The notes beneath the pieces are model-generated. The model was not told where the DNA came from and did no database searches. It saw only the letters and a program-made list of their open reading frames with translations. Shown one piece after another: positions 1 through 35,846 of a stretch of 35,846 nucleotides of DNA. A program made the position numbers and the translations under genes. Origin of the DNA: a virus; the IMG/VR virus record IMGVR_UViG_3300046018_000245, positions 1 to 35,846 of that record; one strand, 5' to 3'. The first letter of the stretch is position 1; every line of letters starts with the position of its first letter.

Positions 1-1
1 A

Positions 2-2005
2 AAGACAGGAAAGCTCAAGGAGCGAGTCGAAGGTGCTACGCTCGAGCATTACCGTAAAGACTCTGAGCATCTATGGGTGCTTTTAGAGCATACCTATCGC
101 TCAGTGCCCGAATCCTTTACGGTTGAAAGTCACGATGGCTCGGGGGCTTTTGGGTTTGACTCCGTAATTGATGCCGACCTAAAGCTTTCCTCAAGCTGGC
201 CTAAAGGAATGCATTGTATTCCTTTAATGCTCGGTAAAGTCCATGCTTTAGGAGAACGATATGAAATAGCTAAAACAGCGGCTATATATATGTTTAGAGC
301 TAAATACACCGAAGCCGAAACGACTGAAGCAATTAAAAATTTCTACATTTTCCAAGGGATAGAGGAGCGTTTTTACAACGAAGGTGTTCGCTTGATCAGA
401 GACGTTTATTCTCGGGACCCAGAAAGCGAAAAAAGCTACCAAGTAGGGTGCCTCGGAGCGTCCCCCATGAAAACCCACTGCTCAAATACTTGTCCAAAGT
501 ACGCTACTTTGAACAAACAGCTAAGGGCTCAGCTCGGTGAGCCGGAGGTTACGGAAGAAGTAAAAGAAATCCTAAACGAAGAGGTACACACTCCATCGGA
601 AGAAGTAGAAGAAGGTTCTCCTGAAATTGAATCACAAGCTAATGCACCCGAAGGACCGGAGGTTCCCACTGAATCGTCAAAAGACGAAATACCCTCTCAC
701 GCTGAAGTATCTTTTTCGTTGCTTAAAAAGCTTAAGGGTTTAATTGTTAAACAAGACAAGGATATTTTTCTCTGGCGAAAAACTCACTGGGAAGAAGCTT
801 CTCCACGAGCAATTGATAGTATAAAAAAAGCCATCCATAAAGAGCTTAAATATATTAAAGCAGAACAAGTTGAAAAGTGTTTTAAGTTCTTTACGCTTTA
901 CATTCCTTCCGTTCCTGAAAACGTGAATATGTTTGAACCAAAACCAAACGCCACTAATTTTAAAAATGGTACTCTTTGGGTTACTCGTGAAGGCAATGAC
1001 TATTCTATGGAGTTTAAGCCTCACAACAAAAAAGACTTCATGACTAACTGCCTACCCATTAAATACACGGAAGAAAAACATATAAACGAATTATTTGAAG
1101 CGTACTTAAACCGTTTACTTGACGGAGATACTGAAAAAGAAATGAAAATAAGAGCTTTTAAGCAAATGGCAGGAGCAATGCTCGTCCCCGTGTTCCCTCA
1201 AATTTTCTTCGTCCTCGGTAAAGCAGGGAGCGGGAAAAGTACTATCGTAAAACTGTATTTTCATTTGCTCGGAGGTTCGAAAGTTTCCTCTGTTCTTGAA
1301 CCTAAAGATATGCATGGATTTTTACTCGAAAGCACTCTTCATAAAACACTTAATATCCACACCGATGTTGATGAGCACGCAGTGATCCCCGATTCGGTGA
1401 TTAAAACCATCACGGACCGCATTCCCATGCTGATTAACAGAAAAAACAGGAAAGCGGTTCAAGGATTTATTCCAGCCGTTAACGTTTTTTGCGCCAACAG
1501 CTTGCCTCCGACTAGAGTAAAAGATCAGAAGGTTTATGACAGGCGTATGACGGTCATCAAAGTGGATAACCCAATGAAAGAAAGTGACACAATTCTTCAA
1601 TACGAAGAACTCATCCTTAAATCAGGTTACGCAGCTCTTATTTCGTTTGCTGTTGAAGGATTAAAAGATCTAATAGCTTCTAAAGGACGATTCTTTAAAC
1701 CTGAAAGCTCTAAAACCATCACTGTAAAATGGCAGGAGCAAAGTTCGGACTCTCTTCAAGACTTTGTTAAAGCTATTGAGGAAGAAGAGCTTGATGAAAT
1801 ATTTGTGAATGAAGAAGGATTTTATCCTAGAGCCCAGTTTTTTGAAAAGTACGCTATTTGGTGTCTAGCGGAAGGATACAAAGCTCCTCCAATCCCACGG
1901 GCCCAACTTTATAGGCAACTTGAAATTCGGGGATTTAGATTAAAAATGGTTGATGGTAAAAGAGGCATTCAAGGATTTTCAGTAGGTAAACCCGACGAAT
2001 TTTAG
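2..2005 (+). CDS. SF3-type DNA primase-helicase, 5' end cut by window
   Basis: The frame is open from base 2 without a stop, so the gene begins before the window; a GTG at 77 is only an internal codon. The C-terminal half is a superfamily 3 / D5-like helicase. Its Walker A is GKAGSGKST (1217-1243), the acidic B motif is HTDVDEH (about 1358-1378), the motif C asparagine is in FCANSLPP (about 1487-1510), and an arginine-finger-like YDRRM lies near 1535-1550. Before it is an acidic, Pro/Glu-rich linker (about 535-700). Further upstream is a segment with three cysteines ending in CPKY (about 449-505), which recalls the zinc or iron-sulphur part of primase modules. The expected role is to unwind and prime the phage genome as a ring helicase. 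It is coded on the opposite strand from the DNA polymerase. The helicase call is firm; the primase part is inferred because most of it is outside the window. Confidence 0.85.
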   Translation, partial: KTGKLKERVEGATLEHYRKDSEHLWVLLEHTYRSVPESFTVESHDGSGAFGFDSVIDADLKLSSSWPKGMHCIPLMLGKVHALGERYEIAKTAAIYMFRAKYTEAETTEAIKNFYIFQGIEERFYNEGVRLIRDVYSRDPESEKSYQVGCLGASPMKTHCSNTCPKYATLNKQLRAQLGEPEVTEEVKEILNEEVHTPSEEVEEGSPEIESQANAPEGPEVPTESSKDEIPSHAEVSFSLLKKLKGLIVKQDKDIFLWRKTHWEEASPRAIDSIKKAIHKELKYIKAEQVEKCFKFFTLYIPSVPENVNMFEPKPNATNFKNGTLWVTREGNDYSMEFKPHNKKDFMTNCLPIKYTEEKHINELFEAYLNRLLDGDTEKEMKIRAFKQMAGAMLVPVFPQIFFVLGKAGSGKSTIVKLYFHLLGGSKVSSVLEPKDMHGFLLESTLHKTLNIHTDVDEHAVIPDSVIKTITDRIPMLINRKNRKAVQGFIPAVNVFCANSLPPTRVKDQKVYDRRMTVIKVDNPMKESDTILQYEELILKSGYAALISFAVEGLKDLIASKGRFFKPESSKTITVKWQEQSSDSLQDFVKAIEEEELDEIFVNEEGFYPRAQFFEKYAIWCLAEGYKAPPIPRAQLYRQLEIRGFRLKMVDGKRGIQGFSVGKPDEF

Positions 2006-2036
2006 AGCAAGATTTTTTTGTGTAATAAATGATTTT

Positions 2037-2068
2037 TAGCCCTCGAATCGAAAGGTTCGGGGGCTTTT
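2037..2068 (+). terminator. Intrinsic terminator after the primase-helicase gene
   Basis: An 11-bp stem (2039-2049 with 2054-2064) contains two G-T wobbles and is capped by a GAAA tetraloop. It is followed directly by TTTT (2065-2068). It lies 34 bases after the primase-helicase stop codon and reads on the + strand. The opposite strand has no T-run after the stem, so it is probably one-directional. Confidence 0.85.
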
Positions 2069-2153
2069 CGTATCTGCTCTGAGATGTGCGTCATAAAAAT
2101 AATAGTTGACAAAGTTCGTTGGTTTTAACAAGGTGCACAGTGCAGTTTGAAGA

Positions 2154-2354
2154 GCAGAGAGCAGTTTGAGAGAGCAGGTACCTGCTCTCTCTTTTAGTTA
2201 ATTATAACAAGGGGTATGCGGTGCGCAGAGCACTTTATACCTTTTTTAGCTTAAAAGGATATTATACTTCTGATGTAGCATACGCTACGCGTTACTGTAC
2301 GCGCACAGCTCTAAACAACAATTAAAAGCGATATAAGCGCAAACTGCTCTCTGC
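2154..2354. repeat. 14-bp inverted repeat, arms 2154-2167 and 2341-2354
   Basis: The left arm reads GCAGAGAGCAGTTT and the right arm is its exact reverse complement, AAACTGCTCTCTGC, 173 bases downstream. GCAGTTT also appears once more at 2142-2148. The arms enclose the 24-bp palindrome and most of the gap. Confidence 0.75.
2168..2195 (+). terminator. Perfect 24-bp palindrome followed by TTTT
   Basis: Bases 2168-2191 are a perfect palindrome built on GAGAGAGCAGGT and its complement. As RNA it would fold into a 10-bp stem with a GTAC loop, followed by TTTT (2192-2195), so it can act as a second intrinsic terminator after the primase-helicase gene. As DNA it is equally a good binding site for a dimeric protein. 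Confidence 0.55.
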
Positions 2355-2375
2355 GCTGTGCAATGCGTTATTCAT

Positions 2376-2404
2376 TTGACTTTATTTTTTAAATAACGTA
2401 CTTA
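2376..2404 (+). promoter_or_regulatory. Sigma70-like promoter placed for a leaderless transcript
   Basis: The -35 TTGACT (2376-2381, five of six consensus bases) is 17 bases from a weak -10 TACTTA (2399-2404). Only six bases separate the -10 from the ATG at 2411, so transcription would start at or very near the A of the start codon. A 7-bp inverted repeat (CGTTATT and AATAACG, about 2366-2398) brackets the promoter and could be an operator. Confidence 0.45.
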
Positions 2405-2410
2405 TTTTGC

Positions 2411-2668
2411 ATGCATACGTTACAAGATGTTTTGGATTCATTAGAAGATTCTTCACCCGATTTTAGCTACAGTAGAAAATACGCTTTGAAGGTTACTTTA
2501 GTTTCTCTGGGGCCTGATGATAATAAAGCCTGGGTTTGCCAACATCTTGTGTTAAAAATGATTGGCCCAGACCAATATAAAGGCTATCGAAAACTTGATG
2601 CTTTAAGATGGTACTGTGAGGATATGGGTATTATTCCAGCCAACAAAAATTCTTCACCTATCTACTAA
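2411..2668 (+). CDS. Hypothetical protein, 85 aa
   Basis: The small soluble protein begins MHTLQDVLDSLEDSSPDF and has no transmembrane segment. It contains several aromatic and charged residues (LDALRWYCEDMG near residues 63-74). I do not recognise a family. The start is constrained: an in-frame TAA at 2390-2392 lies just upstream and no other ATG or GTG comes between. There is no Shine-Dalgarno sequence, and the ATG sits six bases after a possible -10. It is followed by the next + gene after 19 bases, so the two probably form one short transcript. Confidence 0.6.
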   Translation: MHTLQDVLDSLEDSSPDFSYSRKYALKVTLVSLGPDDNKAWVCQHLVLKMIGPDQYKGYRKLDALRWYCEDMGIIPANKNSSPIY

Positions 2669-2687
2669 AGTAATTTAGACTTGTTAC

Positions 2688-2891
2688 ATGGCTACCGAAA
2701 CAAGTTACTGGAATATGCTTATGGATAAGATCTCCACTGCCCCTAAAGCGGTAGCAGCGGAGACCCAACCCAAAAATGCTTTTAATGATGAGGCAATGAA
2801 GAGTGCTCAACGTAGAGCTTCTCAATATTACTTTAGGACTGGCGAGAATCGCCCTTTAGACGATTTTAAGAACGACCCTAGCCTCAAGTAG
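2688..2891 (+). CDS. Hypothetical protein, 67 aa
   Basis: A small hydrophilic protein beginning MATETSYWNMLMDKIS and rich in Ala, Lys and Asn, with no membrane segment or known motif. An in-frame TAG at 2676-2678 shortly upstream fixes the ATG at 2688 as the first start. No clear ribosome-binding sequence is visible, so translation may be coupled to the preceding gene. It converges on the - strand operon that ends at 2928. I cannot assign a function. Confidence 0.55.
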   Translation: MATETSYWNMLMDKISTAPKAVAAETQPKNAFNDEAMKSAQRRASQYYFRTGENRPLDDFKNDPSLK

Positions 2892-2903
2892 TCTTTCATA
2901 TAT

Positions 2904-2920
2904 AGACGCGCGTAGCGTCC
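2904..2920. terminator. Short GC hairpin between convergent genes
   Basis: A 5-bp stem, GACGC with GCGTC (2905-2909 and 2915-2919), and a five-base loop lie in the 36-base gap between the + gene ending at 2891 and the - gene ending at 2928. No long T-run follows on either strand. It may be a weak bidirectional terminator. Confidence 0.3.
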
Positions 2921-2927
2921 TCCCAGC

Positions 2928-3155
2928 TCATTGACAACGAGTAGTACCCATATCTGTAGTGTAGCAGTGCATAGCTCGTTCTCCGTCCTTGTAGACTGTG
3001 GTAGTGCCTTGATCACTTGTGACGGTATTGTAAACAGGAGCACGTGGAGCCGCTTGGTATGATGGAGCTTGGTAAGTGGGTGGATAGTACCCCGCTGGAT
3101 TATAAGTCTGGGCATTAGCAGATCCTGACAATAATAGTGCAATAATAGTTAACAT
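2928..3155 (-). CDS. Small exported protein, Tyr/Pro-rich, 75 aa
   Basis: The N-terminus MLTIIALLLSGSANA is a short hydrophobic signal-peptide-like stretch with an ANA-Q signal peptidase I site at residues 15-16. The n-region carries no Lys or Arg, which is unusual. The mature part is rich in Tyr, Pro, Ala and Gln (repeated YQAPSYQAA-type units), followed by a polar C-terminus with two cysteines (MHCYTTDMGTTRCQ) that could form a disulphide. A GAAAGG ribosome-binding site precedes the ATG. It is the last gene of the minus small-gene operon, 12 bases after the membrane-protein gene and in the same frame. Role unknown; a cell-envelope function is inferred. Confidence 0.65.
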   Translation of the reverse strand: MLTIIALLLSGSANAQTYNPAGYYPPTYQAPSYQAAPRAPVYNTVTSDQGTTTVYKDGERAMHCYTTDMGTTRCQ

Positions 3156-3167
3156 AAATCGACCTTT

Positions 3168-3344
3168 CTAAAGTATTCCTCTTAATAAAAAGAATACGAA
3201 CGTAGGAATAAAAACAACCGTTCGAATCCTTCCCACTTGCTCCCCAATGGTATGGAGCCCAAGCAAGGTAAAAATTAATGGCAACCAAAAATACATGTTT
3301 ACGCAAAATCCCGCGTAGTGGGAATTCGACCAAGGGTTATGCAT
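3168..3344 (-). CDS. Small membrane protein with two predicted helices, 58 aa
   Basis: A 58-codon frame starts with ATG at 3344, preceded by a GGAAAGG ribosome-binding site. It begins one base after the upstream gene's stop (TAATATG). The product starts MHNPWSNSHYAGF and has hydrophobic stretches at about residues 13-33 (containing YFWLPLIFTLLGL) and 43-57 (VVFIPTFVFFLLRGI), separated by a short basic loop. It ends with TAG at 3170-3168. A frame-shifted 72-codon reading of the same strand (3115-3333) lacks a good start and is rejected. It may be a membrane protein acting in superinfection exclusion or host takeover; that is a guess. Confidence 0.7.
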   Translation of the reverse strand: MHNPWSNSHYAGFCVNMYFWLPLIFTLLGLHTIGEQVGRIRTVVFIPTFVFFLLRGIL

Positions 3345-3345
3345 A

Positions 3346-3555
3346 TTAAACCTTTCCGTTTAGTTCTTTAGATATGTAAGATACTAACCTTCCAAATGTA
3401 GGGAATCCCTCGATGTTCCATTCCGGAAGAAAGTAGCCCCTTTCATCTGAATAGTAAACATTCATTGTGTAAATACTCATTACATAGCGAACATTTTTTC
3501 GTTTATGGTCTGGCATAGTCAGAGCTTTTTCTGGTTCTTTAACTTTTTTTGTCAT
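3346..3555 (-). CDS. Hypothetical protein, 69 aa
   Basis: A small protein with a basic N-terminus (MTKKVKEPEKALTMPDHKRK) and a more ordered, aromatic-rich second half containing YYSDERGYFLPEWNIEGF. No known motif. Its start lies inside the 3' end of the preceding gene (17-base overlap) and its stop is one base before the next ATG. This is the packing typical of translationally coupled phage early operons. Confidence 0.65.
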   Translation of the reverse strand: MTKKVKEPEKALTMPDHKRKNVRYVMSIYTMNVYYSDERGYFLPEWNIEGFPTFGRLVSYISKELNGKV

Positions 3556-3757
3556 TGATCACTGTCCAATCCTCAAGATCAAAGGCACATTCCTCAATGA
3601 GCGCATAAGTAGCTATCTCATAGATATGCTTTAGTCCTTTGCCTGACTTATTTATAAAGTACGGCCTAACCTGGTTATCTTCACAATAAGTATAGTAGTC
3701 ATTCGTTTCACGGTCGGACGCTAGAATATACATTGCACACTCTTCTAGTTTAGTCAT
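3539..3757 (-). CDS. Hypothetical protein, 72 aa
   Basis: An acidic small protein beginning MTKLEECAMYILASDRETND, with three cysteines and many tyrosines. No recognised family and no membrane segment. Its ATG overlaps the TGA of the preceding 51-codon gene (ATGA), so it is translationally coupled. Fifth gene of the eight-gene minus operon. Confidence 0.65.
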   Translation of the reverse strand: MTKLEECAMYILASDRETNDYYTYCEDNQVRPYFINKSGKGLKHIYEIATYALIEECAFDLEDWTVINDKKS

Positions 3758-3909
3758 AACTTGACCTCTACAAAATAATCATCGAATGTTCGATCGTCAT
3801 CACCATTAGGAAACATCTCGTACAAAAATCCCCAAGCATCTTCGAATGACTCGAATGTTTTTCCTTTAAAGCAAATATTGTTAGCCCAGTCTTTAATTAT
3901 AAAAATCAT
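3754..3909 (-). CDS. Hypothetical protein, 51 aa
   Basis: A 51-codon frame fills the gap between its neighbours and is joined at both ends by ATGA overlaps. Its ATG at 3909-3907 overlaps the TGA of the 93-aa gene, with GGAG just upstream as ribosome-binding site. Its own TGA overlaps the ATG at 3757. The product begins MIFIIKDWANNICFKGK and continues with an acidic segment (FPNGDDDRTFDDYF). No family is recognised. The two-sided coupling is the main reason to accept this short gene. Confidence 0.7.
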   Translation of the reverse strand: MIFIIKDWANNICFKGKTFESFEDAWGFLYEMFPNGDDDRTFDDYFVEVKL

Positions 3910-4187
3910 ATTACTCCACTCGCTTCGATGCCTTTAATAAAAGCTTGCATCTTTCCGTAAAGTTCTCTTTTTGACATATGACCGTAGAATATATCATTGA
4001 CACCGCCTGACTTGCTCATCAGTTGATGAAGTGCAACCCCGCCATAAGCATAACTTAAATGATAGTTACCTATCTGACCTAGTAACTTTCCGTTTTTGTC
4101 TCTTAAATATGTTTCGGCGGGCATATTAGTAAGTGTGTTAATTGCCTTCACTACTGCTTCCAAGTCTTTATTAGTTATTCGATTCAT
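3906..4187 (-). CDS. Hypothetical phage protein, 93 aa
   Basis: Begins MNRITNKDLEAVVKAINTLT and contains a Tyr/Gly-rich central stretch (GNYHLSYAYGGVALHQ, about residues 40-55) and GHMSKRELYGKMQAFIKGIE near the C-terminus. Proteins of this layout occur in the early regions of unrelated tailed phages. I know no function for them. It overlaps the gene before it by four bases (ATGA) and the 51-codon gene after it in the same way. Confidence 0.7.
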   Translation of the reverse strand: MNRITNKDLEAVVKAINTLTNMPAETYLRDKNGKLLGQIGNYHLSYAYGGVALHQLMSKSGGVNDIFYGHMSKRELYGKMQAFIKGIEASGVI

Positions 4188-4390
4188 TTTGTTTCGTCTT
4201 TCTCTATTAAGTTAATGCAATTCAAAATACCTTCAGCCTTTTTTATAAAAAGACGATAGTTTTTTAGATACTCTTCGGTGTATTTTGGATTAGTGCTTGA
4301 AATAGCTTTGTTTAAAGAATCTACGGCATTAACAGTGGCTTTATGTAGTTCTCTCGTTTCATGGTGCATAATTTTAAAATAGGTATTCAT
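4184..4390 (-). CDS. Hypothetical helical protein, 68 aa
   Basis: A charged, probably all-helical protein beginning MNTYFKIMHHETRELHKATV and ending NCINLIEKDETK. No motif recognised. It is coupled by ATGA overlaps to the genes on both sides. Confidence 0.65.
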   Translation of the reverse strand: MNTYFKIMHHETRELHKATVNAVDSLNKAISSTNPKYTEEYLKNYRLFIKKAEGILNCINLIEKDETK

Positions 4391-4767
4391 GATTGCACCT
4401 CGAAAATTTTAGAAAGTTTTATGTATTGGGATTCAATCTCTTTACTTAGTTCTCGAATAGCATTGTCAATCATTCCATGCTCATCTAATGCTTGATCAAG
4501 AGTATAGTTTGAATCAATCCAGTTACCGCCTAGACAATCGTTACCCTCAAAGCATTCGAGTTTTGCATCAACGAAAATGATTAACCATTCAGCTTGACAC
4601 TTATCTAGCTTTTTATACATATCGGATATTGATTCTTCAGTCTCACATTCAAAGGCTTCTTCTAGTCGCATATCTTCGTAGTCGGTATAAATGGAAACGA
4701 AACAAGGTAGTTGTTTGCCTCTCACGGTTACAGTTGTTTCGATCTTTTTATAAATTTGTTTACTCAT
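4387..4767 (-). CDS. Hypothetical acidic protein, first gene of minus operon, 126 aa
   Basis: An acidic protein beginning MSKQIYKKIETTVTVRGKQL, with a probable beta-rich N-terminal half and a helical C-terminus (AIRELSKEIESQYIKLSKIF). Five cysteines lie between residues 23 and 78. I do not recognise the family. A GGAAAG ribosome-binding site precedes the ATG, and a good sigma70-like promoter lies about 50-75 bases upstream, making this the leading gene of the operon 4767-2928. Confidence 0.7.
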   Translation of the reverse strand: MSKQIYKKIETTVTVRGKQLPCFVSIYTDYEDMRLEEAFECETEESISDMYKKLDKCQAEWLIIFVDAKLECFEGNDCLGGNWIDSNYTLDQALDEHGMIDNAIRELSKEIESQYIKLSKIFEVQS

Positions 4768-4783
4768 TCTATTCTTTCCGAAA

Positions 4784-4796
4784 TTGCAATTTGCAA
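4784..4796. promoter_or_regulatory. Paired TTGCAA palindromes in operon leader
   Basis: TTGCAATTTGCAA consists of two self-complementary TTGCAA hexamers separated by one base. They lie between the minus promoter and the ribosome-binding site of the first small gene. A possible operator or mRNA-level site; evidence is only the symmetry. Confidence 0.25.
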
Positions 4797-4812
4797 CTCC
4801 TTGCTTAAATAA

Positions 4813-4841
4813 AGTATAACAGGTTTATTTTAGAATGTAAA
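4813..4841 (-). promoter_or_regulatory. Sigma70-like promoter of the minus small-gene operon
   Basis: On the minus strand, -35 TTTACA (4841-4836) and -10 TATACT (4818-4813) each match consensus at five of six positions, with an exact 17-base spacer. The 8-bp arms TTATTTTA (4825-4832) and TAAAATAA (4852-4859) flank the -35 box and may be an operator. This is the best host-type promoter in the window and fits early expression by host RNA polymerase. Confidence 0.75.
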
Positions 4842-4862
4842 CATTTATTTTTAAAATAAGTA

Positions 4863-4950
4863 AAAATAGTTTTAGGTCAATTGAATCCCTCGACTCGCCG
4901 ACATCGCTACATAAAATTACATGGTGTCAAAACGACACCAAAACTATTTT
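4863..4950. repeat. Nested inverted repeat, 11-bp outer arms around a 7-bp hairpin
   Basis: The outer arms AAAATAGTTTT (4863-4873) and AAAACTATTTT (4940-4950) are exact reverse complements. Inside, next to the right arm and sharing base 4940 with it, TGGTGTC (4922-4928) and GACACCA (4934-4940) form a 7-bp hairpin with loop AAAAC. Together they would give a closed multi-helix structure of about 88 bases in RNA, or a cruciform in DNA. Confidence 0.65.
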
Positions 4951-5086
4951 CATCTACCCTCAAAACTTGGCATACTTCTTGTTACGACTGATAATGATTA
5001 TTATGTAAAGTTGAAGGATAGTTGAACACCGAGTCATCCGTAATAATTACAATAAGTTACAACGGAATGTTAAACCAAATTACTTT

Positions 5087-5125
5087 AGGTCCGAACCTAA
5101 CCTTCGGACTTCCACGTCATATAAT
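5087..5125 (+). promoter_or_regulatory. Hairpin and TATAAT box, possible regulated + promoter
   Basis: GTCCGAA (5089-5095) and TTCGGAC (5103-5109) form a 7-bp inverted repeat, extendable by two weaker pairs. An exact TATAAT follows at 5120-5125. The position expected for a -35 box falls inside the inverted repeat and matches consensus poorly, so this would be a repressed or activated promoter. It reads toward the late operon, starting 236 bases ahead of it. Confidence 0.35.
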
Positions 5126-5154
5126 ATATAGGAGACAAGGCGCGTAGGATTGTA

Positions 5155-5175
5155 AGACTACTAGAACAGTAGTCT
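5155..5175. repeat. 8-bp hairpin in the late-operon leader region
   Basis: AGACTACT (5155-5162) and AGTAGTCT (5168-5175) pair perfectly around an AGAAC loop. No T-run follows, so it is not a standard terminator. It lies about 30 bases after the TATAAT at 5120-5125 and would be part of the 5' leader if that promoter is real. Confidence 0.5.
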
Positions 5176-5360
5176 ATTCGATTCGTGGGTTTTATTATTC
5201 ACTGGCATTATTATTGCATGGGGGGCGTACGGCTTCTTTGTGTATTCGTGTTCGGTTACGATTCACCATGTATATAGAAATGACATGACGTTTAGAAACT
5301 ATTTTAGTAAAGTATTTATTAACTTGTTTTAATACAACTAAAAAGGTTTACTCGGATTAT

Positions 5361-6209
5361 ATGTCACGTAAACCAACGGACCATGGAACTACCAGTACCA
5401 AAGCCCTCACATTCAATTCCCTGCTTCAAGAATTAGAAAACCCCCGGTCCATGCTCGCTCTCCTGCCCGAAGACTTCCGCCTTCGAGTGCTTCAAATACC
5501 GGACAAACTGCTCAATCGCTCCGAAGAAGAAATTATAGAGGAGCTTAAGCTCGTTGACATTCATGTTTCAAATACGCTTGAAGCTTTACGGAATAATTTT
5601 TGGATTGAGCATGACCGAGCCTTTGCTATTTCTGGAAAAGTGACGATGATTAATCTACAGAATATTTATTTGGGTATTTGCACTAAATCTTACTTCCACC
5701 AACTTACTGATCATCATCTTGCTTTTATCCTTACAAGAACGGCTGATTATCAAGCGGTGATTGGGGGGATGCAAAGTCTTGCGCTTCGGAGGATTAGGGA
5801 TGTGCTCTCGATCCCGCTTCAGAAGATGGATGGGAGCTACCAAGACCCTAAGCTTATTGAGCTTGTTCTAAAAGCTTCAGCGATGGTTGATATGCGTAAT
5901 AAGGGCGGTTATTTGCAGCGTTCGGAGACGAAGAATTTGACGCTGATGGAGCAGAGAATTAAATCGGAGAACAGCTACACGCATGTATTCACCGCAGCTT
6001 CTTCTGATAAATCGGCGGATTTCGCGCTTAAAGATATTGATGAGAAGATAAAGATTTTAGAGAAGGAGGCTGCGATGTTGCCTGAGAGTAGTGGCGCACA
6101 GATTTCGCAGTCTGCACTTAAGCCTAATGAGGTGATCGTTCCTGTGAGGGAGGCTTCTCCTTCGACAGGCGTGCAAGATATATCTGAAGCAGAGTTTAAA
6201 GAAGTCTGA
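5361..6209 (+). CDS. Probable terminase small subunit, 282 aa
   Basis: A 282-residue, mostly helical protein directly before the large terminase gene, with stop and start overlapping by one base (TGATG). The N-terminal part (MSRKPTDHGTTSTKALTFNS) is polar. The middle holds predicted helices with LRRIRDVLSIPLQK, and residues 225-237 (KDIDEKIKILEKE) look coiled-coil. The C-terminus is loose and acidic. No single motif proves the role. Small terminases are poorly conserved, and the position next to the large subunit is the main argument. The start has only a weak AAAAAGG upstream, 14 bases away. It is the first gene of the long late operon. Confidence 0.5.
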   Translation: MSRKPTDHGTTSTKALTFNSLLQELENPRSMLALLPEDFRLRVLQIPDKLLNRSEEEIIEELKLVDIHVSNTLEALRNNFWIEHDRAFAISGKVTMINLQNIYLGICTKSYFHQLTDHHLAFILTRTADYQAVIGGMQSLALRRIRDVLSIPLQKMDGSYQDPKLIELVLKASAMVDMRNKGGYLQRSETKNLTLMEQRIKSENSYTHVFTAASSDKSADFALKDIDEKIKILEKEAAMLPESSGAQISQSALKPNEVIVPVREASPSTGVQDISEAEFKEV

Positions 6210-7741
6210 TGGAAGATACGGATGATCTTAAGAAAAAGAAGTTAGAGCTACTCGAAGCGAAGATTAAATTAAAGCGCGAGCTTCCCCATTTGTATGGGTG
6301 GAAAAATTACAAGTGGCAGCGGGAGTTTTTAGAAGCTACGCAACGAGAAGTATTTTTAAATGCTGCAAATCAATTAGGAAAATCTTCGGTCCAAATTAGA
6401 AAAGTTATCGACTGGGCTACTAATGTAAAATTATGGCCTAGCCTATGGAGGACCAAACCCCGGGTTTTTTGGTATTTGTATCCTTCGAAGGACGTAGCTA
6501 CTGCGGAATTTGACGACAAGTGGATACCTGATTTTTTACCAAGAGGAGAGATGAAGAGTCATCCTATTTATGGGTGGAAAGATTATAGAGATGCGAGGAG
6601 GCAGATTGTGTCTCTTGTTTTTAATAGTGGTGTAACTGTATATTTTAAAACTTATTCGCAAGATGCTTCCAATCTTCAGACAGCCACTGTGCATTACATA
6701 GCTACCGATGAAGAACTCCCGGACTTTCTCTTTGATGAGTTATCGTTTCGAAGAAATGCGACCGATGGGTATTTTAGCATGGTTTTCACAGCTACTTTAG
6801 GACAGGAGCTTTGGAGGCTTACGATGCAGCCCGGGAGTAATGAGGATCCTAAGTTTCCTAATGCTTGGAAGAAGCAAGTGTCCTTATATGACAGTATGTA
6901 CTTTGAGGATGGAACGCCTGCTATTTGGACGCAGGAGAAGATCCAACGGACCATCGAGCTTTGTAGGGATGATAATGAGATACAGCGAAGGGTATTCGGT
7001 AAGTTTATTGTTGCTGATGGGCTTAAGTATGCTTCCTTCTCACCTAATGAGAATGTGATAAAGCCTTTTCCAATTCCGATGGATTGGTTTAAGTATTCGG
7101 GAGTTGATCTTGGAGCGGGTGGTGAGAAGAATCATCCGAGTGCTATTTCTTTTATAGCAGTAAGCCCTGATTTTACGCGCGGTGTCGTGTACAAACATTG
7201 GCGAGGGGACACGGAGCTACAGACAGTATCAGATGTGGCTCAGAAGTATATTGAGATGCGTGGGTATGAGACGCATGCGGGAGCTTACTATGATTATCAC
7301 TCAAGGGATTTTAAGACGGTGACGGATCGGATGGGGCTTTCATTTATTGCGGCTGAAAAGAGGCATGATATTGGGGAGCAGATTATCAACACACTTTTCA
7401 AAACAAAGATGCTTTATATTTTTGATATTCCTGAGAATGCTCCTATCATTCAAGAATTTTTATCTTTGCAAACAGATACTGATAAGAGAAAAGCGAAGGA
7501 CGATTCAATTGATAGTTTAAGATACGGCATAACCAAAATACCGTGGGCTTTTGAAAGATCGGCTTCTTTTCCTCGTGCACCGATGCCTGTTTCCCGGTCT
7601 TTAAGTCCGATGGAGCAAGCTCAGAGGGATAGAATGAGTGATAGGCAGCGGATGTTTGCTCCCGATGCGGAAGTGAGTACATCATTTGTGCAATCGGTGG
7701 ATGAAGAGATCGATGCGTGGGGAGAATTATATGACTTCTAA
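6209..7741 (+). CDS. terL: Terminase large subunit (packaging ATPase-nuclease), 510 aa
   Basis: This is the motor that pumps DNA into the prohead and cuts it. The N-terminal ATPase has the adenine motif and Walker A as NAANQLGKSS (residues 51-60; Lys58) and Walker B as YIATDEE (Asp167, Glu168/169). It also has a coupling motif in MVFTATLG (about residues 190-197). The C-terminal RNase H-like nuclease has GVDLGAGG (Asp300), YYDYHSRDF, and a final acidic cluster KAKDDSIDSLRY (Asp431, 432, 435). The 510-residue length is normal for the family. A weak AAAGAAG precedes the ATG. The next gene starts 11 bases before this one ends. Confidence 0.95.
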   Translation: MEDTDDLKKKKLELLEAKIKLKRELPHLYGWKNYKWQREFLEATQREVFLNAANQLGKSSVQIRKVIDWATNVKLWPSLWRTKPRVFWYLYPSKDVATAEFDDKWIPDFLPRGEMKSHPIYGWKDYRDARRQIVSLVFNSGVTVYFKTYSQDASNLQTATVHYIATDEELPDFLFDELSFRRNATDGYFSMVFTATLGQELWRLTMQPGSNEDPKFPNAWKKQVSLYDSMYFEDGTPAIWTQEKIQRTIELCRDDNEIQRRVFGKFIVADGLKYASFSPNENVIKPFPIPMDWFKYSGVDLGAGGEKNHPSAISFIAVSPDFTRGVVYKHWRGDTELQTVSDVAQKYIEMRGYETHAGAYYDYHSRDFKTVTDRMGLSFIAAEKRHDIGEQIINTLFKTKMLYIFDIPENAPIIQEFLSLQTDTDKRKAKDDSIDSLRYGITKIPWAFERSASFPRAPMPVSRSLSPMEQAQRDRMSDRQRMFAPDAEVSTSFVQSVDEEIDAWGELYDF

Positions 7742-8039
7742 AAATGCTTTTAAAACGGAAGATATTTGTGCGATCATTAAAGTGTGCAGCCAAAGTGGAG
7801 TAAGAGAGTTTAAGTATTTAAATCTCTCTTTTTCTTTTGGTCATGTATATGCTCCAACCACAGAGCCTATTTTTATTCCTGAGCCAATTGCTCACCAAGC
7901 CGACACTCAGACCCGAGAGACGCTTTCAAAAAACGAAAACGACATGAAGCAAGAGCAGTTAGACATGATGCTCTTAGAGGACCCGGAAGGCTTTGAAGAG
8001 CTTCTGCGGATCGGGGATTTGAAAGATGAAAGAACTTAA
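7731..8039 (+). CDS. Small protein between terminase and portal, 102 aa
   Basis: The start is taken at ATG 7731 because GGGGAG lies 7-12 bases upstream; the frame stays open further upstream only inside the terminase gene. The product begins MTSKNAFKTEDICAIIKVCS, has a Pro-rich centre (PTTEPIFIPEPIAH), and ends in a very acidic helix (KQEQLDMMLLEDPEGFEELL). It overlaps the terminase by 11 bases and the portal gene by 14. Small proteins at this position occur in several podovirus-like phages. The function is unknown to me; a head-assembly or portal-associated role is inferred from position only. Confidence 0.7.
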   Translation: MTSKNAFKTEDICAIIKVCSQSGVREFKYLNLSFSFGHVYAPTTEPIFIPEPIAHQADTQTRETLSKNENDMKQEQLDMMLLEDPEGFEELLRIGDLKDERT

Positions 8040-10152
8040 GTTTCAGGATTTACTAAAGCTTTATGAAGAAGGTAAGCAAGTAGATACTTCACTCTATGCA
8101 GAGCAAAGATCTAATCTTATGCTTACCGCTGGTAATCACTATACACGCAAGAACTCAAGGTTCTGGGGTCGTATTCGTGATGATAAAGGGCTCACTCAGG
8201 AGCAGAAGCTTAGGCTTACAAAAAATCACATTCAGAGAATTTGTAAAATTTATGAGAATAATATTTTATCTTATGCTCCGGGTGTTTCGATTGTTGCGAA
8301 GAATCAGTCGGAGTTAAAAGATCAAAAAGCCGCCGAGCTTAATAATGCTGTATGGCAGGATATTAAATATCGTCATCGCATGAAAGAGAAGACTCGGGAG
8401 TTTGTGCAAGACTTCATCCGTATTGGGGAAACGGCTTGTAAAGTTTATTGGGACGAGACAAAAGGTGTTCTTCAGGGCTATGAAGCTCTCGTAGACGACA
8501 ATGGTCAGCCTGTGATTGATTCTTCCGGTCAGCCACAGGCTGATAAAAAGAAACCTAAGTTCTCTGGGGATTTTGTATTTGAGAGAATTTTTGGATTTAA
8601 TTTATTCAGGGCCAAAGAAGCGAAGAATTTAAGAGACAGTTGGTTCTTGGGTCTTCGTAAGATGGTTGACGTTGAGGAAATGAAAACTCGCGTAGGTAAT
8701 GATCCTGAGAAATTAAAATTAATTCAAGCTTCTCGTGATGAGACATATTTAGTATTTGATGGAAATAACATGTCGTACTCGGAAGCGCAAAATCAGTGCT
8801 TACTCCTTGAATACTATATTCGTCCAAGTATTAACTATCCTGAAGGCTATTTTTATATTTGTACTCAGCAAGGTATTTTATGGGAAGGGCCTTTGCCTTT
8901 TGGTGTATTTCCTATTATTACTGAGGGATTTGACGAAGTTCCTACAAACCCACGGTCCCACTCAATCATCAAACACCTTCGTCCGTATCAAGCGGAGATT
9001 AACCGCGCTTCATCAAAAGTTGCAGAGACGCAAATTACTTTGGGTGATGACAAGGTGATGATCCAGACAGGTACGAAGATTCAAAATGGTGGAATGCTTC
9101 CGGGTGTACGAGCTATTCAGTACACAGGACAGCCCCCGGTCTTTTTACCCGGTCGCGCAGGCGACCAGTATGTTGCTTATATTCAAAACCAAATTCAAGA
9201 GATGTATTTGGTGGCAAATTTAGCTGAAGATTTAGAAGAGAAGCCTCAACAAACTGATCCGTTCACTACAATGTATCAGTCAATGGCTCAGAAAAAGAAG
9301 TACTCTATTTACTCGACAAAACTCATGGATTTTCTGATTGAGATTTGTGATGTGACTTTAAAACTCGCGAAAGAATATTTAAATGAAGATGCTTTGATTC
9401 CAATGATTGGCCGTTCGGAGTTTGTGAATATTGCAGAGTTTAAAACCACCGAGCCTTTAAACTTTTCCATCAAGCTTGAAGAAGGCACTGAGGATATGGA
9501 GACCAAATTTGGTCGCCAGCTTATGTTCAATAACATTCTTCAGTACGTGGGCTCTAGTTTAGATAAACGTCAGCTTGGATTACTTTTCAGAATGAGTCCT
9601 TACGCTAACAACGAGCAAGCTTTTGAAGAATTAACGATTGATGTGGACAATGCGACGAACATGATTTTGGCTCTTGATCGTGGTAAGCAAGTGATTCCAA
9701 ATAAAAACGACGATCCTGACTATATGATGAAGCGTTTGGTACAAAGAATGCGTAAAGCAGACTTTCCTCAGCTTCCTATGCAAGTTCAGCAGCTCTACGA
9801 ACAAACTTATCAGACATACATACAAATTCAAACCGACGAGCAGAGAAAGATTCAGGAAGCGGCTCTAGGCTATATTCCGATGTCAGGGATGGCGGTTGTT
9901 TGTGATTTGTACGTTCCAGATCCAAGCAACAAATCGAAAACTATGAGGGCTCGCGTGCCATACGATGCGCTCACATGGTTATTGAAGCGTTTGGAGGAAC
10001 AAGGATCGAGCCAACAAGCGCTTCTACAACAACATCAGGGTGTTTTAGCTGATATGGCGAGTGAATTAGCTAAGAATCCACCACAAGCTCCTCAACAAAT
10101 GAACGGACAGGGTGCGGGGGAGAATATGCAGCCTGTATTAACACAACAATAA
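8026..10152 (+). CDS. Portal protein, P22-like, 708 aa
   Basis: A large portal of the P22 type, the dodecameric ring at the unique vertex through which DNA enters and leaves. The support is its place after the terminase, its length of about 700 residues, and typical content. That content includes an early basic/polar helix region (residues 30-110), a beta-rich wing with FVFERIFGFNLFRAKEA (about residue 185), and the central stretch HLRPYQAEINRASSKVAE (about residues 314-331), which matches the crown-stem part of such portals. The C-terminus is Gln-rich (residues 655-708) and probably forms the barrel or a flexible tail. A weak GGGGAT lies upstream of the ATG. The C-terminal tail has low complexity. 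Confidence 0.85.
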   Translation: MKELKFQDLLKLYEEGKQVDTSLYAEQRSNLMLTAGNHYTRKNSRFWGRIRDDKGLTQEQKLRLTKNHIQRICKIYENNILSYAPGVSIVAKNQSELKDQKAAELNNAVWQDIKYRHRMKEKTREFVQDFIRIGETACKVYWDETKGVLQGYEALVDDNGQPVIDSSGQPQADKKKPKFSGDFVFERIFGFNLFRAKEAKNLRDSWFLGLRKMVDVEEMKTRVGNDPEKLKLIQASRDETYLVFDGNNMSYSEAQNQCLLLEYYIRPSINYPEGYFYICTQQGILWEGPLPFGVFPIITEGFDEVPTNPRSHSIIKHLRPYQAEINRASSKVAETQITLGDDKVMIQTGTKIQNGGMLPGVRAIQYTGQPPVFLPGRAGDQYVAYIQNQIQEMYLVANLAEDLEEKPQQTDPFTTMYQSMAQKKKYSIYSTKLMDFLIEICDVTLKLAKEYLNEDALIPMIGRSEFVNIAEFKTTEPLNFSIKLEEGTEDMETKFGRQLMFNNILQYVGSSLDKRQLGLLFRMSPYANNEQAFEELTIDVDNATNMILALDRGKQVIPNKNDDPDYMMKRLVQRMRKADFPQLPMQVQQLYEQTYQTYIQIQTDEQRKIQEAALGYIPMSGMAVVCDLYVPDPSNKSKTMRARVPYDALTWLLKRLEEQGSSQQALLQQHQGVLADMASELAKNPPQAPQQMNGQGAGENMQPVLTQQ

Positions 10153-10179
10153 GCAGACCAGCTTAGAAAGTAGTTTTAG

Positions 10180-11160
10180 ATGGAAGAAGTAATTAGTAAC
10201 GAAGTAAGTGCTCCAGAAGTAGTAGATAGTGCTGTATCAGTACCCGATGTAGTAAATACAACACCAAGTGAAGTAGGTTCTAGTGAAGAAAATGCTCCTA
10301 TAGTGCCTGAAAAACCCGCGTACCAACCAAGTTATAAGGTTAAAACATACGATAAAGAGTATGATATTCCTGAAAGATTCAAAGGACTCCTCACAGACGA
10401 GGCTTCTGAGAAGGAAGTGAAGGAGTTTTTAGGCAAAGCATTTGCTTTTGAGACTTTAAAAGAAAAAAATGAACGTTTTAAGAATGATTACGAGAAAGTA
10501 AATACAAACTATACTTCTCTTTCTAAAAGTGTAGATACATTGGGTAAGTATTTAAATAATGATGATTTTGATTCATTTTTTGATACTTTAAAGGTCCCCG
10601 AAGCAAAGCTCCAACAATGGATGCTTCAAAAACTACAATTAAAAGAGTTGCCACCTGAGCAACAAGCCATTTATAATAAAAAAAGCGAGTATCAAAAACA
10701 GCTTTACAATGCAGAGCAGGAACGTGAGTACTACAAAGGTCAGTACGAAACATTTCAAACCCAGCAAAATGAAGCTGCTTTAGCGCAAGTAGATAATCAG
10801 TTAAACCAACTATTATCTGATCCTAAAGTTGATCAAACCGCAAAAAGTTTTGACCAACGGTTAAACCAACCGGGGGCATTTAAAAAAGAAGTTATTCAGC
10901 GTGCATATTTAATCGAGCAAACCAGCGGAGTTAGATTAACACCTGATCAGGCAGTAGCAGAAGTAATGAAATTGTATGGATTCAACCAACCAGTTAATCC
11001 TTCCAATAATGTCGTTGCTCCGCAAGATGGGATTAAAAAACCTACTCTGCCTACAGTATCGGGCAAAACCACAAGCCCAGCTGCGCAACAAATAAAATCA
11101 ATTGATGATCTCAAAAAAATAAGAACTCAAATTCTTAATCAAGAGAGATCTGAACTTTAA
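10180..11160 (+). CDS. Capsid scaffolding protein, 326 aa
   Basis: The protein lies between portal and major capsid genes, the usual place for the scaffold. It is highly charged, with an acidic, Val/Ser/Pro-rich N-terminus (about residues 1-50) and then long helical, Gln/Glu/Lys-rich segments with coiled-coil character (about residues 80-210). The C-terminus is basic (about residues 280-326) and ends DDLKKIRTQILNQERSEL. Scaffolds typically use such a C-terminal helix to bind the coat protein. No protease motif is seen, so coat processing is not indicated. The call rests on composition and position. Confidence 0.75.
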   Translation: MEEVISNEVSAPEVVDSAVSVPDVVNTTPSEVGSSEENAPIVPEKPAYQPSYKVKTYDKEYDIPERFKGLLTDEASEKEVKEFLGKAFAFETLKEKNERFKNDYEKVNTNYTSLSKSVDTLGKYLNNDDFDSFFDTLKVPEAKLQQWMLQKLQLKELPPEQQAIYNKKSEYQKQLYNAEQEREYYKGQYETFQTQQNEAALAQVDNQLNQLLSDPKVDQTAKSFDQRLNQPGAFKKEVIQRAYLIEQTSGVRLTPDQAVAEVMKLYGFNQPVNPSNNVVAPQDGIKKPTLPTVSGKTTSPAAQQIKSIDDLKKIRTQILNQERSEL

Positions 11161-11186
11161 CAAACATTATTTAGGGGATATATACA

Positions 11187-12422
11187 ATGGCAACTACAGT
11201 TTCGTTTAGCAATATGCTAAATCAGTACCTTCCAGTACCACTTCTTTTTGAAGATCTTAAAAAACGTGATTGGCTTCTTAAAAACGTAGAGCAAGATGAC
11301 TCATGGTTAGGTGGATCTCTTATTGTTCCTTTCTTAGGCGCAGTAGGATCTTCAGTAACTTTCGGATCACTTGCAGCTGCAAGTGATATCGCAGAAGAAA
11401 TTTCTGTTCGCGGTACTTTGTCTGCATACGTAGAAGTTTGGTCATCAATGATCTTCAATGAAACCGATCTTCAACAACATGGAAAATTATCTGAGCAAAA
11501 TTTCCTTAAGATTCTCCCAGACGCTCTTGAGCGTCATGCTGCATATCTTAAAGGTGTAATCAGTCAATCACTTTTGACTGGCAACTTCGTAGCTAAATTA
11601 ACAGCTAGCGGTGACTCTTCAGGTAACATCACAGTAGCACAACCAGATCGTTTCCAAATCAATCAAAAAGTATTGGTTGATGATGACGATAGCTCTCCTG
11701 CAACTGGTTATGTTAAAACCATTAATTTGAACACAGGCGTAATTAACGTAGTTACTGCTCGTGGCGGATCTACTGCAGTAGATCTTTCTGGTTACACTGT
11801 AGCTCAAAACGCTGTCGTATACCAAGATGGACAACAATCAAATGGTTTCACAAGCCTTCGTACCCAACTTTTATCGTCGGCTAACGGTGGTTCTACCAAT
11901 CTTTTGGGTGTTGCAAAAACTGCATATCCATTCCTTCAAGCAATCAACGTTTCGGGTGCGGATATCACTGCTGCAAATATCCTCTCTAAAATCTTCGATG
12001 CATACGTTACAGTACGCCGCTTAGGTGGAGGACAACCGTTCTCTGTAGTAATGAGCTACAAGAACTACGGTTCAGCAATCAAAGTACTTGAAGCACAAAA
12101 AGGTGCATTCAACGTAAAAGCTGGCTCTTCAATGGGTCAACAATACGGCTGGGATGAAATCGAAGTCGGTGGTTTCGCAGGAACTTTAAAACTAGTTGCT
12201 GTTCAAGAGATGGATGATGACATCATTTACTTCTTAGATCTTAAAGCAATTAAGTTCTACACCAATGGCGGTATCAAACGCCGCACTAATCCAGATGGTC
12301 GTCAATTTTACGAAGTTCGTAATACTACTGGCTATCAATACATTGTGGATCATTGCTTATTTGGGGACTTGATTGTTCAAGAGCCTAAAAAATGCGGTAT
12401 CCTTTACGGTATTAGTTACTAA
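11187..12422 (+). CDS. Major capsid protein, HK97 fold, 411 aa
   Basis: The main shell protein, located after the scaffold and followed by a strong hairpin. Residues 1-115 include the N-arm and long helix (ILPDALERHAAYLKGVISQ near residues 109-127). A beta-rich insertion occupies about residues 130-215 (containing RFQINQKVLVDDDD and TGYVKTINLNTG). This resembles the insertion domains seen in P22-like and related coats. The A-domain and C-terminus follow (GWDEIEVGGFAGTLKLVAV, then YQYIVDHCLFGDLIVQEPKK). The start has GGGGAT 8-13 bases upstream. Codon use looks more uniform than in the neighbours, as expected for the most abundant product. Confidence 0.9.
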   Translation: MATTVSFSNMLNQYLPVPLLFEDLKKRDWLLKNVEQDDSWLGGSLIVPFLGAVGSSVTFGSLAAASDIAEEISVRGTLSAYVEVWSSMIFNETDLQQHGKLSEQNFLKILPDALERHAAYLKGVISQSLLTGNFVAKLTASGDSSGNITVAQPDRFQINQKVLVDDDDSSPATGYVKTINLNTGVINVVTARGGSTAVDLSGYTVAQNAVVYQDGQQSNGFTSLRTQLLSSANGGSTNLLGVAKTAYPFLQAINVSGADITAANILSKIFDAYVTVRRLGGGQPFSVVMSYKNYGSAIKVLEAQKGAFNVKAGSSMGQQYGWDEIEVGGFAGTLKLVAVQEMDDDIIYFLDLKAIKFYTNGGIKRRTNPDGRQFYEVRNTTGYQYIVDHCLFGDLIVQEPKKCGILYGISY

Positions 12423-12436
12423 TATTTTAAGTTTTT

Positions 12437-12463
12437 AGGGTGCATCTATTTTAGATGCACCCT
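12437..12463 (+). terminator. Hairpin after the major capsid gene
   Basis: A perfect 11-bp stem (12437-12447 with 12453-12463) has an ATTTT loop. No T-run follows on either strand, so it is more likely an attenuator, a processing site or an mRNA stabiliser than a full terminator. It would help set the high ratio of coat to downstream products. TATACT (12463-12468) follows directly. Confidence 0.5.
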
Positions 12464-12485
12464 ATACTTAACGAAAGGATAAACA

Positions 12486-12959
12486 ATGAATAAAGCAGAT
12501 TTTACTGGTTTTAAAGACACCATGAACTTAATCAATACAAGTTCTGGAGTTATTAAGCGTGGAGATTTCATGACCATTCAAGCAAAACAAGTTTTGCGTG
12601 GATTGTATGATTTTTCTGTTTTGGGAGGAGCAATTGGTGCCATTATTCTTAAAGATGAAGATGGAACTAATTTAGTAATTCCAAGCAAAGCGATTGTAAC
12701 TTCAGTTTATATTGATGTGATCACTGCTCCAACTTCAGGTGGTTCTGCAACTATTGCATTAGGTGCAAATACTACTACTGATTTTAAAGCAGCAACAGCA
12801 ATTGCTTCATACACAGGTATTGTAGCAGGTGTTCCAGTAGGAACAGCGGCTACAGCAGTTAAAATGACTGCTGATCGTAATATTACTGCAACTGTCGCGG
12901 TAGCGGCACTTACGGCTGGTAAGTTTTACGTCATGGTCGAATATATTGTATCTGAATAA
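12486..12959 (+). CDS. Probable capsid decoration or head protein, 157 aa
   Basis: Ala/Thr/Val-rich, beta-strand-rich protein immediately downstream of the major capsid gene, preceded by AAAGGA. It begins MNKADFTGFKDTMNLINTSS. Its second half (from about residue 70) is a repetitive beta pattern with SGGSATIALGANTTTDFKAA and a final AGKFYVMVEYIVSE strand. Such small jelly-roll or Ig-like proteins beside coat genes often cement or decorate the shell. The function is inferred from position and composition. It is followed by a strong terminator. Confidence 0.6.
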   Translation: MNKADFTGFKDTMNLINTSSGVIKRGDFMTIQAKQVLRGLYDFSVLGGAIGAIILKDEDGTNLVIPSKAIVTSVYIDVITAPTSGGSATIALGANTTTDFKAATAIASYTGIVAGVPVGTAATAVKMTADRNITATVAVAALTAGKFYVMVEYIVSE

Positions 12960-12967
12960 GATAAATT

Positions 12968-13007
12968 AAATTGGGTGAAGACTTAAAATGTTTTCACCCA
13001 ATTTTTT
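12968..13007 (+). terminator. Strong intrinsic terminator inside the late operon
   Basis: A 15-bp stem with one G-T wobble (12968-12982 with 12990-13004) and a 7-base loop runs straight into a T-tract (13002-13007). It lies between the decoration-type gene and the next small gene. It would reduce transcription into the tail genes and raise the head-to-tail product ratio, with some readthrough. The ribosome-binding site of the next gene begins right after it. Confidence 0.85.
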
Positions 13008-13019
13008 AAAGGAGATAAT

Positions 13020-13349
13020 GTGTCAGCACAAACGATAGCAATTTCGGGTCATTACAAAGCAGTGACAATGAAGCAACAAACGGTTACAACCACAGCAACG
13101 GTTATTACTGCTCTTGCGTCTACTGACACGGTTATAAAAGCTGAAAATATTTTAGTTCAAGCATTAGCAGCCAACACAGTACCTATTTATATTGCTAACT
13201 CAGCAAGCGTTACTGCTGGAACAAGCGGTGCGATTGAGTTAGTTGCTGGAGCAAATATTAATTTACCGAGCAATAATGTAACTTGGTATGTAATTTGCGC
13301 TTCTGCTGCTCCAAAACTTCAAATTGTATACATGCAGGGTATTAGTTAG
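13020..13349 (+). CDS. Small structural-type protein, GTG start, 109 aa
   Basis: The GTG at 13020 is used: AAAGGAG ends six bases before it, and the ATG two bases upstream is out of frame and leads to a stop after six codons. The product begins MSAQTIAISGHYKAVTMKQQ and is almost wholly Ala/Thr/Val/Ile beta strand, with IYIANSASVTAGTSGAIEL near residues 57-75. It ends QIVYMQGIS. It resembles small head-surface or head-tail joining proteins in composition. I cannot name a family. Confidence 0.6.
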   Translation: MSAQTIAISGHYKAVTMKQQTVTTTATVITALASTDTVIKAENILVQALAANTVPIYIANSASVTAGTSGAIELVAGANINLPSNNVTWYVICASAAPKLQIVYMQGIS

Positions 13350-13368
13350 TATTTGTTGAAGGAAAAAC

Positions 13369-13965
13369 ATGAGCTTAATCACGGGGCCTTCGGTATGGAG
13401 TACATCTGATTCGTCATTACCTTACCGTGTAACCGTATTAGAGGGCAAGTATGTTAGATCATCAAGATTTGTGTCGATTGGGTCTGGAACAAGCGGGGCA
13501 ATCACTCTCCCAGGCAACTCAACCGTCGTCCTCGACGACTTCGGCGGAACAGTTGACGCACTCGTTACACAGATGGCAGGCGGTAGACCAACATACGCTT
13601 CGGCAGTTGATTCAAGTGGAACTATCATCTCTACGACGTTTGATTCTTCTGGTAACTACGTCTTCTCTGGTACTCCAAGCAGCTATCCTGTTGCTCTTGT
13701 ATATCGAGTACAACAAACATTAGTAAATTTTGATTCTACTGCGAGTGATATTGTGGGGCCACCGCAAACAGCTCCGACCACAAGTTCATTTGCTCCACCC
13801 ATTTCAGTACAAGCAACTTACGCCGCAATGACCGCACTTGGTACTCCATCAGTAAACACGCTTTACGTGGTAACGGCAGACGAAAATAAAAGTTACGTCA
13901 ATTCAACTTATTTATGGCTTTCAAATGGCTCTCGCCTTTGGATAGCTTCGACGGGGGATAATTAA
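13369..13965 (+). CDS. Virion protein, possible fibre or head-fibre, 198 aa
   Basis: Preceded by GAAGGA. Begins MSLITGPSVWSTSDSSLPYR. Residues 30-110 are Ser/Gly/Thr-rich beta sheet. The C-terminal part after a Pro-rich hinge (GPPQTAPTTSSFAPP, about 129-143) has the pattern YAAMTALGTPSVNTLYVVTA ending LWLSNGSRLWIASTG. This looks like the short modules found at the ends of phage fibre proteins and resembles the N-terminal module of the 15432 fibre gene. An accessory fibre or decoration role is likely. Confidence 0.55.
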   Translation: MSLITGPSVWSTSDSSLPYRVTVLEGKYVRSSRFVSIGSGTSGAITLPGNSTVVLDDFGGTVDALVTQMAGGRPTYASAVDSSGTIISTTFDSSGNYVFSGTPSSYPVALVYRVQQTLVNFDSTASDIVGPPQTAPTTSSFAPPISVQATYAAMTALGTPSVNTLYVVTADENKSYVNSTYLWLSNGSRLWIASTGDN

Positions 13966-13966
13966 A

Positions 13967-15052
13967 ATGGCAAATTTTCCAGTACAAATGGGCGTATCAG
14001 GAAACGATGTTTTAAATGTTCAAAATCAAAATATTTTTGAACTCATTCGGCGCGAAGGCTTTCCTTTTGATTATAATAATTTTAATACCGTAAATTTTTC
14101 TTCGAGCAATCAATCAGCGGTTGTAAACGCGACTGGTAACTTTTCAAACTATCAAAGGTTAATTCTTACTAGGCCGATTTATTTAACCGCAAGTGACGAT
14201 TGCACGGTTTTTTATTCAGCAAACTCAGACCCAACAGGTAGCTTTCCGTCTATTCTTGGAAGCGTTCACTTACCTGCGAGAACTGCGGTCCCTATTGGGG
14301 GATCTTATCCCGTTTATCCTTTGCAATTTAGTTTTGGACTTTACGCAGACGCAGCAAAAGCGGCGGCAGGTAAATCGGTAACGATTGGCGTGAGCACCTC
14401 GGGAATCATGATCAATAATGATTTAAATTTCAACGCTAAGAAAAAAATCGTTTGGTTCGGAGATTCAATTACAGCCTACACTTGGAATTTAATTGGAATG
14501 CAAAACTGCTTCCCTTATGCGGTTCGCGATTGGTTAAATTTAAACTCACCACAAAAAAACGTCTGTAGGATGGTCAACAAAGGTATGTCAGGAAGAACGG
14601 GGGTAAGTTTCTCTACTATGCTAACTGATGATATTTGGTCTATAGACGATCCAGATATTGTTTTTTGGCAGCATGGGACAAACGATGCTTCTCAGTCGGT
14701 CGGTACCACCGCTTTCGTTGCCGCAATAAATAATTTCATCGCTTATAAAAAACAGCACTGGCCGAATGCTTGGATGGTTTTTTTAGGTTCAACTCCAAGA
14801 CAAGACAATACCGCCGAAACCTTGCTTGCCACTTACAGAGCGGCAGAAGCTGCAGCGGTCGCGGCGGCTGGTGACTCTAAAATCATTTACATTAGTCTAG
14901 CGAATGCTTTCGATAGAACTCTTTCGTTTTCTTCAGTGTGGGCAAGTTCTGATACAGCCGGAAATGGCTTGCACCCCGGAACTCTTTACGCACATCAAGG
15001 AATTACCAATACAATCACAGCCGGATTAGCGGCGGCAGGGATTACAATATGA
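13967..15052 (+). CDS. Virion-associated SGNH/GDSL-type hydrolase, 361 aa
   Basis: An N-terminal beta domain (about residues 1-155) probably attaches to the particle. The SGNH hydrolase follows: block I FGDSIT (Ser167), block II around NKGMSGRTG, block III GTNDA (Gly237-Asp240, Asn239), and block V NGLHPG (His336). Enzymes of this family remove acetyl or other acyl groups from sugars and lipids. In a phage particle, deacetylation of a surface polysaccharide during adsorption is the usual proposal. The residue three before the catalytic His is Asn333 where the family normally has Asp, so the triad is incomplete. An in-frame stop closely follows the last strand. The next gene overlaps by four bases (ATGA). 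Confidence 0.85.
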   Translation: MANFPVQMGVSGNDVLNVQNQNIFELIRREGFPFDYNNFNTVNFSSSNQSAVVNATGNFSNYQRLILTRPIYLTASDDCTVFYSANSDPTGSFPSILGSVHLPARTAVPIGGSYPVYPLQFSFGLYADAAKAAAGKSVTIGVSTSGIMINNDLNFNAKKKIVWFGDSITAYTWNLIGMQNCFPYAVRDWLNLNSPQKNVCRMVNKGMSGRTGVSFSTMLTDDIWSIDDPDIVFWQHGTNDASQSVGTTAFVAAINNFIAYKKQHWPNAWMVFLGSTPRQDNTAETLLATYRAAEAAAVAAAGDSKIIYISLANAFDRTLSFSSVWASSDTAGNGLHPGTLYAHQGITNTITAGLAAAGITI

Positions 15053-15363
15053 GATTTCAAGGGCCAAGTCAGTCAATTGATTCAAACACTGGCACAGATT
15101 TAAGTAGCACGATTACTACGGGCGGCACTGCTCAACAGTTAACCACAGTTCCGGCAAATGGGTTTTACGTTTATAATCCAGACGCCGCGCTTGATTTATG
15201 GGTAGCTATGTTCGGAACTACCGCAGTTGCAAATGGTACAGGATGCATAAGAGTGCAAGCAAACGGCGGTAGCTTTGTCACACCTCCTAATTTTGTTCCG
15301 ACCGGAAATGTGAGCATTGTAGGGTCAGTAACAGGCCAAAAATTTACAGCGGGTAAATGGTGA
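15049..15363 (+). CDS. Small structural-type protein, 104 aa
   Basis: Begins MRFQGPSQSIDSNTGTDLSS and is Thr/Ala/Gly-rich with no charged helices. It contains NGFYVYNPDAALDLWVAMFG (about 38-57) and ends with a beta strand, VTGQKFTAGKW. It is joined to the SGNH hydrolase gene by an ATGA overlap and probably belongs to the same virion sub-assembly. It resembles the 13020 product in composition. Family unknown. Confidence 0.6.
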   Translation: MRFQGPSQSIDSNTGTDLSSTITTGGTAQQLTTVPANGFYVYNPDAALDLWVAMFGTTAVANGTGCIRVQANGGSFVTPPNFVPTGNVSIVGSVTGQKFTAGKW

Positions 15364-15431
15364 TTATTTAGGTTCTAAAAACATTTTTGATGATATATTT
15401 TAAATTGTAAGGGCATAAATAGGGGTAACGC

Positions 15432-17372
15432 ATGAAAGTATATGGAGCATTAGAAAACGCGCAGATTGAGTGGTTTACAGAAGCAACGCTTCCAACGGCT
15501 GCTACGTATCCTTACAGAGTAGTACAAACTACCGATACCAAGAAAGTATACATTTCAGACGGTACTTCTTGGAACCAAGTAGGGTCGAAAGCTGGTACTA
15601 AAAATTACTTTTCTCAATCAAATATTAATCCTGATTTTGAAGGTGGTTTTATTACCCCATGGTCTGCTTTTACTACTACCTACGGATCTGACAGTGTTCC
15701 TACTACATTAACTTTTACAGCTTCTCAAGTTACTCTTTCTACCACCTCTACCAATCCACTAGTGGGCACTTACTCAGGACAATTTGTAAAATCTGCTGCA
15801 AATGCTCAAGGGCAGGGGATTTGTTCAGGAGTAATGACTATTGATAGAGAAGATAGAGCCAAAGTTTTGACGGGTTCTTTTTACTATGAAGTGGTCTCGG
15901 GGAGTGCTGATTTTTCAGGCACTTCAACTCAAAGTTTAGAAATTTGGCTTTATGACGTAACTAATTCCGCATGGGTTCAACCTGCTGGCTACCGTGGGAT
16001 GAATCAGAGTTCTGGTCAAGGAAGAGTATCTTTTACTTTTCAATCAGCATCGAACGCTTCTCAGTACCGAGTGGCTATACTGCTTAGACAAACAGATACA
16101 ACTGCAGTAACTGTAAATTTCGATGATTTCTCAGTAGGTCCTCAAACTGCACCAATTGGAGCAGTCATTACCGATTGGGTAGCATATACGCCTACGTTCA
16201 CGGGTTTCGGTACTGTATCTACGCAGAGTTGTTTTTTCCGTAGAGTGGGAGACTCTATTGAGGTTAGGGGAACATTTACTTCAGGTACATCTACTGCTAC
16301 AGAGGCAAGAGTTTCAATTCCGTATACAAGTGCTTCAAGCATTGCAACTTTAGAGCTTGCGGGAAAATGGGATAATAATGTATCAAGTGCTACTTTCTTT
16401 TCCTCTGGTACAATTTTATGCGAGCCTTCAGTCGGATACATTACTTTTGGAGCGGAAACTTCGGCTTTAAATGGTGTTACAAAGCAAAATGCAAATGCGT
16501 TCGCAGCTTCTGGGAACACGTTTAAATTTTATTTTAAATTACCTATCAGTGGATTTTCATCTAACGTTCAAGTAAGCAACGATACGGATACGCGAGTAGT
16601 GGCTTTAGTAGTAACGGGTTCAGCAGCTACTGCTACAGGTGGAAATCCAATTATTTTTCCTACGGTAACAAAAGATTCTCATGGTAATTATAATTCCTCT
16701 ACAGGAAGATACACAGTTCCTGTCTCAGGATTTTATCAAGTATCTACTGGATTTAGAGCAGCTTCGGGATCTTTATCATCTCTTTATTGCTACATCAACG
16801 GAGCAATTGCGGGAACGATAGGATTAAAGAATAGTACTGATGGAGGAGGAACGGGAGCGGGTACTTTTTTCTGTAACTCAGGAGATATCCTCGATATTAG
16901 ACCACTTACAAACAGTGTGTCGGCTATGGCTTCCGATTCAAATTTTTCTATCTTTAGATTAACAGGTCCGTCGGTGATTGCTGCGACTGAGCTTGTGGCA
17001 TGTGCTTATGGTTTAACCACTTCTCAAGCAGTAGCTTTAAATGCAGTACTAAAACTTGATACAAAAATTGTAGATACCCACAGTGCATACTCAACTTCCA
17101 CTGGTTTATTCACAGCTCCAGTTTCTGGCACCTATGAAATTTCCGGGAGCTTTAATATGAGTGCAACTGGTGGGACTTATATCAAGAAAAATTCTACCGC
17201 AGTAGCTTACCTTGGGACTGCTTCTGCGAACGTATATGCGTCTGGAAGTTATCTTGTGAGTTTGGTTGCTGGAGATACTGTTGGATTATATACCGATTCT
17301 GCTTCTACCTACGCTGCCACCACAGGAAACGGCTATGTAAATAAATTAAATATTAAGAGGCTTGGTAACTAA
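15432..17372 (+). CDS. Tail fibre/receptor-binding protein with two C1q-like domains, 646 aa
   Basis: The N-terminus (residues 1-55) has the fibre-attachment pattern WFTEATLPTAATYPYRVVQ followed by VYISDGTSWNQVG. Residues about 60-235 look like a galactose-binding-type jelly roll (NPDFEGGFITPWSAF and, at its end, TVNFDDFSVGPQ). A linker domain around residues 240-385 follows. The last 260 residues contain two C1q/TNF-like units, each with an NxxTGxxxxPVSGxY signature: YNSSTGRYTVPVSGFYQVS and YSTSTGLFTAPVSGTYEIS. C1q-like heads trimerise and are known in phage and bacterial surface-binding proteins. The likely role is host recognition. GGGG lies about 7 bases upstream of the ATG. The next gene starts on its stop codon (TAATG). 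Confidence 0.75.
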   Translation: MKVYGALENAQIEWFTEATLPTAATYPYRVVQTTDTKKVYISDGTSWNQVGSKAGTKNYFSQSNINPDFEGGFITPWSAFTTTYGSDSVPTTLTFTASQVTLSTTSTNPLVGTYSGQFVKSAANAQGQGICSGVMTIDREDRAKVLTGSFYYEVVSGSADFSGTSTQSLEIWLYDVTNSAWVQPAGYRGMNQSSGQGRVSFTFQSASNASQYRVAILLRQTDTTAVTVNFDDFSVGPQTAPIGAVITDWVAYTPTFTGFGTVSTQSCFFRRVGDSIEVRGTFTSGTSTATEARVSIPYTSASSIATLELAGKWDNNVSSATFFSSGTILCEPSVGYITFGAETSALNGVTKQNANAFAASGNTFKFYFKLPISGFSSNVQVSNDTDTRVVALVVTGSAATATGGNPIIFPTVTKDSHGNYNSSTGRYTVPVSGFYQVSTGFRAASGSLSSLYCYINGAIAGTIGLKNSTDGGGTGAGTFFCNSGDILDIRPLTNSVSAMASDSNFSIFRLTGPSVIAATELVACAYGLTTSQAVALNAVLKLDTKIVDTHSAYSTSTGLFTAPVSGTYEISGSFNMSATGGTYIKKNSTAVAYLGTASANVYASGSYLVSLVAGDTVGLYTDSASTYAATTGNGYVNKLNIKRLGN

Positions 17373-17599
17373 TGAATAGAATTACCCCGGATACATTAGT
17401 ACCGATCTCACTAATGGGCGTACTAATAGGGGGTATTTTTTGGTTGTCAAATATGTCGATAAAGTCCTCGATTGTTTATGCAAAAGTAGATAAGCTTGAG
17501 GAAGTGCATTCAAGGGAATTAGAAGAGAGCACTAAATTTCAACGTGAGGTAATCGAGCGTCTTGCACGTATTGAAGAAGCTTTAAGGATGAGGAGATAA
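17372..17599 (+). CDS. Membrane protein with coiled coil, holin or inner-membrane spanin candidate, 75 aa
   Basis: One N-terminal transmembrane segment (about residues 9-27, LVPISLMGVLIGGIFWLS) is followed by a charged coiled coil (residues 37-75, with VDKLEEVHSRELEES and ERLARIEEALRMRR). This N-in, coiled-coil-out shape fits an inner-membrane spanin subunit or an XhlA-like holin partner. It is the first gene of the lysis cassette that ends with the M15 endolysin. It overlaps the fibre stop codon by one base. Confidence 0.6.
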   Translation: MNRITPDTLVPISLMGVLIGGIFWLSNMSIKSSIVYAKVDKLEEVHSRELEESTKFQREVIERLARIEEALRMRR

Positions 17600-17600
17600 T

Positions 17601-17810
17601 ATGTTGGTACAAGCACAAGCATTCGTAAATAGTTTATCAGGCCAAGCAACCATTGCAGCGATTGTTGTAGAAGCAATTCTTCGGTTAATCAAAAGCGAGA
17701 AGCCTCTTTCTATCGCTTATGTAATTGCAGATTCACTTAAGAAAATTGGCGATATTGCTTCTAAATTAGGTGCTTTCGCTGATAAAGTTTTACCACAAAG
17801 ATTAAAATAA
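17601..17810 (+). CDS. Small amphipathic protein in lysis cassette, holin candidate, 69 aa
   Basis: GAGGAG lies 7-12 bases before the ATG. The product has a hydrophobic helix (about residues 14-29, SGQATIAAIVVEAILRL) and a second weakly hydrophobic segment (residues 37-60), with a basic C-terminus ending KVLPQRLK. Two weak helices and small size would suit a pinholin-like or holin protein, but no family is recognised. It lies between the coiled-coil membrane gene and the overlapping pair 17810/17904. Confidence 0.5.
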   Translation: MLVQAQAFVNSLSGQATIAAIVVEAILRLIKSEKPLSIAYVIADSLKKIGDIASKLGAFADKVLPQRLK

Positions 17811-18052
17811 TGAGTTCACTTATTTTTGAAATTATCTCGGAGGGATTAGTTTTAATAAATAAACTAGTCCCTTCAGAGGCAATTAGAATTCAGGAAAGAC
17901 TTAATGACTATAAAAGACAATGGGACGAAGAAATTTCCAAAGGTGCTCTTAGGAATGATGCTAAGCTTGATTATCTTGACAATGAGTTGCGCTACACAGG
18001 CGATTTATTCGTTACCGCCCTTAAGTCAGCGTCACTTGCGGATAAGTCTTGA
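17810..18052 (+). CDS. Hypothetical helical protein overlapping the lipoprotein gene, 80 aa
   Basis: A helical, charged protein beginning MSSLIFEIISEGLVLINKLV and ending TALKSASLADKS. The middle is coiled-coil-like (IRIQERLNDYKRQWDEEISK). Its ATG overlaps the preceding stop codon (TAATG). Its last 149 bases are shared, in a different frame, with the lipoprotein gene at 17904. The N-terminus is only moderately hydrophobic, so a membrane anchor is uncertain. Tandem-overlapping genes at this place in the cassette recall nested spanin pairs. Confidence 0.55.
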   Translation: MSSLIFEIISEGLVLINKLVPSEAIRIQERLNDYKRQWDEEISKGALRNDAKLDYLDNELRYTGDLFVTALKSASLADKS

Positions 18053-18230
18053 TGGCCCGTGGACAGAATATAGATGGAGTGAAAAAGTATGTGTGACAAG
18101 GTTCCTTTCCCTTTGTGTTAAATACAAAGAAGTAGAGCATATAGAGAGAGATTTTAATTTTAACGAAGCCTCCGATAGGAAGAAATTTCTAGAGATGGGT
18201 TTTGATTGCTCGGTACGAAAACAGAAATGA
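17904..18230 (+). CDS. Putative lipoprotein in lysis cassette, 108 aa
   Basis: The basic N-terminus (KKFPK, residues 9-13) precedes a hydrophobic stretch and a lipobox-like LTMSC ending at Cys29. The protein would be exported and lipid-anchored. The mature part has three more cysteines and no Pro-rich stretch. AGGAAAG lies five bases before the ATG, inside the 80-aa gene, so translation is well supported despite the 149-base overlap. Its TGA overlaps the endolysin ATG. An outer-membrane spanin is one reading by context and lipobox. The sequence does not resemble the classical Rz1. Confidence 0.65.
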   Translation: MTIKDNGTKKFPKVLLGMMLSLIILTMSCATQAIYSLPPLSQRHLRISLDGPWTEYRWSEKVCVTRFLSLCVKYKEVEHIERDFNFNEASDRKKFLEMGFDCSVRKQK

Positions 18231-18610
18231 TCACGATTGAGGAGCTTAATCCCCATAAGTTAATAGTAACCCCAGAGATCGAGAGTAATTTGAATGAATT
18301 GCTTATTCGTATGAATAAGATCCGGGCTTTATGGGGTAAACCGATGATAGTTACCTCTGGTCTCCGCTCTAAAGAACTTCAATCAGAGCTAATAAAAGTA
18401 GGTAAAAGTACGGCATACGCATCGCGTCACTTGACTGGACAAGCATGCGATATTTTCGATCCCCATAAAGACTTAGCTAATTGGTGCCTTCTGAACGCTC
18501 ATTTTCTTGGTGAGAATAACCTTTGGTGTGAAGATCCTTCGTACTGTTCTAATTGGACTCATTTTCAGTCGGTTCCTCCGAAAAGTGGGAAAAGGTTTTT
18601 CATTCCGTAA
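18227..18610 (+). CDS. Endolysin, M15-type D,D-peptidase, 127 aa
   Basis: A zinc peptidase of the M15 group, which cleaves peptide cross-links or the D-Ala end of peptidoglycan stems. It has the SGLRS entry motif (residues 44-48) and zinc ligands in SRHLTGQACD (His68, Asp75). The third ligand and catalytic region are in WCEDPSYCSNWTHFQS (Glu102 or Asp103, His112). The ATG at 18227 overlaps the lipoprotein stop (ATGA) and is preferred over a TTG seven codons upstream. There is no signal peptide, so release needs a holin, consistent with the membrane proteins just upstream. It ends the lysis cassette. Confidence 0.85.
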   Translation: MITIEELNPHKLIVTPEIESNLNELLIRMNKIRALWGKPMIVTSGLRSKELQSELIKVGKSTAYASRHLTGQACDIFDPHKDLANWCLLNAHFLGENNLWCEDPSYCSNWTHFQSVPPKSGKRFFIP

Positions 18611-18687
18611 GTTTTTAGGTACTGTATTAATATACTATTTAGGAACCAACCACAGTTCCGTTATACTTTTAAAAGAGGTAAGGGACA
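18611..18687 (+). promoter_or_regulatory. Intergenic gap with two TTTAGG / TATACT pairs
   Basis: Within 77 bases are TTTAGG at 18614-18619 and 18638-18643, and TATACT at 18631-18636 and 18662-18667. A small hairpin, GGAAC with GTTCC (18642-18646, 18655-18659), is also present. The second pair has an 18-base spacer, close to a sigma70 layout. It may be an internal late promoter driving the hub and ejection genes. Confidence 0.4.
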
Positions 18688-19065
18688 ATGCAAACACTAA
18701 GCTATGGTTATTTAAATCCAGACAATGGGGACAAAGGTTCGGTTTGGTTCACAGCACTCAATGCGGATATCACACAGTTAAATTCACATTCGCACAATGG
18801 CTCTGATTCTTCGTTAGTAAACGCAGCTTATATCGTCAAAGGCACTGTCGCTATTTCTTCAGGCTCTTGGGTATCTGATGGTACTGGAAGATACAAGCAA
18901 GTAGTATCTGTTCCCTCTGGCTTTAATATGGATGATTTTTTAATCCAAGTTAAATTCACTTCATCAGGAGATCTTGTGTACCCAACGATCTCTAAGACCT
19001 CTACCACAAGCTTCACAATTTACACGAGTGATAATACCGCAAACTTTACGGCAACTTTTAGATGA
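18688..19065 (+). CDS. Small fibre-like virion protein, 125 aa
   Basis: Preceded by AAGAGGTAAGGG. The N-terminal half MQTLSYGYLNPDNGDKGSVW then NSHSHNGSDSS is a motif frequently seen at the base of phage fibre and tailspike proteins, where HNG-type sequences bind ions. The C-terminal half is beta-rich (SSGSWVSDGTGRYKQVVSVP, then TSTTSFTIYTSDNTANFTAT). It overlaps the hub gene by four bases (ATGA). Probably a short tail accessory or knob protein. Confidence 0.6.
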   Translation: MQTLSYGYLNPDNGDKGSVWFTALNADITQLNSHSHNGSDSSLVNAAYIVKGTVAISSGSWVSDGTGRYKQVVSVPSGFNMDDFLIQVKFTSSGDLVYPTISKTSTTSFTIYTSDNTANFTATFR

Positions 19066-21332
19066 GTTTACAATTAGGTGAGTACCCAGTAAATGATTTC
19101 TCGGGAGGAATTACAGATTACACGCTTGCGGCTCAGCCGAATCAAGCGGAGTTGCTTACTAATTTTATCATTAATCCAAATAAAAAATTAGAGACCGCTC
19201 CTGGCTCTATTGTCTTTGATTCCGCAATGTACCAAGTGCCCGATGGAAACGTAAGAGTAACTTCTCTCTACACAACTGCGCTCCCCGATCTTTTGATAGG
19301 TTCGGCTCGCAAATTGTGGCGTCCGAATACTTCCTCTTTCCAAGAGCTAACAGGACCGTCTGGAAACCCTGCTTTTTCATCAGGAACTACCGCTAATTAT
19401 AATTGTTTTGCTGAGTGGAATGACCATATTTTAGCCACAAATGATGACTTCTCAAGCCCTATTAAAATATATAGAGATGGCTCTAATGTGTACCAAACAC
19501 GGACCTCAGGGCTTCCTGACCTTGCAACTGCTCCAACGGTTACAAAGTCCGGTGGTACAGGGAATAACTATATTTATGCTTTTATTTATTATTATACCTA
19601 TACAGTAGGAACCACAGTTTTTGAGGACTACGGTCCTACGACTTTAGTATCGCTCACTAACTCAGGAACTCCTGATGTAAATAATGTAGCAGTAGCTGCT
19701 ATTCCCGTCCTCGCAAATGGCACTACTCTTAACTACGATACCTCTAATGTAAAAGTGTATGTCTATCGTACTATTGCAGGGGGCTCTGTTTTATACAAAG
19801 TAGGGCAAGTAACAAATGGTACTACTACTTTTACAGACAATGTTTCCGATACCACCGCTCAAACAGGTATCATTCTTTACACCAATGGGGGAGTGCTTGA
19901 TAATGATCCGCCTCCCCTCGCTAAGTATGTTCACGTAGTAAATGGTGTAGCGATCTATGCGCATATTAAGGAAGGTTCGCAGATCTTTAAAAATAGGCTT
20001 CGTCAAAGTGTTCAAGATGATCCTGATTCTTGTCCTCGTGAACTTTATCTTGATGTGCTTGATGAAATCGTAGGCGTAAGTTCATACACTGATAGCCCAA
20101 TTGTATTTACAAAAAATCACGTATACCGCTTAAATGGTGCATATAATGAGTTCGGGCAAGGCTCTGTAAATTACGAAGATATTACTAAAACTATTGGGTG
20201 CTTATCAAACAGCTCTATTATCCAAACAAGAGACGGCGTTTTTTGGGCTGGAAATGATGGGTTTTATTGGACCGATGGCTTTAAGTTTCAAAAGATTTCA
20301 GACTCTATTAATATTCGCTACAAACAAATGGTAAGCAATACGAATGCTCCTGCTCGTATTTACGGAGTGTATGATCCGAAGGAAAGTCGTATTCATTGGG
20401 CGGTGACTTATGGTTCTACTTCCTCTGATAATGATACTTTATTCAGTCTTGATCTACGTTGGGGTATTAGACCCGCATCTACTTTTACAACAAGATCAAA
20501 TGATACTTCTTTCAGCCCTACTGCTCTTACATATTACCAAGGAAATTTAATACGCGCAGATCGTAGGGGATATGTCTTTAAGCACAATTCTAATTATACC
20601 ACCGATCCGAAAATAGATACGACTACTGCTCCTTCTAACTGGACGACTAAGGCAATTACTCCAATTTATAAATCTTGTGTAATTAATTTCGGTATTGAGA
20701 ACATGCGCAAGTGGGTTCCCAAGATGCTTCTCACATTAGAGAACGCTACGAATACCTCGGTTCAAATTACTTCTATTAACGACAATACTTCGGTACAAAA
20801 AAACCTGCAGGAAATCCGCTTTCGTGGAAATTATCTTTGGGGGGATCCAAATCCAATATGGGGAGCAGATACTCCTCTTTGGAATTACTTTAATCTCATC
20901 GAAGAAATGCGCCACTTTCCCGCACAAAGCTTACGATGCTCATATAAGCAAATCATTATCACTCAAAGCTATTCAATTATCTACAATTCGGACACGCTTA
21001 CTACCGCAACTCCTTCGCTTAGTTTAAAAACAGTAACTCTTGATTCGGGTAGTTTTTCATGGCCCGCTGATGTGGTGGATTACTATATTTACTTCGCTAA
21101 TGATTCCTATACCAAAGGGTACCTAATAACCACGCGTAATTCCTCTTCACAGCTCACATACTTAGATGCGCTCAATACTTCACCAAGCACATCACAAAAA
21201 TGGGTGATAAAAGGGTATCCAAAGGGTGAGATTATTAATGTTCTTTCTTACGTAATGTACTTTGCACCTATCTCTTCTCAATCTTACAAAACTTGGAGAA
21301 CGGAACAGGATAGCTCGGGGGCAAATGCATGA
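19062..21332 (+). CDS. Tail hub/nozzle or stabilisation protein, 756 aa
   Basis: A large beta-propeller-like protein resembling the podovirus DNA-stabilisation or tail-nozzle class (the roles of P22 gp10 and T7 gp12). It begins MSLQLGEYPVNDFSGGITDY, with the NxFxGG-type entry seen in these proteins. Repeating beta units occur throughout, for example PNQAELLTNFIINPNK near residues 26-41 and DGVFWAGNDGFYWTDGFKF near residues 395-413. It forms the lower end of the short tail below the adaptor. Gene order (hub, small genes, adaptor, ejection proteins) supports this. It overlaps the genes on both sides by four bases. Confidence 0.7.
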   Translation: MSLQLGEYPVNDFSGGITDYTLAAQPNQAELLTNFIINPNKKLETAPGSIVFDSAMYQVPDGNVRVTSLYTTALPDLLIGSARKLWRPNTSSFQELTGPSGNPAFSSGTTANYNCFAEWNDHILATNDDFSSPIKIYRDGSNVYQTRTSGLPDLATAPTVTKSGGTGNNYIYAFIYYYTYTVGTTVFEDYGPTTLVSLTNSGTPDVNNVAVAAIPVLANGTTLNYDTSNVKVYVYRTIAGGSVLYKVGQVTNGTTTFTDNVSDTTAQTGIILYTNGGVLDNDPPPLAKYVHVVNGVAIYAHIKEGSQIFKNRLRQSVQDDPDSCPRELYLDVLDEIVGVSSYTDSPIVFTKNHVYRLNGAYNEFGQGSVNYEDITKTIGCLSNSSIIQTRDGVFWAGNDGFYWTDGFKFQKISDSINIRYKQMVSNTNAPARIYGVYDPKESRIHWAVTYGSTSSDNDTLFSLDLRWGIRPASTFTTRSNDTSFSPTALTYYQGNLIRADRRGYVFKHNSNYTTDPKIDTTTAPSNWTTKAITPIYKSCVINFGIENMRKWVPKMLLTLENATNTSVQITSINDNTSVQKNLQEIRFRGNYLWGDPNPIWGADTPLWNYFNLIEEMRHFPAQSLRCSYKQIIITQSYSIIYNSDTLTTATPSLSLKTVTLDSGSFSWPADVVDYYIYFANDSYTKGYLITTRNSSSQLTYLDALNTSPSTSQKWVIKGYPKGEIINVLSYVMYFAPISSQSYKTWRTEQDSSGANA

Positions 21333-21664
21333 GGAGAAAGCTATATGTATCGCAAATCGATGATCTTTACACACAGAAGAATTTTCAAACATTCCTCGAC
21401 CTCTTTCAAGCTAACCCATTTTTAAAAGGTGACTGGACTTTTTTAGAATTCCAAGTGACCAGCTCAGGAACGCAAAAAGTAAAACACCCGCTTGGATATG
21501 TACCAAAAGATGTTCTTCTATTATCGGTTACGAATGGCAGTATTACTTTTAATTATGGTAGCTTTGATGTTAACTTTATAAGCATAAATGCTACAGTTAC
21601 TACTAGCCCTATGAATGTGAGAGTATTCTTGGGTCGGTATACGGAGGACACTATTAATGTCTAA
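21329..21664 (+). CDS. Small virion-region protein, 111 aa
   Basis: Begins MRRKLYVSQIDDLYTQKNFQ and continues with a beta sandwich-like region (TSSGTQKVKHPLGYVPKDVL, then VRVFLGRYTEDTINV). The pattern around HPLGYVPKDVLLLSVTNG recurs in small proteins of many podoviruses and siphoviruses that lie beside tail genes. Function not established to my knowledge. It overlaps the hub gene by four bases and the next gene by eight. Confidence 0.6.
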   Translation: MRRKLYVSQIDDLYTQKNFQTFLDLFQANPFLKGDWTFLEFQVTSSGTQKVKHPLGYVPKDVLLLSVTNGSITFNYGSFDVNFISINATVTTSPMNVRVFLGRYTEDTINV

Positions 21665-21977
21665 ATCATACGATTTAAATAAATTAGGAACAAAGCAGCT
21701 AACTACAAACGGAGGATGGCTTCATAGTGGGAGAGATGTAAACTATGATATTACAAATGAATCTGCTCCAACAGCGGATTTGCTTTTGAGACAAAAGTTT
21801 TTAAATGAAAATATCTCTCCAAGCGTATTAGGCCGTTATGGAACTCCAGATTCGGATATGAGACCAAAAGAAGATCAAACTTTTTTAACACCAATAGATG
21901 AGGAACTAGCTAAGAGAGGTGTGCTTCCGGGGATGTGGGGTATGCTTTTTAATAAATTAAAACATGGGGGTGAATAA
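21657..21977 (+). CDS. Hypothetical protein, 106 aa
   Basis: A polar, Asn/Thr/Leu-rich protein beginning MSKSYDLNKLGTKQLTTNGG, with RGVLPGMWGMLFNKLKHGGE at the C-terminus. No motif recognised. TAATG joins it to the adaptor gene, and GGAGG lies upstream of its ATG inside the preceding gene. Likely a minor virion or assembly protein because of its place between tail genes. Confidence 0.6.
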   Translation: MSKSYDLNKLGTKQLTTNGGWLHSGRDVNYDITNESAPTADLLLRQKFLNENISPSVLGRYGTPDSDMRPKEDQTFLTPIDEELAKRGVLPGMWGMLFNKLKHGGE

Positions 21978-22672
21978 TGTATAGCCCTACCTATTCAGAA
22001 TTAAAATCGCAGCTTCAGAAAGAGCTTGATCTTGAGGATCAGACTTTTGTAACTTCAGCAGAACTCATGAACTACGCTAATGAAGCAGTAGATATGGTAG
22101 AGTCCTCTATTCATTCTATTTATGAGGATTATTTCCTTACTAAAACCACTCTTACCTTAGTAAGTGGCCAACAAACTTATAGCTTTCCTACTGATATTTA
22201 CGCTCAAAAAATAAGGAATATTTCGTATAATGACGGAGGTTCTCAAACCTACGATATTAAGCGCATCAAGAAGCTTTATGATACAAACTTTATCCTAGCT
22301 CCTGATCTTTATCAGTATCTAATCACTAATGATTCCACTAATGGCCTAAAGATTGTCATGTACCCGACTCCACAAGAAAATAGCTCTAATGTCACTATTT
22401 GGTATCTTAGAAACGCTAAAAGATTCACAGCAGATACCGATGTTTGCGATATTCCAGAATTCACTCCTGTAGTCGTTCAGTATATGCGGTGGAAGTGTTT
22501 GAATAAGGAAGGGCACCCGGATACTACAATGGCTGCTCAAGACTTAGATAGAATGAGACAAGAAATGGTGGACACACTTACGGCTCGTGTCCCCGACGAA
22601 AACAACTATGTCACTCCTGATTTTACTTTTTATCAGGATTTTGACGATTATACTTATGGTGGGGGTTACTAA
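21977..22672 (+). CDS. Head-tail adaptor protein (P22 gp4 / T7 gp11-like), 231 aa
   Basis: Begins MYSPTYSELKSQLQKELDLE and has the usual head-tail adaptor layout. First comes an N-terminal helical bundle (TSAELMNYANEAVDMVESSI, about 26-45). The beta segment after GQQTYSFPTDIYAQKIRNIS (about 64-83) follows, and then a C-terminal helix pair. Proteins of this type extend the portal toward the tail and close the channel. It starts on the stop codon of the gene before (TAATG) and is followed by the ejection genes. The fold assignment is from pattern and position. Confidence 0.7.
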   Translation: MYSPTYSELKSQLQKELDLEDQTFVTSAELMNYANEAVDMVESSIHSIYEDYFLTKTTLTLVSGQQTYSFPTDIYAQKIRNISYNDGGSQTYDIKRIKKLYDTNFILAPDLYQYLITNDSTNGLKIVMYPTPQENSSNVTIWYLRNAKRFTADTDVCDIPEFTPVVVQYMRWKCLNKEGHPDTTMAAQDLDRMRQEMVDTLTARVPDENNYVTPDFTFYQDFDDYTYGGGY

Positions 22673-23766
22673 TGAGCGTAGCAGCAGATCAAGAAGCAGA
22701 TGCACTAAGACAGAATTTAATAGCACGTGGGCTTATGACCCCTCCACCTCCGGGCTTAAATGTAGCACCTATCACACAAAATCAACCTGATTTAGTGACA
22801 GGAAAACCTACTCCTAATGATAAAGATCCATACTCTTTAAAATATAATCCTGTTGTTGAAAACCCAGACGGCTCTGTATCTCTCCGTCCTGAACTTCTTC
22901 AACAAGGAGCGACTGCTTCGGGACTCACACAAAGATTACTCGACCAACAAAAGAGTTCAGAAGCTTATGGTCGTGACGATGCAGCTTCAAGAGCAATGCA
23001 AGCAGCTGACCAAGCAAGAGCTGCAGCTTCAATGCGTGGGGGTAATCGCTCGGGCAATACAGCCATCATGCAACGCCAATCTCTTCGTGATCAGTTGATG
23101 GCTCAGCAAGATGTCTCTAAGCAAGCAACTGCTAATAGATATGATATTAACTCTAAAGGTGCAGCGCAGGATATGGCAGCACAAAATGCAAATGTACAAT
23201 CTTTAGGACAAAGCATAGAAGGCGTGAATAAATTTAACCTTGAAAAGTACAAAACAGATGCTGCTAAAGCTGCTGCAAGTGATCAAGCCTCTGCAACTCG
23301 TAGTTCGGGTGGAAGTGCTATTTGTACGGAGCTTAAAAGACGCGGGTTACTTAGCAAACAAGACTACAAAGACATGCATAAACTAGGAGTAAAATCGATC
23401 TTTAAACGTGCTCCTTTTACTCTTTGGTATCTTGAACATGCACCTAAAGCTGTGGCAAAAGCGCGTTTAAAAGATGCAGATATGAGTGTAGAGAATAAAC
23501 TTGTGCACACTGTTCTTGATCTCTACCGTGTAGGCCAAGCAAAGAGAGCCGAGCATTTGTACATTCAGATGACTCGGGGGTTTGTAATGCAGCATACAGG
23601 AGTATTACTTCCAGACAGCTTATCTCGTAAAACACCTAAATTACATTTACTAGCAATTGCTAAAATATTGCTTAGAAAAGAAGTTTTAGAGTACGTATTT
23701 TTCAGCTTAAAATTGAAATTTAAAACTTTTAAAACTAAATTAAAATTACACGAAAGGATCGCTTAA
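22672..23766 (+). CDS. Ejection-type internal protein with basic C-terminus, 364 aa
   Basis: The N-terminal 210 residues are Ala/Gln/Ser/Asp-rich and probably disordered or helical (AMQAADQARAAASMRGGNRS, about 110-129). From about residue 222 a distinct domain begins with AICTELKRRGLLSKQDYKDM. This Cys-Thr-Glu-Leu motif is seen at the C-terminus of virion proteins in other tailed phages. The last 30 residues are strongly basic (KLKFKTFKTKLKLHERIA). Such low-complexity proteins next to the adaptor are usually internal proteins ejected with the DNA. Confidence 0.65.
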   Translation: MSVAADQEADALRQNLIARGLMTPPPPGLNVAPITQNQPDLVTGKPTPNDKDPYSLKYNPVVENPDGSVSLRPELLQQGATASGLTQRLLDQQKSSEAYGRDDAASRAMQAADQARAAASMRGGNRSGNTAIMQRQSLRDQLMAQQDVSKQATANRYDINSKGAAQDMAAQNANVQSLGQSIEGVNKFNLEKYKTDAAKAAASDQASATRSSGGSAICTELKRRGLLSKQDYKDMHKLGVKSIFKRAPFTLWYLEHAPKAVAKARLKDADMSVENKLVHTVLDLYRVGQAKRAEHLYIQMTRGFVMQHTGVLLPDSLSRKTPKLHLLAIAKILLRKEVLEYVFFSLKLKFKTFKTKLKLHERIA

Positions 23767-23767
23767 T

Positions 23768-24265
23768 ATGGGTTTTGGAAATTACGCATCAGGTGCAGGA
23801 ACAGGCGCATTAACTGGAGCAAGTATCGGTAGCATGTTTGGGCCAGGACCGGGAACTGCTATTGGGGCGGGGGTTGGTGGACTTATCGGATTATTCGGCG
23901 GGGGCATGAAAGATAAGCAGCAACAAAAGCAAAGAGAGCTTGCTGCTTTGGAAATTCAAAATGAGCCTACCATGAAAGCTGCGGGTATTGGTGGAACTGT
24001 TCGTGATCAAGCTCCTACTGATACGTCTTGGGGCGATCTTCTTCAAACAGCTGGAGCTGCTGCTGCTCAGCTGCAAGCTGCAAAAACCGCTGAAAAAGCA
24101 GATGATCTATCTAAGCTATACGGACAAAATATTGAAGCGCAAACAAACATGTACAATAAGGCTACGGGTGGACCTGTGTCATGGGATGAGATTAATAAAA
24201 AAATTAATTCTAAACCCGCTTTATATAGCTCACTAAAAAGCCCCTCGGACTTTTCTAACTATTAA
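23768..24265 (+). CDS. Glycine-zipper ejection-type protein, 165 aa
   Basis: Residues 4-47 are Gly/Ala-rich with GxxxG repeats (for example GTGALTGASIGSMFGPGPG). Together they form a membrane-inserting glycine-zipper stretch like those found in bacterial and phage channel-forming proteins. The rest is Ala/Gln-rich and helical. It begins one base after the preceding gene's stop. The likely role is to help form the DNA-ejection conduit across the envelope; this is inferred from composition and place. Confidence 0.6.
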   Translation: MGFGNYASGAGTGALTGASIGSMFGPGPGTAIGAGVGGLIGLFGGGMKDKQQQKQRELAALEIQNEPTMKAAGIGGTVRDQAPTDTSWGDLLQTAGAAAAQLQAAKTAEKADDLSKLYGQNIEAQTNMYNKATGGPVSWDEINKKINSKPALYSSLKSPSDFSNY

Positions 24266-24276
24266 TAGAGGATTTT

Positions 24277-25395
24277 ATGGCAGATCTAAATACTGATATG
24301 GAAGATGTAGATACAGAAGAAGCAATTAAACAGCAAAAACTTGCTGAATTACGTATGATGCAAATGGGTAATCCCATGATGCCAACCATGAGTGCTGTAT
24401 CTGCATTGCCTCCTACTCCGCAAGGTGGGAAAGACATGCAGCAAATGCTTCGTGAGAAGCTTATGCAAAGTATGGCCGGGCAAGATAATAGTCTTGATCT
24501 GCAACGCAAGTTATTAGCTGCTCAAGCTGCGGCTCCTGCACAAATGGATTTAAGCCCAACACTTAACTTAATTGCTAGTTACACTGGGGATAAAAATTAC
24601 GGAAGTAGTTATAAAGCACAAAACAAACAAGCTGATTTAACGAGTGCGATGGGTGCATACACCAAAGAACAAAATACTCTCACTGATCAGCAGCAGAAGA
24701 TTCTTAAAGATGAACTAAATGCTCGTACTAATGCTTCTCTTGCTCAAGCTCAACGATTATTGCTTGGGCAAGATAGACTAAAAGAAAATGTGTATGGAAA
24801 AGTAGTTTCCGGTATTTCTAAAGATACAGTTTTAAATGATACTTTAAGAAATAATAATTCTCTTAATAGAACATTTGATTCAATGTTTGCTCCCGGACAA
24901 AAAATATCTATGTCTACTCTTAATGATGTACAGCAAACTGTCATCGGAAGCCTTAATTCTTTAAAAGGATCGGGAGGAGTTGCAGAGCGAAAAGATAGGA
25001 CAATTGAAACACTCGCAAATGATTATCAAACATTAATTCAAAAATTCGGTGACTTAGACGCGGTTCCTTCTGATGATCCGACTCTAGTACATTTTATTTC
25101 CGTAGCTAAGGAGGGTCAGAAAAAAATTCTTTCTCAGGCTAACCAACGATTAGAATCTTTAGCTTCCGGGCATGAAAATATTACTGAGTTACCTACATAC
25201 AAACCAATGCTTGAAAACTTTAAATCTAAATACAAAGAGCAACTTGTTCCTTCAGATTTTCTTAGTAAACAAAATATGGGACAAGCAAATCTTACACGAT
25301 CTGACTCAGGAACAGCTGTAGCTTCTCCGCAGCCAATGCCTCAAGATGCATTTATCGAAGCTTATTTAGCTAAGAAAAAGGGTACTTCAAAATGA
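24277..25395 (+). CDS. Internal virion/ejection-type protein, 372 aa
   Basis: A Met/Gln/Leu-rich protein beginning MADLNTDMEDVDTEEAIKQQ, with predicted long helices (AKEGQKKILSQANQRLESLA near 275-294) and a disordered Pro/Gln-rich region at about 340-360. Its acidic N-terminus and helical body fit an internal capsid or ejection protein. AGAGG lies upstream of its ATG and it overlaps the next gene by four bases. No enzyme motif is visible. Confidence 0.6.
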   Translation: MADLNTDMEDVDTEEAIKQQKLAELRMMQMGNPMMPTMSAVSALPPTPQGGKDMQQMLREKLMQSMAGQDNSLDLQRKLLAAQAAAPAQMDLSPTLNLIASYTGDKNYGSSYKAQNKQADLTSAMGAYTKEQNTLTDQQQKILKDELNARTNASLAQAQRLLLGQDRLKENVYGKVVSGISKDTVLNDTLRNNNSLNRTFDSMFAPGQKISMSTLNDVQQTVIGSLNSLKGSGGVAERKDRTIETLANDYQTLIQKFGDLDAVPSDDPTLVHFISVAKEGQKKILSQANQRLESLASGHENITELPTYKPMLENFKSKYKEQLVPSDFLSKQNMGQANLTRSDSGTAVASPQPMPQDAFIEAYLAKKKGTSK

Positions 25396-26825
25396 GCGAT
25401 GAACAAGATATTGCAGAAGCAAAGCAAGCTTACCAAGAGTATCTTGCTCACTTAGAACAAAATAATAAAGTACAACCTGAGCAATCTTTACCGCAAAAAG
25501 TAGGATCTGCTGTCAAAACTGCATTGAAACCACTTGGGTATTTAGGAGGATTAACTCGCACAGGAGTTGCACAAGCCATCGAGCCTTTAACAGGTAAAGA
25601 GTTTGTGTCCCAAGAAGATTGGGATAAAGCTATAGCGGGAGAAGCTCCTTCATCAGCTGAATATATGGAAAGGGCCGGAGTTCCTGAAGGAATCTCTTTA
25701 GGAGATATTCCGGGATTAGGGGGTATCAAAAATAAATGGTATGATCCTTCAGTACGAGGAACCGTTGGTTTTGTGGGTGATGTAGCCTTAGACCCGTTTA
25801 CTTATCTATCAGGTGGATTATCTGCAGCAGCAAAAGCAGGTACTACTGAAAGCAAACTTTTAAACGCTTTAAAACTTGCAAACAAAGATGGACTTACTTC
25901 AGGTGGTAGAGTTGTTAATGCAGCATTAAACCCAATTGAAACATATAATCGAAATAATGCAGATAAGCTGTATACAAAAGCATTTCAAAAATTAGATAAG
26001 TATTCTGCAAAAGAAGATTTACCACTTACTGCATCACAAATTCTTAAAAAAGAAGGTTATGTTGGAAATATGCAAGGCGCCGTTGATAAGTTAAAAGAAA
26101 TATCCGATAAAGCAGGGGATAATATTAATAATATATATTCGGAAGCTGCTAATAGGGGAGCAAAAGTTGATTTAATGTCTACTTTTGACGATGCATTACA
26201 GTACGCTCAAGAACTAAAAAAATTATCAGCTCCTGAAGCACACGACTTAGCAAACCAAATCGAAACTAGAGTGCAGGGGATTTGGGATAAACATGGATCT
26301 TCAGTAGGTGTAGATTTAGCCCAACAAGAAAAAACATTCCTAAATAATTTAGTAAAAAAATCAGGGTTTGGAGCAGGAGATGAGGCAGCTTTAGGGACTA
26401 TCGCTAAAAAAAGTATTGGTGGAGGCCTTGCATCAGGAGAAATGGACGCAGTTAAGAATTTAGATCAAGAGCTTTATAATAAATTGCTTGAGAATAATAA
26501 ATTATATCGATCTACAAGCCCAGATATACTGCCTAAATTTCAAGATATAGCTTCACAAGTGACTAATGCAAGAAGTCCTTTTCAAGTGAGTTTAGTGGAC
26601 GCTATGCTTGCAGGAGCAGGAGGACATGGATTAATGTCGGGTCATTTATCAGAACTGGCTCCATTAGCCGCTAAAAAAACTGTTCAAGCCGCCATGTCTA
26701 CTGAAGGTAGAACTGCTCGGGCCGCATTAGCTGGAGCTATTGGAGAGGGATCTAAGGGAATGACAGACTCAGCTGCTAGAAATATATGGCAAGAATTAAT
26801 GAATAAACAGGAGAAGAAAAAATAA
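25392..26825 (+). CDS. Internal virion/ejection-type protein, 477 aa
   Basis: Largest of the ejection-type set. It begins MSDEQDIAEAKQAYQEYLAH. A Gly/Pro/Val segment (residues about 90-145, with GISLGDIPGLGGIKNK and VGFVGDVALDPFTYLSGGLS) could insert in a membrane or interact with DNA. The central region is helical (residues 175-400). The C-terminal part is Ala/Gly-rich (AAMSTEGRTARAALAGAIG) and ends with a basic tail. No peptidoglycan-degrading motif is seen. It overlaps the genes on both sides. Confidence 0.6.
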   Translation: MSDEQDIAEAKQAYQEYLAHLEQNNKVQPEQSLPQKVGSAVKTALKPLGYLGGLTRTGVAQAIEPLTGKEFVSQEDWDKAIAGEAPSSAEYMERAGVPEGISLGDIPGLGGIKNKWYDPSVRGTVGFVGDVALDPFTYLSGGLSAAAKAGTTESKLLNALKLANKDGLTSGGRVVNAALNPIETYNRNNADKLYTKAFQKLDKYSAKEDLPLTASQILKKEGYVGNMQGAVDKLKEISDKAGDNINNIYSEAANRGAKVDLMSTFDDALQYAQELKKLSAPEAHDLANQIETRVQGIWDKHGSSVGVDLAQQEKTFLNNLVKKSGFGAGDEAALGTIAKKSIGGGLASGEMDAVKNLDQELYNKLLENNKLYRSTSPDILPKFQDIASQVTNARSPFQVSLVDAMLAGAGGHGLMSGHLSELAPLAAKKTVQAAMSTEGRTARAALAGAIGEGSKGMTDSAARNIWQELMNKQEKKK

Positions 26826-27175
26826 TGAAAGTCAAAGCAAGTAACAAAAAAATCGCATCAAAAAAACCTTCAAATAACGCTATGAAAGTAGAAGCTGGAA
26901 TGGCGGTAAATGACCCTAAAATCACTAAATACCACGACGACAGCGAGGTGGAGATGGGTCACGGTGCAGAAGCAGACGAGTCAATGGAGTCTCCTAAAGA
27001 TCACGAAGTGGAGATGGCTGTGGAAGATATGCTTCGCGCTCACAAGCACAAATCTAATCCTAAAATGATGGAAGCCGTTCACGCTAAACTAAGCGATAAA
27101 AAAAAGGCCATCGAGTCTATTCAAGACATCAAGATGGCCCGTAATGAAATGTTTAAAGCAAAAGGACAAGCCTAA
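26825..27175 (+). CDS. Small His/Glu/Lys-rich protein, 116 aa
   Basis: Basic N-terminus (MKVKASNKKIASKKPSNNAM), then an acidic, His-rich middle (YHDDSEVEMGHGAEADES, about 37-54) and a basic helical C-terminus. Similar short, charged proteins occur at the end of structural operons in some podoviruses. No function is known to me. Its TAA overlaps the stop codon of the oppositely read 27172-27594 gene, so it is the last gene of the late operon. Confidence 0.6.
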   Translation: MKVKASNKKIASKKPSNNAMKVEAGMAVNDPKITKYHDDSEVEMGHGAEADESMESPKDHEVEMAVEDMLRAHKHKSNPKMMEAVHAKLSDKKKAIESIQDIKMARNEMFKAKGQA

Positions 27176-27594
27176 ACCATCGGATGAAGGTTCGTTGGGT
27201 CTGCAATGAACGGAGTGATTGCTTCCCATTGAACGGGAGTAAGCTCTGCATTTTTTAATTCAAAAGAAAGAAATGGGCGAACTTCAATAATGTTATCTGT
27301 TAAGGCAAGAGTCTTTATAGCTTCGTTTGCTTCAGACTCGCTTGTCCACTCATAACCAACGATCTTTCCGTCCTCGTCTTTTTTCATAAGAGGCTTACCG
27401 TCCTCACCTTTAACAGTAAATTTTTGAATAATATTCTCTTTTTCTTTTTTGTAAGCGTCTTCTAACTGTAAAAGTTTACGGATAAATACACCCACTCTTG
27501 TACCAGCATCTTGTCCCAAATAGGTCTCTTGCAACTTTGAAAATGCAGTTACAATTGCTTTATTATCCAAACTTACGTTCTTTAAAATCACCAT
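27172..27594 (-). CDS. Hypothetical protein, DUF1617-like layout, 140 aa
   Basis: The start is taken at ATG 27594 because AGGGGG lies 7-12 bases upstream; an in-frame ATG ten codons earlier (27624) lies in the VRR-NUC gene and lacks such a site. The product has an N-terminal helix-rich part with LQLEDAYKKEKENIIQKF (about 43-60), a charged beta hairpin (GEDGKPLMKKDEDGKIVGYE), and a final helical segment ending TPFIADPTNLHPMV. Length and layout recall DUF1617 proteins of phages, whose function is not known. This resemblance is not certain. It is the last gene of the replication operon. Confidence 0.6.
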   Translation of the reverse strand: MVILKNVSLDNKAIVTAFSKLQETYLGQDAGTRVGVFIRKLLQLEDAYKKEKENIIQKFTVKGEDGKPLMKKDEDGKIVGYEWTSESEANEAIKTLALTDNIIEVRPFLSFELKNAELTPVQWEAITPFIADPTNLHPMV

Positions 27595-27607
27595 ACCATT
27601 GCCCCCT

Positions 27608-27910
27608 TTAATTAGTTTTAGCAATTGCTTCTAGCTCCTCTATAACATTCTGCCAATTATATGGGTGGACTATATAATGTGTTCCCCCCGCTTTAATTAT
27701 TTCTTCCTGAAAATACTTTTGAAGTCCTACAAGCTCCGCTGTTACGTAGCTCTTAAGCTCTATTGCTACGAACTCACCCTTTAAACAAATGATCAAATCG
27801 GGGTGCCCCCGTAAGCTTACCTGTTGGATGGAAAATACCAGAATACCCGGTATTTTCTCTAATTTATCAACGAATTTCTTTCTGAGTTTTGTTTCTGGTT
27901 TAACGGCCAT
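27608..27910 (-). CDS. VRR-NUC family nuclease, 100 aa
   Basis: A minimal VRR-NUC (PD-(D/E)XK superfamily) nuclease. The active-site pattern is GHPDLIICLKGEFVAIELKS, with Asp38, Glu51 and Lys53, followed by Gln64 in LQKYFQEE. Phage-encoded members cut branched or flap DNA and usually sit among replication genes, as here beside the polymerase gene. Length is typical of stand-alone phage members. The start is the first ATG, 11 bases after the polymerase stop codon; no strong ribosome-binding site is seen. Confidence 0.85.
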   Translation of the reverse strand: MAVKPETKLRKKFVDKLEKIPGILVFSIQQVSLRGHPDLIICLKGEFVAIELKSYVTAELVGLQKYFQEEIIKAGGTHYIVHPYNWQNVIEELEAIAKTN

Positions 27911-27921
27911 TTTCGTTAAGA

Positions 27922-29718
27922 CTAAACATCACCCCATGATTTAGCTAGTGAAAAACTCGTTTCCATTCCTAAGTTATTCATAGGTATAAATACTTCTTTC
28001 ATGATTTTACGAATGGGTTCAATCAAATGGTGTTCGTCATCGTGAAGTTCTATCAAAGCCTCGTCATGGATACTTAAAACTATTTTTGATTTATAGGGCC
28101 GTAAGAATTTATGCACCTTAATTAGAGCCATCCTCATAATCGCAGCTCCGGAGGATTGGATAAGATAGTTTGGGCCTTTGTATGAAAGATTAAACCGCTC
28201 ACCATTTACCTCTAAATAAGGAAAGTAAAGACGATAGCCCGCGAAATTAAATGTATATCCTCTAGTATTTATTACATTTGATACATCACGGACAAACTTT
28301 TTAATCATACCTAAAGATGAAAAGTATTTGTTCTTAAGAGCCTTTGCTTCCGGTTCGGTTATACCGAGCATCCCAGCTACCTTTTGACTCCCAGCTCCGT
28401 ATAAAAGTGCAAAATTAAGGACTTTAGCTTGTTGTCGATTTACTCCCATTAAATCAGCCGTAGCTTGGTGAACGTCTTGTCCTTCATTAATGGCTTTGAT
28501 CAAGCTCTCCTGATTAGAGTATGCTGCCGTGAGCCTGTATTCCTGAGAGCTATAGTCAATTGACAAAAACTGAAACCCATCTCTCGCAACGAAAGAATTC
28601 CTCACTTTGTACTCCCCGTCCTCTTCGCTATTAAGCGTTTGGAGCGCAGGGGAAGTAATAGAGAAACGGTAGGTATCAGCAGCGGTTTGCTTAATATTTG
28701 GGTGAACTATACCGTCCTTATCAGCTTCATACAAAAAGTTTTGGTAGTAACTTTTTAGCCTTTTAGATGAGTCACGGTAGTTTCGTATGTGCTCGGCGAT
28801 GGGGTGCTTACAGTTTGTAAGAGTTTCATCGCTAAATGAGACCCCGCCTTTCTGAGTCTTGCCACTGGAAAGTCCAAGCAACTCAAACACAGGTTTGTGA
28901 GCCTTAGCAGAGTCCACAAAAGATGTACCTGAAATTTCTTCGTATTCTTTAACTGCATGTAAAGCTCTAGTCTGTTCATAAGCGCTAACTCGTCGTATAT
29001 ACTCTGCATCTATTTTCATTCCTCTTCTTTCAATATCAAAACAAACCTTCGTAACTTCGTTTTCTAGCTCCACTACTTTAGCGAATGAGGGCTGTTTTAA
29101 GCGAATATTATCCTGCTCAATAACAGCAACTGCAGCTAATTGTTTCTCATAAATCTTGTAGGTAATATTAGCATCCTGACAAGCGTATTCTCTCATAATA
29201 GAAAAAGGTACTTGATCGTAATGGGGAATACGCACCCGCTTATCTTTTCCGGGTATTGTCGTCATCGTAGATAGTTTATGCTCTACTATATACTTCTCAA
29301 CTGTATCAAGCTTTTGGAAGCCGTTTCGCTCCGCCACACTATCTAGGCTATACGACATATGCCTATTATAAATAAGTTTATCTATGACGAGCACATCCCA
29401 TACTTTAAAATCAACCGCAAAAACAAGTCCTTCATTTGCAAGTAAATGCATATCAAATTTAGCATTAGCAGCAACTCCTGTACGTGCTGAAAAGAGCCTA
29501 TTTAAATGCACAATATAATCAAAAGGAAGATATGGATTACCATCGTTGTAATTTTTAAAATTAAAGTAATAAGTAGTATCTTTTATTGCAATCGATAAAC
29601 TAAATAATCTATCTCCATGATGAACTCTAAGGCCCGTTGATTCACAGTCAAAAGAAAAAGAAGAACTTTTTAAGATATCATTTAAGACATCGTAAAAGTT
29701 ATTTATATTGACTATCAT
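27922..29718 (-). CDS. DNA polymerase, family A with 3'-5' exonuclease, 598 aa
   Basis: The replicative polymerase of the phage. The N-terminal proofreading domain has FDCEST (Asp24, Glu26), NAKFDMHLL and YACQD. The polymerase domain has motif A SIDYSSQEYR (Asp388), motif B RQQAKVLNFALLYGAG, and motif C SIHDEALIE (His551-Glu553). There is no 5'-3' exonuclease domain, as usual for phage family A enzymes. The ATG is preceded by AAGGGA and lies inside the 3' end of the ribbon-helix-helix gene (20-base overlap). The catalytic residues of both activities look intact. Confidence 0.95.
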   Translation of the reverse strand: MIVNINNFYDVLNDILKSSSFSFDCESTGLRVHHGDRLFSLSIAIKDTTYYFNFKNYNDGNPYLPFDYIVHLNRLFSARTGVAANAKFDMHLLANEGLVFAVDFKVWDVLVIDKLIYNRHMSYSLDSVAERNGFQKLDTVEKYIVEHKLSTMTTIPGKDKRVRIPHYDQVPFSIMREYACQDANITYKIYEKQLAAVAVIEQDNIRLKQPSFAKVVELENEVTKVCFDIERRGMKIDAEYIRRVSAYEQTRALHAVKEYEEISGTSFVDSAKAHKPVFELLGLSSGKTQKGGVSFSDETLTNCKHPIAEHIRNYRDSSKRLKSYYQNFLYEADKDGIVHPNIKQTAADTYRFSITSPALQTLNSEEDGEYKVRNSFVARDGFQFLSIDYSSQEYRLTAAYSNQESLIKAINEGQDVHQATADLMGVNRQQAKVLNFALLYGAGSQKVAGMLGITEPEAKALKNKYFSSLGMIKKFVRDVSNVINTRGYTFNFAGYRLYFPYLEVNGERFNLSYKGPNYLIQSSGAAIMRMALIKVHKFLRPYKSKIVLSIHDEALIELHDDEHHLIEPIRKIMKEVFIPMNNLGMETSFSLAKSWGDV

Positions 29719-29893
29719 ATTCCCTTAGCGCGTACTCTACTACTTGATTGCGAGAAAGGCCATCGTCCCTTACAATCCTTTGTAGAATTTTTAGAGCTTC
29801 TGACGATATCCGTACATTAATAGCGTTAACTCGGGGGTATATAGTTTTTGAGGATCTCGGCGTGGAAATTATAACTTTCTTTTTCTTTTTCAT
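29699..29893 (-). CDS. Ribbon-helix-helix DNA-binding protein, 64 aa
   Basis: A basic N-terminus (KKKKK) is followed by the strand INVRIS and two helices (SEALKILQRIVRDDGLSR and NQVVEYALREY), the ribbon-helix-helix layout of Arc/CopG-like regulators. ATG 29893 is preferred, with AAAGGA upstream; a GTG two codons earlier sits too near it. The first 68 bases overlap the 3' end of the exonuclease gene in another frame, and the last 20 overlap the polymerase gene. It may regulate the replication operon, but no target is visible. Confidence 0.7.
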   Translation of the reverse strand: MKKKKKVIISTPRSSKTIYPRVNAINVRISSEALKILQRIVRDDGLSRNQVVEYALREYDSQYK

Positions 29894-30551
29894 AATCACA
29901 TTCCTTTAATTGTTTTACCCAAATTTTCTTAACCGTATCAAAGAAGAACTGCCTACTCTTTGCCTTCTCCCGGTGCTCATAACTAACACTTGCTTGAACA
30001 TAAAGATCGGGGGATTTTGAACGTGCGATAATTTTCTCAATGTCTTGAGTAAATAATAAAGCAGCCGTAGTCATCACATCGGCCATTGCAGCATGAGCCG
30101 TAACTACTGGAATTCCCATCTCTAAAGCAAGATACTGTAATTTTCTTGTGGTGATAGTTCTCGGATAAATTAAATCAGTCCGGGTATCAATCACGTTTTT
30201 AAACGTATAATTCTCAATCTTATTTCGCTTAAATTCTTCTAAAGCTAGGGGGATATCGTACTTCTTAATATTGTGCCCACACACATAATCGCATAACGAT
30301 AAATAACTGATGAGCTTTAAGAGGGCTTCGTCTGGAGTTACTACCACTCTTCTTAAAAGCTCATCAGTTATTCCCGTCACTAAAGATGCATCTTCATGCA
30401 TCTTAGAATATGTTTGATCTGAAACCATCGCAGAGTAAGAGTGAAGTAATTTACCGCTTTCTGAGTCGTAGATCCCCACCGCCACATCTACAATTCGAGC
30501 AGTTTTTACATCAACGTCTGTAGCTTCAAAATCAAAAATACCTATTCTCAT
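29826..30551 (-). CDS. DEDDh-type exonuclease (DnaQ-like), 241 aa
   Basis: A 3'-5' exonuclease of the DnaQ/RNase T type. Motif I is FDFEAT (Asp7, Glu9), motif II is VCGHNIKKYDIP, and motif III is TAHAAMADVM with the general-base His. The first 190 residues form the nuclease. The C-terminal 50 are a charged extension (ECDYEKEKESYNF) of unknown use. The polymerase already has a proofreading domain, so this enzyme may act in recombination, RNA removal or host DNA degradation. It starts on the stop codon of the gene before (TAATG). Confidence 0.85.
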   Translation of the reverse strand: MRIGIFDFEATDVDVKTARIVDVAVGIYDSESGKLLHSYSAMVSDQTYSKMHEDASLVTGITDELLRRVVVTPDEALLKLISYLSLCDYVCGHNIKKYDIPLALEEFKRNKIENYTFKNVIDTRTDLIYPRTITTRKLQYLALEMGIPVVTAHAAMADVMTTAALLFTQDIEKIIARSKSPDLYVQASVSYEHREKAKSRQFFFDTVKKIWVKQLKECDYEKEKESYNFHAEILKNYIPPS

Positions 30552-31309
30552 TAGAATTTATCAAAGCTTTCTTCTGCTGGTACGGAGGTTTCTTCATCTA
30601 CGGAAGCTACATCAAATTGAACGCCTTGCTTAAACATCGCTTCGATATCTCTGTAAGCTTTATGCGCTTGTGTACGTGCAGCATCACTTGAAAAAACTTC
30701 TTTGCCTTCTTTCACAGCTTGTTGAGAAGTAAGTACATACCACTTACCCTTTTCGTTTTCTACTTGCTTAGTCGCAATGTCGAACACAAAGTTAAAGGGA
30801 GCGGCTTTCACAGTTTGGAATTTGTTCATGAGCTGAGTAAGCATAGGCTTACCGCCTGAAGTGATATTCCTAGACCCACGGAAAGATAGTACATACTTGG
30901 TGTAGCTCTCGTCTCCAACAACAAAAACGAAAAAATTAAAGCAAGGAAGGTTATATTGAGTAATACCGTCAATAGTTTCTTCATACTCACGCTCCTTATC
31001 ATATGGCTCATTTGCAGCAAACTCTTTCTTACCATTCTTTACTTTTTGAACTACGTAACTTTTTTGAAAGTAAAAAGGAATTACTTGAGCTGGTTTTTTC
31101 ATGTCGCCAAGTTTTGTATTATTAAGATTCTCAACAATAGCTCCCGGACTACATACTCCATCTCCTACTACTTTAGACATAGCCTGTGCTACGTAGATGA
31201 TAGGGATTTTAATATCTTTAGATGTTGCTTGTTCAAAACCAAACATACCATCTCCATCCATTTGTACTGCTAATGCTGTATCTTCTTTTTTTGCTACTTC
31301 TTTACTCAT
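30551..31309 (-). CDS. Probable single-stranded DNA-binding protein, 252 aa
   Basis: A beta-rich core with a very acidic tail (about residues 238-252, VDEETSVPAEESFDKF) that ends in Phe. An acidic C-terminus with a terminal aromatic residue is the hallmark of phage and bacterial single-strand-binding proteins such as T7 gp2.5, which recruit polymerase and helicase. The middle has FVFVVGDESYTKYVLSFRGS. The place beside exonuclease and polymerase genes supports the role. No OB-fold signature is certain by eye. AAAGGG lies upstream and the ATG follows the previous stop by one base (TAATATG). Confidence 0.65.
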   Translation of the reverse strand: MSKEVAKKEDTALAVQMDGDGMFGFEQATSKDIKIPIIYVAQAMSKVVGDGVCSPGAIVENLNNTKLGDMKKPAQVIPFYFQKSYVVQKVKNGKKEFAANEPYDKEREYEETIDGITQYNLPCFNFFVFVVGDESYTKYVLSFRGSRNITSGGKPMLTQLMNKFQTVKAAPFNFVFDIATKQVENEKGKWYVLTSQQAVKEGKEVFSSDAARTQAHKAYRDIEAMFKQGVQFDVASVDEETSVPAEESFDKF

Positions 31310-31310
31310 A

Positions 31311-31787
31311 TTATTTGCCCTTTCTTAAAGACAATATTGTCATTTTTGTTGGTCCATCTACACCGGGTATTAAAGCGTTTTGTTCTGGTTCTCCACGCTC
31401 TTCACACTCCTTTTTCCTTGAATTCATAAAAGCATTCCAAGTAGCACTATTTACTTGGAGCATGCTTACCATACCGTTATCGATTAGATATTGGCGGGTC
31501 ATCTCAGCATTCTCAGGGTCTTTAGGAAAAGTATAAGTGCTTCTTTCAGAGATGCTAACTGTGTGAGAGCCCGCATGAAATTTTAATAATTGTTGCGCTT
31601 CAAGTATCTTCTCTACTCGCGCTTCAAGCTCATCTTTAACTACGTTTAGCGCAGAGAGCACTTTCTTTTGCTCGTCTATTTCTTCTCTTTTTTCAACCAG
31701 CAATTTAATTAATGCTTGAAGCTCTGCGACTGTAGTTTCTTCGGGAATCTTCTCTTCTAAAAATCCAAACTCTAATTGATTGTCCAT
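31311..31787 (-). CDS. Coiled-coil protein of the replication operon, 158 aa
   Basis: An acidic N-terminal coiled coil (residues about 15-70, AELQALIKLLVEKREEIDEQ onward) is followed by a beta-rich domain with GSHTVSISERSTYTFPKDPE and a C-terminus ending KMTILSLRKGK. Similar two-part proteins sit next to polymerase and single-strand-binding genes in many phages. I cannot name a tested function. It precedes the single-strand-binding gene with a TAATATG junction, so expression of the two is coupled. Confidence 0.65.
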   Translation of the reverse strand: MDNQLEFGFLEEKIPEETTVAELQALIKLLVEKREEIDEQKKVLSALNVVKDELEARVEKILEAQQLLKFHAGSHTVSISERSTYTFPKDPENAEMTRQYLIDNGMVSMLQVNSATWNAFMNSRKKECEERGEPEQNALIPGVDGPTKMTILSLRKGK

Positions 31788-31824
31788 GCGCCTTACACAT
31801 CATAAAAAAATGCATAATGCAATT

Positions 31825-32127
31825 TTATTTTTTGTGACTATTAAGAAGTACGCTAAAGCAGCTGAAATGCTTAATCCAATAAAGCTCCCGCTCCATCGCA
31901 ATATTTTGATGAACAGCGTCTAAGAAAACAAAAAGGGGAGGAATATTTAAATCCATAAGCTCGTTGATCCAAGTATTCTTCTTAATCCCCGACCCTTTTT
32001 TATTTCTATCTTTTAAATGTTCGTTCATCCGCTTCTCTGGATTGGAGGTAACACCAACATAGCGAATAAGCCCCGTCCTAGGATCAAGTAACCCGTAGAT
32101 AACTCGGTGATTCATGGGGAGGAACAT
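31825..32127 (-). CDS. GIY-YIG family endonuclease, 100 aa
   Basis: The motif is IYGLLDPRTGLIRYVGVTSN with the GIY-equivalent tyrosine (residue 11) and the YVG pair. The conserved Arg and His of the active site lie in PEKRMNEHLK, and a Glu lies in AMERELYWI (about residue 77). It consists of the nuclease domain only, without a DNA-recognition tail, so it may be a trimmed homing-type enzyme or a small repair-type nuclease. It is inserted between the helicase and coiled-coil genes. The start is at 32127 or 32115; neither has a good ribosome-binding site. Confidence 0.8.
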   Translation of the reverse strand: MFLPMNHRVIYGLLDPRTGLIRYVGVTSNPEKRMNEHLKDRNKKGSGIKKNTWINELMDLNIPPLFVFLDAVHQNIAMERELYWIKHFSCFSVLLNSHKK

Positions 32128-32154
32128 ACCTATATGTTACTAGGCAAAATGTGC

Positions 32155-33666
32155 TCAGAGCAAATTTCTTATGTCTATGATGCGGGAGGCCAAATCGCTC
32201 TTCTCAGATAAAGCTTTATTAATGATCTCATCTATGGTTTTTTCAGCTACGAGGTCAATTCGAGTGATCTTTTGATGAATTTCGCTTCCTCCTCGGTAGC
32301 ATCTTGCTTCGCTCTGAAGGTCATGCTCAAGCGTAAAGTTCTTCGAATAGTAAATCATCGTACTCGCCGCAATCATGTTTGTACCTGTGCCCCCTGCGCT
32401 TTGAGTAGCAAGCATTACTCTGCAGGCAGGGTCCTTTTCAAACTTATCAAGCTCGGTTTGTTTGTCCTTAATTGCGCCCGTAACCTCTGCAAAAGGTATC
32501 TTCATTTTAGCGAGTAGCTTCCTAATCACGGCATGGTCGTGCTGCCATGTAGCCCACACAATGACCTTCTCGGATGGGGTAATATCCTCTAAAAGTTCTT
32601 CAAGGGCATCAAGCCTAGGGTTATCCATGAAAGAGTGGATCGCGCCATCCTCTAACGTTAAATGCCCCGAAATAATTTGTTGCATGCGAAGTGCCTTCGT
32701 TAAAGCAAGCGTTGCTACTGCAGGACCCTTCTCGTCGATAAAAGCAATGAAATCCTTTTTCATCGCATCGTAGGCTTTCTTTTGTTCCGCCGAAAGCTCC
32801 ACAGGTACGGTGGTTTTGAGTAGTGGGGGGAGGTCTAAACAGTCTTCTTTTTTCGCAGTCACTACGTGAGGCTCCATAAGAGCTTTTAACTTGTCCTCAC
32901 TTCCTGCGGTGGGTACCCAAGCAGGGAAGTGCTTCTGTTTTGGCATATAAGCGTTCTTGTCGCGGAAGTAATTTGCTCGAAACGCAAAAAAGTTTTTACC
33001 GAATGTTTTGCCTTGGTTCAATATTAGAAACTGAGAAAATAAATCCATCGTATTTTGGAGCACTGGGGTGCCCGTTAAAATATAGCGGTGATGGACGGAA
33101 AGTTTTTCCATCTGCTCAGAAAGTTTAATGAGCATTTTACTTCGCTTAGCCGCTGGATTTTTGGTCCTATGAGATTCGTCAATAACCATACAGTTCGGGG
33201 GATTAGCAAGCAAACTCGCTACAAACTTGTCATTTGTCATCGCCTCAAAATTAGTAATGTATATAGCGTCTTTGTCGAAGTTCTCTAAGTACTCAACTCT
33301 TTTTGAAACGGGGCCTGTAAGTATCAGAATTTTTGTAAGAGGGATTTTAGAGAATTTTAAAATCTCTCGCTCCCAATTGAGCACAACTGCTTTGGGACAA
33401 ACTATTAAGGTTCGGAGGATTTTTTTATTTTTATTATATTTATTGCGGAGAATATTGACTACTGTAGCACTTTTTCCAGTCCCCATTGGAAGGAACAACG
33501 CTAGGTCATTTACTGTTTCGGCCTTTGCAATACTCTCTATCTGATGGTTCCAAAGTTTAAGATCTACTTTTTTAGCATTATCGTGTAAGTGTGAAAAATC
33601 AAAAGCATCGGATTCCTCCCTAGCTTTTTTATAATCTGCTTTTTCTCTCGCTAAACTTAAACTCAT
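32155..33666 (-). CDS. SNF2-type superfamily 2 DNA helicase/translocase, 503 aa
   Basis: Motifs appear in order: Walker A LPMGTGKS (Lys65), the DExx box VIDESHRTKN, motif III ILTGTPVLQN, the C-terminal core with MLATQSAGGTGTNMI, and motif VI QSEARCYRGG. These SNF2-like helicases are common in phage replication modules and are thought to move or remodel proteins on branched DNA. The ATG at 33666 is preferred because GGAGGG lies 6-11 bases upstream; a TTG 13 codons earlier lacks a site. The length suits the core domains without extra accessory domains. Confidence 0.9.
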   Translation of the reverse strand: MSLSLAREKADYKKAREESDAFDFSHLHDNAKKVDLKLWNHQIESIAKAETVNDLALFLPMGTGKSATVVNILRNKYNKNKKILRTLIVCPKAVVLNWEREILKFSKIPLTKILILTGPVSKRVEYLENFDKDAIYITNFEAMTNDKFVASLLANPPNCMVIDESHRTKNPAAKRSKMLIKLSEQMEKLSVHHRYILTGTPVLQNTMDLFSQFLILNQGKTFGKNFFAFRANYFRDKNAYMPKQKHFPAWVPTAGSEDKLKALMEPHVVTAKKEDCLDLPPLLKTTVPVELSAEQKKAYDAMKKDFIAFIDEKGPAVATLALTKALRMQQIISGHLTLEDGAIHSFMDNPRLDALEELLEDITPSEKVIVWATWQHDHAVIRKLLAKMKIPFAEVTGAIKDKQTELDKFEKDPACRVMLATQSAGGTGTNMIAASTMIYYSKNFTLEHDLQSEARCYRGGSEIHQKITRIDLVAEKTIDEIINKALSEKSDLASRIIDIRNLL

Positions 33667-33774
33667 TACGGCCCTCCCAGAGGGTACTGCCCCCTCTTCT
33701 CTCAATCACCCGTCGGTGAATTATGCGCATTTTGAGCGCTTCACTTAAAAGCTTTGGGAGGATATCTACAACAC

Positions 33775-34461
33775 TTAAACTACAAAATCACCCATTTTAT
33801 CTAAAGTTATAAAATATGGACCGTCTTGATTAAGCCAATTCGCTTCAGCCCACTTTAAAATAATATTTGGTCTAGACATAGATTTGTTCTTTTCTAAATT
33901 AGAAAAATTAATTATATAGTTAATACGTGAAGCAGTGAAGTTTTTTAAAAACTGAAATTCATTTTGGGTATGTGATGTAGCATCTATAATTTGTTTAAAC
34001 CCACTATTCCCATGTACAAGAATAGTATCTATAAAAGCTGTAAAAATCCAAAAGTGAGAAAGCCCTAAATCTTTGAATTTATTAATAGCAGGTTCTATGG
34101 TTCGAGCGTAGTAAACGGTATCACAAGCCTTCTTTACTTCTTTATCATTTCCGTACTTTACCCAGTCCACAATAAAAGCTTTCTTAGGAAATCGAAACTT
34201 AGAATAAAACCACGACTTCATGGACTTTTGGATCGGTGTAATATAGTTGAGCAAAGGATGATGCCTATTTTGGCCCATTAAAATTACTAAAACTTGCAGT
34301 AAATCCCCTGTCTTTGTACAAAACTTTTGGCTTGATACAGTCACTCCAGAAGTTGCATAGTTTTGTAAAGCTTCAGCGTAATTATAAACCGTATCCGGTT
34401 TACCTAATTCAAAAATATTACATATCTTAATCGCTGTATTTATCTGTTTATGTGTTACCAT
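33775..34461 (-). CDS. GH46 chitosanase-like protein, 228 aa
   Basis: Compared from memory with Streptomyces N174 chitosanase, the match runs the whole length. It includes NIFELG with the catalytic Glu at residue 18 (N174 Glu22), FCTKTGDLLQV (residues 47-57), and an N-P-L-x-x-Y-type region. VYYARTIEPAINKFKDLGLS is followed by DTILVHGNSG, matching the MHGPG loop. FLKNFTASR, and finally LDKMGDFVV near the C-terminus, also match. The spacing Glu18 to Asp53 is the same as in N174. The usual second acid (Asp40 of N174) falls on Ala36 or Asn34, so activity may be lost or changed. No signal peptide. A glycan hydrolase is the best reading; a peptidoglycan or chitosan target is open. Confidence 0.7.
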   Translation of the reverse strand: MVTHKQINTAIKICNIFELGKPDTVYNYAEALQNYATSGVTVSSQKFCTKTGDLLQVLVILMGQNRHHPLLNYITPIQKSMKSWFYSKFRFPKKAFIVDWVKYGNDKEVKKACDTVYYARTIEPAINKFKDLGLSHFWIFTAFIDTILVHGNSGFKQIIDATSHTQNEFQFLKNFTASRINYIINFSNLEKNKSMSRPNIILKWAEANWLNQDGPYFITLDKMGDFVV

Positions 34462-34479
34462 TTTAAGCTTTCTTGTTTA

Positions 34480-34493
34480 AAGTAATATTACTT
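34480..34493. repeat. 14-bp perfect palindrome over a stop codon
   Basis: AAGTAATATTACTT is its own reverse complement. It covers the stop codon of the 67-aa gene and lies 19 bases before the GH46-like gene start. It may be an operator or just AT-rich chance symmetry. Confidence 0.3.
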
Positions 34494-34691
34494 CCCTAAT
34501 TTTTTCTTCGCAATCGCTTTTAATTCTTCTATCGTGCGCGGCTTCGCGGTTGCTCCCGGAGCCTGGCCTTTTCGCTCGGGGATATTTACTGGAGTATCTT
34601 TGTTCCATTTATCAAATGTAGCTTGGGTCATTTTACCTTGCTTAACTAACTCCCCGAACTTCCTGCGCTGAGCTTCACTAGAAAATGGCAT
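34488..34691 (-). CDS. Small phage protein of the SEAQRRKF type, 67 aa
   Basis: Begins MPFSSEAQRRKFGELVKQGK. This N-terminal pattern with Glu-Ala-Gln-Arg-Arg is shared by small proteins in many phages and is usually annotated as hypothetical or as a structural-region protein. The centre is Pro/Gly-rich (PERKGQAPGATAKP) and the C-terminus is a basic helix (IEELKAIAKKKLGK). Function unknown. It lies between the GH46-like gene and the 75-aa gene with short gaps. Confidence 0.65.
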   Translation of the reverse strand: MPFSSEAQRRKFGELVKQGKMTQATFDKWNKDTPVNIPERKGQAPGATAKPRTIEELKAIAKKKLGK

Positions 34692-34694
34692 ACT

Positions 34695-34922
34695 TTAATG
34701 TCCCCTTATTTCGCTTTCGTACTTAATTTTCATTACACCACAATCGATGCCATTAAAAAATAAGTAAATACTACCTTCCTCGGCTAGGTAATTGATATTG
34801 AGCTGGCACTTCACAGACGCGGGGAGTTTCAAGTCCCGCTTTATTTGCTTAAATAAAGCAGGTTCTATGGTTCGTAGAAAGTGGACATCAAATATTGAGC
34901 ATTCAATTTCTATCCGTGACAC
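34695..34922 (-). CDS. Hypothetical protein, GTG start, 75 aa
   Basis: The product begins MSRIEIECSIFDVHFLRTIE and has three cysteines and a beta-rich second half (GSIYLFFNGIDCGVMKIKYE). The GTG at 34922 is the reading start; an ATG two bases upstream is out of frame. Six bases separate the GTG from an exact TATAAT on the minus strand (34934-34929), and no Shine-Dalgarno is visible. It contains RTIEPA, coded by the same 18 bases as in the GH46-like gene. No family is recognised. Confidence 0.5.
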   Translation of the reverse strand: MSRIEIECSIFDVHFLRTIEPALFKQIKRDLKLPASVKCQLNINYLAEEGSIYLFFNGIDCGVMKIKYESEIRGH

Positions 34923-34950
34923 ATCAAAATTATAACATTAAAATTTAGCT

Positions 34951-35232
34951 ATGAGGCTACCTAATCAACTGTGGATAAAACCAAAAGTAATTTACGAAGT
35001 AGTCTACCAAGAGCAGATTGGGGACGACCCTAAAGACATCGGCTATTGTGACGATGAAACAAAGCATATTTATATTAAATTAGGCTTAGATCAATTAGAC
35101 GAGCTAGATACTCAAATACATGAACTTCTTCATGCTGTGTGTCATTCGTATAGGGTAAAGCTTCCCCATAAAGAGCTTGATAAGCTTGCGACTGCGCTTG
35201 CGAAAGTAATTCTGCTAAACCAAAAACCCTAA
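34951..35232 (+). CDS. Small HExxH zinc-metalloprotease-like phage protein, 93 aa
   Basis: Contains TQIHELLHAVCHSY with His57, Glu58 and His61 (HExxH) and a further His65. A conserved-looking C-terminal helix (LPHKELDKLATALAKVILLN) follows, whose Glu could be a third zinc ligand. Small HELLHA-type proteins of about 90-160 residues are frequent in phages; most are untested. A single gene read on the + strand within a minus-strand block. A weak TATAAC (34931-34936) precedes it and no clear ribosome-binding site is seen. Its stop overlaps that of the minus gene at 35229 by four bases. Confidence 0.75.
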   Translation: MRLPNQLWIKPKVIYEVVYQEQIGDDPKDIGYCDDETKHIYIKLGLDQLDELDTQIHELLHAVCHSYRVKLPHKELDKLATALAKVILLNQKP

Positions 35233-35432
35233 TCACAGCTATTTAATCGCCAAATTTTAAACGTCCTATGCATCACTCCATCTACATCACTCTTTGTAAT
35301 CGACTCAATATGAGTGCCATAGCCGCCTGCAGGATACTTTTTCATGTAAGCCGTGACTTCCACTAAAGCATTAGCTTCTTCTCCGCTAATGGTAGCTACT
35401 GTCGAAGTAAGAGATGAATGTTCTTTTAGCAT
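35229..35432 (-). CDS. Hypothetical protein, 67 aa
   Basis: Begins MLKEHSSLTSTVATISGEEA and contains YMKKYPAGGYGTHIESITKS in the middle and VMHRTFKIWRLNSCD at the end, with a beta-alpha pattern. No motif recognised. It starts on the last base of the preceding minus gene's stop codon. Its stop converges with the + metalloprotease-like gene. Confidence 0.55.
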   Translation of the reverse strand: MLKEHSSLTSTVATISGEEANALVEVTAYMKKYPAGGYGTHIESITKSDVDGVMHRTFKIWRLNSCD

Positions 35433-35614
35433 TAAATAAATAAATCCTTTAAATCAGGTTCAACATCAAGGTCAGGAATGCCAGAAGATTCGGGGGGTTT
35501 TACTTCTTTATTAGTACAATTACAACTCATCTTTTCAATGTGATCTTCTAAAGCTTTAACTTTATCTTTTAACTCTTGGATATGTTTAAGCATTGCCTCA
35601 GCTACAGTAAGCAT
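35432..35614 (-). CDS. Hypothetical coiled-coil protein with Cys pair, 60 aa
   Basis: The N-terminal helix AEAMLKHIQELKDKVKALED has heptad character. It is followed by MSCNCTNKE, a Cys-x-Cys pair, and an acidic Pro-rich C-terminus (PDLDVEPDLKDLF). No family known to me. It starts one base after the metzincin-like gene ends. Confidence 0.55.
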   Translation of the reverse strand: MLTVAEAMLKHIQELKDKVKALEDHIEKMSCNCTNKEVKPPESSGIPDLDVEPDLKDLFI

Positions 35615-35615
35615 T

Positions 35616-35846
35616 TTAAACCTTTAAAGGAAGTGGAGTTGCAATATTTGCGTGAGCTTCTACGTAATTACCAATGGCATATGGGTACGACATATCACGC
35701 TCGGAACTCCAGTCAAAAGAGTGAGAGAACCCTAAAGCATGAACTCCTTCGTGAACAAGATGCCCGGCAAGCCCCGCTACTGACAATCCATCATAGGTAT
35801 CTGAATAGGTATGTACTCCAGAATCATCTTCCCATCCCATTACAGT
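35616..35846 (-). CDS. Metzincin-motif zinc metalloprotease-like protein, 5' end cut by window
   Basis: The frame runs open to the window edge, so only the C-terminal part (at least 76 residues) is seen; an ATG at 35840 is probably internal. It contains LVHEGVHALGFSH, an exact HExxHxxGxxH signature of the metzincin clan. A possible Met-turn, RDMSYPYAIG, follows 9 residues later. Zinc would be held by the three His, with Glu as base. The short distance to the Met-turn and the short C-terminus are unlike large metzincins. Possible roles are host-protein cleavage or virion processing; nothing in view decides. Confidence 0.7.
   Translation of the reverse strand, partial: TVMGWEDDSGVHTYSDTYDGLSVAGLAGHLVHEGVHALGFSHSFDWSSERDMSYPYAIGNYVEAHANIATPLPLKV

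Follow-up and report, generated by a model that had tools for sequence, protein, structure and literature searches.

A divergent GH46-family protein without the general-base aspartate, encoded in the replication block of a virus genome

We found that a gene beside a phage helicase gene encodes a real GH46 (chitosanase-family) protein that is very divergent (Table 1). The window, that is, the whole stretch of DNA analyzed, comprises a single 35846-base virus record from IMG/VR; it has no exact end repeats, and both of its ends cut ORFs. Membership in GH46, by descent and by fold, stands. The label "canonical GH46 catalysis" does not, because the base Asp and its partner Arg are absent; membership is unaffected by this, since one active member of the family also lacks Asp and Arg (PMC4663542). 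We tentatively favor the view that the protein is an accessory glycosidase that would use E18, E30 and T41, with the host wall a more likely target than chitosan.

Table 1. Features of the window, with residues numbered in the GH46-fold protein (the query) and equivalents in the numbering of chitosanase N174; fractions are counts among 47 aligned relatives
Feature	Position	Strand	Basis
GH46-fold protein, 228 aa, pI 9.4	33775..34461	-	Pfam, phmmer, HMM, AlphaFold2 model, Foldseek
E18, at the position of the catalytic acid Glu22	34408..34410	-	E in 47/47; role from PMC3848431
E30, equivalent of Glu36, which assists catalysis where Asp40 is missing	34372..34374	-	E in 44/47; role as cited in PMC2835661
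Altered base-side hairpin, residues 33-46 (QNYATSGVTVSSQK)	34324..34365	-	alignment of 47 relatives; IMG/VR pattern search
T41, equivalent of the water-positioning Thr45	34339..34341	-	T in 47/47; role from PMC4663542
T51-G52-D53	34303..34311	-	T and D in 47/47; role from PMC4663542
T121, replacing Tyr122, a subsite -2 residue	34099..34101	-	Y in 47/47; role from PMC4663542
D145, Arg-Asp-Arg network supporting the acid	34027..34029	-	D in 45/47; PMC4663542
R179, Arg-Asp-Arg network	33925..33927	-	R in 47/47
R197, Arg-Asp-Arg network, Arg contacting the acid	33871..33873	-	R in 47/47
SNF2-type helicase, replication block (start, ATG at 33666)	32155..33666	-	PF00176, E 5e-28; phrog_62
M15 peptidase, probable endolysin, lysis region	18206..18610	+	PF08291, 36 bits, cut-off 23.2

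Family membership and predicted fold

The ORF starts with ATG. Its product matched Pfam PF01374 with an E-value of 2.3e-14 (54 bits, cut-off 27), and in a phmmer search its residues 8-228 matched PDB 7c6c, the Bacillus chitosanase CsnMY002 (E 1.9e-11). Against a GH46 HMM built without it, the query scored 75 bits (E 1e-22), whereas none of 500 shuffled versions of its residues exceeded 4 bits. Searches with PADLOC (defence) and NCBIfam gave no match to the query.

AlphaFold2 with 47 homologues produced a model with pLDDT 89 and pTM 0.87. This model superposed on 7c6c with a TM score of 0.87 and has the two-lobed lysozyme-like fold. Ranks 1-13 of a Foldseek search against the PDB were all GH46 structures. 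A single-sequence prediction without homologues gave pLDDT 38 and no usable fold; the model therefore depends on the alignment and cannot count as evidence separate from the homology. The base-side hairpin was among the least certain parts (mean pLDDT 71 for residues 31-40). A sequence-only reading of this DNA had called the protein GH46 chitosanase-like and proposed a PF01374 search and a structure prediction; both bore it out, the latter within the dependence just described.

The best matches in sequence and structure were Bacillus GH46 chitosanases (cluster B, including 7c6c). They share with the query the fold, the acid Glu, the Glu36 and Thr45 equivalents, the TGD and HG motifs and the Arg-Asp-Arg network. 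However, identity is 24-29%, and the query lacks the Asp, the Arg, the GRAG motif and Tyr122, has a 2-residue insertion and no signal peptide, and is basic. The closest fold outside GH46 was the VgrG3 C-terminal domain (4noo, 4nso), which cuts peptidoglycan glycan chains (PMC12663445); phage VgrG-like endolysins have a related fold as well. The TM score to the VgrG3 domain was only 0.52-0.54, and the domain was not found as GH46 by sequence.

Active-site residues kept and lost

We scored active-site residues in an alignment with 47 GH46 relatives, which were collected by patterns around the TGD motif, a procedure that favors canonical members. The query keeps 14 of the 22 positions invariant in these relatives, including E18, T41, D53, H150, R179 and R197. 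E18 is at the end of helix 1, in the position of the catalytic acid. The sequence-only reading had picked out this Glu, the TGD motif (T51 is the Thr55 equivalent), the HG loop (H150-G151) and a C-terminal motif, and each holds up; the last is a GDF in the query and agrees with the GDF or GNF of the Bacillus enzymes. Asp57, the equivalent of D53, recognizes the amino group of GlcN at subsite -2 (PMC4663542). Retention of D53 argues for a substrate with a free amine; de-N-acetylated wall glycan and chitosan would both be compatible with this.

Eight of the 22 invariant positions (S15, N19, D34, G37, G43, G46, L89 and Y121) are lost, mostly around the substrate and the base side. In the alignment, loss is thus concentrated on the base side and the substrate contacts, with the acid side whole. 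The general-base Asp, present in 47/47 relatives, corresponds to N34 or A36 depending on the register, and neither is acidic. Its partner Arg42 (46/47) is S38 in the query, the loop NYATSGVT is two residues longer than in the relatives, and the Arg, Ala and Gly after Thr45 are S44, Q45 and K46. The hairpin has lost Asp40, Arg42 and the GRAG motif and has kept T41.

Loss of the Asp is unusual but has precedent. In the Streptomyces chitosanase N174, catalysis relies on Glu22 as acid and Asp40 as base. N174 with D40G has 3% of its activity left, and D40G together with a changed Arg42 leaves 0.03-0.002% of wild type (PMC3848431). According to work cited in PMC2835661, D40G leaves the stereochemistry unchanged, and Glu36 and Thr45 take part in the reaction. 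Chitosan is cut at 1500 U/mg by Cho4239-1 of Janthinobacterium sp. 4239, an enzyme that lacks the Asp (PMC2835661); a GH46 review names it as the one active enzyme without Asp and Arg (PMC4663542). These precedents, D40G and Cho4239-1, single out E30 and T41 as candidate catalytic residues. As described, Cho4239-1 resembles the query in having the acid and an accessory Glu without the Asp/Arg pair (PMC2835661, PMC4663542). Unlike the query, it is 64% identical to N174, secreted and fully active on chitosan. The earlier reading was right that the Asp aligns to Ala36 or Asn34. It overstated how strange this is, given active GH46 enzymes without Asp (PMC2835661, PMC3848431, PMC4663542), and understated the extent of change: the Arg partner, the subsite -2 Tyr and most of the hairpin are also gone, and the Glu36/Thr45 pair is kept.

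Gene neighborhood, relatives and composition

The gene lies between small ORFs and the helicase gene in a leftward block of genes for polymerase A, an exonuclease, a Pam3 gp34-like protein, a DUF7307-like protein, a GIY-YIG protein, the helicase and the GH46-like protein, followed by small ORFs. It is outside the lysis cassette. The lysis slot is held by the M15 gene, in a rightward region after small membrane ORFs and a lipobox-like ORF. No signal peptide or membrane helix was evident in the query (maximum 19-aa hydropathy 1.36), and the ORF begins at the boundary of the mature domain. On all of these points (a helicase neighbor, distance from the lysis cassette, an M15 enzyme there, no signal peptide) we agree with the sequence-only reading. 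The lipobox-like start of ORF 17904-18230 hints at a Gram-negative host.

Other genes of the window were also of note. The GIY-YIG endonuclease adjoining the helicase (31825-32127, minus strand) is a stand-alone protein. Two small proteins with HExxH motifs like those of metal proteases are encoded on either side of the small ORFs near the GH46-like gene (34951-35232, plus strand; 35616-35846, minus strand, cut by the window end). In the structural region, neighboring genes (13967-15052 and 15432-17372) encode GDSL lipase/esterase and C1q-like domains.

A related phage, L064 (polymerase 35% and helicase 36% identical), has the same block. It has no GH46 gene and carries an M15 peptidase gene directly after the helicase gene, so the replication block can carry wall enzymes. 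No GH46 gene was found near the helicase in 80 loci of related phages collected by helicase, nor in the 50 of those virus records that were searched. A tblastn search of 50,697 phage records found no close relative of the query; GH46 in these records was confined to Streptomyces phages, apart from one weak match, and belonged there to long proteins encoded in the tail or lysis region. Protein patterns of the query and of its phage's polymerase found no close relative in IMG/VR. In IMG/VR, a DNA pattern set to the loop spacing of the query matched no stretch besides its own record. The same pattern with normal spacing matched 10, and the Asp was present in every alignment among the matches listed. 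The query's loop is in no other GH46 protein that we found, viral or cellular.

Two kinds of phage protein are nearest in type. Streptomyces Rimavirus tail-region proteins are also phage-encoded GH46, but there the domain is part of proteins of about 600-850 aa among tail or lysis genes, keeps Asp-Arg and forms a separate clade in the tree. BFVD entry A0A6J7XBS0, from an uncultured Caudovirales phage, is a stand-alone GH46-fold protein of the same size (221 aa, TM 0.80); it is 22% identical to the query, as compared by fold and identity.

Among Pseudomonadota and Bdellovibrionota genomes, 12 had GH46. A divergent Pseudomonadota group (L155, L157-L160) has a DSGHLTYGR-type loop and resembles cluster E of the GH46 review; we rejected it as the query's kind, as the Asp is kept there and Arg42 and the -2 Asp are lost. 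In a Lachnospiraceae MAG, a membrane-anchored protein with a C-terminal GH46 domain (L017, 4206-5705) is encoded in a division cluster between ftsQ-like and ftsZ genes, named by eye from translations. This position suggests a wall role for a cellular GH46. A canonical lipoprotein-type chitosanase gene in IMG/VR (L008, 7854-8702) lies beside dnaE-like and carboxylase genes, in a region that looks like host chromosome.

The query stood alone in a 41-member tree, on a branch 4.8 changes per column long (median 0.45); its nearest neighbors were Bacillota sequences, in a placement without support. The G+C content of its gene is 31.7%, compared with about 40%, and is the lowest of the phage's tested genes. 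Its net charge of +9 is the highest of the 41 members (mean of the others, -11). Low G+C accounts for part of this charge.

Possible functions

In the mechanism that we propose, a phage accessory gene would supply a cytoplasmic, soluble GH46-fold glycosidase with a rebuilt base side. E18 would donate the proton, aided by D145, R179 and R197. In place of the lost Asp/Arg pair, E30 would activate a water molecule positioned by T41 for the attack, at a rate below that of ordinary chitosanases. At subsite -2, D53 would remain able to recognize a free amine, and loss of Tyr122, Arg42 and the Gly/Arg of the hairpin would open and recharge that side. The basic protein would meet the host wall only once the membrane fails at lysis, and would then act beside the M15 endolysin.

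The homology, the predicted fold and the 14 kept invariant positions favor such an enzyme, as do the retention of E30 and T41, the residual activity of N174 D40G and the activity of Cho4239-1. The pI and net charge fit an anionic rather than a cationic polymer. Holin-dependent phage lysins also lack a signal peptide, and the missing export signal and the charge together fit a lysin acting at lysis better than a secreted chitosanase. The wall enzyme in the L064 block and the peptidoglycan-cutting VgrG3 domain as closest non-GH46 fold point the same way. However, Arg42, whose change together with D40G nearly abolished N174 activity, is lost in the query; the long branch is expected under relaxed constraint too; the hairpin model is uncertain; low G+C confounds the charge argument because it favors Lys codons by itself; no relative from a second phage shows these residues under selection; and the gene is outside the lysis region.

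A more specific version, which we consider improbable, is that the protein is a phage lysozyme derived from a chitosanase: basic, with free-amine recognition kept and the base moved to the Glu36 position, it would cut partly de-N-acetylated peptidoglycan. Bdellovibrio DslA, a lysozyme-superfamily enzyme for GlcNAc-deacetylated peptidoglycan in which a second Glu replaces the Asp (PMC7511926), offers a comparison, although it is closest to GH23, not GH46.

Nearly as likely as an altered glycosidase is a pseudoenzyme, in which useful catalysis has been lost and the GH46 fold serves as a module for glycan binding or for blocking; it might bind a wall precursor in the cytoplasm, for example, or act in host takeover. 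The Asp, Arg, Tyr122 and hairpin Gly/Arg positions are lost together, N174 without Asp and Arg has at most 0.03% activity (PMC3848431), the branch is long, and the replication-block position and lack of an export signal fit as well. Against this, a mere binder would have no need of the acid Glu, the Arg-Asp-Arg network, the water-positioning Thr and the accessory Glu, all of which are kept.

The gene might instead be a captured chitosanase en route to loss, a low-G+C accessory gene stripped of signal peptide and active loop and functionless in the phage. Its G+C content, its absence from the 50 related records and its start at the mature domain boundary agree with this. We consider it quite unlikely, as the frame is intact over 228 codons, key residues are kept despite about 24% identity, and the divergence is too large for recent capture. 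Still less probable is an auxiliary metabolic role, with a chitosanase assisting the host in chitosan use: a soil virus-encoded GH75 chitosanase has been shown to be active (PMC12713726), and the query has GH46 homology and the Asp57 equivalent, but it has no signal peptide for an extracellular substrate, is basic unlike most chitosanases, and has partly lost the -2 subsite. A one-acid lytic transglycosylase forming 1,6-anhydro ends on peptidoglycan is very improbable: lysozyme-superfamily transglycosylases do use one acidic residue (PMC7511926) and the query has kept Glu and lost Asp, but no sequence feature points to MurNAc binding, T41 and E30 fit water attack, and D53 reads a free amine.

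An active protein would test, in a natural setting, whether the acid-side half of a GH46 site, with Glu36 and Thr45, suffices for catalysis once both Asp and Arg have been lost, and it might be a phage enzyme directed at deacetylated walls; were it the chitosanase-derived lysozyme, its substrate would be peptidoglycan that ordinary lysozymes cut poorly. If it is inactive, it would represent phage re-use of the lysozyme fold as a binder.
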